NCBI RefSeq assembly: GCF_014252335.1
Contig: NZ_CP059218.1
Coordinates: 23,564 to 87,563, forward strand
DNA from: Blattabacterium cuenoti
GTDB taxonomy: Bacteria > Bacteroidota > Bacteroidia > Flavobacteriales > Blattabacteriaceae
Length of the DNA stretch: 64,000 nucleotides
Reading direction: 5' to 3'
Shown: one piece after another, positions 1 to 64,000 of the stretch
Position numbering within the stretch: the first letter of the stretch is position 1
How the letters are laid out: the number at the start of each line of letters is the position of its first letter
Translations under genes and position numbers: made by a program
Notes under the pieces: model-generated
Databases searched by the model: none
What the model was told of the DNA's origin: nothing
What the model saw: the letters and a program-made list of their open reading frames with translations, nothing else

Positions 1-134
1 AGATCTACACTTTTTCCTTGAGATATATTTTTTTTTATATCTAATAATATAATTATTTGTGCTAATTTTTTTTGAGATAATAAAGTAGCACATGATAATC
101 CAACGTTACCAGATCCAATAATAGTAATTTTCAT
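1..134 (-). CDS. mdh: malate dehydrogenase, N-terminal part (runs off the window start)
   Basis: Only the first 44 codons are present; the gene continues beyond base 1. The visible protein begins MKITIIGSGNVGLSCATLL, with the dinucleotide-binding motif GSGNVG at residues 7-12, and the second strand ends in LLDI, where the acidic Asp32 is expected in an NAD-dependent enzyme. This start closely resembles Bacteroidota malate dehydrogenases, which interconvert malate and oxaloacetate in the TCA cycle. A lactate dehydrogenase of the same superfamily cannot be excluded from so short a piece, but the sucA, sucB and sucC genes in the window favour malate dehydrogenase. It is transcribed away from gcvP, with about 96 bases between the two starts. 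Confidence 0.8.
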   Translation of the reverse strand, partial: MKITIIGSGNVGLSCATLLSQKKLAQIIILLDIKKNISQGKSVD

Positions 135-230
135 TTTGACATACTTTAAATAAATATATTATATATAAATGTATATTTTTTTTATACGATGATAATATAT
201 ATATAACTTGAAAATATTAAATTATTTTTT

Positions 231-3146
231 ATGCAACAAGAAATTATTAATCAATTTTCTTTTAGACATATTGGCCCCAGTTGTCATGAAATTAAACAAA
301 TGTTACAAACATTAAAATGTCAATCTATTCAAAATTTAATCAATAAAACTATTCCAAAAAAATTACTTTTTAAAAAAAAATTAATTATTCCAAATTCAAT
401 TTCTGAATACGAATATTTAAATCATATTAATAATATTGGTAAAAAAAATCAAATATATAAATCTTATATAGGCCTGGGATATAAAAATACTATTTTACCA
501 GCAGTTATTAAAAGAAATATTTTAGAAAATCCTAATTGGTATACACCTTATACACCTTATCAATCTGAAATATCTCAAGGACGTTTAGAAGCATTAATGA
601 ATTTTCAAACTATGGTATCAGATATAACTCGTATGGAAATTAGTAATGCATCTATGTTAGATGAAGCAACTGCATCAGCAGATGCTATGTTTATGTTGTA
701 TCAAAATAAATTAAGAAAAGAAGTAGTAATTAAATCATCTTATTATTTTTTTATATCAATAGATATTTTTCCTCAAACTTTTGCTGTTGTAAAAACAAGA
801 TGTACTGGATTAGGAATTAAAATTATTCATGATTCTTATCAATGTTTAACACAATATAAAAATAAAAATATATTTGGAATGTTATTATCATATCCATCTG
901 CTTCAGGACAACTTGATAATTATACTGATATTATGAAATATGCATATAAAAATAATATTTCAACTATTATTACTTCTGATTTATTAGCATTAACATTACT
1001 ATTACCACCTGGTGAATGGAAATATAAACCAGATGTAGTGGTTGGCAGTACACAATCATTTGGATTACCTATGGGATATGGTGGTCCACATGCAGCATTT
1101 TTTTCAACTTATAAAAAATATCAACGTTTTATTCCAGGAAGAATTATTGGAGAATCTATAGATAATAGAAATAAAAAATCATTTCGAATGGCTTTACAAA
1201 TGAGAGAACAGCATATTAAAAGAGAAAAAGCAACATCCAATATTTGTACATCACAAGTACTGACTGCTATAATTGCATCTATGTATGCTATTTATCATGG
1301 ATCTAATGGTCTTAAAATCATCGCAAACAAAATTCATAATTATGCTAAAAAATTAGAAATTTTACTATTAAATAATATTCATAATATTAGTCAAAAAAAT
1401 TTATTTTACTTTGATACTATTAGAATTAAAATACATAATAATAATCAATTTACTTTAAAAGACATCAAAACAATTGCAGAACAAAAAAAAACTAATTTTA
1501 GATATATTCCAAAAAAAAATCAATTAACAATTACATTAGATGAAACTACATCACAACAAGATATATCTAGAATTTTATCAATATTTTATAAAGCATCTAC
1601 TACACAAACAATTAATTTCAAATACATTAAAAGTAATAATAATATAATAATACCGCATAAAATTCCTTCTTATTTAAAAAGAACTTCTGGTTTTTTAGAC
1701 TATAAAATTTTTAAAAAATATCATAAAGAAAATGAATTGATTCGTTATATTAAAAGATTAGAAAATAAAGATTTATCTTTAACTCATTCTATGATTCCAT
1801 TAGGTTCATGCACAATGAAATTAAATGCTTCAGCAGAATTATATTCAATAAGTCAAAATGAATGGCAAAATATACATCCTTTTTCTCCATTTAATCAAAC
1901 TAAAGGATATAATGTTATAATTAATAATTTAGGTAAATATTTAAAAAATATTACTGGATTGAAAGGTATTTCTTTACAACCTAATTCAGGTGCACAAGGA
2001 GAATACGCTGGATTAATGGTAATTAAATCATTTCATAACTCTATGAATGAATCTCATAGAAATGTTGCATTAATTCCATCTTCATCACATGGAACTAATC
2101 CAGCATCTGCTAAAATGGCTGGTATGAAAATAGTTATAATCAATACAACACATAATGGATCTATTGATAAAAATGATTTTTTTGAAAAAATTAAAAAATA
2201 TAAAAATGTTTTATCTGTATTAATGATAACTTATCCATCTACTCATGGTGTTTACGAAACAAATATAATAGAAATATTAAATACTATTCATGAAAATGGT
2301 GGACAAGTTTATATGGATGGAGCAAATTTAAATGCACAAGTAGGTTTAATTAAACCATCAGATCTAGGTGTAGATATTTGTCACATAAATTTACATAAAA
2401 CTTTTGCTATTCCTCATGGTGGTGGTGGTCCAGGAATGGGACCTATTTGTGTAGCGTCACATTTAATACCTTTTCTTCCTAATCATCCTTTAGATCCTAT
2501 ACCTAAACAATTAGAAAATAATGATCATAGATTAACTATTTCTGCAGCTCCATATGGATCACCTTTAATTTTAACTATATCTTATGCTTATATTAGATTA
2601 TTAGGACCAAATGGCCTCAAAGAGGCTACAGAAATAGCTATTTTAAATGCTAATTATATTAAAGAAAAAATTAAAAAATTTTATAATATATTATATGTAG
2701 GAGATAATAATACAGTTGCTCACGAATTAATTTTAGATTGTAGACCATTTAAAAATATAAATATAGAAGTAATTGATATAGCCAAAAGAATGATGGATTA
2801 TGGATATCATGCTCCTACAATTTCTTTTCCAGTACATGGATGTATTATGATTGAACCTACTGAAAGTGAATCTAAAGAAGAATTAGATCGTTTTATAGAA
2901 ACTTTAATTTCTATACGAAAAGAAATTGATGAAATTAAATTTGGAATATTTTCACAAAAAAATAATGTTTTAAAAAATGCACCTCATCCGATAGATGTTT
3001 TTATAAATGAAAAATGGGAATATCCTTATTCAAAACAAAAGGCAGCTTATCCATTAAATTGGATACAAAAAAGAAAATTTTGGCCATCATTATCTAGAAT
3101 TAATGATGCATATGGAGATAGAAATTTAATTTGTCATTGTACTTAA
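231..3146 (+). CDS. gcvP: glycine dehydrogenase (aminomethyl-transferring), P-protein of glycine cleavage
   Basis: The P-protein decarboxylates glycine with PLP and passes the aminomethyl group to the lipoyl H-protein, feeding one-carbon units to folate. At 971 aa this is the full-length single-chain form: an N-terminal half (about 1-450) and a catalytic C-terminal half. The PLP lysine is K723 in the stretch HINLHKTFAIPHGGGGPG, and LTHSMIPLGSCTMKLNA near residue 520 is a typical P-protein motif. The ATG lies after an AT-rich leader without a Shine-Dalgarno sequence. Its last four bases overlap the stop of the convergent tsaD. The partners gcvT and gcvH are not in the window. Confidence 0.97.
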   Translation: MQQEIINQFSFRHIGPSCHEIKQMLQTLKCQSIQNLINKTIPKKLLFKKKLIIPNSISEYEYLNHINNIGKKNQIYKSYIGLGYKNTILPAVIKRNILENPNWYTPYTPYQSEISQGRLEALMNFQTMVSDITRMEISNASMLDEATASADAMFMLYQNKLRKEVVIKSSYYFFISIDIFPQTFAVVKTRCTGLGIKIIHDSYQCLTQYKNKNIFGMLLSYPSASGQLDNYTDIMKYAYKNNISTIITSDLLALTLLLPPGEWKYKPDVVVGSTQSFGLPMGYGGPHAAFFSTYKKYQRFIPGRIIGESIDNRNKKSFRMALQMREQHIKREKATSNICTSQVLTAIIASMYAIYHGSNGLKIIANKIHNYAKKLEILLLNNIHNISQKNLFYFDTIRIKIHNNNQFTLKDIKTIAEQKKTNFRYIPKKNQLTITLDETTSQQDISRILSIFYKASTTQTINFKYIKSNNNIIIPHKIPSYLKRTSGFLDYKIFKKYHKENELIRYIKRLENKDLSLTHSMIPLGSCTMKLNASAELYSISQNEWQNIHPFSPFNQTKGYNVIINNLGKYLKNITGLKGISLQPNSGAQGEYAGLMVIKSFHNSMNESHRNVALIPSSSHGTNPASAKMAGMKIVIINTTHNGSIDKNDFFEKIKKYKNVLSVLMITYPSTHGVYETNIIEILNTIHENGGQVYMDGANLNAQVGLIKPSDLGVDICHINLHKTFAIPHGGGGPGMGPICVASHLIPFLPNHPLDPIPKQLENNDHRLTISAAPYGSPLILTISYAYIRLLGPNGLKEATEIAILNANYIKEKIKKFYNILYVGDNNTVAHELILDCRPFKNINIEVIDIAKRMMDYGYHAPTISFPVHGCIMIEPTESESKEELDRFIETLISIRKEIDEIKFGIFSQKNNVLKNAPHPIDVFINEKWEYPYSKQKAAYPLNWIQKRKFWPSLSRINDAYGDRNLICHCT

Positions 3147-4171
3147 AACCAAGGAGTAAATTTTGAAAATGGTTGATTGATATTAAATAATTTTTTTTTA
3201 AGTTTAAACAATCCAACAATAGCTATCATAGCTCCATTATCAGTAGTATATTGTTTTTTAGGAATAAATATCTCTATATTATGTTTTTTTAATAATAAAA
3301 ATTGTTTTGTTATTTCACTATTAGCAGAGACACCACCAGCTAATACAATTCTAAAAATATTAGTTTGTTGAATTGCTAATATTATTTTTTCTATTAAAAT
3401 TTCTGAAATTATTTTTTGTATTGATGCACATAAATTGTGAAGATTATTTTTAATAAAATTAGTATTGATTTTTAATTGATTTTTAATAAATCTATCAATC
3501 TGAGTTTTAAGACCACTAAAACTAAAATTTAATCCTTTAACATTAGGTTTAGAAAAATGAAATTTTTTATTATTTCCTAATTTAGAATTTTTATCTAACC
3601 ACATAGCACCAGGATAAGAAAATCCTAATAATCTTGCTATTTTATCTAAAGATTCACCAATAGAATCATCTAAAGTAGTTCCTAATATATTCATATCAAA
3701 AAAATCATTGACTTGAATAATTTGAGTATGTGCCCCACTAATCATTAAACACAAAAATGGAAACTTTGGAAATGAATTATTTAAATTAGCATTGTTTATA
3801 AAATGCGATAATATATGTGCATGTATATGATTAACTCCAATAATAGGGATATTTAACCCCATTGAAAATGATTTTGCAAAAGAATAACCAACTAATAAAG
3901 ATCCTATTAATCCTGGACCTATTGTTACAGATACAGCATGAATTTGAGATCGATGAATATTCGCAATATTAATAGCCTTATTTACCGTAGAAAATAAATA
4001 TTTATCATGTTCTCTAGCGGCTAATTCTGGAACAATACCTCCATATTGTTTATGAATTGTTTGATGAATAATAATATTAGATATTACTTCTTGATTTATC
4101 ATAATAGATACAGCAGTATCATCACATGATGATTCTATACCTAAAATAATAATTGATTTTGTACATTTCAT
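3143..4171 (-). CDS. tsaD: tRNA N6-adenosine threonylcarbamoyltransferase TsaD
   Basis: TsaD transfers the threonylcarbamoyl group to A37 of ANN-decoding tRNAs (t6A), working with TsaB and TsaE. The 342-aa protein has the ASKHA-fold start GIESSCDDTA (residues 11-20), the metal-binding NHIHAH (H115 and H119) and the later GGVSAN glycine-rich motif. Length is normal for the family. The partner tsaB is also in this window (44018-44665). The stop codon region overlaps the end of gcvP by four bases, so the two genes converge with no room for a separate terminator. Confidence 0.97.
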   Translation of the reverse strand: MKCTKSIIILGIESSCDDTAVSIMINQEVISNIIIHQTIHKQYGGIVPELAAREHDKYLFSTVNKAINIANIHRSQIHAVSVTIGPGLIGSLLVGYSFAKSFSMGLNIPIIGVNHIHAHILSHFINNANLNNSFPKFPFLCLMISGAHTQIIQVNDFFDMNILGTTLDDSIGESLDKIARLLGFSYPGAMWLDKNSKLGNNKKFHFSKPNVKGLNFSFSGLKTQIDRFIKNQLKINTNFIKNNLHNLCASIQKIISEILIEKIILAIQQTNIFRIVLAGGVSANSEITKQFLLLKKHNIEIFIPKKQYTTDNGAMIAIVGLFKLKKKLFNINQPFSKFTPWF

Positions 4172-4516
4172 TAATAAAATATATTATCCATTAAAATTAA
4201 ATATTTATTATATTAATTATATTATATAATGATTTTTTATATTTATACCATATACTATACTAAAATAAAAAAATAAATAAGTCAATAAATTATATTATTT
4301 GAAAATCATTAATGTATTCTATAGTAGTAATAAGTACATTGATAATATCAAGTATAAATTTTTATAACTAAGAAATTAGAATTAGTATATTATCAAAGTA
4401 TGCGAAAATATTTAAAATAAATTTATAATATTGTTTATTTATATATATGGTATATTTTATAGGTAAAAATTAGTAAATATTAATAATATGTATTATATAT
4501 CTTCTATACATGCATG
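4172..4516. other. intergenic region between tsaD and the tRNA cluster
   Basis: This 345-base stretch is almost pure A/T with many stops in all frames. I see no open reading frame, no convincing RNA fold and no clear repeat beyond short AT palindromes expected by chance. It must contain the tsaD promoter (leftward) and probably the promoter of the three-tRNA unit (rightward), but I cannot place either with confidence. Confidence 0.6.
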
Positions 4517-4603
4517 GGAGAATTGCCGGAGTGGTTAACGGAACAGTTTGCTAAACTGTCGGTATATATACATACTGCGTGGGTTCGAATCCCACATTCT
4601 CCG
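4517..4603 (+). tRNA. tRNA-Ser (anticodon GCU)
   Basis: The acceptor strands GGAGAAT and ATTCTCC pair perfectly, followed by a G discriminator as usual for serine. The anticodon loop shows GCT between the pairing arms CAGTTT and AAACTG, and there is a long variable arm and a standard GGTTCGAATCC T-arm. The 3' CCA is not encoded in full. It is first in a cluster of three tRNAs on the plus strand, only six bases ahead of the next one. Confidence 0.96.
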
Positions 4604-4609
4604 CATTAA

Positions 4610-4684
4610 CGGGGTATAGCGTAGTCTGGTTATCGCGCCTGGTTTGGGACCAGGAAATCGTAGGTTCAAATCCTGCTACCCCGA
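4610..4684 (+). tRNA. tRNA-Pro (anticodon UGG)
   Basis: The acceptor CGGGGTA pairs with TACCCCG, the anticodon stem-loop CCTGGTTTGGGACCAGG carries TGG, and the T-arm is GTAGGTTCAAATCCTGC. The starting C1 and the A discriminator fit bacterial proline tRNAs. CCA is not encoded. It is the middle member of the Ser-Pro-Arg cluster. Confidence 0.96.
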
Positions 4685-4698
4685 TATTAAATAAACAT

Positions 4699-4772
4699 GG
4701 TCACGTAGCTCAAATGGATAGAGCAACTGCCTTCTAAGCAGTAGGTAACAGGTTCGAATCCTGTCGTGATCA
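4699..4772 (+). tRNA. tRNA-Arg (anticodon UCU)
   Basis: The acceptor GGTCACG pairs with CGTGATC (one G-U pair). The D-arm is GCTCAAATGGATAGAGC, the anticodon loop CTTCTAA carries TCT within the stem ACTGC/GCAGT, and the T-arm is CAGGTTCGAATCCTG. The discriminator base 4772 sits directly against the clpP stop codon on the opposite strand, so no spacer separates the mature tRNA end from the convergent gene. CCA is not encoded. Confidence 0.95.
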
Positions 4773-5450
4773 CTATTTATTTTTTTTAATTAAAATTTCA
4801 TCAATCATGCCATATTCTTTAGCTTCTTTAGAAGTCATCCAATAATCTCTATCAGAATCTTTTTCTATTTTATCTATATCCATTCCAGAATGGATAGAAA
4901 TAATATTATATAATTCTTTTTTTAATTTTAAAATTTCACGTACTGTAATTTCTATATCTGAAGCTTGTCCATGTGTTCCTCCAATTGGTTGATGTATCAT
5001 AATTCTGGAATGTTGTAATCCAGATCGTTTATTTTTCACTCCAGAACAAAGTAAAATTGCTGCCATAGATGCTGCGACTCCAGTACAAATAGTTGCAATA
5101 TCTGGTTCAATAATTTGCATAGTATCATAAATACCTAATCCAGCATGTACTTCACCTCCAGGAGAATTAATATAAATTTGGATATCTTTAGAAGAATCTA
5201 ATGACTGTAAAAATAATAATTGAGCCTGAATGATATTAGCTATTTGATCACTAATATGAGTTCCAAGAAAAATCACACGATCCATCATTAATCTAGAAAA
5301 TACATCCATTTGTGCTATATTTAATTTTCTTTCTTCAACAATATAAGGAGTCATTAATTTTATATATTGTTCTAATAACAGACTATTAATTTTATGATGT
5401 TTAATAGCATATTTAAGAAATTCTTCTGAATTTTGTTGATATTCATTCAT
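4773..5450 (-). CDS. clpP: ATP-dependent Clp protease proteolytic subunit ClpP
   Basis: ClpP is the serine peptidase barrel of the Clp protease. The catalytic triad is visible and correctly spaced: Ser128 in GVAASMA, His153 in RIMIHQPIGG and Asp202 in SDRDYWM. At 225 aa it is near normal length with a modest N-terminal extension. The unfoldase partner is probably the ClpC-type ATPase at 26979-28997; clpX is not in the window. Its 3' end abuts the tRNA-Arg gene. Confidence 0.97.
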   Translation of the reverse strand: MNEYQQNSEEFLKYAIKHHKINSLLLEQYIKLMTPYIVEERKLNIAQMDVFSRLMMDRVIFLGTHISDQIANIIQAQLLFLQSLDSSKDIQIYINSPGGEVHAGLGIYDTMQIIEPDIATICTGVAASMAAILLCSGVKNKRSGLQHSRIMIHQPIGGTHGQASDIEITVREILKLKKELYNIISIHSGMDIDKIEKDSDRDYWMTSKEAKEYGMIDEILIKKNK

Positions 5451-5528
5451 GTTAATAAATTACTCAATTTGTTATAAAAAATTTTCTATAAAAATATAGA
5501 AATTATATTTTATATAATAATTATTATA

Positions 5529-7004
5529 GTGTATAAAAAATTAGCCATTCAAACTATAATTTATTCATTTGGATGTCTTTTTCCAAGAATTGTAAATTAT
5601 ATTTTTATCAAATTTTTTACTAAATATTTACAACTTGCAGAATTTTCTATTTATACAGATATGTATTCAATATCTTTTATAGCTATTTCATTTTTATCTT
5701 TTGGATTAGAAAATACATATTTTAGATTTTTATCTAAAAAACATTATACATCTCAAATAGTATTTTCAACAGCAGTAATCATTCAATTTATAATATCTTT
5801 ATTTTATTTAATATTATCTATTTTTTTATTAAAATACTTAGTGTATTGGCTTGGTTATAAAAATCATGTAGATTACTTAATAATGTTTATTTTAATAATT
5901 TTTTTTGATACTATTTGTATTTTGCCAATGGCTTGGTTAAGAATTAAAGAAATGGCTTTAAAATATACAATAATCAATATGATTAATATTTTAATACAAT
6001 CTTTTATAATCATATATATGTTTTTTTGTTATACTAATAATAATTTAAATAACTCGTATAACTCGTATTATAATTTATATTTTTTATTATTTAATATTGT
6101 TAATGCTTTTACAGATAAAACAGGATATATATTTTTTTCAAATTTAATTGCTTCTATCAGTAATTTTTTATTAATATTTACAATTATTATCGAACAAGTA
6201 AACATTAAAAATTTTAATTTCAAATTATCTAAAAAAATGTTAAATTATGGAATTCCAATTATGCTAAGTAGCATCGCTTTTTCTATTAATGAAAATTTAG
6301 ATAAAATATTAATTAAAAGATGGGGTACCGATATAATCAATGGTGCATATTCAGCATGTTATAAAATTGCTTCTTTTATGAGTTTATATTTAAAATCTTT
6401 TAGATTAGGAATTGAACCATTTTTTTTTAAAAAATCAAAAGATTATAATGTAGAATATTTGTATGAAAAATTAATATATACATTTATTATATTTGGACTA
6501 ATTTTTTATGTTGTAATATGTGGTAATATTTCTGATATTATTAAATTTTTAATTGATAAAAGATATCATTTAGCTATTTCAATTATTCCAATAGTAATGA
6601 TGGGAAATTTATTATTAGGTATTTATACAAATTTATCTATTTTTTATAAAATCATAGATAAACCTATTATTGGAACATATATATCTATTATTGGTGTACT
6701 TATTACGTGTATATTCAATTTTATATTCATTATTTTTCCAAATTATAAAAATAGTTTTATAATTCCTGCTTGGGGAACATTATTTTCTTATGGATGTATG
6801 CTAATAATTGTATATTGTTTATTTTTTAAACATTTTAGAAAAACATATAATATTATTATACATTTATTTTGTGCTGTTTTTATAGTATATTGTGGATTTT
6901 ATCAAAATTTAAAATATAGATTAATTTTACAATTATTATATTTAATTTTACTTGTTTTTTTAGAAAAAAATCATTTTTTTAATACAAAAAAGCATTTACA
7001 ATAA
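5529..7004 (+). CDS. MATE/Wzx-like polysaccharide flippase family membrane protein
   Basis: This 491-aa protein is hydrophobic throughout, with roughly 12-14 predicted membrane segments and the layout of the polysaccharide-biosynthesis flippase family, which moves lipid-linked sugars across the inner membrane. The order flippase, dut, nucleotidyltransferase resembles one I recall from free-living Flavobacteria. The start is GTG at 5529: the next methionine is residue 45, inside the first helical hairpin. Its stop is followed immediately by the ATG of the next gene. The substrate cannot be named; it may be a remnant of envelope sugar export or lipid II traffic. Confidence 0.75.
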   Translation: MYKKLAIQTIIYSFGCLFPRIVNYIFIKFFTKYLQLAEFSIYTDMYSISFIAISFLSFGLENTYFRFLSKKHYTSQIVFSTAVIIQFIISLFYLILSIFLLKYLVYWLGYKNHVDYLIMFILIIFFDTICILPMAWLRIKEMALKYTIINMINILIQSFIIIYMFFCYTNNNLNNSYNSYYNLYFLLFNIVNAFTDKTGYIFFSNLIASISNFLLIFTIIIEQVNIKNFNFKLSKKMLNYGIPIMLSSIAFSINENLDKILIKRWGTDIINGAYSACYKIASFMSLYLKSFRLGIEPFFFKKSKDYNVEYLYEKLIYTFIIFGLIFYVVICGNISDIIKFLIDKRYHLAISIIPIVMMGNLLLGIYTNLSIFYKIIDKPIIGTYISIIGVLITCIFNFIFIIFPNYKNSFIIPAWGTLFSYGCMLIIVYCLFFKHFRKTYNIIIHLFCAVFIVYCGFYQNLKYRLILQLLYLILLVFLEKNHFFNTKKHLQ

Positions 7005-7397
7005 ATGCAACAAAAAATTATAAATTATAGTTTATTATATGCAAATATACATAAACCAATAATTATTAATATTTTAGAAAGAAAATTAATACCTACGAAT
7101 TTATACTTAAAATTGTCTATAAAAAAACAAATTATTTTCTTAATAAGAAAACAATTAATTAATTTTGGAATTATTTGCATTCTTCATATTTCAAAAAAAA
7201 TTTATAAACCATCATATTGTTACCAAATAGTTAAAATTCTTATGATTAATATGATTTCAAAAAATATTATTATTTATCCTAATGAAAAACTTGTAATAAT
7301 AGATTTATATAAACAACCTAAAATTAAATGGATATTTTGTTCTCAACTTAATAAAAGTATTAGACAAAATAACGGATTTGGTAGTACTGGTATTTAA
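7005..7397 (+). CDS. dut: degenerate dUTPase-like protein
   Basis: The 130-aa product aligns by eye with trimeric dUTPase, which hydrolyses dUTP to dUMP. Segments LYANIHKPIIINILERKLIP and IIYPNEKLVIIDLYKQP match the body of the fold, and the C-terminal motif V is nearly intact (RQNNGFGSTGI). The N-terminus is short and motif I (AGxDL) is reduced to SLLYAN. Motif II (PRSGLA) reads LIRKQL, and motif III with the catalytic aspartate (GTIDxDYRGE) reads KKIYKPSYCYQI. The frame is open, so it may still be made, but activity is doubtful. It starts directly after the flippase stop. Confidence 0.65.
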   Translation: MQQKIINYSLLYANIHKPIIINILERKLIPTNLYLKLSIKKQIIFLIRKQLINFGIICILHISKKIYKPSYCYQIVKILMINMISKNIIIYPNEKLVIIDLYKQPKIKWIFCSQLNKSIRQNNGFGSTGI

Positions 7398-7404
7398 AAA
7401 TAGT

Positions 7405-8430
7405 ATGAAAATTATAATTCCAATAGCAGGAAAAGGGACAAGATTACGACCACAAACTATTACAACCCCTAAACCATTATTTAATATAGTAGGACAAACA
7501 TTATTAAATAGATTAATAAAATGTGTATTACAAATAGTTGACCAATATTGTATAAATGAACTTATTTTTATTATTAATTATTCAGATAAAAATAAAATAG
7601 AACATCAAATAATATATCTAACAAAAAATTTTGGTATATGCATTAAATTTTATTATCAACATAAACCATTAGGAACAGCTGATGCTATATTTCAAGCATA
7701 TAAATCTTTAACTGGACCTATTATTATAGCATTTTCTGATACACTTTTTTATCATAAAAAAAAATATTTAATTCAAAATATTGATGCAGATAATATTATT
7801 TTTACTAAAAAAATAACAAATCCTTATGATTTTGGTATTGTAAAATGTGATTCATCAGGATATATTACAAACTTTGTAGAAAAACCAACAACAAAAAATT
7901 ATAATATAGCTATTATTGGAATTTATTATTTTAAAAATAGTTCTATTTTAAAAAATGAATTACAATATATTTTAAATCAAAAATTAAATGAATTAAATAA
8001 AGAATATCAATTTACCGATGTATTAGAAAATATGAAAAAAAAAGGAATATCATTTGTTAGTCAAGAAGTAGACAAATGGATGGATTTTGGAAATATAAAA
8101 AATACAATTTTTTCCAATTCTGCAATACTTGATATTGAATCTCAAAAAACAAAATTAATTCATAAAAAATCAATAATAAAAAATAGTATCATTATATCTC
8201 CATGTTATATTGAAAATAATGTTTTCATTGAAAATAGTATTATTGGAGCTTATACATCAATAGGAAAATTTACAACTATAAAAAATAGTTGTATAAAACA
8301 ATCTATAATACAAAATTATACCATTCTTCAACATATTAATATTCATCATTCTATAATTGGAAATCATGTGTTTTTTTCAGAAATATCTAAAACAGTAAAT
8401 TTAGGAGATTATTCAACTATACATATATAA
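7405..8430 (+). CDS. sugar-phosphate nucleotidyltransferase
   Basis: This 341-aa protein has the nucleotidyltransferase signature GKGTRLRPQT (residues 9-18), the substrate-side PKP (22-24), LGTADA (89-94) and the metal-site SDT (111-113). Residues from about 240 onward are rich in N/I/S hexapeptides such as IENSIIGAYTSIGKF, suggesting a left-handed beta-helix. Such enzymes activate glucose-1-P or mannose-1-P with an NTP; which pair is used here is not clear. I place the start at ATG 7405 because the protein then begins MKIIIPIAGKGTRLRP; an in-frame TTG at 7378 would add nine residues overlapping dut. Confidence 0.82.
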   Translation: MKIIIPIAGKGTRLRPQTITTPKPLFNIVGQTLLNRLIKCVLQIVDQYCINELIFIINYSDKNKIEHQIIYLTKNFGICIKFYYQHKPLGTADAIFQAYKSLTGPIIIAFSDTLFYHKKKYLIQNIDADNIIFTKKITNPYDFGIVKCDSSGYITNFVEKPTTKNYNIAIIGIYYFKNSSILKNELQYILNQKLNELNKEYQFTDVLENMKKKGISFVSQEVDKWMDFGNIKNTIFSNSAILDIESQKTKLIHKKSIIKNSIIISPCYIENNVFIENSIIGAYTSIGKFTTIKNSCIKQSIIQNYTILQHINIHHSIIGNHVFFSEISKTVNLGDYSTIHI

Positions 8431-8511
8431 AATATTATATAAATAAATTTTATATATTTATTTAAAATATTTATATTTATATTTTAAATATCATTATTCC
8501 TGATAATAAAT

Positions 8512-8844
8512 ATGTATTTTTCATTAATTTATTGTACTTTATTTGGCACATTTGGAACAGCAGAAATTGTTGTTATAGTTATTCTTGCTTTATTACTTTT
8601 TGGTGGGAAAAAAATACCAGAATTAATGAGAGGATTAGGAATAGGATTAAAAGAATTTAAAAAAGCTTCTAATGATAATTATGAAAATAATAATAATGAT
8701 AAATTAAAATCTGAATCAGAAACAACATTACATAATAATGATAAATTAAAATCTGAATCAGAAACAACATTAAATAATAATGATAAATTAAAATCTGAAT
8801 CAGAAACAACATTACATAATAATGATAAATTAAAATCTGAATAA
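8512..8844 (+). CDS. tatA: Sec-independent protein translocase TatA/E with a repeat-bearing tail
   Basis: TatA forms the pore-like component that exports folded proteins carrying a twin-arginine signal. The single transmembrane helix is at about residues 15-31, followed by the [14 protein letters not shown] hinge and an amphipathic helix ending at KEFKKA, all typical. The remaining half of the 110-aa protein is a hydrophilic tail made of a 14-residue unit ([14 protein letters not shown]) repeated 3.6 times. The probable client is ActB (34796-37681), whose N-terminus has an RRDFLK motif. TatC is not in the window. ATG at 8512 is chosen; the N-terminus before the helix is slightly longer than usual. 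Confidence 0.9.
8692..8841 (+). repeat. 42-bp tandem repeat inside tatA (3.6 copies)
   Basis: Three 42-bp units at 8692-8733, 8734-8775 and 8776-8817 are followed by a partial fourth unit at 8818-8841 that runs into the stop codon. The units are nearly identical at DNA level; the visible change is CAT versus AAT at the end of unit 2, giving ...TTLN in place of ...TTLH. The period is a multiple of three, so copy-number change keeps the frame. Confidence 0.97.
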
Positions 8845-9079
8845 AATAATAATATTAATTTATATTTTATAATTCAAAAAATATACTACATATTAATATT
8901 TATTAATATTATTAATGATATATAAATAATAATAAATAATAGTATTATAATACTACCCAACTAGTCAAATTTATATATTATAGTCGATTATACTACTAAC
9001 TACATTTACTACATTATTTTTTACTTTCTGTTTATTTCTTTAGAAGAGTATTACGTTTTACTATATCTAATAACTAATA

Positions 9080-9925
9080 ATGAAAAAAAAAATAATAATT
9101 ATTATATTCTTTATACTTGTAGTATTAACACATATTACGTTATATTCAGCATCATTATCATTAAAAAAATTGTATTATAAACAAAAACATAATATTATAA
9201 TCTCTATCAAAAATAAAAAATATTCACATTTTTATCACAATCAATATATAGATAAATTATGGGGGGGGATGTTTGATATAATGTATTCCAAAAATAAAAA
9301 AATAATTATTACTAATATAGAAGAAAAATATTTAAAAATTAGAATTCATAATTTAAATCAAAAATCTAAAATGAAAATATTTAAATATAATACAATGGTA
9401 CATGCCTCAATAGAGAGTTATTTAAGAATGAGTAAATATATAGGTAAAATGATTTATTTATCAAATGTTTATTTTCCTATGATAGACAAAAAATTAAAAA
9501 ATTATCATCTTCCAAAAGAATTAAAATATCTAGCAATTATAGAATCTAGTTTGAATCCATATGCGACTTCTATAATGGGAGCTAAAGGCTTATGGCAATT
9601 TATGTATGATACTGGTAAAATATATGGATTAAAAATTAATTATATTCATGATGATAGAATAGATCCTTTTAAATCAACTGAAGCAGCTTGTAGATATTTT
9701 AGATATTTATATGAACACATTAAAAATTGGGAATTAGTTTTATATGCATATAATTTAGGACCTAAAAAGATTAATAAAATATTAGTAGGTATAAGTCATT
9801 ATAAAAAAAATAATTATAAAATGTTAGATTTTTTACCAAAAGAAACAAAAAATTATATTACCAGATTTATAGCAATGAATTACGTCATGAATTATTATAA
9901 AGAACATCATATTCCATATGAATGA
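9080..9925 (+). CDS. mltD: membrane-bound lytic murein transglycosylase (MltD-like)
   Basis: A lysozyme-like SLT domain fills residues 130-275. The catalytic glutamate is E155 in LAIIESSLNPYA, followed by the family motifs GAKGLWQFM (167-175), DDRIDP and YAYNLGP. The N-terminus is a hydrophobic signal sequence (about residues 4-25), so the enzyme acts on peptidoglycan in the periplasm. At 281 aa it lacks the C-terminal LysM domains usual in MltD. An eight-G run at 9261-9268 lies in codons 60-63. The preceding 235 bases hold no gene that I can see. Confidence 0.85.
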   Translation: MKKKIIIIIFFILVVLTHITLYSASLSLKKLYYKQKHNIIISIKNKKYSHFYHNQYIDKLWGGMFDIMYSKNKKIIITNIEEKYLKIRIHNLNQKSKMKIFKYNTMVHASIESYLRMSKYIGKMIYLSNVYFPMIDKKLKNYHLPKELKYLAIIESSLNPYATSIMGAKGLWQFMYDTGKIYGLKINYIHDDRIDPFKSTEAACRYFRYLYEHIKNWELVLYAYNLGPKKINKILVGISHYKKNNYKMLDFLPKETKNYITRFIAMNYVMNYYKEHHIPYE

Positions 9926-10032
9926 ATAATGTAAAACAATTATGTTATTAAATAAAGTGTAATTTTTAAAATTAAATTATATTTTTCTACATTTCTACAT
10001 ATTAATTTCTATATTTTTTGCGATAACAAATT

Positions 10033-11028
10033 ATGAATAAAAATTTTGAACAAAAAAAACAATCCTTAAAATTAGTATTAGACAAATTTGATCAAACTTA
10101 TGGAAAAGGAACTGTTATGAAAATGGGCGATTTTCATATGGAAAATTTAGAAATTGTATCTTCTGGATCTTTAAGTTTAGATATTGCGTTAGGAATTAAA
10201 GGATTTCCAAAAGGTAGAATTATAGAAATATTTGGTCCCGAATCATCTGGAAAAACTACATTAGCGTTACATGCAATTACTCAATCCCAAAAAATTGGTG
10301 GATTTGCAGGATTTATTGATGTTGAACATGCTTTTGATTCTATTTATGCAAAAAAAATAGGTGTTAATATTAAAGAATTAATTATTTCTCAACCAGATCA
10401 TGGAGAACAAGCGTTAGAAATTGTTGATAATTTAATTAGATCTGGAATAATTGATATCATTGTAGTAGATTCAGTTGCGGCTTTAACTCCTAAAAGTGAA
10501 ATAGAAGGTGAAATGGGTGAATCTAAAATTGGATTACAAGCTAGACTTATGTCACAAGCTTTAAGAAAATTAACATCAAGTATAGGTAAATCAAAAAGTA
10601 TTTTGATTTTTATTAATCAATTAAGAGAAAAAATTGGAGTATATGGTAATCCAGAAGTTACAACTGGTGGTAATGCATTAAAATTTTATTCATCAATAAG
10701 ATTAGATATTAGAAAAGGAGTTCACATTAAAAATGGAGACAATATTTTAGGAAATAGAACTAAAGTAAAAGTAGTAAAAAATAAATTATCTCCACCGTTT
10801 AAAACTGCAGAATTTGATATAATCTATGGAGAAGGAATTTCAAAAATTGGTGAAATTTTAGATATTGGTGTAAATGCAGGAATTATCAAAAAAAATGGAT
10901 CTTGGTTTAGTTATGGAACTATTAATTTAGGACAAGGAAGAGATTCAGTAAAAGAATTTTTAACATGTGAAAACAATATTAGAAATAAAATAAAAACAAA
11001 TATTATACAACAATATTTTATAAACTAA
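10033..11028 (+). CDS. recA: recombinase RecA
   Basis: RecA forms the ATP-dependent filament that drives homologous recombination. Walker A is GPESSGKT at residues 68-75, Walker B is in [10 protein letters not shown], and loop L2 with [19 protein letters not shown] is intact. At 331 aa it has lost part of the acidic C-terminal tail seen in free-living relatives (about 340-350 aa). Retention of recA separates this genome from the most reduced symbionts such as Sulcia. It is followed after eight bases by the MBL-fold hydrolase. Confidence 0.98.
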
Positions 11029-11036
11029 TATGTAAT

Positions 11037-11801
11037 ATGAAAATTACTTTTTTAGGAACTGGTAATTCACAAGGCATCCCAATTATAGGATCAACACATC
11101 CTGTCTGTTTATCAAAATCTTTCAAAGATAAAAGACTTAGAAGTTCTATTATTATAGAAAAAAACAATCAAATATTTTTAATAGATTGTAGTCCAGACTT
11201 TCGTTATCAAATGTTAAGAACCAATTATAACAAATTGGATGCTATTTTTATAACACATGAACACCAAGATCATATAGGTGGATTAGATGATATACGTCCT
11301 TTAAATTTAAAAAATAATCCAATTCCAATTTATGGATTACGTCGTGTTTTACAACATATTAAACATAGATTTTATTATATTTTTACAAATCAAAAAACAT
11401 CAAATATATCTAATCTTTCTATTAATGAAATAAATGATACACCTATATGTATAAATAATATTGAAATTATTCCTTTATATATATGGCATGGCAAATTGCT
11501 CATTTTAGGATTTCGTATAGATAATTTTGCATATATAACAGATGCAAGTAGTATTCCTATTAATACAAAAAACAAATTACAAGGATTAGATATTTTAGTA
11601 TTAAATATTTTAAGAAAATATTCGAATAACATTAATATTATTCATACTAATTTATTATATGATTCATTAAACATGATACAATATTTTAATCCAAAAAAAG
11701 CTTATATTACACATATAAGTCATTTTTTAGGATTTCATGAAACAATTCAAGCAAATTTACCTAAAAATATATATTTAGCTTATGATGGATTAGAAATATA
11801 A
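11037..11801 (+). CDS. metallo-beta-lactamase-fold hydrolase (PhnP/RNase Z-like group)
   Basis: This 254-aa protein begins MKITFLGTGNSQGIP, typical of the PhnP/RNase Z branch of the MBL fold, and carries the metal-binding motif HEHQDH (H74, H76, D78, H79) followed by IGGLDDIRPLN. Later metal ligands are likely in YITDAS (about residues 166-171) and near the end in THISHFLG. No tRNA-binding exosite typical of RNase Z is evident, so a phosphodiesterase-type activity is more likely. The substrate is unknown. It may be cotranscribed with recA. Confidence 0.8.
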   Translation: MKITFLGTGNSQGIPIIGSTHPVCLSKSFKDKRLRSSIIIEKNNQIFLIDCSPDFRYQMLRTNYNKLDAIFITHEHQDHIGGLDDIRPLNLKNNPIPIYGLRRVLQHIKHRFYYIFTNQKTSNISNLSINEINDTPICINNIEIIPLYIWHGKLLILGFRIDNFAYITDASSIPINTKNKLQGLDILVLNILRKYSNNINIIHTNLLYDSLNMIQYFNPKKAYITHISHFLGFHETIQANLPKNIYLAYDGLEI

Positions 11802-11832
11802 TATTATTTGTATATTTTTTAAGTAGTATGAT

Positions 11833-13260
11833 ATGATTGAAATTATAAAAAATGTTTTCAAAAAAAACTTTTTTTCTACTAAAATAACTGCTTTATTATT
11901 TATTTTAATAGCAATAATAATGGCCATTGGTACATTAGTAGAAAAAAAATATTCTACAGATATAGCTAAAATATATATTTATAAATCACATTGGTTTGAA
12001 ATCATTATATTTTTATTTATAATTAATTTAATAATCAATATATGGAAATATAAATTATGGAAATATGACAAAATTCCAATATTTATTTTTCATTTATCAT
12101 TTATTTTTATATTTATTGGTGGTATTTTTTCTAGATATTTAAGTTTTGAAGGAATAATGTTCCTTAAAGAAGGAAATGTAAATAGACAAGTAATTTCAGA
12201 AACAAGTTATATCAAATTAAAAATAAAAAATCAAGTTAATGATTTGATAACAGAATATAAAGTTCCTTATATATTATCTACTTTTCATCATACATATAAT
12301 GGAAATTTTCTGTATAACAATAACAATATTTTTAATCTTAAAATTATAAATTATATTCCTTATGCTAAAGAAACTTTTTATGAAAATAATTTAGGAGAAA
12401 AAATAATTAAAATTATTTCATATAAAAAAGGTAAAAAAACAGATTTTTTTTTAAAAAATGGAAAATCAATTAATATTAATGGAATTTTATTTTCTTTAAA
12501 TAAACATAATCCTTATGGAATACAAATTTTTGAAAAAAACAATAAATTATTTGTTAAATCATCATTTTTAGCAATTAATATTAATATGATGCACAAAAAA
12601 TTAAATTTTATATTAAAAAATAAAATAACTCCTTTACAATTAAAATCATTATATCAAATTTATGATAAAAAAAATCATTTTAACAATATTCAATGGATGA
12701 TCCCTGACAAAATTAAAAAGGGAAAAATCATGTATGTCACTGCTATTGAAAATCCAACAGATTATTTAGACGCAATTACAGCTAAAATTACTTTTGTAAA
12801 TACATCTAAAATTGTTACTTTTTTAGGTGGTAAACAAACTCATCAAATGAGTTCAGCAATCAAATTCAATGGAAAATATATTTATATAGGTTATGGATCT
12901 ATATTTATTACACTTCCTTTTATATTAAAATTAAATAAATTTAAAATAGAAAATTATCCTGGATCTGATTTTCCTTCTACTTTTATTAGTAATATTACAT
13001 TATTAGATCATCAACATAAACAACATTATGATATTTATATGAATCATATTTTAAATTACAAAGGATATAAATTTTTTCAGTCTGGTTATGATTCAGATAA
13101 AAAAGGTACTCATCTTTATGTCAATCATGATTATTTAGGTACTTTATTTTCATATATTGGATATTTTATCATGAGTATTGGAATGATAATCACATTATTT
13201 TGGAAGGGGTCGAGATTTAATTTTTTAATACGAAAATTACAAACATTATCTAAAATTTAA
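11833..13260 (+). CDS. ccsB: cytochrome c biogenesis protein, ResB/CcsB half
   Basis: The ResB-like component of system II cytochrome c maturation, which with CcsA carries haem across the membrane and attaches it to apocytochromes. The 475-aa protein has early membrane helices at roughly 18-38, 57-76 and 86-104, a large external domain (about 110-430), and a last helix near 438-458. In Bacteroidota ResB and CcsA are usually fused in one protein of about 1050 aa; here the reading ends at 13260 and the CcsA half begins in another frame at 13292. The clients here are ActA and ActE. Confidence 0.88.
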   Translation: MIEIIKNVFKKNFFSTKITALLFILIAIIMAIGTLVEKKYSTDIAKIYIYKSHWFEIIIFLFIINLIINIWKYKLWKYDKIPIFIFHLSFIFIFIGGIFSRYLSFEGIMFLKEGNVNRQVISETSYIKLKIKNQVNDLITEYKVPYILSTFHHTYNGNFLYNNNNIFNLKIINYIPYAKETFYENNLGEKIIKIISYKKGKKTDFFLKNGKSININGILFSLNKHNPYGIQIFEKNNKLFVKSSFLAININMMHKKLNFILKNKITPLQLKSLYQIYDKKNHFNNIQWMIPDKIKKGKIMYVTAIENPTDYLDAITAKITFVNTSKIVTFLGGKQTHQMSSAIKFNGKYIYIGYGSIFITLPFILKLNKFKIENYPGSDFPSTFISNITLLDHQHKQHYDIYMNHILNYKGYKFFQSGYDSDKKGTHLYVNHDYLGTLFSYIGYFIMSIGMIITLFWKGSRFNFLIRKLQTLSKI

Positions 13261-13291
13261 TATTAATTTTTTTAATTCTTTTGAATTCATA

Positions 13292-15115
13292 ATGATCATC
13301 AATATTACAAAAGTTATTTTAAATAATTTATATAAAATTATATTAATTGTTTTTATAACTAATCATTTGTTACTTTCTAATAATAATCACCAATATTATA
13401 ATTCTTTAAATAATATATCACAACAAATTAATATTTCTAAAACACATGGAGAAAATTTTAGTAAATTATTAGTACAAGATGAACAAGGAAGAATAAAGCC
13501 AATAAATAGTTTAGCATTAGATTTATTAAGAAAAATACATAAAAAAAGTTATATTGGAAATATTAACGCTAATCAATGGATAATATCTATTCATCAAAAT
13601 AGTTTGTTTTGGGCTAGTGTTCCATTTATCAAAGTAGATAAAACTGGTGGAAAAACTTTTTTACATAAAGTAAAATCAAATAAAGATGGATATGTTTCTA
13701 TGATTGATTTATATTATTTTAATAAAACTCAATCAAAATTCATGTTTTTATTTCAAAAAGATTATGAATTAGCTTTTTCAAAAGATCCTGCAAAAAGAAA
13801 TAATTATGATAAAGCAGTTATCAATTTAAGTGAAAAACTTGGAATATTGCATGGTATTTTACAAGGTAAATATCTTCGTATTTTTCCAATAAAAAATGAT
13901 AATAATCATACATGGTCAAGTTGGATTATTACAAATAATAATAATTATTATGATAATAAGATTAATACTATTGGATTTATAATGTTTAATCATTATTTAA
14001 GATCTTTATTTAAATCACAATATGCAAATAATTGGAATTATGCTGATAATGAAGTAAAAAAAATAAAATTATATCAAATAAAATATGCACAATCTATTTT
14101 ACCATCGAATAGAAAAATTGATATGGAAATTTTATATAATAAATTAAATATATTTTATTTATTACCATTTATTTACTTATGTACTGGCATATTATTAATT
14201 ATTTATTCTTTTTATAATATTTTTTATGAAAATAAATACATAAATTATTTTTATAATTTTTTATCATTAATTATATTTTTATCATTTCTTTTAGAATTAT
14301 TTGGTTTAATTTTACGATGGTATATTGCTGAACATCCTCCTTGGAGTAATGGATATGAATCAGCTATTTTTATTAGTTGGTGTTTAATAGTTATTGGATT
14401 ATTATTTTATAAAAATAAATTTGTTTTAGGAATTACTTCTTTATGTTCTTTTATTTTATTAATTATAGCAAGTGGAGATATTATGGATCCAGAAATCACT
14501 CATTTAGTCCCAGTATTAAAATCACATTGGTTAATTATACATGTTGCTATTATTACATCTAGTTATGGATTTTTTTTTACAGGATCTGTTATCGGTTTAT
14601 TTGTATTAATTTTACATATATTATATAATTATAATGAAAATTATAGACAAATAATAGATCTTAAAATTCGTCAATTGACAATAATTAATGAAATTAGTAT
14701 CACTATAGGATTATTTTTATTAACTATAGGTACGTTTTTAGGTTCTATTTGGGCAAATATAAGTTGGGGAAGATATTGGAGTTGGGATCCAAAAGAAACT
14801 TGGGCGTTAATTACCATTATGATTTATGCTTGTATTTTACATTTAAGATTAATCCCATCTATAAGCAAAAATATACTAATTTTTAATTGTTCTAGTATGT
14901 TTGCAATATTATCTATTATAATGACTTATTTTGGAGTCAATTATTATTTATCTGGATTACATTCTTATGCAAAAGGAGATCCAATATTTATTCCATATTG
15001 GATATATTTATATTTATGTATTTTAGGTGGTATTTCAATATTTTCATTTTATTCCAATAAATATAATAATAAGATTAATCATAATAAAAACATTGTTATT
15101 AATAACATGAAATGA
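13292..15115 (+). CDS. ccsA: cytochrome c biogenesis protein, CcsA half with the WWD domain
   Basis: The 607-aa protein starts with a hydrophobic segment (about 12-28), then a soluble region containing KLLVQDEQGRIKPINSLA, and from about residue 290 a multi-helix membrane domain. The haem-handling WWD signature is visible as WGRYWSWDPKETW at 492-504, and the histidine-bearing loops around EHPPWSNGYE and the later LHSYAKG are present. It corresponds to the C-terminal half of the usual Bacteroidota CcsBA fusion and must work with the preceding ResB-like protein. The ATG is 31 bases past the ccsB stop. Confidence 0.9.
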   Translation: MIINITKVILNNLYKIILIVFITNHLLLSNNNHQYYNSLNNISQQINISKTHGENFSKLLVQDEQGRIKPINSLALDLLRKIHKKSYIGNINANQWIISIHQNSLFWASVPFIKVDKTGGKTFLHKVKSNKDGYVSMIDLYYFNKTQSKFMFLFQKDYELAFSKDPAKRNNYDKAVINLSEKLGILHGILQGKYLRIFPIKNDNNHTWSSWIITNNNNYYDNKINTIGFIMFNHYLRSLFKSQYANNWNYADNEVKKIKLYQIKYAQSILPSNRKIDMEILYNKLNIFYLLPFIYLCTGILLIIYSFYNIFYENKYINYFYNFLSLIIFLSFLLELFGLILRWYIAEHPPWSNGYESAIFISWCLIVIGLLFYKNKFVLGITSLCSFILLIIASGDIMDPEITHLVPVLKSHWLIIHVAIITSSYGFFFTGSVIGLFVLILHILYNYNENYRQIIDLKIRQLTIINEISITIGLFLLTIGTFLGSIWANISWGRYWSWDPKETWALITIMIYACILHLRLIPSISKNILIFNCSSMFAILSIIMTYFGVNYYLSGLHSYAKGDPIFIPYWIYLYLCILGGISIFSFYSNKYNNKINHNKNIVINNMK

Positions 15116-15127
15116 TTATCGATTGTA

Positions 15128-15883
15128 TTGAAATATAATAATAGTACTTTATTTAGAGATGCATTTGGACATTTAAATTTTATTAAACGTTTTTTAATAT
15201 TTACTTTAGGTTGTATTTCTTATAATAGATATAATGGATTCAATAAATTGCGTTTAACAGGAACAGAATATATACAGAATCTTCCAACTAACAAAGTGCT
15301 TTTTGTGTCTAATCATCAAACTTATTTTGCTGATGTTTTTGCTATGTTTCATGTTTTTTCTAGTGTCAAAAATGGATTTATAAATACTATCAAAAATCCA
15401 ATATATCTATTTAATCCAATCATAAATTTATATTATGTTGCAGCAAGAGAAACTATGAATCAAGGTATTTTAACTAAATTATTTAGTTATTCAGGAGGAA
15501 TTATAGTGAATAGACCATGGATTCATAGTAATAATAACAAATCATATATTATAGATTTATCAGAAATTACTCGTATGGGGATAGCATTAAATAATGGATG
15601 GTTAATTACTTTTCCACAAGGAACTACTAAAGCATTTGCTCCTGGTAGAAGAGGAATAGTACATGTAATCAAAAAATATAATCCTATAGTAGTTCCTATT
15701 GTAATAGATGGATTTAAACAAGCTTATGATAAAAAAGGAATAAAAATTAAACAAAAAGGTGTTTTACAAACAATGATTTTTAAAAAACCTATGCAATTAG
15801 ATTTAAAAAATGATACAACAAAACATATTATGGAAAAAATTATGGATGCAATTGAACAATCTCCTAAATATAAATCAATCTAA
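15128..15883 (+). CDS. plsC: 1-acyl-sn-glycerol-3-phosphate acyltransferase-like protein (PlsC family)
   Basis: A 251-aa PlsC-family acyltransferase, presumably adding the second acyl chain in phospholipid synthesis. The catalytic block reads VSNHQTYFADV (H63...D69), one residue longer than the canonical HX4D, and the substrate-binding block reads FPQGTTKAFAPGRRG instead of FPEGT. The start is TTG at 15128: the first internal methionine (about residue 73) lies after the catalytic histidine, so no ATG start can be right. It follows ccsA after 12 bases. Confidence 0.8.
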   Translation: MKYNNSTLFRDAFGHLNFIKRFLIFTLGCISYNRYNGFNKLRLTGTEYIQNLPTNKVLFVSNHQTYFADVFAMFHVFSSVKNGFINTIKNPIYLFNPIINLYYVAARETMNQGILTKLFSYSGGIIVNRPWIHSNNNKSYIIDLSEITRMGIALNNGWLITFPQGTTKAFAPGRRGIVHVIKKYNPIVVPIVIDGFKQAYDKKGIKIKQKGVLQTMIFKKPMQLDLKNDTTKHIMEKIMDAIEQSPKYKSI

Positions 15884-15916
15884 ATTCTAAATTAAATAGA
15901 ATAAAAATTATTAATA

Positions 15917-18580
15917 ATGCAATATCAAAAAGTTAAAAATACTTTTTTAAATTTTTTTCAAAAAAAGGATCATAAAATATTACCATCTTTTCCTATTTAT
16001 TTAGATGATGATCCAAGTTTATTATTTATTAATTCTGGTATGAATCCATTTAAAGATATTTTTTTAGGAAAACAAATTCCTAAGTATCATAGAATTGCTA
16101 ATATTCAAAAATGTCTTAGAATTTCTGGTAAACATAATGATTTAGAAAATGTAGGATATGATAATTATCATCATACTATGTTTGAAATGTTAGGAAATTG
16201 GTCTTTTGGAGATTATTCTAGACAAGAAACAATAGAATGGGCAATAGAATTATTAACAAAAGAATATCACATTTCTAAAGAAAATATTTTTGTTACTATT
16301 TTTCTTGGAAATGATCAAGATCAATTATCAATGGATAAAGAATCTCTAAAAATTTGGAAACATTTGATTAATCATGATCATATTTTATTTTTTGGAAAAA
16401 ATGAAAATTTTTGGGAAATGGGGGAAGTAGGACCTTGTGGTCCATCATCTGAAATACATATAGATCTTAGAAGTAATAATGAAAAAAATAAATTATCTGG
16501 AAAATATTTAATTAATAAAGGTCATCCTAAAGTAATCGAAATTTGGAATCTTGTTTTTATCGAATTTTTTAGACAAACAAATGGAAAATTAAAATATTTA
16601 TCTAAAAAACATGTAGATACTGGAATGGGATTAGAAAGATTATGTATGGTATTACAAGGAGTTAATTCTAGTTATGAAACGGATATTTTTATTACAATCA
16701 TTCACAAAATTAAAAATTATTTAGGTAATAAATATACAAATAAATATCAACAAAATATTTCAATAAATATTATAGCAGATCATTTAAGATCTATAATATT
16801 TACTATATCAGATGGACAACGTCCATCTAATAATCATGCTGGATATATACTTAGAAAAATCTTAAGAAGATCTATAATTTATGCTTTTCGTTTTTTTAAT
16901 AACAAACAGCCATTTCTTTATAAACTAGTAGATATTTTTATAGAAGAAATGAATAAATTTTTTCCTGAATTAAAAAAAAAAAAAGAATATATTCAATCTA
17001 TTGTAGAAGAAGAAGAAATTTCTTTTTTTAAAGTAATTAACAAAGGATATGATAGAATTAAACATATTATATCAATCACCAAAAAACAAAATCAACAAAT
17101 TATTGATGGTAATAGAATATTTCAATTATATGATACTTATGGATTTCCATTTGAATTATCAAAAATAATTGCAAAAAAAAATAATCTGTTAATAGATAAA
17201 TTTGTTTTTAATAAAAAATTATTACAACAACAACAACAATCTAATACAACTACAATATCAATATTCAAACATGAATGGATTTATAATCCAAAATTTATAG
17301 AAAAAAATAATAATAAAATAAATTTTATAGGATATGATAATTTATCATGTAAAATTATTATTATTAAATATAGAAAAATATATCAAACATTACAAAATAC
17401 ATTTTATTATGAACTTGTATTTTCTCAAACCCCTTTTTATCCTGAAAGTGGAGGACAAATTGGAGATATTGGATATATTAAAAATAATAACGAACAAATT
17501 AAAATTGAAAATACAACAAAAGAAAATCTTGATATTATACATATTGTGAAACAATTACCTAATAATATATATGATCCTTTTGTAGTAGTAGTAGATAAAA
17601 TCAGAAGAACAAAAATTGAAATTAATCATACATCTACACATTTATTATATTTTGCGTTGAAAACAATTTTAGGAAAAAATATTGAACAAAAGGGTTCTTA
17701 TATAGGAGAGAATTATTTACGTTTTGATTTTTCTTATCATAAAAAAATTTCTTTACAACAATTAAATGAAATAGTCAATTTAGTTCAAGAATATATTGAA
17801 AAAAATTTTTATTTATTAGAAAAACGATTTTCTTCTTATGAAGAAGCAAAAAAATTTGGATATATTGGTAAGTTTAATACAAAATATACTAATGAAATTA
17901 GAATCATTACATTTGGAGATTCATCGGAATTATGTATTGGTACACATGTAAAATATACAAAAGATATTAAAATATTTGAAATTATATCTGAATCTTCTAT
18001 CGCTTATGGAATAAGACGAATCACTGCTATGACTTCAAATAATGCTATTCAATATCTTAAAAAAATTCATTTACAATATCAATCTTTAAAAGAATTAATG
18101 AATGGAATTGAACCCACAGTTAATACTTTCCGTGATTTAATTACAAAAAATAAACAATTAATAAAAAAAATAAATACTATCAATTTTCATAGAATGGAAT
18201 CTTTAAAAAAAGAATTTCTTATCAAAGCTAAAGTTACATCGAATATGACTTATATATTTGATATTGACTGTAATAATATAAATCATATAGATTTACAATT
18301 ATTGAAAAAAATAGGTTTAAGTTTACGATTACAAATTCATAATTTATTTATGATTGTAGGTTTTATAAAAGATAATCAACCAATTTTATTTATTTCTATA
18401 TCAGATTTAATAATAAAAAAAAATAATATTAATGCATATAATATGATGAAACATTTTTCCAATTATATTATTGGAAAATATTGGGGTAAATCTTTTTTTT
18501 CTATAGCAATTGGAAAAAAAATAAATGGATTAACTATAATTGCAAAAGAAATCAATGATTATATTAAGAAACAATTTTAA
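15917..18580 (+). CDS. alaS: alanyl-tRNA synthetase
   Basis: AlaS charges tRNA-Ala. The 887-aa protein has the class II catalytic domain from the start (FINSGMNPFKDIFLG, then FEMLGNWSFGDY), the tRNA-recognition region to about 450, and the editing domain with HTSTH (H571, H575) and CIGTH (C673, H677) that hydrolyses mischarged Ser-tRNA. A C-Ala/DHHA1-like tail follows. All key metal ligands appear present. A run of 13 A residues (16972-16984) lies within the coding frame. Confidence 0.98.
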   Translation: MQYQKVKNTFLNFFQKKDHKILPSFPIYLDDDPSLLFINSGMNPFKDIFLGKQIPKYHRIANIQKCLRISGKHNDLENVGYDNYHHTMFEMLGNWSFGDYSRQETIEWAIELLTKEYHISKENIFVTIFLGNDQDQLSMDKESLKIWKHLINHDHILFFGKNENFWEMGEVGPCGPSSEIHIDLRSNNEKNKLSGKYLINKGHPKVIEIWNLVFIEFFRQTNGKLKYLSKKHVDTGMGLERLCMVLQGVNSSYETDIFITIIHKIKNYLGNKYTNKYQQNISINIIADHLRSIIFTISDGQRPSNNHAGYILRKILRRSIIYAFRFFNNKQPFLYKLVDIFIEEMNKFFPELKKKKEYIQSIVEEEEISFFKVINKGYDRIKHIISITKKQNQQIIDGNRIFQLYDTYGFPFELSKIIAKKNNLLIDKFVFNKKLLQQQQQSNTTTISIFKHEWIYNPKFIEKNNNKINFIGYDNLSCKIIIIKYRKIYQTLQNTFYYELVFSQTPFYPESGGQIGDIGYIKNNNEQIKIENTTKENLDIIHIVKQLPNNIYDPFVVVVDKIRRTKIEINHTSTHLLYFALKTILGKNIEQKGSYIGENYLRFDFSYHKKISLQQLNEIVNLVQEYIEKNFYLLEKRFSSYEEAKKFGYIGKFNTKYTNEIRIITFGDSSELCIGTHVKYTKDIKIFEIISESSIAYGIRRITAMTSNNAIQYLKKIHLQYQSLKELMNGIEPTVNTFRDLITKNKQLIKKINTINFHRMESLKKEFLIKAKVTSNMTYIFDIDCNNINHIDLQLLKKIGLSLRLQIHNLFMIVGFIKDNQPILFISISDLIIKKNNINAYNMMKHFSNYIIGKYWGKSFFSIAIGKKINGLTIIAKEINDYIKKQF

Positions 18581-18637
18581 TAGATTTTTAAATTGTTTAA
18601 ATTTGATAAATATTTCTTAATAAACTCAAATAGTTTT

Positions 18638-21355
18638 ATGAATGATAGATATTCTTTCTTAAATGCAATTCATATTAAAGATTTGGAATTACTCTATCAA
18701 AAATACAAAGAGAATCCGGATTCAATAGAACCTAGTTGGTCAGCTTTTTTTTATGGATTTGATTTTGGCAATGAAGAAAACTTTGGAAAAACCATTTTTA
18801 ATCATAAAGAATTCTTAGTTTATAATTTAATTCAAGCGTATAAAATAACAGGTCATTTATTTAGTAATATTAATCCTATAATAAAAAAGAGAAATCTTTC
18901 AGAAGATATATCTTTAAATTTAAATCATTTTGGATTATCAGATAATGAATTAGATTCCAATTTTGAATCTGGAATATTTATAGGACTTGGAAAAACATCA
19001 TTAAGAAATATAATTCATTTTTTAGAAAACAAATATTGTAATTCTATTGGAATTGAATATATGTATATTCATGATATAAAAAAAATAAAATGGATAGAGA
19101 AATGGTTAGATAACAATATTGATATCGAATTTAAATCATATAAAAAAATCTTTTTTTTAAAAAAATTAAACGAAGCTATTGCATTTGAACATTTTATACA
19201 TAATAAATTTATTGGACAAAAACGATTTTCTATAGAAGGAAATGAATCTACATTACCTGCATTAGAAGAAATGATTGAATATGCTTCTACTGAATATAAT
19301 ACAGAAGAATTTATTATTGGAATGTCTCACAGAGGTAGATTAAATTTTCTTGCTAATTGTTTAAAAAAAAATTATTCATATATATTTAATGAATTTTATG
19401 GAAAAGAGTATCAAGATGCATTATTATCTGGTGATGTGAAATATCATTTAGGATTTACTAAAATAAAAACCAATTCTATTGGAAAAAACATTAAAATTAG
19501 TTTATTACCCAATCCATCTCATTTAGAATCTATTGATGCTATAGTAGAAGGTTTAACAAGATCAAAAATTGATAATATTTATACAAAAAATAAAAATAAA
19601 ATTATTCCAATATTAATTCATGGAGATGCAGCAATATCAGGTCAAGGAATAGTATATGAAGTAATTCAATTTTCCAAATTAAACGGATATCATACTGGAG
19701 GAACTATTCATATAATTATTAATAATCAAATTGGATTTACAACAAATGAAATGGAAGGAAGATCTAGTATTTATTGTACAGATATTGCAAAAATTGTTAT
19801 GTCACCAGTTTTACATATTAATGCAGATGATATTGAATCTGTTATAAAATCTATTTATTTTGCTATAGATTTTAGAATGCGTTATCATGAGGATGTTTTT
19901 ATAGATTTAATAGGGTATAGAAAATATGGACATAATGAAGGAGATGATCCACGTTATACTCAACCTATATTGTATAAATTAATTTATCAACATAAAAATG
20001 TATATGAATTATATAAAGAACAATTAGAAAACGAAAACATTATTAATAACAATAATATCCAAATTATAGAAAAAAAATATCAAACAATTCTTCATAATGA
20101 ATATGAAAAATCGAAAGACATTAAGTGGAATATTTTAACTTCTTTTTTAGAACAAGAATGGAAAGAATTTCCATTAATTGTTGATACACAAAAAATTTTT
20201 CAAAAAATCAATACTACATATTCTTTAAATAAATTAATTCATATTGCTAAATCTATTTTTACTCTTCCAAAGGATAAACATTTTTTTAAAAAAACAATTT
20301 CTATTTTTAAAAATAGATTAAATTTAATTTTAACTAAAAAATTAGTTGACTGGAGTAGTGCAGAATTACTTGCATATGGAACTTTATTAGATGAAGGATA
20401 TTCTATTAGATTATCTGGGGAAGATGTAGCGAGAGGAACATTTTCTCAACGACATATTATTATTAAAACAGAAACTGAAGAAGAAATTATTCTTTTAAAT
20501 CAAATTAAACAAGGACAAAAATTAATTGAAGTTTATAATTCACCACTTTCAGAATATGGTGTTTTAGGATTTGATTATGGATATGCTTTATTCTCTCCTT
20601 ATATTTTAACTATATGGGAAGCTCAATTTGGAGATTTTGGTAATGGAGCACAAATAATAATAGATCAATATATTGCTTCTGGAGAAAGTAAATGGAAAAT
20701 TTGTAATGGTATAGTTTTATTATTACCTCATGGATATGAAGGTCAAGGACCAGAACATTCTTCGGCTCGTATTGAAAGATATTTACAATTATGTGCAAAT
20801 AATAATTTATTTTTAGCAAATTGTACTACTCCAGCAAATTATTATCATTTATTAAGAAGACAAATGAAATTCAATTTTAGAAAACCACTATTAATTTTTA
20901 CACCAAAAAGTTTATTACGTCATCCACAATGTTTTTCAACATTAGAAGATTTATCTAATGGTACATTTCATGAAATTATCGAAGATTCTTCATGTATTAA
21001 TGAAAATAAAATAAAAAAATTAATATTTTGTTCTGGAAAAATATATTATGATTTATTAAAAAGAAAAGAATATATTCAAAATACAGAAACTATTTTAATA
21101 CGTATAGAACAGATTTATCCATTAAAAGAAAAAACAATTCAAAATTTGCTGGACAAATATAAAAATAGAAAAGATACTATATGGGTTCAAGAAGAACCGG
21201 CAAACATGGGAATATGGAGTTTTTTAATTAGACAATTTGGAAAAGATATCCCATTTACATTAGTTGCTCCATCAGAAAGTTCTAGTCCATCTACTGGTTC
21301 TTTAAAAACTTTTTTAAAAATTCAAAATAATATATTAGAAAAGGCTTTTTTATAA
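18638..21355 (+). CDS. sucA: 2-oxoglutarate dehydrogenase E1 component
   Basis: E1 decarboxylates 2-oxoglutarate with thiamine diphosphate and passes the succinyl group to the lipoyl domain of SucB. I choose ATG 18638, giving 905 aa beginning MNDRYSFLNAIHIKDLELLY, which matches the short N-terminal recognition helix (with EPSWSAFF soon after) of flavobacterial SucA; a TTG at 18593 in frame would add 15 residues. Visible motifs are GMSHRGRLN, the substrate-site NPSHLESIDA, the ThDP-binding GDAAISGQG and the C-terminal QEEPANMG. It lies 12 bases ahead of sucB. Confidence 0.96.
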   Translation: MNDRYSFLNAIHIKDLELLYQKYKENPDSIEPSWSAFFYGFDFGNEENFGKTIFNHKEFLVYNLIQAYKITGHLFSNINPIIKKRNLSEDISLNLNHFGLSDNELDSNFESGIFIGLGKTSLRNIIHFLENKYCNSIGIEYMYIHDIKKIKWIEKWLDNNIDIEFKSYKKIFFLKKLNEAIAFEHFIHNKFIGQKRFSIEGNESTLPALEEMIEYASTEYNTEEFIIGMSHRGRLNFLANCLKKNYSYIFNEFYGKEYQDALLSGDVKYHLGFTKIKTNSIGKNIKISLLPNPSHLESIDAIVEGLTRSKIDNIYTKNKNKIIPILIHGDAAISGQGIVYEVIQFSKLNGYHTGGTIHIIINNQIGFTTNEMEGRSSIYCTDIAKIVMSPVLHINADDIESVIKSIYFAIDFRMRYHEDVFIDLIGYRKYGHNEGDDPRYTQPILYKLIYQHKNVYELYKEQLENENIINNNNIQIIEKKYQTILHNEYEKSKDIKWNILTSFLEQEWKEFPLIVDTQKIFQKINTTYSLNKLIHIAKSIFTLPKDKHFFKKTISIFKNRLNLILTKKLVDWSSAELLAYGTLLDEGYSIRLSGEDVARGTFSQRHIIIKTETEEEIILLNQIKQGQKLIEVYNSPLSEYGVLGFDYGYALFSPYILTIWEAQFGDFGNGAQIIIDQYIASGESKWKICNGIVLLLPHGYEGQGPEHSSARIERYLQLCANNNLFLANCTTPANYYHLLRRQMKFNFRKPLLIFTPKSLLRHPQCFSTLEDLSNGTFHEIIEDSSCINENKIKKLIFCSGKIYYDLLKRKEYIQNTETILIRIEQIYPLKEKTIQNLLDKYKNRKDTIWVQEEPANMGIWSFLIRQFGKDIPFTLVAPSESSSPSTGSLKTFLKIQNNILEKAFL

Positions 21356-21367
21356 ACTCATCATAAT

Positions 21368-22573
21368 ATGAATATGATACTAAAAGTCAAAGTTCCTTCT
21401 CCTGGAGAATCCATCAATGAAGTAGAAATTTCTTCATGGACAGTAAAAAATGGTGAATTTGTATCTAAAAATCAAATAATAGCTGAATTAGATTCTGATA
21501 AAGCTACTTTAGAAATTACTGCGGAACAAAGTGGAATAATTACTATTTTAGTTGAACAAGGTGTAAAAATACCTGTTGGTAAAATTATTTGTACAATAGA
21601 TACTTCAAAAATAAAATCAGATAGTGAAATATTACATCAACATAATATACAAAAAGAAGAAGTAGTACAACAACATAATGTATGCAAATATAATATTACA
21701 AACTGGCCTTCTCCATCTGCGAAAAAAATAATTAATGAAAATCGTCTAATTATTAATAATATTAAAGGATCTGGTAAAGATGGAAGAATTACAAAAAAAG
21801 ATTGCATTGATTTTATGAAAAAACAATCATGTAACAGATCATCCATAAAAAGACCTCTTTCTTCTCTTAGAAAAAAAATATCTGATCGTTTAGTGTCTGT
21901 TAAAAATCAAACTGCAATGTTAACGACTTTTAATGAAGTAGATATGACGGAAATTATATTAATAAGAAATCAATATAATCCTAGTTTTCAGGAAAAACAT
22001 GAAATAAAATTAGGATTTATGTCATTTTTTACACTTGCCTCTATTAGAGGATTACGTTTATTTCCTGATGTCAATGCAATGATTAGTAGTAATAGAGAAA
22101 ATAAAATCAATTTTAATTATTTTGATATCAGTATTGCTATATCTGGACCTAAAGGACTTATGGTCCCAGTTATTAGAAATGCAGAAACTTTATCATTTTT
22201 AGGAATAGAACAAGAAATTATGAAATTATCTACACGTGTAAAAAATGGTAAAATCTCAATAGATGAAATGATAGGAGGTAATTTTACTATTACTAATGGA
22301 GGGATTTTTGGTTCAATGTTATCTACTCCAATTATTAATCCTCCACAAAGTGCTATTTTAGGAATGCATAAAATTATGAATAGACCTATTGTGATTCAAA
22401 AATCTATAAAAATACGTCCTATGATGTATTTAGCATTATCCTATGATCATAGAATTATTGATGGAAGAGAATCAGTAGGATTTCTTTGTTCTATTAAAGA
22501 AACTTTAGAAAATCCTATACAATTTTTAATGAAAGGAAATATATCCAATATTCCAAAAATATTGGAATTATAA
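21368..22573 (+). CDS. sucB: dihydrolipoamide succinyltransferase (E2 of 2-oxoglutarate dehydrogenase)
   Basis: The 401-aa protein has one lipoyl domain with the modified lysine K45 in ELDSDKATLEI, a short linker, a peripheral-subunit-binding domain (about 117-155, SPSAKKIINENRL through GRITKKDCIDF) and the catalytic domain, whose active site H361 and D365 are in YDHRIIDGRE. Adjacency to sucA and the SPGESINEVEI start assign it to the 2-oxoglutarate rather than the pyruvate complex. The shared E3 subunit is not in this window. It converges on the minus-strand TPR gene with a nine-base gap. Confidence 0.96.
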   Translation: MNMILKVKVPSPGESINEVEISSWTVKNGEFVSKNQIIAELDSDKATLEITAEQSGIITILVEQGVKIPVGKIICTIDTSKIKSDSEILHQHNIQKEEVVQQHNVCKYNITNWPSPSAKKIINENRLIINNIKGSGKDGRITKKDCIDFMKKQSCNRSSIKRPLSSLRKKISDRLVSVKNQTAMLTTFNEVDMTEIILIRNQYNPSFQEKHEIKLGFMSFFTLASIRGLRLFPDVNAMISSNRENKINFNYFDISIAISGPKGLMVPVIRNAETLSFLGIEQEIMKLSTRVKNGKISIDEMIGGNFTITNGGIFGSMLSTPIINPPQSAILGMHKIMNRPIVIQKSIKIRPMMYLALSYDHRIIDGRESVGFLCSIKETLENPIQFLMKGNISNIPKILEL

Positions 22574-22582
22574 TAATAAATT

Positions 22583-23137
22583 TTATTTTCTAAAATAAGG
22601 ATTAGTTTTATTAATATTGTGTGATTGTGATTGTTTAATTTTGGTTTTTATAATTTTAATTTGATTATGTAATATACCATATATATCTATTTTTTCTGCT
22701 TCCAATAATAATAAGTTTGCTTTTTTATTATTTCCTTTATAAATAGATGCAATAGCTAAATTTAATTTAGCAATCGCTATATTATGTTTTAATCTGAGTC
22801 CCATATCTAATGATTTTTGCATATATTTTTCAGATTTATATATATCTGATTCAGAATATAATATTCCATAAAGAAAATAATAATAAGGAATTTGATATTT
22901 AGTTAATTGTTTGTGTGGATTTTGTATACATGTTAAATATTTTTTCATTCCTGGTATATCTTTATTTTGAATTTTAAAAAAAGCCATTAATAAAAATTCA
23001 TTTTTAAAAATGAAAAAAATAATTAATAAACTTATTAACAAGAAAATTATTCCATACCATTTTTTTTGTATATAAAAAAAATACATAGATATTAAAAAGA
23101 ATATTAAAAAATAAATTATTTTTGTATATTTATTCAT
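22583..23137 (-). CDS. small membrane-anchored TPR-like protein
   Basis: A 184-aa protein I cannot name. Residues 1-55 form two or three hydrophobic helices. The rest is helical with two tetratricopeptide-like units (KSEKYMQKSLDMGLRLKHN, then LNLAIASIYKGNNKKANLLL). Such proteins usually serve as membrane scaffolds. Its ATG overlaps the end of the upstream esterase gene by eight bases, which suggests translational coupling and cotranscription with it. Confidence 0.6.
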   Translation of the reverse strand: MNKYTKIIYFLIFFLISMYFFYIQKKWYGIIFLLISLLIIFFIFKNEFLLMAFFKIQNKDIPGMKKYLTCIQNPHKQLTKYQIPYYYFLYGILYSESDIYKSEKYMQKSLDMGLRLKHNIAIAKLNLAIASIYKGNNKKANLLLLEAEKIDIYGILHNQIKIIKTKIKQSQSHNINKTNPYFRK

Positions 23138-23843
23138 TCATTAATTTATTTAAATGATTTTGTTTAATCCAATAAATCAAATCATTATGATTAGACTGAC
23201 TAATCCAATGTCCAGATTCATATTCTTTATATGAAAAAGAATTTATTAAATATTCTTTTTGAAGAATATATAATCCTTTTTTTACCCATTTAATAGGAAT
23301 AATATCGTCATATTTACCATGAGAAATAAACATAGATAATTTACTATATAATTTTTGATTGTTTTGTTTTTTAAATGAATAAATTGTTTCGTCAAAATAT
23401 CCACTAAGTGCCATGACCCTTTTCACTTTATAAGGATTTTTAAGAGCAATGGCATAACTAATAATAGCACCTTGACTAAATCCACATATCCATACTTGAT
23501 TATTATTTAATTTATATTCATTAATTGCTTCATCTATAAAAATATTTATTTTATTAATTGCTTGTGATGCTTGAAGCAAAGAATAATTTTTTATTTGTAT
23601 TTTGTGTGTTGTTAAATTTTTATGAAAATTAATATTATACCAAGAATATTGATTATGACCTATAGTATAAATTCCTTGTATACTGACAATAAAAAAATAA
23701 TTTGGTAATTGTTGAATAATAGAATTTAAAATATCATTTTCATTACTACCATATCCATGTATTATTAAAAATAATGGAGGATCAAGTTGATTATTAATTG
23801 GTTTTCTAATAATATGTTTTATCGAAAGTTGATTGAAAAGCAT
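23130..23843 (-). CDS. alpha/beta hydrolase, carboxylesterase/phospholipase family
   Basis: The 237-aa protein has the nucleophile elbow GFSQG (in VWICGFSQGAIISY), an aspartate in SHGKYDDIIPI and a histidine in ESGHWIS, in the right order for the serine-esterase triad of the carboxylesterase/lysophospholipase group. The oxyanion region IIHGYGSNENDI near the start fits as well. It has no signal peptide, so it should be cytoplasmic. The natural substrate is unknown; lysophospholipid or ester cleavage is a guess. It lies upstream of, and overlaps, the TPR gene. Confidence 0.75.
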   Translation of the reverse strand: MLFNQLSIKHIIRKPINNQLDPPLFLIIHGYGSNENDILNSIIQQLPNYFFIVSIQGIYTIGHNQYSWYNINFHKNLTTHKIQIKNYSLLQASQAINKINIFIDEAINEYKLNNNQVWICGFSQGAIISYAIALKNPYKVKRVMALSGYFDETIYSFKKQNNQKLYSKLSMFISHGKYDDIIPIKWVKKGLYILQKEYLINSFSYKEYESGHWISQSNHNDLIYWIKQNHLNKLMNE

Positions 23844-24019
23844 TGTTTATTAATTAAAAATTTAATAAGACATTGATTATAAAATATACTGTATCAGACA
23901 CTAAAAAATATAAATTATGTATTACACTAAATTCATATTTGTAAATAAAAAAGAAATATATGTGTATGTAACAATGTTTATAAAAAAGTGTATATAAAAA
24001 ACTACCTCATATTATATGA

Positions 24020-24063
24020 TATGTTATTTAATAAAGTAATTTATGTTATGTAATAAAGTAATT
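24020..24063. repeat. 22-bp direct tandem repeat upstream of sucC
   Basis: Bases 24020-24041 and 24042-24063 are adjacent copies with a single T/G difference; both contain the core TAATAAAGTAATT. The 22-bp period is close to two helical turns, which would place two equal sites on the same DNA face. It lies about 155-200 bases before the sucC start. Confidence 0.85.
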
Positions 24064-24084
24064 GTACTAGACTATATTATCATG

Positions 24085-24116
24085 ATAACTAATTACTGTG
24101 AAAAATAATTAGTTAT
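24085..24116. promoter_or_regulatory. perfect 11-bp inverted repeat with a 10-base loop
   Basis: The arms ATAACTAATTA (24085-24095) and TAATTAGTTAT (24106-24116) pair perfectly around a 10-base loop and are followed by TTTG. It could be a protein-binding site or a weak hairpin; a terminator is less expected between divergent genes. In such an AT-rich region a chance origin remains possible. Confidence 0.35.
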
Positions 24117-24219
24117 TTTGTTACATACAAAAACAATGATATTTATTTTTTACTAAAATCATTTATAAAAAAAAACAAGTAAATTTAACTTCAATTTACT
24201 TTAAAAAAATTTATTTTTA

Positions 24220-25392
24220 ATGAATTTATATGAATTCCAAGGACGAGATATTTTAACATCATTTTCAATTTCTGTTCCTTATGGGGTCATTGTACAAACA
24301 ACAGAACAAGCTATCAATGCTGCACAAATTATTTTCAAAAACACAAAAACACAATCTATTGTAATAAAAGCTCAAATATTAGCTGGAGGTAGAGGTAAAA
24401 GTGGAGGAATATTAGTAGCAAAATCATTGGAAGATGTATATACAAAGTCTCAGTTTTTATTAAACAAATATTTAATTACCTCTCAAACTGCAAAACAAGG
24501 TGAATTAGTAACAAAACTTCTTATTACTGAAAATATATACAATCATAATGATAATATATATAGACCTAAAGAATACTACATAGCAATATCTTTCAATAGA
24601 GAAATTGAAAAAAATATAATATTATATTCTCAACAAGGTGGAATAAATATTGAAACAAATTATGATCATCACATATTTCAAGAAGTAATAGATCCAGGAT
24701 TAGGCATATTAGAATTTCAATATAGAAAAATTGGATACCACTTAGGTATAGACATAAAAAAATTTAAATTTTTTTTATATAATCTTTATAAAGCATATGT
24801 ATTATATAATGCTATATTATTAGAAATTAATCCATTAATTTATAATAATCATAATATTATTGCATTAGATTCAAAAATTACATTAGATAATAATGCTTTA
24901 TTTCGCATTAAAAAAATTTTTAAAACATATCAAGAAACATATTTGGACAAAAATCATAATATTAATTTTATTAAACTTGAAGGAAATGTAGGATGTATGG
25001 TAAATGGTGCTGGTTTAGCAATGGCAACTATGGATTTGATTAAATCTTGTGGAGGCAGTCCATCCAATTTTTTAGATATTGGTGGAGATGCGAATCAAGA
25101 AAAAGTTCAAAAAGCATTTGATTTAATTTTAAAAGATACTTCAGTACAAGTAATTTTAATAAATATATTCGGAGGAATTGTTAGATGTGATGATGTTGTA
25201 CACGGAATCATAAATGCATATAATGAATATATTAAAACAAATAATAAATATCCAAAAATAGTATTTCGTTTACAAGGAACAAATGCTAAAATAGCAAAAG
25301 AAATACTATATAAAAATAAACAATTTCCTATTTTTTATACTTCTACTTTAAAAGAAGCATCTAATAAAATACAAAAATTATTATCAAGTTAA
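24220..25392 (+). CDS. sucC: succinyl-CoA ligase (ADP/GDP-forming) beta subunit
   Basis: The beta subunit carries the ATP-grasp fold that couples succinyl-CoA cleavage to nucleotide phosphorylation. The 390-aa protein begins MNLYEFQGRDIL, as in the family, with KAQILAGGRGKSGG in the nucleotide-binding region, the metal-site NPL in LLEINPLI, and the C-terminal ligase region GNVGCMVNGAGLAMATMD and NIFGGIVRCD. Length is normal. The alpha subunit sucD is not next to it. It is followed by dnaX after 18 bases. Confidence 0.97.
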   Translation: MNLYEFQGRDILTSFSISVPYGVIVQTTEQAINAAQIIFKNTKTQSIVIKAQILAGGRGKSGGILVAKSLEDVYTKSQFLLNKYLITSQTAKQGELVTKLLITENIYNHNDNIYRPKEYYIAISFNREIEKNIILYSQQGGINIETNYDHHIFQEVIDPGLGILEFQYRKIGYHLGIDIKKFKFFLYNLYKAYVLYNAILLEINPLIYNNHNIIALDSKITLDNNALFRIKKIFKTYQETYLDKNHNINFIKLEGNVGCMVNGAGLAMATMDLIKSCGGSPSNFLDIGGDANQEKVQKAFDLILKDTSVQVILINIFGGIVRCDDVVHGIINAYNEYIKTNNKYPKIVFRLQGTNAKIAKEILYKNKQFPIFYTSTLKEASNKIQKLLSS

Positions 25393-25410
25393 TTTAACTA
25401 ATTCATTCAT

Positions 25411-26940
25411 ATGATGATTCAAAAAGTTTGTTCTTATATTAGACTAACTAAAAAATATGAACCTACTACATGGGAAAACATTATTGGACAAAAAGACATT
25501 GTATATATTTTAAAACATGCTGTAAAAAAATGTGTTTTGTCAAAAATTTTATTATTTATTGGAATAAAAGGAATTGGTAAAAATACATGTGCCAAAATTT
25601 TAATTAACGAATTATCATCATCAAATATTGTTCATAAATTTGAATTAAATGGTACCATAAAATATTCTATTAATTATTTAAATTCAATTATTAATAAAAT
25701 ATATAATAATGTAACAGAAAACAAATGTTTGATAATACAAAATATTAATGATGTTTCTACAAATTTTATAGATATTATATTTCCAATGTTTTATAATATT
25801 CCATTAAATATGTTATTAATTATTTGCGCAAATAAAATTAATAAAATTGTAGAATATATTATGTCATCATTATATTGTCAAACATATGAATTTAATCCAA
25901 TTTCTATAAAAGACAATTTTAATCATTTAAAAAATATTTCTAATAAAGAATGTATAGAAATAGATAATGAAACTTTATTGTCTATTTCTAAATATGGAAA
26001 TGGATCTTTAATGAATTCTATGAACCAACTAGATAAATTATATTTTCATACTATTTTAAAGCACAAAATCTCTAAAAAATTAATTTTAAATAGATTAGGA
26101 ATATTAGATACTATTTATTATTTTAAAATAATTGATTATTTGTTAAAAAATAAAATTTATGAGTTTATAATGTTATTAGATAACATAATCAAAATTAATA
26201 TTAGTAGTATACTATTTATAAAAGGATTTATTAAACATTTTAGAATGTTATTAATTTCTAAATATTCTCATTTGAATTCTCTTTTAAAAGACAAAAATAA
26301 TCTTAAATTTTATATTCAACAATCCAAAATGCTATCTTCATTATTTATAATAGATAGTTTAAAAATGTTTTGTCAAATAGAACATAAATTATATGATTTA
26401 AGAATACAAAATGTATTATATGATAATAAACATTATTATAAATTAATTGAAACCAAGATTTTATCATTTTTTTTGAAAAAAAAAAACAACTATTATAGTA
26501 ATCATGAATCTAAAAATAAAAATTATAAATATTTTAAATATTTTTTAGAACAAAATTGGAAAAGTTTTATAGATAAAAATTCAAACAAAATTAATCCTTA
26601 TTATTTGAATATATTAAAAAATGAAATCCAATTTTATATATTAAATAATAAAATTGTTTTAATAAAACCTTCTATTATAAAAGAGAAAGATTTTTTAGTA
26701 ATACAAAAATATTTTACAGAAAAATTACAAAAAAAATGTAATAACCAATATTTTGAATTTGAAATTTTAACTAAAAAATTAGAAAATTTTTCAGTTGAAG
26801 AATATAATATGTTATCAAAAAAAAATGATAATATTAATCAATTAATAGATAGGTTAAAGTTAAAAATTAAATCACCTTGTTCTCTTCCTCCACCAATTAC
26901 TTATAATTCTATCAAACCTAAAATTAAAGATAATTATTAA
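25411..26940 (+). CDS. dnaX: DNA polymerase III gamma/tau-like subunit with eroded ATPase
   Basis: DnaX is the motor subunit of the clamp loader. The opening KYEPTTWENIIGQKDIVYIL and the overall helical layout identify the family. The 509-aa protein has degraded catalytic motifs: Walker A reads GIKGIGKNT (51-59, Asn after the lysine), the zinc-binding cysteine cluster after it is gone, the Walker B DEVH position reads NINDV, and the arginine-finger SRC motif reads SSLYC. The C-terminal half is poorly conserved and lysine/asparagine rich. The reading frame is intact, so a structural clamp-loader role is possible. Confidence 0.82.
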   Translation: MMIQKVCSYIRLTKKYEPTTWENIIGQKDIVYILKHAVKKCVLSKILLFIGIKGIGKNTCAKILINELSSSNIVHKFELNGTIKYSINYLNSIINKIYNNVTENKCLIIQNINDVSTNFIDIIFPMFYNIPLNMLLIICANKINKIVEYIMSSLYCQTYEFNPISIKDNFNHLKNISNKECIEIDNETLLSISKYGNGSLMNSMNQLDKLYFHTILKHKISKKLILNRLGILDTIYYFKIIDYLLKNKIYEFIMLLDNIIKINISSILFIKGFIKHFRMLLISKYSHLNSLLKDKNNLKFYIQQSKMLSSLFIIDSLKMFCQIEHKLYDLRIQNVLYDNKHYYKLIETKILSFFLKKKNNYYSNHESKNKNYKYFKYFLEQNWKSFIDKNSNKINPYYLNILKNEIQFYILNNKIVLIKPSIIKEKDFLVIQKYFTEKLQKKCNNQYFEFEILTKKLENFSVEEYNMLSKKNDNINQLIDRLKLKIKSPCSLPPPITYNSIKPKIKDNY

Positions 26941-26978
26941 TATTTTAATTATGTACTATATTATATAATGATGAAGAT

Positions 26979-28997
26979 ATGAATGATGACAATACCATAT
27001 TTGGAATAGAAAAAGATAGACTATCAGGATTGAATTATTATATAAATATCAATTCCATGAAAAATAAAACTCCAATATTAGATAATTTTGGAAAAAATCT
27101 AAATATAATTGCATTTGAAGGAAAATTAGATCCTATCATTGGCAGAGAACATGAATTAGAAAGAATTGCGCAAATTTTAAGTAGAAGAAAAAAAAATAAT
27201 CCATTACTAATAGGTGAACCAGGTGTTGGAAAAACAGCAATAGCTGAAGGATTAGCATTAAAAATTGTTCAAAAAAAAATTTCCAGAGTTTTATATAATA
27301 AAAGAATTGTAGTACTTGATATAGCAAGTATAGTAGCTGGAACTAAATATAGAGGCCAATTTGAAGAAAGAATGAAAACCATAATTTCTGAAGTAGAAAA
27401 AAATACTAATTTAATTCTTTTTATAGATGAAATACATACTATCATAGGTGCAGGAGGAACAACTGGATCTTTAGATGCCTCAAATATATTAAAACCAGCT
27501 TTAGCTACAGGTAATATACAATGTATAGGAACTACAACATTAAATGAATATAGACAATATATAGAAAAAGATGGTGCATTAGAAAGAAGATTTCAAAAAA
27601 TTATAATTCAACCATCGACAGAAAAAGAAACTATTGAAATATTAAAAAAAATTAAAATTAAATATGAGGTATATCATAATGTAATTTATACAGAATCAGC
27701 AATTAATGCTTGTGTAAATTTAACATCTAGATATATTATTGATCGTTATTTACCAGATAAAGCCATTGATGCATTAGATGAAGCTGGTGCTTACGTACAT
27801 ATGAAAAATATAAAAGTACCACAAAAAATCCTTAATTTAGAAAAATTACTTGATAATATACAAAAAGAAAAATATCAAGCAGTAAAAAATCAACACTATG
27901 AAAAAGCAGCTAATATAAGAGATAAAGAAAAAGAAATTAAAGAATACTTACTTAAAGATCAAATATTATGGAGTGAACTTATTAAAAAAAATAAAGATAT
28001 AGTGTCTGAAACACATGTAAAAAAAGTAGTATCTATGATGAGTGGTATTCCAGTTAATAAAATAGATCAATCTGAATTTACACAATTAAATAATTTAATT
28101 TCTTTATTAAAAACTAAAGTAATAGGACAAGATCATGCAATAGAAAAAATTGTTAACTCTATACGAATCAATAAATCTGGATTAAAAGATCCTAATTCTC
28201 CAATAGGATCTTTTATTTTTTTAGGACCTACTGGAGTTGGCAAAACTCATTTAGCCAAAGAATTTACAAAAGAAATATTTGGATCAGAAGATTGTCTAAT
28301 ACGTATTGATATGAGTGAATATATGGAAAAATTTTCTATGTCTAAATTAATTGGATCACCTCCAGGATATATTGGTTATGAAGAAGGTGGTCAATTAACA
28401 GAAATACTACGTCGTAGACCATATTGTGTAATTTTATTTGATGAAATTGAAAAAGCTCATCATGATATTTTGAATATTTTATTACAAATTTTAGATTATG
28501 GATATATCACAGATAGTTTAGGAAGAAAAATAAATTTTAGAAATACTATGATTATTTTTACGTCTAATCAAAATACAAATCAATTTAATAGAACCGAAAT
28601 TGGATTTTCCAATATAACAAAACAATTAAATGAATCTAAATTTGCATTACACAATATGTTATCTCCAGAATTTATAAATAGAATAGATGATATTATTATT
28701 TTTAATCATTTAACATATAAAAATATTGTTAAAATTACATCGATAGAATTAGAAAAAATAAAATATACTTTACTTGAACTAGGATATCATTTAAATATTT
28801 CTTCAGAAACACAAAAGTTTATTCAAATTCAAGGATTTGATAAAAAATTTGGTGCAAGACCACTAAAAAGAGCTATCAATAGCTTAATTAAAAATCCAAT
28901 TTCAGAATATATTATGAAAGGAACTATACAATATGGAAATATTATTCAATTAGTAATGAATAAAAGTAAAAATATTATTAAAATTAAAATTAAATAA
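26979..28997 (+). CDS. clpC: ClpC-type AAA+ unfoldase lacking the N-terminal Clp repeat domain
   Basis: ClpC unfolds substrates for ClpP. Both AAA+ modules are intact: Walker A at 79-86 (GEPGVGKT) and 416-423 (GPTGVGKT), with Walker B in LILFIDEIH and VILFDEIEKAH. The middle segment (about 300-320) resembles a UVR-type motif (YEKAANIRDKEKEI), which points to ClpC rather than ClpA or ClpB. An IGF tripeptide in the second module fits ClpP docking. At 672 aa it is about 150 residues shorter than usual: the protein starts just before the TPILDNFGKNLN linker, so the double Clp-N adaptor domain is missing. Only 38 bases separate it from dnaX. Confidence 0.92.
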   Translation: MNDDNTIFGIEKDRLSGLNYYININSMKNKTPILDNFGKNLNIIAFEGKLDPIIGREHELERIAQILSRRKKNNPLLIGEPGVGKTAIAEGLALKIVQKKISRVLYNKRIVVLDIASIVAGTKYRGQFEERMKTIISEVEKNTNLILFIDEIHTIIGAGGTTGSLDASNILKPALATGNIQCIGTTTLNEYRQYIEKDGALERRFQKIIIQPSTEKETIEILKKIKIKYEVYHNVIYTESAINACVNLTSRYIIDRYLPDKAIDALDEAGAYVHMKNIKVPQKILNLEKLLDNIQKEKYQAVKNQHYEKAANIRDKEKEIKEYLLKDQILWSELIKKNKDIVSETHVKKVVSMMSGIPVNKIDQSEFTQLNNLISLLKTKVIGQDHAIEKIVNSIRINKSGLKDPNSPIGSFIFLGPTGVGKTHLAKEFTKEIFGSEDCLIRIDMSEYMEKFSMSKLIGSPPGYIGYEEGGQLTEILRRRPYCVILFDEIEKAHHDILNILLQILDYGYITDSLGRKINFRNTMIIFTSNQNTNQFNRTEIGFSNITKQLNESKFALHNMLSPEFINRIDDIIIFNHLTYKNIVKITSIELEKIKYTLLELGYHLNISSETQKFIQIQGFDKKFGARPLKRAINSLIKNPISEYIMKGTIQYGNIIQLVMNKSKNIIKIKIK

Positions 28998-29010
28998 TAT
29001 AATGATCACA

Positions 29011-29361
29011 TTAAAAAGGTAAATCATCAAAATCATCAGATGATAAAGATGGTGATAACATTTTTTTAGAATTGACTATAGTAGAAGAATTAATATTTTC
29101 AATTTTCCATCCTTGAATAGAATTAAAATATTTAATCATTCCTTCTGAATTTTTCCATTCTCTTCCTTTAATATTAATAAATACTTTAATTTTATCTTTC
29201 AGTTTGATAGACTCTAATAAATCTATTTTAGATTGAATAAATTCTATTAATATATTTTGTGGATATGGTTCTTCTGTTGTAATAACAAGTTCTCTTTTTC
29301 TAAATCCATTGCCAAATTTTTGGATTTCAAATAATTTTTTTACTATTCCTATTATTTCCAT
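29011..29361 (-). CDS. DUF3127 protein (OB-fold-like, SSB-like acidic tip)
   Basis: A 116-aa protein resembling the Bacteroidota DUF3127 family, which is predicted to have an OB-like fold related to single-stranded DNA-binding proteins. No function is established as far as I know. The last eight residues are DDFDDLPF, close to the DDDIPF tip that SSB uses to recruit repair and replication proteins. The body (EIIGIVKKLFEIQKFGNGFRKRELVI) looks like the first strands of a beta-barrel. It converges on clpC with a 13-base gap and heads away from the SPFH gene. Confidence 0.75.
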   Translation of the reverse strand: MEIIGIVKKLFEIQKFGNGFRKRELVITTEEPYPQNILIEFIQSKIDLLESIKLKDKIKVFINIKGREWKNSEGMIKYFNSIQGWKIENINSSTIVNSKKMLSPSLSSDDFDDLPF

Positions 29362-29418
29362 AGAAAATCTATCATTTTTTATTGATTATTATGTGTATTA
29401 TTTTATTCACAATAATTT

Positions 29419-30339
29419 TTATTTAATTTCTTGATCTTTATCTTTAATTTTATTAGATATATTAAAAGCGGTAATCATATTAGTTAACATTTCGCTAGCA
29501 GATCCAGGAGAATTTGGAAATAAAATTAAATTTGATTTGGAATATTCACCTATAGATTGAAGTGTATCATAATGTTGCGTTACTACAATTAATGCCGATG
29601 CTTCTTGAGAATTAATTCCTACATTATTTAATACTTCTACTGATTCTAATATACCTTTTGCTATTTCTCTTCTTTGATCAGCTGTTCCTATTCCTTGTAA
29701 TTTTTTACTTTCTGCTTCTGCTTTAGCCTTAGCTATAATTTTAATTTTTTCTGCTTCTGCCTTATATTCTGCAGCTACTTTTTCTCTTTCTGCAGTATTA
29801 ATTCTATTCATTGCTTGTTTTACATTTTCATCAGGTTCTAAATCAGTTACTAATGCTTTAATCAGAGAATATCCATAAGTTGACATAGATTCTTTTAATT
29901 CTCTTTTTAATGCATCCGCAATATCATCTTTTCTTTCAAAAACATCATCTAAACGCATTTTAGGAACTTCAGCTCTTACTACATCAAAAATATAAGAAGT
30001 TATTTGAGCATTAGAATTATCTAATTTATAAAAAGCTTCATATACTTTATTTTTAATAACTTTAAATTGTACTGATATTTTTACCTTGATAAAAACATTA
30101 TCTTTAGTTTTTGTATCTACTAAAATATCTAATTGTTGAATTTTTAATGTTAATTTACCTGCTATATTATCTATCATAGGCATTTTTAAATGAAATCCTG
30201 CATATCGTATTGCATAAAATTTACCCAATCTTTCAATAATAAATGCTGTTTCTTGATGAACAATAAAAATTAAATTAGAAAATGCAGATAAAATTATAAG
30301 AATTAATAATCCATAAAATAATATTACATAAATACTCAT
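29419..30339 (-). CDS. SPFH/band 7 membrane protein (stomatin/QmcA-like)
   Basis: The 306-aa protein has one N-terminal membrane helix (about 3-25), then the SPFH domain (IERLGKFYAIRYAGFHLKMPMID onward) and a long alanine/glutamate-rich coiled coil (about 180-235, AEREKVAAEYKAEAEKIK). Such proteins oligomerise into membrane rings and often associate with the FtsH protease or organise membrane domains. The coiled coil and SPFH layout are standard for the QmcA/paraslipin group. A NfeD-type partner is not adjacent. It is followed downstream, after 57 bases, by the DUF3127 gene. Confidence 0.85.
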   Translation of the reverse strand: MSIYVILFYGLLILIILSAFSNLIFIVHQETAFIIERLGKFYAIRYAGFHLKMPMIDNIAGKLTLKIQQLDILVDTKTKDNVFIKVKISVQFKVIKNKVYEAFYKLDNSNAQITSYIFDVVRAEVPKMRLDDVFERKDDIADALKRELKESMSTYGYSLIKALVTDLEPDENVKQAMNRINTAEREKVAAEYKAEAEKIKIIAKAKAEAESKKLQGIGTADQRREIAKGILESVEVLNNVGINSQEASALIVVTQHYDTLQSIGEYSKSNLILFPNSPGSASEMLTNMITAFNISNKIKDKDQEIK

Positions 30340-30364
30340 ACTTTATTTAAATTTTTATTTATAA

Positions 30365-30697
30365 TTATAACATCCCTAATTCTAAACGTGCTTCTTCACT
30401 CATAAATTCTCTACACCATGGTGGATCAAATGTTAAAATTACATTTACTATTTGAATAGGATGTATTAATGCTATTTGATTTTTTACTTTAAGTGGTAAA
30501 GTATCTGCAACTGGACAATTTGTTGTAGTAAGGGTCATAATAATTTTAACTTCTTTACAATCATTATCAATTTGAATATCATAAATAAGACCTAATTCAT
30601 AAATATCAACAGGAATTTCTGGATCATAAATTGTTTTCAATGAATAAATGATTTTTTCTTCCAGTAAACTCTTATCTTCTATCTTATTCATTTTCAT
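30365..30697 (-). CDS. DUF59/MIP18-family iron-sulfur cluster assembly protein (SufT-like)
   Basis: The 110-aa protein carries the DUF59 core: LKTIYDPEIPVDIYELGLIYDI, TLTTTNCPVADTLP with the conserved cysteine, and the C-terminal LTFDPPWCREFMSEEARLELG. Family members help mature iron-sulfur proteins, often next to suf genes; here the obvious clients are ActB and IlvD. Its ATG overlaps the TGA of the upstream M16 peptidase (ATGA), suggesting translational coupling. Confidence 0.85.
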   Translation of the reverse strand: MKMNKIEDKSLLEEKIIYSLKTIYDPEIPVDIYELGLIYDIQIDNDCKEVKIIMTLTTTNCPVADTLPLKVKNQIALIHPIQIVNVILTFDPPWCREFMSEEARLELGML

Positions 30698-32046
30698 TTT
30701 GATTTATTTCCAAATTTATCAAAAAAATAAATATTATAACCTATTTTTTTAATTTTATCAAAAATTTTTTTAGAATTTCCAATAATTATAATTTTACCTA
30801 TTGTTGTAGAAAAAAACTTATTACATGTTTTATAAACATCAGATAGATTAACATTTTTAATATTATTTAAATAATTATTGTAAAATCCGACTTGTAAATT
30901 ATCCTTTAATTCACTAATAAATAAATCATTTACTTTTAATGGATTTTCTAAATTTAGAATAAACTGACCACATATTTCTTCTTTTTTAATCTTTAATTCT
31001 TCATAAGATATATAAGATTTGATGTTTTTTATTATTTTTACAATATCTTGAATTACTTTATCAGTAACATCATTTCTAACTTGCGTATAAATTGAAAAAT
31101 ATCCTATATATTTATCTGGTTTTAAAATTGAATAAATACCATAAGTATATGCACTTTTTTCTCTAATATTTAAAAATAACCTACTTTGTGCTCCAACACC
31201 TAAAATTCCATTTGCTAATAAAGAAGAAAAATATATAGAATCACTTTTTTTAAGAGTAATTGTATTACCAAAACAAATAAATGATTGAGTAAGTGTTGGT
31301 AAATCTATAATATTAACTTCTAATTTTTTAGATATTAATTGGTGATTAATGATATTTTCATCAATATTTTTTTTACTCCATTGTAACAAATATTTAGTAC
31401 ATAATGAAATAACTTCTTTCATAGAAATAGATCCAATAAAAGATATATAAGATATATTAGGACAATAATATTTATTATATAATTTTTTTAAATCTTGTAA
31501 TGTAATACATTTTATAGTTTTATGTGTTTCATATTCTCCATATGGATGATTTTTACTAAAATATAAAACATTTTTTACACGTTCTAAAATAGCATTAGGA
31601 TCTTTTTCTGAAATATCAATATCTATTATTTTTTGTTTAATAATTTTATTAAATTCTATTATATTATTAAATTGACTATTCATCAGAATATCACTAAAAA
31701 TTTCAAAAGATTCTTCAAAATATTTTTTTAATGAAAATAAAGAAATATTTGAAAATGAAGTAAATAGTTTACTTCCCATATAATCCAGTTTTTTATCTAT
31801 TTTTTCTTTAGAAAATTGTTTTGTTCCAGAACGAAGCATTTTTCCAAATACTTTTTTAATTCCAGCCTTTTCTTTTTCCAAAAAAATAGGATAATTTAAC
31901 ACAAAATTGACCCTAATTACAGGAAATTTATAATTTTCTATTAATAAAACTGTTAATCCATTATTCATTTTAAATAATGATGGTTTTTGCAAATTAGGAA
32001 CCACTTGATTAGTTAAAGGCTTAGGGGGAATTTCACGATTTATCAT
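30694..32046 (-). CDS. M16 family peptidase-like subunit without the zinc motif
   Basis: A 450-aa M16 (insulinase/PqqL) family protein. It has the fold and the LNIREKSAYTYGIYSI region (about 297-312) used for substrate binding, but no HXXEH: the equivalent stretch reads FGKMLRSGTKQ. It is therefore probably the inactive partner of the active M16 protein encoded just upstream, as in two-subunit mitochondrial processing peptidase-like complexes. I prefer ATG at 32046 (MINREIPPKP) to an in-frame TTG at 32067. No clear signal peptide remains. Confidence 0.85.
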   Translation of the reverse strand: MINREIPPKPLTNQVVPNLQKPSLFKMNNGLTVLLIENYKFPVIRVNFVLNYPIFLEKEKAGIKKVFGKMLRSGTKQFSKEKIDKKLDYMGSKLFTSFSNISLFSLKKYFEESFEIFSDILMNSQFNNIIEFNKIIKQKIIDIDISEKDPNAILERVKNVLYFSKNHPYGEYETHKTIKCITLQDLKKLYNKYYCPNISYISFIGSISMKEVISLCTKYLLQWSKKNIDENIINHQLISKKLEVNIIDLPTLTQSFICFGNTITLKKSDSIYFSSLLANGILGVGAQSRLFLNIREKSAYTYGIYSILKPDKYIGYFSIYTQVRNDVTDKVIQDIVKIIKNIKSYISYEELKIKKEEICGQFILNLENPLKVNDLFISELKDNLQVGFYNNYLNNIKNVNLSDVYKTCNKFFSTTIGKIIIIGNSKKIFDKIKKIGYNIYFFDKFGNKSK

Positions 32047-32070
32047 AATAATAAAAATAAAAATCAATTA

Positions 32071-33336
32071 TTAATTAGATGTAATATTATATAAACAAAC
32101 TCTATTATTTTTATTTAAATATTGATTAGATACTCTTTTAATATCTTCAAATGATATTTTTTTATATTTATCAAGATAAGTATTAATTAAATGAATATTT
32201 TTATAATATAAATAATAATGAGATAAATTTGAACCTATTCCTTCTAAAAACGAATTATCAATAAAAAATTTACTTTCAAAATAATTTTTTTGTTTTTTTA
32301 ATTCTTCTTCTGTAATTAATTGATTTTTAAATGTTTCGATTTCATCATCTATTATATCTAATAAATCATTTAATATTATATCTCTATTGATTAATCCATA
32401 TATAGTATATATTCCATAATGTTCCATTGTTTCTATATATGAACCTGCATATGATGCAGTTTGCTTTTTATTAACAATATTGTTTACAATTCTAGAACTT
32501 TCTCCTGAACAAAGAATATTATCTATTACTTTTAAAATTAAAATATCTTCATTATTAATTTCTGGTAATCTATATGATAAAAATATTCCTGGTACTTGTA
32601 TATTATTATCTTTACATGTAGAAACAATCTCTTTGTTAATAGATTTTTCTTTAATTTTAATTTTATCAATATTATAAATTCCACTAGGAATAATAGAAAA
32701 ATATTTATTAATTAAATCTTTTGTAGTTTGAATATTAAAATCTCCAGCTATTAATAAAATAGCATTATTAGGAACATAATATGTATTATAAAATTTTTGA
32801 AAATCGTAAATATTTGCCGAATTTAAATCTTTATCAAATCCAATTATTGGATTTTTATAAGGATGTTCTTTAAATAATAAAGATGGAATTATTTCTGCTA
32901 TTGCTTTAGCATATGGCATATTATCTATATGCATTTTTCTTTCTTCTTTTATAACTTCTCTTTGAATATTAATGCTTTTTGCATCTATTTTTAGATGTAA
33001 CATTCGTTCTGATTCTAACCACAAAGCTAAAGGTAATTTATTAGAAGGAAGAATATCATAATAATAAGTTTCATCTTGATTAGTATATGCATTATTATAT
33101 CCTCCATTAGAAGCTATATATTTAAAATATTCTCCTTTTTTTATATATTTAGTTTCTTCAAACATTAAATGTTCAAAAAAATGAGCAAATCCATATTTCC
33201 CAGGAATTTCATTTTTACTGCCAACATGATATAAAACAGAAATATAGACTATAGGATGTGTTTTATCTTGATGTAAGATAACATGTAATCCATTTGATAA
33301 TTGATATTCACTAAAATTAATTCTATAATTATACAT
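32071..33336 (-). CDS. M16 family zinc metallopeptidase, catalytic subunit
   Basis: The 421-aa protein carries the inverted zinc motif HFFEH (H52, E55, H56) in GFAHFFEHLMFEE, with the distal glutamate expected in QREVIKEERKMH (about residues 128-139). It begins directly with the peptidase domain (LSNGLHVILHQDKTHP), so no secretion signal is visible and it may act in the cytoplasm on small peptides. The adjacent downstream M16 gene supplies the non-catalytic half. The start is 109 bases from the divergent actA. Confidence 0.92.
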   Translation of the reverse strand: MYNYRINFSEYQLSNGLHVILHQDKTHPIVYISVLYHVGSKNEIPGKYGFAHFFEHLMFEETKYIKKGEYFKYIASNGGYNNAYTNQDETYYYDILPSNKLPLALWLESERMLHLKIDAKSINIQREVIKEERKMHIDNMPYAKAIAEIIPSLLFKEHPYKNPIIGFDKDLNSANIYDFQKFYNTYYVPNNAILLIAGDFNIQTTKDLINKYFSIIPSGIYNIDKIKIKEKSINKEIVSTCKDNNIQVPGIFLSYRLPEINNEDILILKVIDNILCSGESSRIVNNIVNKKQTASYAGSYIETMEHYGIYTIYGLINRDIILNDLLDIIDDEIETFKNQLITEEELKKQKNYFESKFFIDNSFLEGIGSNLSHYYLYYKNIHLINTYLDKYKKISFEDIKRVSNQYLNKNNRVCLYNITSN

Positions 33337-33445
33337 GTTTGAATTAAATTTTAATCCATAAAATTCAAATGTAGTTATAAATATTGAAAACTAAATCCAT
33401 GATGTTTTACTACCTTTATTTTATTTTTATACTTAAAAATATCAC

Positions 33446-34768
33446 ATGATCAAAAAAATTATACTAATATTTTTAATATTTTTTCGATTTTATTATGTTT
33501 TAAAAGCTGAAGAAAATAATATTAAAATATCAGGTAATGCAGAAAATGGATATACTCTTTTTAATAAAAATTGTGCTTCTTGTCATGCATTAGATAAAAA
33601 TATTATAGGTCCAGCATTATCTGGAATTACTAAAAAAAGAAACGCACAATGGTTACATAAATGGATTTCAGATAATAAATCTTTTAGAAAAAGTGGGAAT
33701 AAAGAGGCAATTGCTATATATAAAAAATATGGTAATATAGAAATGAATTCTTTTCCTAATTTATCAGAAAAACAAATAGATGATATTTTATTTTTCATTG
33801 AACATCCAATTAACAATAAAAAAAAAAAAATTACAAAACTAGCACAAAATACAAATTCTATTCAATTAGAACAAACAAATTACTTGTTTAAAAAAATTAT
33901 AATTTTTGGACTGAGTATTTTCTCTATTATCATTATTATAATTTTATATAGAATTAAAATATTATTTGATTTATTACAAGATGATAATGATATTATGTTT
34001 TTAGAAAACAAAAATAGTTTATCATATATTAATAGATATTTAATAATTTTTTTAGGAAAAAGTATAAAAAATTGGTATTTTATTTCATCTACGCTGATCT
34101 TATTATTTTTATCTAATATTTATGGAATATGGTATTTTTTAATGCATATAGATATAAATAAAGGATATAAACCAATACAACCAATTTATTTTTCTCATAA
34201 AATACATTCTGGTATTAATAAGATTGATTGTCAATATTGTCATTCTTCAGCAAAATATGGAAAAGTTGCTGGAATTCCTTCTACAAATATATGTATGAAT
34301 TGTCATAATATTATTCAAAAATATGAAGGAAATTATATTGAAAAAGGAAAAAGTCAACAAGAATATAATAACGAAATACAAAAAATTTATTCTTCAATAG
34401 GATGGAATCCAAATATAAGAAAATTTTATAAAAAATCCCAACCCATTAAATGGATTAGAATTCACAATATGCCTGATTTTGTCAATTTTGATCATTCTCA
34501 ACATATTATTAGTGGAGAAAAAATGATTAAAAAATTTAAAAAAGTCAATATAACTTGTACCGCTTGTCATGGAGAAGTAAAAAATATGGATCAAATAGAA
34601 ATGGCAAATGATTTTAGCATGGAATGGTGTATCTCTTGTCATCGAAAAATAGAAATTAATAAAAAAAATCAATATTATGATCAATATTTTACAAATTTTA
34701 TACAACAAAATAAAAATATAACAGTTGATATGACTGGTGGGATAGAATGTGCTAAATGTCATTATTAA
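33446..34768 (+). CDS. actA: alternative complex III subunit ActA (monohaem plus pentahaem cytochrome c)
   Basis: Six c-haem sites CXXCH are visible: C43-H47 (CASCH) in an N-terminal monohaem domain behind a signal sequence, then five in the ActA domain at C262 (CQYCH), C283 (CMNCH), C371 (CTACH), C395 (CISCH) and C435 (CAKCH). Membrane helices lie near residues 147-170 and 210-232. Alternative complex III oxidises menaquinol and passes electrons to c cytochromes or an oxidase. The last haem motif ends one residue before the C-terminus. A 13-A tract (33818-33830) lies in the frame. It is the first gene of actABCDEF. Confidence 0.93.
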   Translation: MIKKIILIFLIFFRFYYVLKAEENNIKISGNAENGYTLFNKNCASCHALDKNIIGPALSGITKKRNAQWLHKWISDNKSFRKSGNKEAIAIYKKYGNIEMNSFPNLSEKQIDDILFFIEHPINNKKKKITKLAQNTNSIQLEQTNYLFKKIIIFGLSIFSIIIIIILYRIKILFDLLQDDNDIMFLENKNSLSYINRYLIIFLGKSIKNWYFISSTLILLFLSNIYGIWYFLMHIDINKGYKPIQPIYFSHKIHSGINKIDCQYCHSSAKYGKVAGIPSTNICMNCHNIIQKYEGNYIEKGKSQQEYNNEIQKIYSSIGWNPNIRKFYKKSQPIKWIRIHNMPDFVNFDHSQHIISGEKMIKKFKKVNITCTACHGEVKNMDQIEMANDFSMEWCISCHRKIEINKKNQYYDQYFTNFIQQNKNITVDMTGGIECAKCHY

Positions 34769-34795
34769 TGACTGTTAAACAATATAATTATTATA

Positions 34796-37681
34796 ATGAT
34801 AAATAATAAAAAAAAGAAAAATAATTCTAAAAAAGAAGAAAAAAATATAATAAAAAATATTCTTAATCAAAAAACTTCTAGACGTGATTTTTTAAAATGG
34901 ATAGGATTTAGTACAGCATCAGCAACATTAGCTGCATGTAAAGGACCAGTTATAAAATCCATACCTTATGTTGTTAAGCCAGATATTATTACTCCTGGTA
35001 TTCCAACTTATTATGCATCTACTATGATGGATTCTTTTGATATTGGATGTGTATTAGTCAAAACAAGAGAAGGTAGACCAATAAAAATAGAACCAAATTT
35101 TACTTCTAAATATTTGAATACAACATCGGTTAGAATTCAATCTTCTATATTATCTTTATATGATGAAAAAAGATTAAAAAATCCATTTTTAATGGGAAAA
35201 GCATCATCATGGGACAAAATAGATGATTTTGTCATAAATCATATGAATAAAATTTCTCAACTTAATAAAGATATAGTTATACTTTCTTCATCTTATCCTA
35301 GCTATTCTACAAAAAAATTATTTAAATATTTTCAAAAAATTTATCCAACTACAAAATGGATTACTTATGATGCTATTTCTTATTCTATAGCTTTAGATGC
35401 AGCAGAACAAATATTTGGTATTAGAGCTTTTCCATACTTTGATTTATCAGAAATAGAATTAATTATTTCTTTTGATGCAGATTTTTTATCTAATTGGAGT
35501 CCTATTAGTCTTAGTAAATCTTATTCTATGAATAGAAGTCCAGGAAAACAAATGTCGCAACATATTCAACTAGAAAGTAATATGACATTATCTGGAGCTA
35601 ATGCAGATATTAGAATGCCAAAAACTCCATCTGATATAAAACATATATTATTTGAAATTTATCAATCTATTTTTTTTAACATAAAAAGTAAAAATAATGT
35701 TTCAAAAACCATAATAGATTTAATTAAACAAAAAAAATCTAAAAGTGTTATTTTAGCAGATGGAGATAAAGAATCTTATATATTATCATTTTTAATTAAT
35801 TCTAAAATTAATAGTAAAGCTTTAAAAACAAAAAAATTTATTTTTTCAAAAGAAAGTAATGATAAGAAATTTCAAAACTTCATCAATGATGTAAAAAACA
35901 ACAAAATTGGTATTTTATTAATTCATAATACTAATCCATTTTATAGTTTTCCATTATTTAATAAAATTAAAAATAATATTCCAATATCTATTTATTTTAC
36001 AATTACAAATAATGATACTAGTCAAAATACAGATATTTTACTTCCTATTCCACATTGGTTAGAAAGTTGGGGGGATTCACATCCAATAACAGATTATTAC
36101 ACATTAATGCAACCTACTATACATCCTATATTTAATACTAGACAATTTCAAGATTCATTATTAATATGGAGTAAAAATAAAAAATATAATAATTATTATA
36201 ATTTTTTAAAAAAAATTTGGGAAAAAGATATTATTCCAAATTCTAATGTTTCATCATTTAATGAAGCATTATTTCATGGAATTGTGAAAAAAAAAGATGA
36301 TTTTAATATAAAAAATAAATTTTATACATTTTCCTCTTCTTCACTAAATACGATGCCAATAATTAAATCTAATTTATTCGAACTTAGATTATATATTAAA
36401 ATTGGAATTGGCGATGGGACTCAATATGATAATCCATGGTTACAAGAGTTTCCTGATCCTATTACTCGTACAACTTGGGAAAATTATTTAACCATTTCAC
36501 CTTTTGATGCAAATAAATTAGATATTAAAAATTGGATTACTACATCTGGCGCTATGAATGGACATTGTGTTAACTTAATTAAAAATGATAAAATACTCCT
36601 TCATAATATTCCCGTTTATATACAACCAGGACAAAGTATAGGAACTATAGGATTATCTTTTGGATATGGACAAACAATAGGTAAATTGTCCAAAATTTGT
36701 ACAGGAACAAATGCATATAAAATATATAAAAATTTTAATATTATACAATTAGATATACAAGTATTGAAATCAAGCAAAATACATAAATTTTCTTGCGTAC
36801 AAGTTTACAATTATACAGAAGAAAGAAATATTATAAAGAATACTGATTTAAATACATTTTTAAATCAATCATCACATATATGGAATGAAAAAGAAAAAAA
36901 TATAAAAACTTATGTAGAAAAACAAAATTATGAAAAAAATGGACATCATTTTCAATTGGCTATAGATTTAAATTCTTGTATTGGATGTGGATCATGTGTT
37001 ATTGCATGTCATTCAGAAAATAATGTACCTATTGTAGGTAAACAAGAAATTAGAAAATCTAGAGATATGCATTGGATAAGAATAGATAGATATTATTCTT
37101 CTTATTATAATAAAAAAAAATCAAATTATTTATTTAATCCAAATGTTTCTTTTGTACCTTTAATGTGTCAACATTGTGAAAATGCACCTTGTGAAACCGT
37201 TTGTCCAGTTGGAGCCACTACTCATGGGACACAAGGCCAAAATATGATGACTTATAATCGTTGTGTAGGTACACGTTATTGTGCTAATAATTGTCCTTAT
37301 AAAGTTAGAAGATTTAATTGGTTTAATTACGTCAATAATCACAATTTTGATTTTAATATGAATAATAGTTTAGGTAAAATGGTGATTAATCCTGATGTTG
37401 TAGTAAGAAGTAGAGGGGTAATGGAAAAATGTTCAATGTGTATACAAAGAACACAATATGTTATTGGAATGGCTAAAAAAGAAAATAGAACAATAAAAGA
37501 TGAAGAATTTGAAACTGCATGTAGTATATCTTGTCCAACAAATGCTATTATTTTTGGTGACGTGAATGATCCAAATAGTAAAATTTCTAAAACTATAAAA
37601 GATAATAGAAATTATAAAATTTTAGAATTCTTAGGAATTAATCCAAATGTTTCTTATAATCTTAAAGTAAGGAATAAGTAA
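34796..37681 (+). CDS. actB: alternative complex III subunit ActB (molybdopterin-like fold plus iron-sulfur)
   Basis: The 961-aa protein has a twin-arginine signal (SRRDFLKWIGFSTASATLAAC, residues about 28-48) ending in a lipobox cysteine, as expected for a Tat-exported lipoprotein. Residues about 60-700 resemble the molybdopterin oxidoreductase fold, which in this complex binds no cofactor. The C-terminal part holds ferredoxin-like clusters: CIGCGSCVIAC from C728, CQHCENAPCETVC, CVGTRYCANNC and CSMC with a later CSISC. These form the electron wire to the haems. Length is normal. It needs the Tat pathway represented here by tatA. Confidence 0.95.
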   Translation: MINNKKKKNNSKKEEKNIIKNILNQKTSRRDFLKWIGFSTASATLAACKGPVIKSIPYVVKPDIITPGIPTYYASTMMDSFDIGCVLVKTREGRPIKIEPNFTSKYLNTTSVRIQSSILSLYDEKRLKNPFLMGKASSWDKIDDFVINHMNKISQLNKDIVILSSSYPSYSTKKLFKYFQKIYPTTKWITYDAISYSIALDAAEQIFGIRAFPYFDLSEIELIISFDADFLSNWSPISLSKSYSMNRSPGKQMSQHIQLESNMTLSGANADIRMPKTPSDIKHILFEIYQSIFFNIKSKNNVSKTIIDLIKQKKSKSVILADGDKESYILSFLINSKINSKALKTKKFIFSKESNDKKFQNFINDVKNNKIGILLIHNTNPFYSFPLFNKIKNNIPISIYFTITNNDTSQNTDILLPIPHWLESWGDSHPITDYYTLMQPTIHPIFNTRQFQDSLLIWSKNKKYNNYYNFLKKIWEKDIIPNSNVSSFNEALFHGIVKKKDDFNIKNKFYTFSSSSLNTMPIIKSNLFELRLYIKIGIGDGTQYDNPWLQEFPDPITRTTWENYLTISPFDANKLDIKNWITTSGAMNGHCVNLIKNDKILLHNIPVYIQPGQSIGTIGLSFGYGQTIGKLSKICTGTNAYKIYKNFNIIQLDIQVLKSSKIHKFSCVQVYNYTEERNIIKNTDLNTFLNQSSHIWNEKEKNIKTYVEKQNYEKNGHHFQLAIDLNSCIGCGSCVIACHSENNVPIVGKQEIRKSRDMHWIRIDRYYSSYYNKKKSNYLFNPNVSFVPLMCQHCENAPCETVCPVGATTHGTQGQNMMTYNRCVGTRYCANNCPYKVRRFNWFNYVNNHNFDFNMNNSLGKMVINPDVVVRSRGVMEKCSMCIQRTQYVIGMAKKENRTIKDEEFETACSISCPTNAIIFGDVNDPNSKISKTIKDNRNYKILEFLGINPNVSYNLKVRNK

Positions 37682-37704
37682 GAAATTTAAACTAAGTTAT
37701 TAAT

Positions 37705-39087
37705 ATGTTAAATAATTATGAAAATGATAAACCAATTAAATCAGCATTAATTACAGGAAAAAAAAACTATCAAAATATTACAAATGATACCTTGAATCCT
37801 ATTATAAATAAAGCTGGTAATTTATGGTGGATTTTTTTTATAATATCTTTATTATCTTTTTTATGGGGTCTAATTTGTATTTTATATACTATTGGAACAG
37901 GAATTGGAGTATGGGGTATTAATAAAACTATTAATTGGGCTTGGGATATTACAAATTTTGTGTGGTGGGTAGGTATTGGACATGCTGGTACATTAATATC
38001 AGCAGTTTTATTATTATTTCGTCAAAAATGGAGATTATCAATTAATAGATCAGCTGAAGCAATGACGATATTTGCAGTTATACAAGCAGGATTATTTCCA
38101 ATAATTCATATGGGAAGACCATGGAATGCATATTGGGTTATACCAATCCCTAATCAATTTGGTAGTTTATGGCCTAATTTTAATTCTCCTCTTTTATGGG
38201 ATGTATTTGCAATTAGTACTTATTTCTCTGTATCTACAGTGTTTTGGTTTATTGGATTAATTCCAGATTTTGCAATGATAAGAGATAGAATAACTAATCC
38301 AATACAAAAAAAAATTTATAGTATTCTTAGTTTTGGTTGGGGTGGAACATCAAGTGAGTGGCAAAGATTTGAAGAAATATCTCTTGTGTTAGCTGGATTA
38401 TGTACACCATTAGTTTTTTCAGTTCATACTATTGTTTCTTTTGATTTTGCTACATCTATTATTAAAGGATGGCATAGTACAATTTTTCCTCCTTATTTTG
38501 TTTCAGGAGCTATATTTTCTGGATTTGCTATGGTACAAACCTTATTAGGAGTAACTAGAAAAGTTCTTTCTTTAGAAAATTATATTACTAGAGATCATAT
38601 TGAATATATGAATAAAATTATTCTTTTAACTGGTGGAATTGTATCTTTAGCTTATATATCAGAATTTATTCTTTCTTGGTCATCAAAAGATCCTTTTGAA
38701 AAATTTATTTATTTTTCTTTAAAAGCTGCTACTGGGCCTTATTGGTGGGCTTTTTGGATTTTAATTTTATGTAATGTTATTATTCCACAATTATTATGGA
38801 TTAAATTTATAAGAAGAAGTTTTTTTTGGTCATATATAATAGCTATTATTATTAATATTGGAATGTGGTTTGAAAGATTTGATATTATTGTTTTAAATTT
38901 AAGTCGTGATTATCTTCCATCATCATGGACTGGATTTGTTCCAACTTTTGTAGATGTTGGCATATTTATTGGAACAATTGGATTTTTTTTCTCTATTTAT
39001 TTATTATATATACGAGTATTTCCAGTAATTTCGCAATCTGAATTAAAAACTTTAATTCCTTGTCAAGGAAGTAAAAAAAAATTATAA
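37705..39087 (+). CDS. actC: alternative complex III subunit ActC (NrfD-like quinol-binding membrane subunit)
   Basis: A 460-aa integral membrane protein with about ten helices, of the NrfD/PsrC type. Conserved aromatic and charged patches such as WGINKTINWAWDITNFVWWVGIGHAGT and HMGRPW lie near the proposed quinol site. The segment GWHSTIFPPYFVSGAIFSGF is also typical. ActC and ActF are the two large membrane subunits and candidates for proton translocation. The gene lies 23 bases after actB and five before actD. Confidence 0.93.
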   Translation: MLNNYENDKPIKSALITGKKNYQNITNDTLNPIINKAGNLWWIFFIISLLSFLWGLICILYTIGTGIGVWGINKTINWAWDITNFVWWVGIGHAGTLISAVLLLFRQKWRLSINRSAEAMTIFAVIQAGLFPIIHMGRPWNAYWVIPIPNQFGSLWPNFNSPLLWDVFAISTYFSVSTVFWFIGLIPDFAMIRDRITNPIQKKIYSILSFGWGGTSSEWQRFEEISLVLAGLCTPLVFSVHTIVSFDFATSIIKGWHSTIFPPYFVSGAIFSGFAMVQTLLGVTRKVLSLENYITRDHIEYMNKIILLTGGIVSLAYISEFILSWSSKDPFEKFIYFSLKAATGPYWWAFWILILCNVIIPQLLWIKFIRRSFFWSYIIAIIINIGMWFERFDIIVLNLSRDYLPSSWTGFVPTFVDVGIFIGTIGFFFSIYLLYIRVFPVISQSELKTLIPCQGSKKKL

Positions 39088-39092
39088 ACAAA

Positions 39093-39653
39093 ATGTTATC
39101 TAGTAATAGTCGATGTCGATGTAGAACACCTAATGTTATTCATGCATTATACAATAATAAATATTTAATGATTGATAGTATTAAATTACTTATTAAAAAT
39201 AAAAATATAAAAATCAAAGAAGTATATTCACCTTTTCCAATACATAATTTAGACAAATTATTAAAACTTAAACCAACTAATTTATCGATTTATGCCTTTA
39301 TATATGGATTATTTGGTTTTTGTTTTTCAAATTGGATGATTTGGTATATTATGATTTATGATTGGCCTCAAAATATTGGAGGTAAACCCTCTTTTTCATG
39401 GATTCAAAATTTACCTTCTTTTATACCTGTTATATTTGAATTATCTATTTATTTTTCTGCACATTTTATGTGTATTACATATATGTTTCAATGTAAATTA
39501 TTTCCATGGAAAAACTCAAAAAATCCAGATCCTAGAACAACAGATCATCTTTTTTTGATAGAAATTGATTATTACAATAATAACAGATATTCTATACTTG
39601 ATGTTTCGTATATATTACAAAAACAAGGTGCAATAGAAGTACATTTTAAATAA
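39093..39653 (+). CDS. actD: alternative complex III subunit ActD (DUF3341)
   Basis: A 186-aa protein with two membrane helices (about 65-90 and 104-130) and hydrophilic ends. It shows the ActD family pattern IKEVYSPFPIHNLDK at the N-terminus, WPQNIGGKPSFSW between the helices, and FPWKNSKNPDPRTTDHLF before the C-terminal tail. ActD bridges the membrane subunits in the complex and has no cofactor. It is tightly spaced within the act operon. Confidence 0.92.
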   Translation: MLSSNSRCRCRTPNVIHALYNNKYLMIDSIKLLIKNKNIKIKEVYSPFPIHNLDKLLKLKPTNLSIYAFIYGLFGFCFSNWMIWYIMIYDWPQNIGGKPSFSWIQNLPSFIPVIFELSIYFSAHFMCITYMFQCKLFPWKNSKNPDPRTTDHLFLIEIDYYNNNRYSILDVSYILQKQGAIEVHFK

Positions 39654-39663
39654 AAATATAGTA

Positions 39664-40296
39664 ATGACCAAATATTATTATAGAATTTTAATAATTTTAT
39701 TGTTTTCAATTACTTGTAATTCTTGTTGGTTCAATAAAAAATATCCTAATATCGTTTATATGCCTGATATGTATTATTCAGATGCATATGAACCATATTC
39801 TGATCCATATCCATATTATAAATCTTCTGTTAAGAAAATTAAAATTAATCCGTTTATAATGGATCAAACATCATCACTTACTTCTGTACAGGGGACTATT
39901 CCAAGAAATTATTATGAATCATTTTCAATATATACACAAAATAATACAAATAATGGATATATTAAATCAAAAAATATTATTGAATCTCCTTTAAATATAA
40001 ATAATATAGATAATAAAGCTATGAATAATATATTACAAGATGGAAAAAAAATATATACAATTAATTGTGCTATTTGTCATGGAAATTTAGGAGATGGAGA
40101 AGGAACTTTAGTAAAGTCAGGCAAAATATTAGGTATTCCTAATTATAAAGATAGGGATATTACTGTTGGTAGTATTTATCATGTAGTTACATATGGAAAA
40201 AATAATATGAGTTCTTATGCATCTCAACTTAATAAGTTAGATAGATGGAAAGTTTCAGAATATGTTATGTTTTTAAAAACTAAATTAAATAAATAA
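39664..40296 (+). CDS. actE: alternative complex III subunit ActE (monohaem cytochrome c lipoprotein)
   Basis: The 210-aa protein has an N-terminal signal ending in a lipobox-like ITCNSC, an extended tyrosine/proline-rich linker (YMPDMYYSDAYEPYSDPYPYY), and a C-terminal cytochrome c domain with one haem site CAICH (C135-H139). The methionine ligand is probably in KNNMSSYASQLN. The conserved ARG-type motif GTIPRNYY precedes the domain. ActE is on the periplasmic side and can hand electrons to the terminal oxidase. Its stop is one base before the actF start. Confidence 0.93.
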   Translation: MTKYYYRILIILLFSITCNSCWFNKKYPNIVYMPDMYYSDAYEPYSDPYPYYKSSVKKIKINPFIMDQTSSLTSVQGTIPRNYYESFSIYTQNNTNNGYIKSKNIIESPLNINNIDNKAMNNILQDGKKIYTINCAICHGNLGDGEGTLVKSGKILGIPNYKDRDITVGSIYHVVTYGKNNMSSYASQLNKLDRWKVSEYVMFLKTKLNK

Positions 40297-40297
40297 A

Positions 40298-41503
40298 ATG
40301 TATAATTATTCTAAAAAAAAAAAATTAATTATATTTTGTTTGATAATCGGTTTATTATTCATTGTTTTTGATCTCATTAAATATGATTATTCATTTCCTG
40401 AAAAATTACATTATATTATTATTATTACATATACAAATATTTTATATTTTACTTTAATTTCTTTAGGAATTTTATGTTTTTTAACAATTCAATATGTATC
40501 TAACTCAGTATGGTCTGTTATTATTTATCCTATTATGGAAATGTTATCATCATTTTTACCTTATGGATGTATATTAATTTTTATAATATTTGTTTTTAAC
40601 TCTATTAATATAATACAATTATTTCCTTGGATGAATATAAACGTTTTTAATCAAAATTCTATATTATATGATCAAATTATTGTGAATAAAAAAGAATTTT
40701 TAAATATTCCATTTTTTTTAATTAGAAATATATTATACATGATTGTGTGGAATATTTTTTATTGGAAAATTACAACAACATCATTGATGTTAAATAAAAA
40801 TTATTCTATTAAATTATATGATAAATTATATTTTTTATCCGTCAAATTTATTATATGTTTTGCGATTACTTCTATATTTATGGGATGGGATTGGATTATG
40901 TTTATAAATCCACATTGGATTAGTACAATATTTAGTTGGTATTTATTGAGTAGTTATTTATCTGCAGGAATTGGATTAATTATTATAGTTTCTATTTATT
41001 TAAATAAACTAGGATATTTATCATATTTTAATGAACATCATTTACATGATTTAAGTAAATATTTATTTTCAAGTAGTTTATTATGGACTTATTTTTGGTT
41101 TGCACAATTTCTTCTTTATTGGTATGGAAATATTCCAGAAGAAATGATTTTTTTTATAAAAAGAACTATTCTATATAAGAATATTTATATTTATATGTTA
41201 ATGTTTAATTTTTTACTTCCTTTTTTTGGATTACTTAGTAGTAAAAATAAAAAAAATCCATTAATAGTATCAATTATTTCTATTATGATCTTTATAGGTC
41301 ATTATTTAGATATGTATCATTTAATAATACCAGAAATAAGTTTATTTAAATATAATTTTATATTTTTTGATATAGGAGTATTATTAATTATAGGATCTAT
41401 TTTTTTATATATTATATTTTATAATGTTAATAAAAATAAATTTCAATATCTTGGACATCCTTATTTTAAAGAAAGTCAAAATTATAAATATCCCTATATG
41501 TAA
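40298..41503 (+). CDS. actF: alternative complex III subunit ActF (NrfD-like membrane subunit)
   Basis: A 401-aa protein with about ten membrane helices, more diverged than ActC. Recognisable family features include SVWSVIIYPIMEMLSSFLP, the WDWIMFINPHWISTIFSWY segment and the terminal GHPYFKESQNYKYPYM. It is the last gene of the operon; in many relatives cytochrome oxidase genes follow, but here the next gene converges from the other strand after three bases. Confidence 0.9.
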   Translation: MYNYSKKKKLIIFCLIIGLLFIVFDLIKYDYSFPEKLHYIIIITYTNILYFTLISLGILCFLTIQYVSNSVWSVIIYPIMEMLSSFLPYGCILIFIIFVFNSINIIQLFPWMNINVFNQNSILYDQIIVNKKEFLNIPFFLIRNILYMIVWNIFYWKITTTSLMLNKNYSIKLYDKLYFLSVKFIICFAITSIFMGWDWIMFINPHWISTIFSWYLLSSYLSAGIGLIIIVSIYLNKLGYLSYFNEHHLHDLSKYLFSSSLLWTYFWFAQFLLYWYGNIPEEMIFFIKRTILYKNIYIYMLMFNFLLPFFGLLSSKNKKNPLIVSIISIMIFIGHYLDMYHLIIPEISLFKYNFIFFDIGVLLIIGSIFLYIIFYNVNKNKFQYLGHPYFKESQNYKYPYM

Positions 41504-41506
41504 TTA

Positions 41507-42226
41507 TTAATATGAATATGATGGATGTATAATATTTTCTTGTTTTATAAAATGTATAATAGATTGTTTTTTACCAAAAATAGTTAATATATCTCCATTT
41601 TGTAATACTGTTTTTTCATTTACTAATCCAATAACTTGTTGAGTATCTATTTTATTTTGTTTATTAAATAATAAATTTAATTTTACATTTCTTATTATAG
41701 TAATCAATAAAATAGAATATTTTTGCATTAATTGTAACATTTGAACAGATTTTCCATTAAAAGATGATGGAGAAAATACTTCTGCAATAGAATATTGATT
41801 ATCTATTTTAAAATAATTTAAAGTATAATTGAAGGATATTTGTTGAGTTAATCTAAAAGCTGCATCTTGTTCTGGATGAATAATTTCATTAATCCCCATA
41901 GCATTTAATATGGTATCATGTATTTGTGATAAAGATCTACTGATTATTCTAAGATTTTGATATTTTTTAAGTATAGCTGTTGTAACTATTGACGATCCTT
42001 CATTTTCTCCAATTGCAACAATTCCTAAATTTGCTTGTTGTATAGGAATAATTTTATAAGCTTCTTCATTATTTGCATCCATGCATATTACATTTTCTAT
42101 ATGATCTTTTAATAAATTTACTTTTTCCATTTTATTATCTATTCCAAAAACTTCATGCCCATTTTCTGTTAAATTTAAAGCTAAAGATCTGCCAAAATTT
42201 CCTAGTCCAATGATTATAATTTTCAA
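41507..42226 (-). CDS. ktrA: potassium uptake regulatory subunit (KtrA/TrkA, RCK domains)
   Basis: The 239-aa protein has an RCK-N Rossmann domain (MKIIIIGLGNFGRSLALNL, GXGXXG at 7-12, acidic D25 after the second strand) that binds NAD(H) or adenine nucleotides, and an RCK-C domain from about residue 150. It gates the membrane channel encoded directly upstream on the same strand, 21 bases away. A single RCK pair and this length suit KtrA more than the duplicated E. coli TrkA. Confidence 0.9.
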   Translation of the reverse strand: MKIIIIGLGNFGRSLALNLTENGHEVFGIDNKMEKVNLLKDHIENVICMDANNEEAYKIIPIQQANLGIVAIGENEGSSIVTTAILKKYQNLRIISRSLSQIHDTILNAMGINEIIHPEQDAAFRLTQQISFNYTLNYFKIDNQYSIAEVFSPSSFNGKSVQMLQLMQKYSILLITIIRNVKLNLLFNKQNKIDTQQVIGLVNEKTVLQNGDILTIFGKKQSIIHFIKQENIIHPSYSY

Positions 42227-42247
42227 ATTATATAAATATTTTTTATT

Positions 42248-43996
42248 TTAATTTATCATAATAAATCCATTTGGATATCTATAATAATCGTGAGAAATTA
42301 TTTTATTTTTTTTAAACAAACCAAACATAATATTTAAACAACCTATCCTTCCTAAGAACATTAAAATAATTAATACTAATTTACTTCCATATGATAAACT
42401 TTGTGTAATACCTAAAGATAATCCTACTGTTGAAAATGCTGATACCACTTCAAAAATAATGTAAAATAATTTTTGTTTTGGATCTAAAAATAAAATAATT
42501 AAAATACTTAAATATGTAATAATAAAAGAAAAAATAATAATTGCAAAAGAAAGTTGAATACATTCATAAGATATTTCATTTTTTTGAATTTCTAATCTAG
42601 TTTTTCCTGTTGATAAAGAAAGAATATTCATTAATGCTAATACAAATGTACTGGTTTTAATACCTCCACCAGTAGATCCTGGAGATGCACCAATCCACAT
42701 TAATAAAATAGTCACTAAAATAGTAATTGGAGTCCAATAATGCATATTTAGTACTTGAAATCCAGCTGTTCTTGATGTTACGGAAGAAAAAAATGAAGAA
42801 ATTAATTTTCCAGTATAAGACCTATGTTCTAATAAAGAATGATTAAATTCAAAAGTAAAATAAAAAATAGTTCCAAAAAAAATTAAATATATTGTAGAGA
42901 ATATGACAATTTTTGTATGCAAAGTTAAAATATGTGCTGGATTTATAATATTTTTATGTTTAAATTTTTTATAAACAAATTGTTTCATTGTTAACCAAAT
43001 ATATGTAAAGAAATTAAATGAACTATTAAATCCTATTCCACCCAAAATTATTAAACTTGCTATTATAATTTGTAATACATAATTATGTAAGACTGCTATA
43101 GAATATAATCCTTGGTTTAAAATAGAAAATCCTCCATTACAAAATGCCGAAATTGAATGAAAAATAGCGAAAAATAAAGGATGATCAGATACATGTTGTT
43201 TTCTAATGGATAAAAAAATTAAAATTGCACCTATAGATTCTATTATTAAAGTAAACAATACAACTTGTGCAGCTAAACTAAGAACATTGTTGGTTGTTGT
43301 TGTATTTAAAAAATTACTAATATAATTTCTTTCTCTAAAAGAGAATCCATCACTAAAAAAATAGCTTAAACAAGAAGTAATAGTTAATATTCCTAATCCA
43401 CCAATTTCTATTAAAATTAATATTATCCATTGACCTAAATAAGTCAAATCTTTAGAAATATTTAATACTGATAGCCCAGTGACACATACTGCACTAGTAG
43501 AAGTAAATAATGCATCTATAAATGATATTTTTTTAACAGTAGAAGTAGGAATTAATAATAATAATGTACCAATGAAAGATAAAACAATAAAACTAATAAT
43601 AAAAATAATCATTGGATTATGAATTTTAATATATATATTACGTATTAAATACGTAATTATAATTAATAAATATAGAGTTAAACTCACTAATAATGATATT
43701 GTGATTAATTCATTTTCTTTTTGAATTAAATAATTTACAATACAAAATATCAATGAAGAAATTAGAACAATAAAAGATAAAAATAAAACTGACTTATGAC
43801 GTTTGTTTAAATGTTTTATTAATAATAAAGACGTACCATGTAATATAATTAATGTTATAACTAATCCAAGTAAGATAGTAATATTTATAATTGGATTTAT
43901 TTTCGAACTCCATACTAATAAAAATATTAAATAAAAAACAACAAATGAAGTTAAAATAGATAATACGTATCGTAATATTTTGAATTTTTGTATCAT
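42248..43996 (-). CDS. ktrB: potassium uptake membrane protein (KtrB/TrkH family)
   Basis: The 582-aa protein has the four pore loops of the SKT family, each centred on a glycine: TSAVCVTGLSVL, SISAFCNGGFSIL, SVTSRTAGFQVL and EVVSAFSTVGLSLG. About 150 extra residues at the N-terminus form additional membrane helices, as in Bacteroidota versions. With the RCK protein it should import K+ driven by ion gradients. A second, unpaired potassium system is not visible in the window. Confidence 0.92.
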   Translation of the reverse strand: MIQKFKILRYVLSILTSFVVFYLIFLLVWSSKINPIINITILLGLVITLIILHGTSLLLIKHLNKRHKSVLFLSFIVLISSLIFCIVNYLIQKENELITISLLVSLTLYLLIIITYLIRNIYIKIHNPMIIFIISFIVLSFIGTLLLLIPTSTVKKISFIDALFTSTSAVCVTGLSVLNISKDLTYLGQWIILILIEIGGLGILTITSCLSYFFSDGFSFRERNYISNFLNTTTTNNVLSLAAQVVLFTLIIESIGAILIFLSIRKQHVSDHPLFFAIFHSISAFCNGGFSILNQGLYSIAVLHNYVLQIIIASLIILGGIGFNSSFNFFTYIWLTMKQFVYKKFKHKNIINPAHILTLHTKIVIFSTIYLIFFGTIFYFTFEFNHSLLEHRSYTGKLISSFFSSVTSRTAGFQVLNMHYWTPITILVTILLMWIGASPGSTGGGIKTSTFVLALMNILSLSTGKTRLEIQKNEISYECIQLSFAIIIFSFIITYLSILIILFLDPKQKLFYIIFEVVSAFSTVGLSLGITQSLSYGSKLVLIILMFLGRIGCLNIMFGLFKKNKIISHDYYRYPNGFIMIN

Positions 43997-44017
43997 ATTA
44001 CAAAATAAATTTTCAAT

Positions 44018-44665
44018 CTAATAAAAAGGTATTAATTTTGTAATATTTTCAAATTTTTTATTACAAAATTGTATATAAGATAGATTGGACATTTCCATTG
44101 AAGATGGATAAATCATATATGGAATATATGGCATATAATGTAATGAATTAATTATACAATTAATATTATATCCAAAATAATATGCTTTATTTTTTTTTTT
44201 CATAAAATTTTTAAAAAAATTTATCATACAGTCGTTTTTATTTTTATAAATAGGAGTTATTCTTTTTTTTAATTTATTAAAAATAGATGTATAACAATAA
44301 TTTGATTTTTGACATATAATAGGAATTAAAAATTCTGATTTTATATTGTTAATTTTATGACACATAATTGTTAAAGAGTCTAAAGATAATAATGGTATAT
44401 CTAAGGAATTACACAATCCTTTCGCAGCTGACATACCTATTCTTAAAGAAGTATATAATCCAGGACCTGTACTGATACATATAGATTTTAATTGATGAAT
44501 GCATATTTTAGATATATCTATAGCATATTGAATAAATAAATGTAATTTATCAGAATGTATTGGTGGATCTAAATATTCTTCTATCATAATTAAGCATTTT
44601 CCCTTATTTGCTATACTTATTGAACAATTATTAGTAGAAGTTTCTAAATTTAGAATTAAACTCAT
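44018..44665 (-). CDS. tsaB: tRNA threonylcarbamoyladenosine biosynthesis protein TsaB
   Basis: TsaB is the inactive paralogue that pairs with TsaD in t6A synthesis. The 215-aa protein starts LILNLETSTNNCSISI and has the family stretch STGPGLYTSLRIGMSAAKGL at about 65-84. It lacks the TsaD metal-binding histidines, as expected. The C-terminal half is diverged. It lies 22 bases upstream of ktrB on the same strand and is divergent to nadE. Confidence 0.93.
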   Translation of the reverse strand: MSLILNLETSTNNCSISIANKGKCLIMIEEYLDPPIHSDKLHLFIQYAIDISKICIHQLKSICISTGPGLYTSLRIGMSAAKGLCNSLDIPLLSLDSLTIMCHKINNIKSEFLIPIICQKSNYCYTSIFNKLKKRITPIYKNKNDCMINFFKNFMKKKNKAYYFGYNINCIINSLHYMPYIPYMIYPSSMEMSNLSYIQFCNKKFENITKLIPFY

Positions 44666-44701
44666 TGAGTGTTTTTAATTTTTTTATAAACAATCATATA
44701 C

Positions 44702-45487
44702 ATGATACATTCAAAACTCATAATTAATTATATTATTACTTGGTTGAAAAAGTACATAAAAAAATCCAAATCGAATGGATTTATTCTTGGAATATCCGGT
44801 GGAATTGATTCTGCATTAACTTCCACATTAGTTGCAATGACCAAAAAACCCACTTTAATCTTAGAAATGCCAATTTTAGATAAAAAAAATAATTTATCTA
44901 AACAACATATACAATTTTTAAAAAAAAAATTTGAAAATATTTATCACTTAGAAAAAAACTTATACCAATTATATATTTTATTTTCTGAAATAATGGATGA
45001 ACCAAATCAAATTAAACAACAAAAATATTTATTAGCATTAGCTAATTTGCAATCCCGTTTAAGAATGATCACATTATATTATTACGCAAATATTCATAAT
45101 TATTTAGTAGTAGGGACTGGAAATAAAATAGAAGATTTTGGAGTAGGATTTTTTACAAAATATGGAGATGGTGGTGTAGATATACTGCCTATTGGAGATT
45201 TGACTAAATCTGAAGTGAAAATATTATCTAAAGAACTTAATATTATTTCTTCTATACAAAATGCTATTCCTAAAGATGGATTATGGCAAGATCAAAGATC
45301 TGATGAAGATCAATTAAATGCTACTTATAAAGAATTAGAATGGGCAATGAAAAATGATAAAAATCATATTCGTATAACAAATAAAAAATATAATATTATT
45401 AATATATATAAAAATTTACATCAAAAAAATCAACATAAAATGATCTCTATTCCAATTTGTGTAATTCCTAATACTTTCAAATATTAA
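44702..45487 (+). CDS. nadE: NAD+ synthase (ammonia-dependent type)
   Basis: NadE amidates nicotinic acid adenine dinucleotide to NAD+. The 261-aa protein carries the ATP pyrophosphatase loop SGGIDSA (32-38) and the conserved substrate loop VVGTGNKIEDFGVGFFTKYG with GDGGVDILPIGDLTKSEV. It has no N-terminal nitrilase/glutaminase domain, so free ammonia is the likely nitrogen source, which would suit a nitrogen-recycling symbiont. It is single, without obvious operon partners. Confidence 0.93.
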   Translation: MIHSKLIINYIITWLKKYIKKSKSNGFILGISGGIDSALTSTLVAMTKKPTLILEMPILDKKNNLSKQHIQFLKKKFENIYHLEKNLYQLYILFSEIMDEPNQIKQQKYLLALANLQSRLRMITLYYYANIHNYLVVGTGNKIEDFGVGFFTKYGDGGVDILPIGDLTKSEVKILSKELNIISSIQNAIPKDGLWQDQRSDEDQLNATYKELEWAMKNDKNHIRITNKKYNIINIYKNLHQKNQHKMISIPICVIPNTFKY

Positions 45488-45581
45488 AATTAAATATTAT
45501 ACAAATTTATGTTTATACTACTATCTTTATAATATTTATTTTTATTAGTCTACTCTACACAAAATAATCAATACCATTCAT

Positions 45582-47104
<1,523 letters not shown>

Positions 47105-47108
<4 letters not shown>

Positions 47109-48250
47109 TCAATTAAAGCATTATCAATATCCTCTATTAGATCATCTATATTTTCTATTCCAATAGATAATCTAATCAGAGACTCTTGAATCCCATTTTT
47201 AATTCTAATATCTAATGGAGTAGATTTATGTGTCATAGTAGATGGATGACAAATTAAGCTTTTTGTTCCTCCTAAACTTTCTGCTAGTTTAAATAATTTA
47301 GTAGAAGTTACTATTTTTTTTGCAGCATCTAATGTATCATTTTTTAAACTAAAAGATACAATACCACCAAAATATTTTTGTTGTTTTTTAGCTATATTAT
47401 AATTTTTATGACTTATTAATCCAGGATAATAAATTTTATCAATAATTTTTTTGTTTTTTAAAAAATAAGCCATTTTCATAGCATTTTTAGATTGTTGTTT
47501 GATTCTAAGATATAAAGTCTGACAACCTCGAATAGTTAACCAAGAATCAATCGGGGATAATATTCCTCCAGTTGAATTTTGAATATATTTTAATGTATCA
47601 TATAATTTTGGATTTTTCACGATAATTAATCCTGCTAATACATCTGAATGTCCAGCTAAATATTTTGTTGCACTGTGAATCACTATATCTGATCCTAAAT
47701 TTAGTGGTTTTTGAATAATAGGAGTAGCAAATGTATTATCTACTACTATTAAAATATTTGAATTAATTTTTTTGACATTACAACTAATTTTTTGTATATC
47801 TGATATTTTTAATGTAGGGTTGGTTGGAGTTTCTAACCATATCATTTTTGTTTTTGAAGAAATATGTGGTAATATATTAGTTAAACAAGAAGTATCTACA
47901 AAATGAGTGTAAATGCCTAATTTTTTATATAAATTTAATAACCTAAATGTTCCACCATAAATATCATCAACAGCAATAATTTCATCTCCATTACTTAATA
48001 ATTTGACTGTAGCATCTATAGCAGCTAATCCCGAAGCAAATGCTAATCCTGCATATCCTACTTCTAAATTTTTGATTATATTTTCTAATACTTTTCTAGT
48101 TGGATTATTAGTTCGTGTATAATCATATCCTTTATGAATACCTGGTTCTTGTTGAACAAAAGTAGAAGTTTGATATATGGGAGTGGAAATTGCCCCAGTA
48201 AGAGGATCTGATAAAATATTTTGAATTAATTGTGTTTCTTCCTTCATCAT
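47105..48250 (-). CDS. metB: cystathionine gamma-synthase/lyase family PLP enzyme
   Basis: The 381-aa protein is a trans-sulfuration enzyme of the Cys/Met metabolism PLP family. The Schiff-base lysine is K196 in HSATKYLAGHSD; the cofactor contacts YTRTNNPTR (44-52) and FASGLAA are intact, as is the C-terminal SLGGTKSLICHPSTMTH. Synthase and lyase activities are hard to separate by eye, so the metB symbol is the likelier of two choices (the other being a cystathionine gamma-lyase). It overlaps the end of cysS by four bases and is divergent to atpB. Confidence 0.87.
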
Positions 48251-48358
48251 AACATTGTTTTAGCATAATTTTTATCAAATTGCAGATAAATAAAATGAAT
48301 ATTTATATGCAAAAATAAAATTTATTATATTATATATATCATTAAAAGTTAAATTAAT

Positions 48359-49399
48359 TTGTTAAAAAAATTATTAAAAATTTTATTATCTCTTTTAATT
48401 ATCATACCAATAACTTCTAATTGTTCCCATTACCATAATAATAATAGATTAGATATATCTAAAATTATTTTAGAACACATATTAGATTCTCACGATTGGC
48501 ATATAGTAAATAATAAAATTATTTTACCACTACCAATTATTTTATTAAATAAAAATAAAAAATTAGAAATCTTTACATCAAATCAATTTTATAATGGAAA
48601 ATTAGTGAAAGGAAAAAATAATTTTTATAAAATGTTTAAAGAACAAATATATATTACTAATTATAAAGGAGAATTAAAAATGAATAATAAAGGAAGTCCA
48701 ATCAATGATATACCAATATTAGATTTATCTATTACCAAAAATATTGTATCTATAATATTATCTATTATAATATTATTTGTAATTTTTATAAAAATGGTAT
48801 ATAGTTATAAAAGTTTTCATAATACATGGTCTTTAGGCATTTTATTAGAATTTTTAATATTATTTATTAGAGATGAAATAGTTATTCCAAATATTGGAAA
48901 TACAAAATATAGAAAATATTTACCTTTTTTATTAACTCTATTTTTTTTTATATTAATTAATAATTTAATTGGATTAATTCCTGGATTTCCAAATGTTACA
49001 GGAAATATTAATATAACCTTTGTACTTTCTGCAATAGTTTTTTTTATAATGAATTTATCTTCTAATAAACATTATTGGAAACATTTATTATGGATGCCTA
49101 ATGTTCCAATTTTGATTAAAATAATATTGGCACCAATAGAATTTATAGGAATATTTATTCGTCCTATGACTTTATGTATTCGTTTATTTGCTAATATTAC
49201 AGCAGGACATATTGTTATTTTAAGTTTTATTTGTTTAATTTTTATTTTTAAAAGTTTGTGGATTGCAAGTTTTTCTATTATTTTTGGTTTTTTCATATTT
49301 TTACTAGAAATAATGGTTTCTTTTTTACAAGCATTTATATTTACTAATATATCTGCATTATTAATAGGATCTGTTATTAATCATTCATCAAAAAAATAA
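48359..49399 (+). CDS. atpB: ATP synthase F0 subunit a
   Basis: The 346-aa subunit a has the conserved arginine in LCIRLFANITAGH (about 270-282) and five or six membrane helices from about residue 125. As in other Bacteroidota the N-terminus carries a signal-sequence-like start (LKILLSLLIIIPITSNCS) and a hydrophilic extension of about 100 residues. The start is TTG at 48359; the next methionine would remove the signal. It opens the atpBEFHAG cluster, divergent from metB. Confidence 0.93.
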   Translation: MLKKLLKILLSLLIIIPITSNCSHYHNNNRLDISKIILEHILDSHDWHIVNNKIILPLPIILLNKNKKLEIFTSNQFYNGKLVKGKNNFYKMFKEQIYITNYKGELKMNNKGSPINDIPILDLSITKNIVSIILSIIILFVIFIKMVYSYKSFHNTWSLGILLEFLILFIRDEIVIPNIGNTKYRKYLPFLLTLFFFILINNLIGLIPGFPNVTGNINITFVLSAIVFFIMNLSSNKHYWKHLLWMPNVPILIKIILAPIEFIGIFIRPMTLCIRLFANITAGHIVILSFICLIFIFKSLWIASFSIIFGFFIFLLEIMVSFLQAFIFTNISALLIGSVINHSSKK

Positions 49400-49409
49400 T
49401 AATTATCAT

Positions 49410-49634
49410 ATGATAGATTTAATTTATTCAGGATTAGCAGCTTTAGGAGCTGGATTAGCGGTACTAGGAGCTGGATTAGGAATTGGAAAAATTGGAAGTT
49501 CGGCTATGGATGCTATATCTAGACAGCCAGAATCTTCAGAAAAAATACAAAATGCCATGATTATAGCAGCTGCTTTGATTGAAGGTGCTGCTTTATTTGG
49601 AATAGTTACTGCCTTATTAGCTGTATTTAAATAG
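49410..49634 (+). CDS. atpE: ATP synthase F0 subunit c
   Basis: A 74-aa two-helix hairpin with the loop SRQPE (37-41) and the ion-binding carboxylate E58 in AALIEGAALFG. No Na+-type glutamine/serine pattern is seen around it, so the ring is probably proton-driven. The first helix has the packed glycine pattern GAGLAVLGAGLGIG. Confidence 0.97.
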   Translation: MIDLIYSGLAALGAGLAVLGAGLGIGKIGSSAMDAISRQPESSEKIQNAMIIAAALIEGAALFGIVTALLAVFK

Positions 49635-49642
49635 TTATCAAT

Positions 49643-50137
49643 ATGGTTGTGGATTTAATGTCTCCTTCTTTTGGATTAATTATATGGCATATTATCATAT
49701 TTTTATGTACAATGTATTTTTTATCTAAATATGCATGGACTCCTATAATAAAATTTATAGATAATAGAGAAAAAACAATTCTAATTTCTATCAAAAATGC
49801 AAAAAAAATTCAAGAAGAATTAATATTATTGGATAAACAAAAACAACAAATTTTAAAAGAAGCAATCAATAAAAGAGATTCGATTATCAAAGAAGCAATG
49901 CAAATAAAAAATAATATACAACAACAAACAATCCAAGATAGCATATTAGAACAAAGAAAAATTATGCATGAAACAAAAAAAATGTTAAGAATAGAAAAAA
50001 AAATAGCTATTCAAGAAATAAAAAATAAAATAGCTTCTGTTTCTATTACAATAGCTGAAACTATACTAAAAAAACAACTTAATCAAAATGATTCTTATCA
50101 AGAAAAATTTATAGAAAATGTTATAAACAATTTATAA
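49643..50137 (+). CDS. atpF: ATP synthase F0 subunit b
   Basis: The 164-aa protein has one N-terminal membrane helix (about 10-30, FGLIIWHIIIFLCTMYFLS) followed by a long lysine/glutamine/glutamate-rich helical stalk, the normal layout of subunit b that holds F1 to F0. The family's KFIDNREKTI junction follows the membrane helix. It lies eight bases after atpE. Confidence 0.94.
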   Translation: MVVDLMSPSFGLIIWHIIIFLCTMYFLSKYAWTPIIKFIDNREKTILISIKNAKKIQEELILLDKQKQQILKEAINKRDSIIKEAMQIKNNIQQQTIQDSILEQRKIMHETKKMLRIEKKIAIQEIKNKIASVSITIAETILKKQLNQNDSYQEKFIENVINNL

Positions 50138-50158
50138 GAATTAGTGATTATATTAATT

Positions 50159-50701
50159 ATGTTGAATCCAAAAATTATTAATAACTATGCTAAAGTGTTG
50201 TTTGAATATTCTATAAAACATGAAAAAAATAGTTGTTTATTTTATAAAAAAATAGAAAAATTATATAATTTTTTACTTATAAATTTTGAATTTCATCAAA
50301 TGTTTATTTCTTCAATCATTTCAAAAAAAACCAAATTAAAAATTATAAAAAAAATTTATTATGATCATGAATTACTCATTTATAAATTTATAAAACTTTT
50401 AATTATACGAAATAGAGAATTCTTTCTGAAAAAAATAATTTATGAATATATAACTATATATAAAAAACACAAAGGATTAATTAATTGTTTATTTATATCA
50501 TCCACTTATATTAATAAAAAAATACAACAATACGTACTTCAAAAAATATTGAATAAAACAACTTATAATATTATTAATAAAATTGATCCATATATTATAG
50601 GGGGATTTATACTTCAAATAGAATGGCAAGAATGGGATTTTAGTGTTAAAAGACAATTATTTAATATTAAAAATAAATTTATAAATAATAATATTGATTA
50701 A
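50159..50701 (+). CDS. atpH: ATP synthase F1 subunit delta
   Basis: I place the start at ATG 50159, giving 180 aa beginning MLNPKIINNYAKVLFEYS, which matches the standard delta N-terminus; an in-frame GTG at 50144 would add five residues. The C-terminal end shows the family pattern IDPYIIGGFILQIEWQEWDFS. The middle is diverged, as is common for delta. It connects the stalk of subunit b to the alpha/beta head. Confidence 0.92.
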   Translation: MLNPKIINNYAKVLFEYSIKHEKNSCLFYKKIEKLYNFLLINFEFHQMFISSIISKKTKLKIIKKIYYDHELLIYKFIKLLIIRNREFFLKKIIYEYITIYKKHKGLINCLFISSTYINKKIQQYVLQKILNKTTYNIINKIDPYIIGGFILQIEWQEWDFSVKRQLFNIKNKFINNNID

Positions 50702-50710
50702 TATCATCAT

Positions 50711-52294
50711 ATGTCAGATATAAAATATTCTGAAATTCCTTCTATTTTAAAAGAACAATTATCAGATTTTAAATATCAAAAACAATTATCAGAATTTGGA
50801 ATTGTTATTCAAATAGGAGATGGAATTGTTAGAGCAATTGGATTGACTACAGTATTTTATGGAGAAATAGTAGAATTTCAAAATCAAACTATAGGAATTG
50901 TATTAAATTTAGAAGACTACTATGTTAGTATAGTTTTATTATCTTCTTCACAAAATATTAAAGAAGGAGATAAAGTGATTCGTACAGGAAATTTTTTTTC
51001 TATTAAAGTAGGTAAAAAAATGTTAGGAAGAGTTATTAATACACTAGGAAATCCTATTGATGGAGAAGGGCCTATATATGGAACATTATTGAATATGCCA
51101 TTAGAAAGAAATGCTCCAGGAATTATATATAGAGAACCAGTAACAGAACCACTACAAACTGGAATTAAATTAATAGATGCAATGATTCCTATAGGTAAAG
51201 GACAAAGAGAATTGATTATTGGAGACAGACAAACAGGTAAAACTACAATAGCTCTTGATATTATTATTAATCAAAAAGAAACATATGAAACTAATCATCC
51301 AGTATATTGTATTTATGTTGCTATTGGACAAAAAGGATCTACTATAGCAAGAATTAAAACATTATTAAAAGAAAAAGGTGCATTATCATACACAATTATA
51401 TTAGCTGCATCAGCATCAGAACCTGCTGCAATACAAGTATATGCACCATTTGCAGGGACCGCTATAGGAGAATATTTTAGAGATACTGGTCATTCTGCTG
51501 TTGTTATATATGATGATTTATCAAAACAAGCAGTAGCTTATAGAGAAATTTCATTATTATTAAGAAGACCACCTGGAAGAGAAGCATATCCAGGAGATAT
51601 ATTTTATCTACATTCACGTTTATTAGAAAGATCAGCTAAAATTATTACAGATCAAAATATTGCTAAAAATATTAATAATCTTCCAGAAGATTTAAAAGAT
51701 AAAGTCAAAAGTGGAGGCTCATTGACTGCTATTCCTATTGTTGAAACTCAATCTGGAGATGTATCATCTTACATTCCAACTAATGTTATTTCTATTACTG
51801 ATGGACAGATTTTTTTAGAAAAAGATTTATTTAATTCTGGTATACGTCCTGCAATTAATGAAGGAATATCGGTATCTCGAGTTGGAGGGGCAGCACAAAT
51901 TAAATCAATGAGAAAAATTTCTGGGACTTTAAAACTCGATCAAGCACAATTTAGAGAATTAGAATCTTTTTCCAAATTTTCATCTGAATTAGATCCACAT
52001 ACCATGGCAATAATAGAAAAAGGAAAAAGAAATATGGAAATTTTAAAACAATCACCATATTCTCCATATAATATATCTGATCAAATAGCTATTATATATG
52101 CAGGTACTACAAATCTTTTAAAAAAAATTCCTATTGATAAAATTTCTTCTTTTGAAAAAGAGTATCTTTTTTATTTAAATGAACAATATAAAGATTTATT
52201 ACACAAACTAAGATTAGGAATTATTAATGAAGACATTACGAATACATTAAAAAATGTTGTTACAGAATTAAGTACAAAATATTTATCATCTTAA
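50711..52294 (+). CDS. atpA: ATP synthase F1 subunit alpha
   Basis: The 527-aa alpha subunit has Walker A GDRQTGKT at 171-178, the family block [33 protein letters not shown] and the [14 protein letters not shown] signature near 380-395. It forms the non-catalytic sites of the F1 head. The beta and epsilon subunits (atpD, atpC) are not in this cluster, which is usual in Bacteroidota. Confidence 0.98.
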
Positions 52295-52300
52295 TCTAGA

Positions 52301-53215
52301 ATGATTAATCAAAAAGAAATAAAAAAAAGAATTCAATCCATGAATTCTTTAATAAAAACAACAGACGCCATGAAAATGATTTCTGTTGTAAAATTAAGAA
52401 AATGCAAAACACAAAAAATACATATTAATATGTATTTTAATGAAATAAAAAATATTTTGAAAAATTTTATTATTACAAAATGTCAAAATTATAAATTACA
52501 TTTTTTAAAAAACAAAAAATATTTTTTATTTGATCATAATAACAAAAATAAAAAAACATTATTTATTATAATAACTTCTGATCGTGGATTATGTGGATCG
52601 TTTAATTATTCAATATTTAATAAAATTAATACTATTATTGATACTAAATTTTATAAAGAAAATAAAGAAAAATGTTTATTTTTTTCTATAGGAAAAAAAG
52701 GAATAGATTTTTTGTTAAAAAAACAATATCATTTATATCATCATACTAAATTATATAGTAATAATTGTAATAATCACAATATATTATATTTAATACAAAA
52801 ATTAATTAAAGATTTTATTAATAACCAAATTTATGCTATATATATAATTTATAATAAAATACAAAAACATATTTTTTATAAAACAAATTATGAATTATTT
52901 TTACCCATTATTGATTCTGATATTTTACAAATTAACGAAAAAAATTTATTTTCTATAAAAAATGATTTTATTTTAGAATGTTCTACAAAAAAATTTTTAA
53001 ATTACCTGATACCAAATTTTTTAAAATTTAAATTGTTAACAAGGATATTAGATTCTTATACTTCAGAACATACATCTAGAATGATTTCAATGCATAAAGC
53101 AACAGAAAATGCTTATAAAATTAAAGAAGATCTTATATTAAATTATAACAAAGAAAGACAAACTGCTATTACAAAAGAAATACTTGAAATTATTAGTGGA
53201 ATAGACACATTCTAA
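52301..53215 (+). CDS. atpG: ATP synthase F1 subunit gamma
   Basis: The 304-aa central-stalk subunit keeps both conserved ends: the N-terminal helix (KEIKKRIQSMNSLIKTTDAMKMISVVKLRK) and the C-terminal helix (SEHTSRMISMHKATENAY, then RQTAITKEILEIISG). The ITSDRGLCGSFN motif lies near residue 88. The middle is less conserved. It ends at the trpS gene with the stop shared with an upstream in-frame ATG. Confidence 0.96.
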   Translation: MINQKEIKKRIQSMNSLIKTTDAMKMISVVKLRKCKTQKIHINMYFNEIKNILKNFIITKCQNYKLHFLKNKKYFLFDHNNKNKKTLFIIITSDRGLCGSFNYSIFNKINTIIDTKFYKENKEKCLFFSIGKKGIDFLLKKQYHLYHHTKLYSNNCNNHNILYLIQKLIKDFINNQIYAIYIIYNKIQKHIFYKTNYELFLPIIDSDILQINEKNLFSIKNDFILECSTKKFLNYLIPNFLKFKLLTRILDSYTSEHTSRMISMHKATENAYKIKEDLILNYNKERQTAITKEILEIISGIDTF

Positions 53216-53250
53216 TGAATCTTCAGCAAAAAAATTATATAATAATAATT

Positions 53251-54255
53251 ATGAAAAAAAGAATATTAACTGGAATTCAAAGTACTGGTATTCCTCATTT
53301 AGGAAATATTTTAGGGGTTATTATTCCTTCTATAAAACTATTTCAAAAATATGTAAATACAAAACAATTTGTATTTATAGCTGATTTACATTCTTTAATA
53401 CAAGAAAACGATTTAAAAAAAATTCAAAATAATACTTATTATATAGCAGCAGCATGGCTCTCTTTTGGATTAAATATAGAAAAAACTCTATTATATAGAC
53501 AATCAGATGTTTCATCAGAAGTTACAGAGCTTGCTTGGTATATTAATTGTTGTTACCCATATAATAGATTAATTTTATCTCATTCTTTCAAAGAAAGAAA
53601 TAAACAACATGATCAAACCAAAATTAATGTTGGATTACTGACTTATCCTATTTTAATGGCCGCTGATATATTGCTTTATAATGCTGAAATTATTCCTGTT
53701 GGCAAAGATCAATTACAACATATAGAAATTACAAGAAATGCAGCACATAAATTAAATAAAAAAATAGGTAAAAAACTCTTTTTATTACCGATACCATATT
53801 TTCATAAAACAACCATGTTAATTCCTGGAATAAATGGATATAAAATGAGTAAATCCAAAAATAATTATATTAATATTTTTTCTTCAGATGATAATTTAAA
53901 AAAACAAATAATGAGTATTAAAACCGATAATAAATTATTTAAAGATAAAAAAAATCCTGATCAAAGTATTATTATATCATTATATAAATTAATAGCTGAT
54001 AAAAATCAAGTAGAAAAAATGAAAACAAAATATTTAGAAGGACAATATGGATATTTAGAAGCTAAATTAACGTTATATAAATGTTTGATAGAAACGTTTT
54101 CATTGGAAAGAAAAAAATTTGCATCTTTCATAAACAATAAAGCATTATTAGATAATATATTATATTCAGGTGCTAAACAAGCAAAAGTTATAGCTAATCA
54201 AAGATTAAATAAAATTAGAAAACATTTTAGATTCAAAAAAATTTTTAATATATAA
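53251..54255 (+). CDS. trpS: tryptophanyl-tRNA synthetase
   Basis: TrpS charges tRNA-Trp. I place the start at ATG 53251, giving 334 aa with MKKRILTGIQSTGIPHLGN at the very beginning, as in relatives; an ATG at 53215 would add 12 unlikely residues overlapping atpG. Signatures are HLGN (16-19) and KMSKSKNN. The GKDQLQHIEITRNAAHKLN stretch is typical of the active site. Length is normal. Confidence 0.96.
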   Translation: MKKRILTGIQSTGIPHLGNILGVIIPSIKLFQKYVNTKQFVFIADLHSLIQENDLKKIQNNTYYIAAAWLSFGLNIEKTLLYRQSDVSSEVTELAWYINCCYPYNRLILSHSFKERNKQHDQTKINVGLLTYPILMAADILLYNAEIIPVGKDQLQHIEITRNAAHKLNKKIGKKLFLLPIPYFHKTTMLIPGINGYKMSKSKNNYINIFSSDDNLKKQIMSIKTDNKLFKDKKNPDQSIIISLYKLIADKNQVEKMKTKYLEGQYGYLEAKLTLYKCLIETFSLERKKFASFINNKALLDNILYSGAKQAKVIANQRLNKIRKHFRFKKIFNI

Positions 54256-54338
54256 TATGTTACATAATATATAGCAAAAATTTTGCTTGATTATCATTAT
54301 TAAATTATTCATTTTAAGATTAAAAATATTTTTTTGTT

Positions 54339-54911
54339 ATGAATATAAAACAAGAAAATTCTGAAAAACAAAATTCTAAAAATATGAACAAATTATCTAA
54401 TTGTTCATGTAAACCACAAACAAAACAAGACAATCATAATACCATAAATGTAAAATATAAAGAAGAATTTATTCTTCTACAAGAACAATTTAAAAAAGAA
54501 AAAGACAAATTTCTGCGAATTTTTGCAGAATTTGAAAATTATAAAAAAAGGATTCAAAAAGAAAGAATAGAACTATTTAGAATCACTAATCAACAAATGA
54601 TGATAGATTTAATTCCTATATTAGATGATTTTGAACGAAGTATAAAAGAATTGAAAAAATATAAAGAAAATATTTTACTAAAAGGTGTTTTACTAATACA
54701 AGAAAAACTAATAAACATTTTAAATCAAAAAGGTCTTAGTAAAATTCAAATTAAACAAGGAGATGATTTCAATACAGATTTTCATAATGCAATTAACCAA
54801 ACTACAGTTTTAAAAGATAATTTAAAAGGAAAAATTATAGAAATTGTGGAAGATGGTTATTTATTACAAGACAAAGTCATACGACATGCTAAAGTTATTA
54901 CTGGAAAATAA
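54339..54911 (+). CDS. grpE: nucleotide exchange factor GrpE
   Basis: The 190-aa protein has a charged N-terminus, a long coiled-coil helix (about 42-100, with the FAEFENYKKRIQKER signature) and a C-terminal beta domain. GrpE releases ADP from DnaK. It lies 24 bases before dnaJ, the usual grpE-dnaJ pairing; dnaK is not in the window. Most of the sequence matches the family. Confidence 0.95.
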   Translation: MNIKQENSEKQNSKNMNKLSNCSCKPQTKQDNHNTINVKYKEEFILLQEQFKKEKDKFLRIFAEFENYKKRIQKERIELFRITNQQMMIDLIPILDDFERSIKELKKYKENILLKGVLLIQEKLINILNQKGLSKIQIKQGDDFNTDFHNAINQTTVLKDNLKGKIIEIVEDGYLLQDKVIRHAKVITGK

Positions 54912-54935
54912 AGTAAAAAATAAAAAAATTTTTTC

Positions 54936-56057
54936 ATGGTAAAACGAGATTATTACGAAGTATTAGGAGTACCCAAACATGCTACTTTAAATGATATCAA
55001 AAAAGCCTATCGAAAATTAGCAATTAAATATCATCCTGATAAAAATCCAAAAAATCAAAAAAAAGCAGAAGAAAAATTTAAAGAAGCAGCAGAAGCCTAC
55101 GAAGTATTAAGCAATGATAAGAAAAAACAACGCTATGATAAATTTGGACATACAGGTATGAAAGGATCTTATACCAATATGAATATGGACGATATTTTTA
55201 CAAATTTCGGTGATATATTTGCAGATGCATTTGGTAGTGGATTTACTACTGGTAGTTTTAGTTTCGGAAAACATTCCAGAAATGAAACTATAATGAAAGG
55301 AAGCAATCTTAGAATTAGAGTAAAATTATCTTTAGAAGAAATAGCAACTGGAATATCAAAAACAATTAAGGTACTCAAAATGAAAATCGCTGATGGATTG
55401 AAATTTATTCAATGTAAATTTTGTAATGGAACAGGACAAAAAATTCGTATTACTAATACAATTTTAGGAAAAATGCAAACTGCTACTCAATGTAATATAT
55501 GTGATGGAATTGGTAAACAAATTGAAAATATTCCATATGGAGCTAATAAATATGGCTTAATTCAAAAAGAAGAAGTAGTAAATATAAAAATTCCTGCTGG
55601 ATTAACAGAAGGAATTCAATTAAAAGTGTCAGGAAAAGGTAATGATGCTCCATTTAATGGAATTTCTGGAGATTTAATAATATTAATTGAGGAATTACCT
55701 CATTCTAAATTTAAAAGAGAAGGTAGTAATCTTCATTATAATTTATATATATCTTTTTCTGATGCTGTATTAGGTGTGTATAAAGAAATCCCTACTCTTA
55801 ACGGAAAAGCAAGAATTAAAATTGCATCTGGAACACAATCTGGAAAAACATTAAGATTAAAAAATAAAGGAATTCCAAAAATTGAAGGATATGGTATAGG
55901 TAGTCTATTTATTCATGTAAATGTTTGGACTCCAAAAAAAATGAATGAAGAACAAAAACAATTTTTTGAAAAAATGAGAAAAAATGAGAATTTTTTACCA
56001 CCTACTAATAGTTCTGTAAAATCTTTTTTTGATTATGTAAGAGATATTTTTTCTTAA
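54936..56057 (+). CDS. dnaJ: chaperone DnaJ (with two of the four zinc-finger repeats)
   Basis: The 373-aa co-chaperone has an intact J domain with HPD at 33-35, a glycine/phenylalanine-rich segment (about 75-125), and C-terminal substrate-binding domains. Only two CXXCXGXG repeats are present (CKFCNGTG and CNICDGIG), where E. coli DnaJ has four. This may be the normal Bacteroidota arrangement, since the flanking sequence is not visibly broken. It stimulates DnaK ATPase and delivers clients. Confidence 0.95.
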
Positions 56058-56079
56058 AATTTAGTTATCAACATTGTTA

Positions 56080-57243
56080 ATGTATAAATATAAAGTAGTA
56101 GTAGCCCTGTCAGGTGGAGTAGATTCTAGTGTAGCAGCTTTAATCTTAAAAAAACAAGGATATAATGTAATTGGATTATTTATAAATACTTGGGATAATC
56201 ATGATGATGATTGTAATATGTTGACATGTAATTGGAAAGAAGATAGTATATATGCAATGTTAGTAGCAAATAAATTAAATATTCCATTTCAAATAATAGA
56301 AATGAAAAATGAATATAAACAAAATATTATCAATTACATGTTTAAAGGATATAAATCAGGTATTACTCCTAATCCTGATATTATGTGTAATAGTAAAATA
56401 AAATTTGATTGTTTTTTAAAACAAGCTATGAATTTAGGAGCAGATTTTATTGCAACTGGACATTATGTAAATAAACAATATATTATCAAAAATAATAAAA
56501 TTATTTATAGATTATTAATTGGAACAGATTCTAATAAAGATCAATCTTATTTTTTATGTCAACTAAAACAATATCAATTATCAAAATCTATTTTTCCTTT
56601 AGGTAAATTAACAAAAAAAGAAGTTAGACAAATAGCTAATAAAAGTGGATTATGTAATGCAGATAAAAAAGATTCTCAAGGTTTATGTTTTTTAGGAAAA
56701 ATTAATTTATATCAATTTTTACAACAAAAAATACCAAAAAAAACAGGTGAAATCATCAATATTGATTCAAATGCTTCTTGTATTGATAATCATAATAACA
56801 TTAATAGACAACCAAAATATTGTAAATCAGATGGAAAAATAATAGGATATCATAATGGATATCAATTTTTTACAAAAGGACAAAGAAAAGGATTATCTAT
56901 AGGGGGATTGAAACATCCTATTTTTGTTATTGAAACAGATATAAAACACAATATTGTTTATACAGGAATGGGAAGACAACATCCTGGATTATATGATAAA
57001 TCTTTATTTATTAAACAAAAAAATATTCATTGGATAAGAGATGATTATACTATGTTAGATGGAGATATAATGAAAGTTCTTTGTAGAACTCGTTATAGAC
57101 AACCTTTACAACAAGCTATTCTAAACAAAATTCCAAATGGAATGTTAATCGAATTTAAAACTATGCAATTTGCTATTACTAAAGGACAATTTGCGGCATG
57201 GTATATAAACAAAGAATTAATAGGATCTGGTATCATATCATGA
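56080..57243 (+). CDS. mnmA: tRNA 2-thiouridine(34) synthase MnmA
   Basis: MnmA thiolates U34 of Lys, Glu and Gln tRNAs using a persulfide relay. I place the start at ATG 56080 (387 aa, MYKYKVVVALSGGVDSS), two codons inside an in-frame TTG. The PP-loop SGGVDSS is at 11-17; the two catalytic cysteines are in PDIMCNSKIKF and SQGLCFLG. Length is normal. It precedes the ilv cluster by a 118-base gap containing a palindrome. Confidence 0.96.
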   Translation: MYKYKVVVALSGGVDSSVAALILKKQGYNVIGLFINTWDNHDDDCNMLTCNWKEDSIYAMLVANKLNIPFQIIEMKNEYKQNIINYMFKGYKSGITPNPDIMCNSKIKFDCFLKQAMNLGADFIATGHYVNKQYIIKNNKIIYRLLIGTDSNKDQSYFLCQLKQYQLSKSIFPLGKLTKKEVRQIANKSGLCNADKKDSQGLCFLGKINLYQFLQQKIPKKTGEIINIDSNASCIDNHNNINRQPKYCKSDGKIIGYHNGYQFFTKGQRKGLSIGGLKHPIFVIETDIKHNIVYTGMGRQHPGLYDKSLFIKQKNIHWIRDDYTMLDGDIMKVLCRTRYRQPLQQAILNKIPNGMLIEFKTMQFAITKGQFAAWYINKELIGSGIIS

Positions 57244-57326
57244 AAAAAAAATACAAAATTCTTTTATATCACCTATTTTTTTCATATTTTTATATACTTC
57301 TTCGTATTCGTATTTCTATTTATCTG

Positions 57327-57346
57327 TCTAATCTATATAGATTAGA
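57327..57346. promoter_or_regulatory. perfect 20-bp palindrome upstream of ilvD
   Basis: The sequence TCTAATCTATATAGATTAGA is its own reverse complement over all 20 bases and ends 15 bases before the ilvD start codon. A perfect dyad of this length with G/C-containing arms suits a dimeric repressor site or a short hairpin in the leader. No protein that would bind it is identified in the window. Confidence 0.5.
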
Positions 57347-57361
57347 TTTATAAAATCTTTC

Positions 57362-59050
57362 ATGGAACAAAAAATTAACAAGTTTAGCAAACAAATTACA
57401 GAAAGAGATGATTTACCTGCCTCTCATGCTATGTTATATGCTATTGGAATTAAAGATTCCGATTTTCACAAGGCACAGGTAGGAATTGTAACTAATTGGT
57501 ATGATGGAAATCCTTGCAATATACATTTAGATAAATTAGGAAAAATTGTAAAAAAATCAATTAAAAATCATAATAATTTGAATGTATTTCAAATTACCAC
57601 CATTGGTGTCAGTGACGGACTTACAATGGGAACATCAGGCATGAGGTATTCTCTTCCATCTCGAGAATTAATAGCAGATAGTATAGAAACTGTTATTAAT
57701 TCGCACCATTATGATGGTGTTATAGCCATTCCAGGATGTGATAAAAATATTCCAGGAGTGATGATGGCATTATTAAGATTAAATAGACCATCTATGATTA
57801 TTTATGGTGGTAGTATATCTTCTGGATTATACAATAAAAAAAAATTGGATATTGTGTCTGCTTTTGAAGCGTTTGGAGAAAAAAATATTGGTAAAATATC
57901 TCAAGAAGAATATATACAAATTATTAAACATTCATGTCCAGGTGCTGGATCTTGTGGGGGAATGTATACTGCAAATACTATGGCTGCCGCTATGGAAACT
58001 ATAGGTATGACATTGCCATCTTCATCATCATATCCTGCAACAAGTCAAAATAAAAAAATCGAATGTCAACATTCAGAAAAATATATTTATAATTTATTGA
58101 AAAATAATATTAAACCTAAAGATATTGTTACACCTACTTCTATAGAAAATGGAATTAAATTAGCAATATCTTTGGGAGGATCTACAAATTTAATTATTCA
58201 TTTTCTAGCTATTGCAAAATGTGCAAATATTAAATTAGAATTAAAAGATTTTCAATATTTAAGCTCTACAATTCCTGTAATTGGTAATTTAAAACCTAGT
58301 GGTAAATATTTGATGGAAGATATACATAAATATATTGGAGGTATGCCAGTAATTATTAAATATTTAATTAATGAAGGTATACTCAATGGAAATTGTTTAA
58401 CTGTTACTGGAAAATCATTATATGAAAATGTAAAAAATATTCCAAACATAAATTTTAACAATCAAAAAATTATTTATCCTGTAGACAATCCTATTAAAAA
58501 AAATGGTCATATCAAAATTTTATATGGTAATCTAGCTACAAAAGGTTCAGTGGCAAAAATAAGTGGAAAAGAAGGATTATATTTTCGTGGTAGAGCAAAA
58601 GTATTTAATTCGGAACAAGAAGCAAATATTGCTATATTAAATAATAAAATAACAAAGGGTGAAGTAATAGTAATTAGATATGTTGGTCCTGCTGGTGGAC
58701 CAGGTATGCCAGAAATGTTAAAACCAACATCTTATATTATGGGAGCAGGATTAAGTAAATATGTAGCACTTATTACAGATGGTAGATTCTCTGGTGGATC
58801 ACATGGATTTGTAGTTGGACATATTACTCCAGAAGCATATTATGGAGGAGTTATAGCTTTCATTCAAAATGGTGATGTCATTAAAATAGATTCAGAAAAT
58901 AATACACTAACTTTAGAAGTTGAAGAAAACGAAATACAAAAAAGAAAAAAAATTTGGAAGCCTTATAAATCTAAAATACAAAAAGGATATTTATATAAAT
59001 ATATGAAAACTGTTTCTTCTGCTTCTGAAGGATGTATAACTGATCAATAA
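57362..59050 (+). CDS. ilvD: dihydroxy-acid dehydratase
   Basis: IlvD dehydrates dihydroxy acids in valine, isoleucine (and leucine precursor) synthesis, using an iron-sulfur cluster. The 562-aa protein has the cluster cysteines in GCDKNIPGVMM and HSCPGAGSCGGMYTANTMA, and the C-terminal PAGGPGMPEML and TDGRFSGGSHGFVVGH blocks. It opens the run ilvD-ilvB-ilvN-ilvC-ilvA, all on the plus strand with small gaps. A perfect palindrome lies just before its ATG. Confidence 0.97.
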   Translation: MEQKINKFSKQITERDDLPASHAMLYAIGIKDSDFHKAQVGIVTNWYDGNPCNIHLDKLGKIVKKSIKNHNNLNVFQITTIGVSDGLTMGTSGMRYSLPSRELIADSIETVINSHHYDGVIAIPGCDKNIPGVMMALLRLNRPSMIIYGGSISSGLYNKKKLDIVSAFEAFGEKNIGKISQEEYIQIIKHSCPGAGSCGGMYTANTMAAAMETIGMTLPSSSSYPATSQNKKIECQHSEKYIYNLLKNNIKPKDIVTPTSIENGIKLAISLGGSTNLIIHFLAIAKCANIKLELKDFQYLSSTIPVIGNLKPSGKYLMEDIHKYIGGMPVIIKYLINEGILNGNCLTVTGKSLYENVKNIPNINFNNQKIIYPVDNPIKKNGHIKILYGNLATKGSVAKISGKEGLYFRGRAKVFNSEQEANIAILNNKITKGEVIVIRYVGPAGGPGMPEMLKPTSYIMGAGLSKYVALITDGRFSGGSHGFVVGHITPEAYYGGVIAFIQNGDVIKIDSENNTLTLEVEENEIQKRKKIWKPYKSKIQKGYLYKYMKTVSSASEGCITDQ

Positions 59051-59084
59051 TAATGTTTTTTGATGTTTGGGTTCTATAATTTAT

Positions 59085-60800
59085 ATGATAATAAAAAAAC
59101 AAGAAAAAAAACTATTAGGCTCTGAAATTGTAATAAAAACGTTGTTACATGAGAAAGTCAAATATATATTTGGTTATCCGGGTGGAGCAATTATGCCTAT
59201 TTATGATTCACTTCATAATTATTTAAATGTGGTATCACATATTTTAATGCGTCATGAACAAGGAGCTATACATGCGGCACAAGGATATGCTAGAGCTACT
59301 GGTAAAACAGGAGTTTGTTTTACTACATCTGGTCCAGGTGCTACTAATTTAATTACTGGACTAGCAGATGCATTAATAGATAGTACACCTATTGTTTGTA
59401 TTACTGGCCAAGTAACTTCTTCATTATTAGGAACAGATGCATTTCAGGAAACTAATATTATAGATATATCTGTACCAGTCACTAAATGGAATACTCAAAT
59501 TTTGGATGCTAAAGAAATTTTTGCATCTATTAAAAAAGGATTTTTTATTGCAAAAAAAGGAAGACCTGGTCCAGTTTTAATAGAAATAACTAAAGACGCA
59601 CAATTTCAAAAATATATTTTTAACACAAAAAATATATTTTATTATAACAACATTAAAAATTTTAGACCGTATCCATATATAGAAGAAAAAAATATACAAC
59701 AAGCAGCAAATTTAATAAATACTGCTAAAAAACCGTTAGTACTTGTTGGACAAGGAATTATTTTAGCCAAAGCTGAACATGAATTTAAACAATTTATTGA
59801 AAAGACTGGCATGCCCACAGCAAGTACTTTATTAGGATTGAGTATATTAGAAAGTAGTCATCCTTTATATGTTGGAATGTTAGGTATGCATGGTAATTAT
59901 GCCCCAAATATATTAACAAATCAATGTGATTTATTAATAGCTATTGGAATGAGATTTGATGATCGTGTTACCGGTAATGTCCAAAAATATGCTACACAAG
60001 CTAAAATTATACATTTAGACATAGATCCTTATGAAATTAATAAAAATATATTATGTCATATACCTATTTTAGGAGATTGTAAAGTTTCTTTACAAAAATT
60101 AATATTTTATGTGAAAAAATCTTCTCATAAAATATGGATAAATCAATTTTATAAATTAAGAAAAAAAGAAGAACTTTATGTTATACAAGAAGATTTAAAT
60201 CCTTTAAAAACAGGAATTACAATGGGAGAAGTAATTAAATGGATAAATAAATATAAGCAAAAAAATTCTATTTTAGTAACTGATGTAGGGCAACATCAAA
60301 TGATTGCTTCTAGATATTTTAATTTTTCTTGTATAAGAAGTAATATAACATCAGGTGGATTGGGAACTATGGGATTTGCTTTACCAGCATCTATTGGGGC
60401 TAAATTAGGTTATAAAAATAGACAAGTAATATGTATTGTAGGAGATGGTGGCATACAAATGACCATTCAAGAAATGGGAACTATTTTACAAAATGAAATT
60501 TCTATTAGTATAATTTTATTAAATAATAATTTTTTAGGTATGGTTAGACAATGGCAACAATTATTTTTTCAAAAACGTTATTCATGTACAAAATTAATTA
60601 ATCCAGATTTTATACAACTTGCAAATGCTTATCATATAAAAGCAAAAAAAATAGACAAAAGGGATAAATTAGAATATGCTGTAAAAGAAGCATTAAATTA
60701 TAAAAAATCTTATTTATTAGAAATAATTATAGAAAGAGAAAATAATGTGTTTCCTATGATTCCATCTGGTGCAGCAGTTGATGAAATTCGTTTAACATAA
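59085..60800 (+). CDS. ilvB: acetolactate synthase large subunit
   Basis: The ThDP-dependent enzyme makes acetolactate or acetohydroxybutyrate from pyruvate and 2-ketobutyrate. I place the start at ATG 59085 (571 aa, MIIKKQEKKLLGSEIV) in preference to TTG 59067. The catalytic glutamate is E58 in MRHEQGAIHAA; the ThDP motif is GDGGIQMTIQEMGTI...LLNNN. The quadruple TSGPGATN near residue 83 is intact. It works with the small subunit encoded next. Confidence 0.97.
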   Translation: MIIKKQEKKLLGSEIVIKTLLHEKVKYIFGYPGGAIMPIYDSLHNYLNVVSHILMRHEQGAIHAAQGYARATGKTGVCFTTSGPGATNLITGLADALIDSTPIVCITGQVTSSLLGTDAFQETNIIDISVPVTKWNTQILDAKEIFASIKKGFFIAKKGRPGPVLIEITKDAQFQKYIFNTKNIFYYNNIKNFRPYPYIEEKNIQQAANLINTAKKPLVLVGQGIILAKAEHEFKQFIEKTGMPTASTLLGLSILESSHPLYVGMLGMHGNYAPNILTNQCDLLIAIGMRFDDRVTGNVQKYATQAKIIHLDIDPYEINKNILCHIPILGDCKVSLQKLIFYVKKSSHKIWINQFYKLRKKEELYVIQEDLNPLKTGITMGEVIKWINKYKQKNSILVTDVGQHQMIASRYFNFSCIRSNITSGGLGTMGFALPASIGAKLGYKNRQVICIVGDGGIQMTIQEMGTILQNEISISIILLNNNFLGMVRQWQQLFFQKRYSCTKLINPDFIQLANAYHIKAKKIDKRDKLEYAVKEALNYKKSYLLEIIIERENNVFPMIPSGAAVDEIRLT

Positions 60801-60833
60801 TAATAAATATATTATTATTGATACATTTTATGT

Positions 60834-61130
60834 ATGAAACAGGATTTTAGAATTATCATTTTTGGACATAATGAAAACAGATTATTAATAAGAATATTAA
60901 TTATATTAGAAAAAAGAAATTTAAAACTAACTTATATACAAGTTAGTTATAAAGACGATAATAAGCATATTGGGCAATCAATAATTATTGATATAAAATG
61001 TTTAGAGGAACAATTAATAAAAATAATAAAATTAATTAAAAATTTAATTGGTATTATTCATGTTGATATTAAAAATAATTCAAAAAAATCATGGAAATTA
61101 GTCAATCTTAATATTCCATTAATAATATAA
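60834..61130 (+). CDS. ilvN: acetolactate synthase small subunit, reduced to a short ACT domain
   Basis: A 98-aa protein immediately after ilvB, with an ACT-domain pattern (FRIIIFGHNENRLLIRILIILEKRNLKL, then QSIIIDIKCLEEQLIKIIKLI). Family members have an ACT domain plus a C-terminal domain of similar size (about 160-175 aa in total). Here the second domain is absent and the glycine-rich effector loop at the start of the first helix (normally ...PGVLxR...) reads HNENRLLIR. Valine feedback is therefore likely weak or lost, but activation of IlvB may persist. Confidence 0.8.
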   Translation: MKQDFRIIIFGHNENRLLIRILIILEKRNLKLTYIQVSYKDDNKHIGQSIIIDIKCLEEQLIKIIKLIKNLIGIIHVDIKNNSKKSWKLVNLNIPLII

Positions 61131-61137
61131 TAAAATT

Positions 61138-62178
61138 ATGAAAATGACATTTGGATCTTTTAAAGAGAATATTATTACAAGAAAAGAGTTTTCATTGAAA
61201 ACTGCTCAAAGAATATTACAAAAAGAAACTATATCTGTATTAGGATACGGAGTTCAGGGCCCTGGACAATCATTAAATTTAAGAGATAATGGTTTTTCAG
61301 TGATAGTTGGACAAAGAAAAAATTCTATTTCATGGGATAAAGCTTTGAAAGATGGCTGGATACAAGGAAAAAATTTATTTTCTTTAGAAGAAGCATCCGA
61401 ACGAGGTTCTATATTAATGTATTTATTATCAGATGCTGGACAAATATCTTTTTGGCCTACTTTAAAAAAGTATTTAAATGATGGAAATTCATTATATTTT
61501 TCTCATGGTTTTGGACTAACTTTTAATAAACAAACTAAAATTTTACCACCTAAAAATATAGATATATTTTTAGTCGCTCCTAAAGGATCTGGAACAAGTC
61601 TTCGAAGATTATTTCAAGATGGACAAGGTGTAAATTCCAGTTATGCTATTTATCAAGATTTTAGTGGACAATCTTTAGAAAAAGTTTTATCGCTAGGAAT
61701 AGGTATAGGATCTGGATATTTATTTGAAACAACTTTTAAAAATGAAGTATATTCTGATTTAGTTGGAGAAAGAGGAACTTTAATGGGAGCTATACAAGGT
61801 ATTTTTGCTGCTCAATATCAAGTATTAAGAGAACATGGACATTCCCCTTCCGAATCCTTTAATGAAACAGTAGAAGAATTAACTCAAAGTTTAATGCCTT
61901 TAGTATCAGAAAATGGTATGGATTGGATGTATGAAAATTGTTCTACTACAGCACAAAGAGGAGCTTTAGATTGGTGGAAAAAATTTAGAGATTTAAATTT
62001 ACCTATATTTAGAAAATTATATCAGGAGGTATCTTCTGGAAATGAAGCAAAAAACGTGATTGAGAAAAATAGTCATCCAGATTATAGAATACAATTACAA
62101 AAAGAATTAAATCAACTCAAAAATAGTGAATTATGGAAAATTGGAGAACTTATTCGTAAGTTACGACCAAAAAAATAA
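61138..62178 (+). CDS. ilvC: ketol-acid reductoisomerase
   Basis: IlvC rearranges and reduces acetolactate with NADPH and Mg2+. The 346-aa protein has the dinucleotide motif LGYGVQGPGQSLNLRD (35-50), the substrate loop with APKGSGTSLRRLF (a diverged form of the usual APKGPG), and the metal-binding DLVGERGTLMG and FNETVEELTQSLMPL. Two in-frame ATGs (61138 and 61144) are possible; I keep the first. It lies seven bases after ilvN. Confidence 0.96.
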   Translation: MKMTFGSFKENIITRKEFSLKTAQRILQKETISVLGYGVQGPGQSLNLRDNGFSVIVGQRKNSISWDKALKDGWIQGKNLFSLEEASERGSILMYLLSDAGQISFWPTLKKYLNDGNSLYFSHGFGLTFNKQTKILPPKNIDIFLVAPKGSGTSLRRLFQDGQGVNSSYAIYQDFSGQSLEKVLSLGIGIGSGYLFETTFKNEVYSDLVGERGTLMGAIQGIFAAQYQVLREHGHSPSESFNETVEELTQSLMPLVSENGMDWMYENCSTTAQRGALDWWKKFRDLNLPIFRKLYQEVSSGNEAKNVIEKNSHPDYRIQLQKELNQLKNSELWKIGELIRKLRPKK

Positions 62179-62194
62179 TTTTTAAACTTGCGAA

Positions 62195-63466
62195 TTGACA
62201 AAAAATAAAAACAAAATTTATTTTCCTGATTATAAACTGGTTAAACAAGCTGAATTAATTTTAAAAAATATTATATATCAGACGCCATTACAAAAAAATT
62301 ATATTCTTTCTGAAAAATATAATGCAAATATTCTTTTAAAAAGAGAAGATTTACAAATTATAAGATCTTATAAAATAAGAGGTGCATATAATAAAATAAA
62401 AAGTTTATCAAAAAAAGAATTAATAAATGGACTAGTTTGTGCTAGTGCTGGAAATCATGCACAAGGTGTAGCATATTCTTGTAATTTATTGAAATCTCAT
62501 GTTAAAATTTATATGCCCAATACTACTCCAAAACAAAAAGTAGAAAGAGTCAAAATGTTTGGGAAAGAATATGTTGAAATTATTTTACGAGGGGATACTT
62601 ATGATTCTGTAAGTTATGACGCTATTAAAGATTGTAAAAAAAATAATAAAATATTTATTCATCCTTTTGATGATAAAAAAATTATTGAAGGTCAAGCTAC
62701 AGTAGGATTAGAAATTTTAGAACAGTCTAATAATCTAAAAATAGATTATATTTTTATTCCTATTGGAGGAGGTGGATTAGCTTCTGGAGTAGGAAGTATA
62801 TTTCAACAAATAAGCCCAAAAACAAAAATTATAGGGGTAGAACCATTAGGAGCACCATCTATGAGTTATTCATTAAAAAAAGGAAAAATTATAGAATTAA
62901 ACAATATTGATAGATTTATTGATGGTGCTTCGGTTAAAAAAGTTGGTCAATTAACTTTTGATATATGTAAACAAGTATTATATGAATTAAAACTGGTTCA
63001 TGAAGGTAAAGTATGTACAACAATGTTAGATTTATATAATTTAGAAGCTATAGTAGCTGAACCCGCAGGAGCTTTATCCATAGCGGCATTGGATTGTTAT
63101 TATGAAAAAATAAAAGGCAAAACCATTGTGTGTATTTTAAGTGGAGGTAATAATGATATCACTAGAACAGAAGAAATACGTGAAAGATCTCTGTTATATG
63201 AGGGTAAAAAACACTATTTTATTGTTAATTTTCCTCAAAGATCAGGGGCTTTAAAAGAATTTGTTAATAATATTTTAGGAAAACAAGATGATATAGTATA
63301 TTTTGAATATTATAAAAAAACATCTAAAGAAGAAGGCCCAGCTGTAATAGGAATTGAATTATCTGATAAAAATGATTTTTCTGAATTAATAAAAAATATG
63401 AAAACATATAACGTACATTATCAATATTTGAATAAAAATCCAGATTTATTTCGTGTATTAGTATAA
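62195..63466 (+). CDS. ilvA: threonine dehydratase (threonine ammonia-lyase), biosynthetic
   Basis: IlvA makes 2-ketobutyrate from threonine for isoleucine. The PLP lysine is K60 in EDLQIIRSYKIRGAYNK; the cofactor loops SAGNHAQGVAYS and GGGGLASGVG are intact. A C-terminal ACT-like regulatory region follows from about residue 330 (KKHYFIVNFPQRSGALKEFV). The start is TTG at 62195: the next methionine is more than 100 residues in and lies inside the fold. It closes the ilv cluster and is followed by a minus-strand tRNA. Confidence 0.95.
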   Translation: MTKNKNKIYFPDYKLVKQAELILKNIIYQTPLQKNYILSEKYNANILLKREDLQIIRSYKIRGAYNKIKSLSKKELINGLVCASAGNHAQGVAYSCNLLKSHVKIYMPNTTPKQKVERVKMFGKEYVEIILRGDTYDSVSYDAIKDCKKNNKIFIHPFDDKKIIEGQATVGLEILEQSNNLKIDYIFIPIGGGGLASGVGSIFQQISPKTKIIGVEPLGAPSMSYSLKKGKIIELNNIDRFIDGASVKKVGQLTFDICKQVLYELKLVHEGKVCTTMLDLYNLEAIVAEPAGALSIAALDCYYEKIKGKTIVCILSGGNNDITRTEEIRERSLLYEGKKHYFIVNFPQRSGALKEFVNNILGKQDDIVYFEYYKKTSKEEGPAVIGIELSDKNDFSELIKNMKTYNVHYQYLNKNPDLFRVLV

Positions 63467-63501
63467 TATAAAGTAAGTATAATAATAAATAATTATTTTT
63501 G

Positions 63502-63587
63502 TACCCACGACTGGATTTGAACCAGCACATCCATAATTGGATACCACTACCTCAAAGTGGTGTGTCTACCTATTTCACCACGTGGGC
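63502..63587 (-). tRNA. tRNA-Leu (anticodon GAG)
   Basis: On the minus strand the acceptor GCCCACG pairs with CGTGGGT (one G-U), followed by an A discriminator. The anticodon stem CCACT/AGTGG holds the loop TTGAGGT, giving GAG. A long variable arm (ATCCAATTATGGAT) and the T-arm CTGGTTCAAATCCAG confirm a leucine-type class II tRNA. CCA is not encoded in full. It sits between ilvA and dapB. Confidence 0.95.
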
Positions 63588-63644
63588 ATTTTATTAAATA
63601 TTAACTTTTTTTTACATAATTAAAAATTAATAACATTATAAAAT

Positions 63645-64000
63645 ATGAATATAGCAATCATAGGATATGGTAAAATGGGGCAATATATAGAGAAAATAGC
63701 AATTAATCGAAATCATAAAATTTCTTTTTGCTCGGATAATACTCCAAATTCTGTTTCTATTGCACTAAAAAAAATAGATGTAGCAATAGAATTTAGCACT
63801 CCTAATTCTGCGTTTAACAATGTAAAAATGTGCATTGAAAATAATATTTCTGTTGTATGTGGCACAACTGGATGGTTACATCAAATTCATTTAATTAAAG
63901 AATTATGTTGTAAAAAAAAAACATTTTCATTTTTATATTCTTCAAATTTTAGTATAGGAATGAATATTGTTTACATGATAAATAAAAAATTATCTAAACT
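63645..64000 (+). CDS. dapB: 4-hydroxy-tetrahydrodipicolinate reductase, N-terminal part (runs off the window end)
   Basis: The first 118 codons are present. The protein begins MNIAIIGYGKMGQYIE with the dinucleotide motif GYGKMG, and shows DVAIEFSTPNSA, VVCGTTGW and YSSNFSIGMNI, all hallmarks of DapB in the lysine/diaminopimelate pathway. The frame stays open to the last base of the window. The ATG follows 57 bases after the tRNA-Leu 5' end on the opposite strand. Confidence 0.93.
   Translation, partial: MNIAIIGYGKMGQYIEKIAINRNHKISFCSDNTPNSVSIALKKIDVAIEFSTPNSAFNNVKMCIENNISVVCGTTGWLHQIHLIKELCCKKKTFSFLYSSNFSIGMNIVYMINKKLSK

Follow-up and report, generated by a model that had tools for sequence, protein, structure and literature searches.

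What does a DnaX protein do once it has lost the residues with which it hydrolyses ATP? The gene that raises this question lies in a 64,000-nucleotide stretch, here called the window, of the 568-kb genome of the cockroach symbiont Blattabacterium cuenoti, whose chromosome is a single contig of 567,897 bp. In E. coli, DnaX has two jobs, ATP-driven clamp loading and, as tau, the tying together of polymerases, and these are hard to separate in the living cell. The preliminary description of the window had proposed that the ATPase of this protein is apparently dismantled, and that it may survive as a scaffold for delta, delta-prime and the polymerase, so that clamp loading may work with a reduced or altered motor. 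The features discussed below are listed in Table 1.

Table 1. Features of the dnaX locus, in window coordinates.
Feature	Position	Strand	Remarks
sucC, conserved upstream neighbour of dnaX (synteny marker)	24220..25392	+	
dnaX ORF, hydrolysis-dead DnaX (AAA+, collar and C-terminal domain)	25411..26940	+	509 aa
Walker A	25561..25587	+	GIKGIGKNT; Mg position Thr/Ser replaced by Asn58; P-loop G51/G54/G56/K57 genus-invariant
Walker B strand	25729..25755	+	LIIQNINDV; D replaced by Q110, catalytic E by N111
Sensor-1 region	25828..25833	+	TT replaced by A140-N141
SRC arginine-finger position	25870..25878	+	reads LYC; R replaced by Y155; two-residue insertion just upstream
Sensor-2 motif	26002..26022	+	G-S-L-M-N-S-M; Arg replaced by M201, Asp by N202
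Collar (domain III), oligomerisation domain	26047..26445	+	conserved; in the piece kept by G021
C-terminal domain	26536..26880	+	homologous to the Flavobacteriales DnaX C-terminal domain (hhalign probability 95%, E 5e-8)
clpC-like AAA+ protease subunit, conserved downstream neighbour of dnaX (synteny marker)	26979..28997	+	

The window protein matches the DnaX profiles TIGR02397 (E 3e-32, 112 bits) and PRK14971 (E 4e-36, 125 bits), in both cases below the cut-off (250 and 685 bits, respectively); most other Blattabacterium DnaX proteins also miss the TIGR02397 cut-off. When a profile was built from 24 Blattabacterium DnaX proteins, the E. coli gamma/tau chains matched it with E 1e-39. The AlphaFold model of the window protein, made from a ten-sequence alignment, has a mean pLDDT of 71.9, and the predicted structure superposes on the gamma chains of the E. 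coli clamp loader (Z 29.8, 3.5 A over 341 residues). The gene order sucC-dnaX-clpC is kept across the genus. By homology, by the domain order AAA+, lid, collar and C-terminal domain, and by its conserved locus, the protein belongs to the DnaX family.

A profile search of the whole genome found no second dnaX. The other matches in that search are a 329-aa frame that reads as RuvB, and larger AAA+ or Clp-type frames. The possibility that the window protein is in fact delta-prime (HolB) was also rejected: a delta-prime profile from sister genera matches nothing in this genome, where the sole match to PF13177 is one larger AAA+ frame.

The ATPase motifs were compared between 46 Blattabacterium DnaX proteins, four of them represented by the N-terminal part of a frame-split gene, and those of 22 free-living Flavobacteriales. 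The three glycines and the lysine of the P-loop are present in 46/46 Blattabacterium proteins, and are invariant in the relatives as well. At the Walker A Thr position, all 22 relatives have Thr, whereas Blattabacterium has Asn in 41 proteins, Ser in four and His in one. Within the genus, the Walker B Asp is kept in only 1/46 and the Glu in 7/46, the sensor-2 Arg in none, and the SRC Arg in 27/46, the window strain having Tyr at this position. When columns are ranked by conservation, the P-loop residues fall in the top 5%, and the Walker B Glu, sensor 1 and the SRC Arg lie below the median. The Walker, SRC and sensor-2 motifs are intact both in the free-living relatives and in the reduced sister genera. 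Where an active clamp-loader ATPase has GK[TS], DE, a sensor-2 Arg and an SRC Arg, the window protein has GKN, QN, M and Y.

The hydrolysis machinery has been lost by the whole genus, and the P-loop has been retained. Because the motif losses are common to the genus while the P-loop is invariant in 46/46 proteins, this pattern is more than chance. The loss of the ATPase has gone far in the window strain, where SRC has disappeared as well. The dismantling seen in the single sequence is thus borne out, and the alignment with the 22 relatives makes it clear that the motifs are truly lost rather than intact but shifted. One of the signs originally listed does not stand: the zinc-binding cysteine module is missing from 16/22 free-living Flavobacteriales too. 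Nucleotide binding by the P-loop has probably survived, with the nucleotide in a structural role. The Asn at the Walker A magnesium position is a substitution that we take to resemble the Ras S17N mutant.

The partners of DnaX in the clamp loader were sought in 49 Blattabacterium genomes, using TIGR01128 for delta and PF13177 for delta-prime. In both searches the only matches were the dnaX frame or larger AAA+ and Clp-type frames. Delta is found in sister-genus genomes (G076, G090, G077, G078, G072 and G073). A second delta-prime profile was built from seven sister-genus delta-prime proteins; it gives 380–590 bits for the sisters and at most 40 bits in Blattabacterium, where it always recovers the dnaX frame, and a divergent but still present delta-prime is rejected on this basis. 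Blattabacterium encodes DnaX but neither delta nor delta-prime. Since the two subunits are not encoded, DnaX cannot serve as their scaffold; the other part of that suggestion, a scaffold for the polymerase alone, is plausible.

The beta clamp itself (dnaN) is present, though divergent, in 41/49 genomes. It is deleted in the remaining eight (G009, G010, G017, G020, G021, G026, G029 and G063). In seven of these the deletion is clean, between pdxH and pheT, and in G026 this is seen on the pheT side only. Five of the eight keep an intact dnaX, a distribution that needs two changes on a Blattabacterium tree built from sucC and clpC. The reverse arrangement, dnaN kept and dnaX gone, is found in G022, and in G020 both are missing. 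dnaN is under purifying selection in most pairs of genomes (omega 0.10–0.22), and because beta is still under selection there, some clamp function persists in most genomes. In the pair that includes the window strain dnaN is relaxed (omega 0.53, 2dlnL 6.4). The beta protein of the window strain (L249, 4159–5340) reaches just 51 bits, where the cut-off is 138.

DnaE (Pol III alpha) is present with a strong match in every Blattabacterium genome. The internal clamp-binding motif is absent from 37/37 Blattabacterium DnaE proteins examined. Sister genera have it as QASLF (G076) or QCSLF (G090), in the same context as QADMF of E. coli DnaE. On the side of the clamp, the C-terminal VMP of beta has become IMS in the aligned Blattabacterium sequences with an intact C-terminus. 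These changes fit a polymerase-clamp link that has been lost or rebuilt in the genus. A patch of DnaE at residues 551–595 (G076 numbering) is conserved mainly in dnaN-bearing genomes, a contrast that is confounded by long branches (loci L250, L252, L261–L267 and other dnaE loci). The proposal of clamp loading by a reduced motor is made doubtful by the missing motif in DnaE, and by the five lineages that keep DnaX without dnaN.

The C-terminal domain of the window protein is modelled as alpha-alpha-beta-beta-alpha-beta, with a pLDDT of 80.7. An hhalign comparison with domain V of E. coli tau gave no sequence match, and the comparison with the domain V structure 2aya gave a weak fold match (Foldseek E 0.58). 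E. coli tau contacts DnaB and Pol III alpha through domains IV and V, and it is the C-terminal domain that binds alpha (PMC11470591). On the basis of homology and domain retention, we infer that the Blattabacterium protein oligomerises, and that its C-terminal domain tethers DnaE.

We propose that Blattabacterium DnaX is a hydrolysis-dead, tau-like polymerase scaffold and not a clamp loader, a reading to which we assign a probability of roughly 0.6. The clamp loader was dismantled in the Blattabacterium ancestor, as the genus-wide absence of delta, delta-prime and the hydrolysis residues shows. DnaX was not freed from selection. The AAA+ fold, its P-loop occupied by nucleotide as a structural ligand, would hold the DnaX subunits together along with the collar, and the C-terminal domain would tether DnaE at the fork. 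The beta clamp would no longer be loaded through an ATP cycle, as suggested by the loss of motifs, the absent partners, the loss of the clamp motif in DnaE and the fact that dnaX has outlasted dnaN. Some lineages later dropped the ATPase half (G021) or the entire gene (G020 and G022). A wider claim is that this represents a stable intermediate replisome, with a DnaX that lacks ATPase and both delta subunits (five lineages lack the clamp too) and that is selected as a polymerase scaffold, the tau function having been split from clamp loading; this we regard as an even bet.

The best of the alternatives, which we nevertheless consider unlikely, is some residual handling of the clamp: a DnaX homo-oligomer would bind nucleotide and, with no hydrolysis and neither delta nor delta-prime, assist in opening or positioning beta. 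The invariant P-loop, the 27/46 proteins with an SRC Arg, and the selected dnaN of 41/49 genomes are all in keeping with this, as is the observation that a clamp loader takes on its clamp-gripping arrangement upon ATP binding and lets the clamp go upon hydrolysis (PMC3331839). However, both delta subunits are missing, DnaE has lost its clamp motif, beta has IMS in place of VMP, the P-loop and open frame persist in five lineages with no clamp to handle, and G022 has the clamp without DnaX.

The polymerase scaffold reading has to accommodate the distribution of constraint within the protein. In most pairs, constraint on DnaX is strongest in the pseudo-ATPase half, and a faster ATPase half in dnaN-less lineages was not seen on terminal branches. 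A purely C-terminal scaffold leaves part of this unexplained. The same observations would suit an AAA+ fold that has taken on a new task outside the replisome and unconnected with polymerase scaffolding, such as structural binding of nucleic acids; this is improbable given that the protein retains a C-terminal domain with homology to the one in free-living DnaX, and that G021 retains this domain together with the collar. In G021, which has no dnaN, the ATPase half contains 19 stops in 205 codons, and the collar and C-terminal domain contain none in 255 codons, where the other two frames have 27 and 35 stops. The latter stretch forms a free-standing ORF of 255 codons (L142, 3009–3773) downstream of the decayed ATPase half, with a possible GTG start.

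Selection was measured as omega by pairwise maximum likelihood (GY94). For dnaX, omega is 0.26 between the window strain and its sister G034 (2dlnL 35.5 against omega=1) and 0.14–0.33 in eight other pairs; across all pairs it ranges from 0.03 to 0.33, and omega=1 is rejected in every pair. The neighbouring genes sucC and clpC have omega 0.02–0.15, and dnaX is higher than both in nearly every pair. The dnaN-less pairs G009–G010 and G017–G029 reject omega=1 with 2dlnL of 121 and 44, dS being saturated and the omega value itself unreliable. When neutral evolution was simulated at dS 0.22, the window dnaX acquired about 24 stops in each lineage and 0/500 runs stayed stop-free; the real gene has none. 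Selection still preserves dnaX in most genomes, in agreement with what the preliminary description had suggested from the long open frame.

The gene is intact in 42/49 Blattabacterium genomes. It is lost entirely in G020 and G022, and in G003, G023 and G061 (L133, L135 and L134) its frame is shifted at an A11 run that the three share, located in the linker between the collar and the C-terminal domain. Transcriptional slippage at this run could give short gamma-like and long tau-like products. Similar dnaX frameshifts have been reported in Blochmannia (PMC3017870). As dnaX is absent or broken in these few lineages, DnaX is dispensable there. The notion of a functionless relic on its way to a pseudogene, its open frame being no more than a lag, takes some encouragement from such losses, from an omega above those of sucC and clpC and from the relaxed beta of the window strain, but is strongly disfavoured by omega values that lie far below 1 in all pairs, the missing 24 stops, the intact gene in most of a diverse genus, and a G021 remnant in which just one half is clean.

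It is useful to compare the polymerase scaffold that we propose with known systems. With respect to DnaX gamma/tau of E. coli and of free-living Flavobacteriales (TIGR02397), the AAA+ domain, lid and collar are orthologous and the C-terminal domain is homologous to that of the Flavobacteriales, but Blattabacterium has neither the hydrolysis residues nor delta and delta-prime, and the window protein scores less than half of the family cut-off. Inactive clamp-loader subunits are familiar from the E position of eukaryotic RFC and from bacterial delta-prime, in which the AAA+ fold is likewise kept without hydrolysis; at the eukaryotic E site nucleotide is bound but no catalysis takes place (PMC3331839). 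These subunits, however, act beside active ATPases, whereas in Blattabacterium the sole clamp-loader subunit is an inactive orthologue of DnaX, and not of delta-prime.

The DnaX proteins of reduced sister symbionts (G072, G073, G088 and G090, with genomes of about 300 kb) come from the same family and the same gene, also in tiny genomes, and are the mirror image of the Blattabacterium protein: GKT, DE, SRC and RD are intact, and the C-terminal domain has been dropped (343–363 aa). A mirror image of another kind is seen in the sister symbiont genus g23 (G078 and G077; L212 and L213), which encodes delta, delta-prime and beta and has no dnaX match. Clamp-less symbionts, namely Carsonella and the 200-kb genus g24, share with Blattabacterium the loss of holA and holB, and with some Blattabacterium the loss of dnaN. 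From Carsonella dnaX is missing too (PMC2175510), and dnaX, holA, holB and dnaN are all absent from g24, whereas most Blattabacterium keep dnaX under selection.

The whole genus thus appears to have dropped clamp loading yet kept the DnaX protein. If this is true, a replisome can shift stepwise toward the condition of the smallest symbionts, which replicate without a clamp, and these proteins would provide a natural separation of function for testing tau scaffolding. An annotation of dnaX in a reduced genome is not the same thing as a working clamp loader. In the literature searched we found no paper on the active site of Blattabacterium DnaX, and the gene losses themselves may have been reported already, the likeliest place being the study of Blattabacterium gene loss by Kinjo et al. 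(2021).

It is worth adding two observations on repeats elsewhere in the window. The end of a TatA-like gene is a near-perfect 42-bp tandem repeat (8690–8842) with 3.6 copies and a 98% match, which encodes repeats of a 14-residue unit. A cysS-like gene contains a perfect TAC microsatellite of 11.3 copies (46652–46685), which encodes a threonine run and is unusual in a reduced genome.
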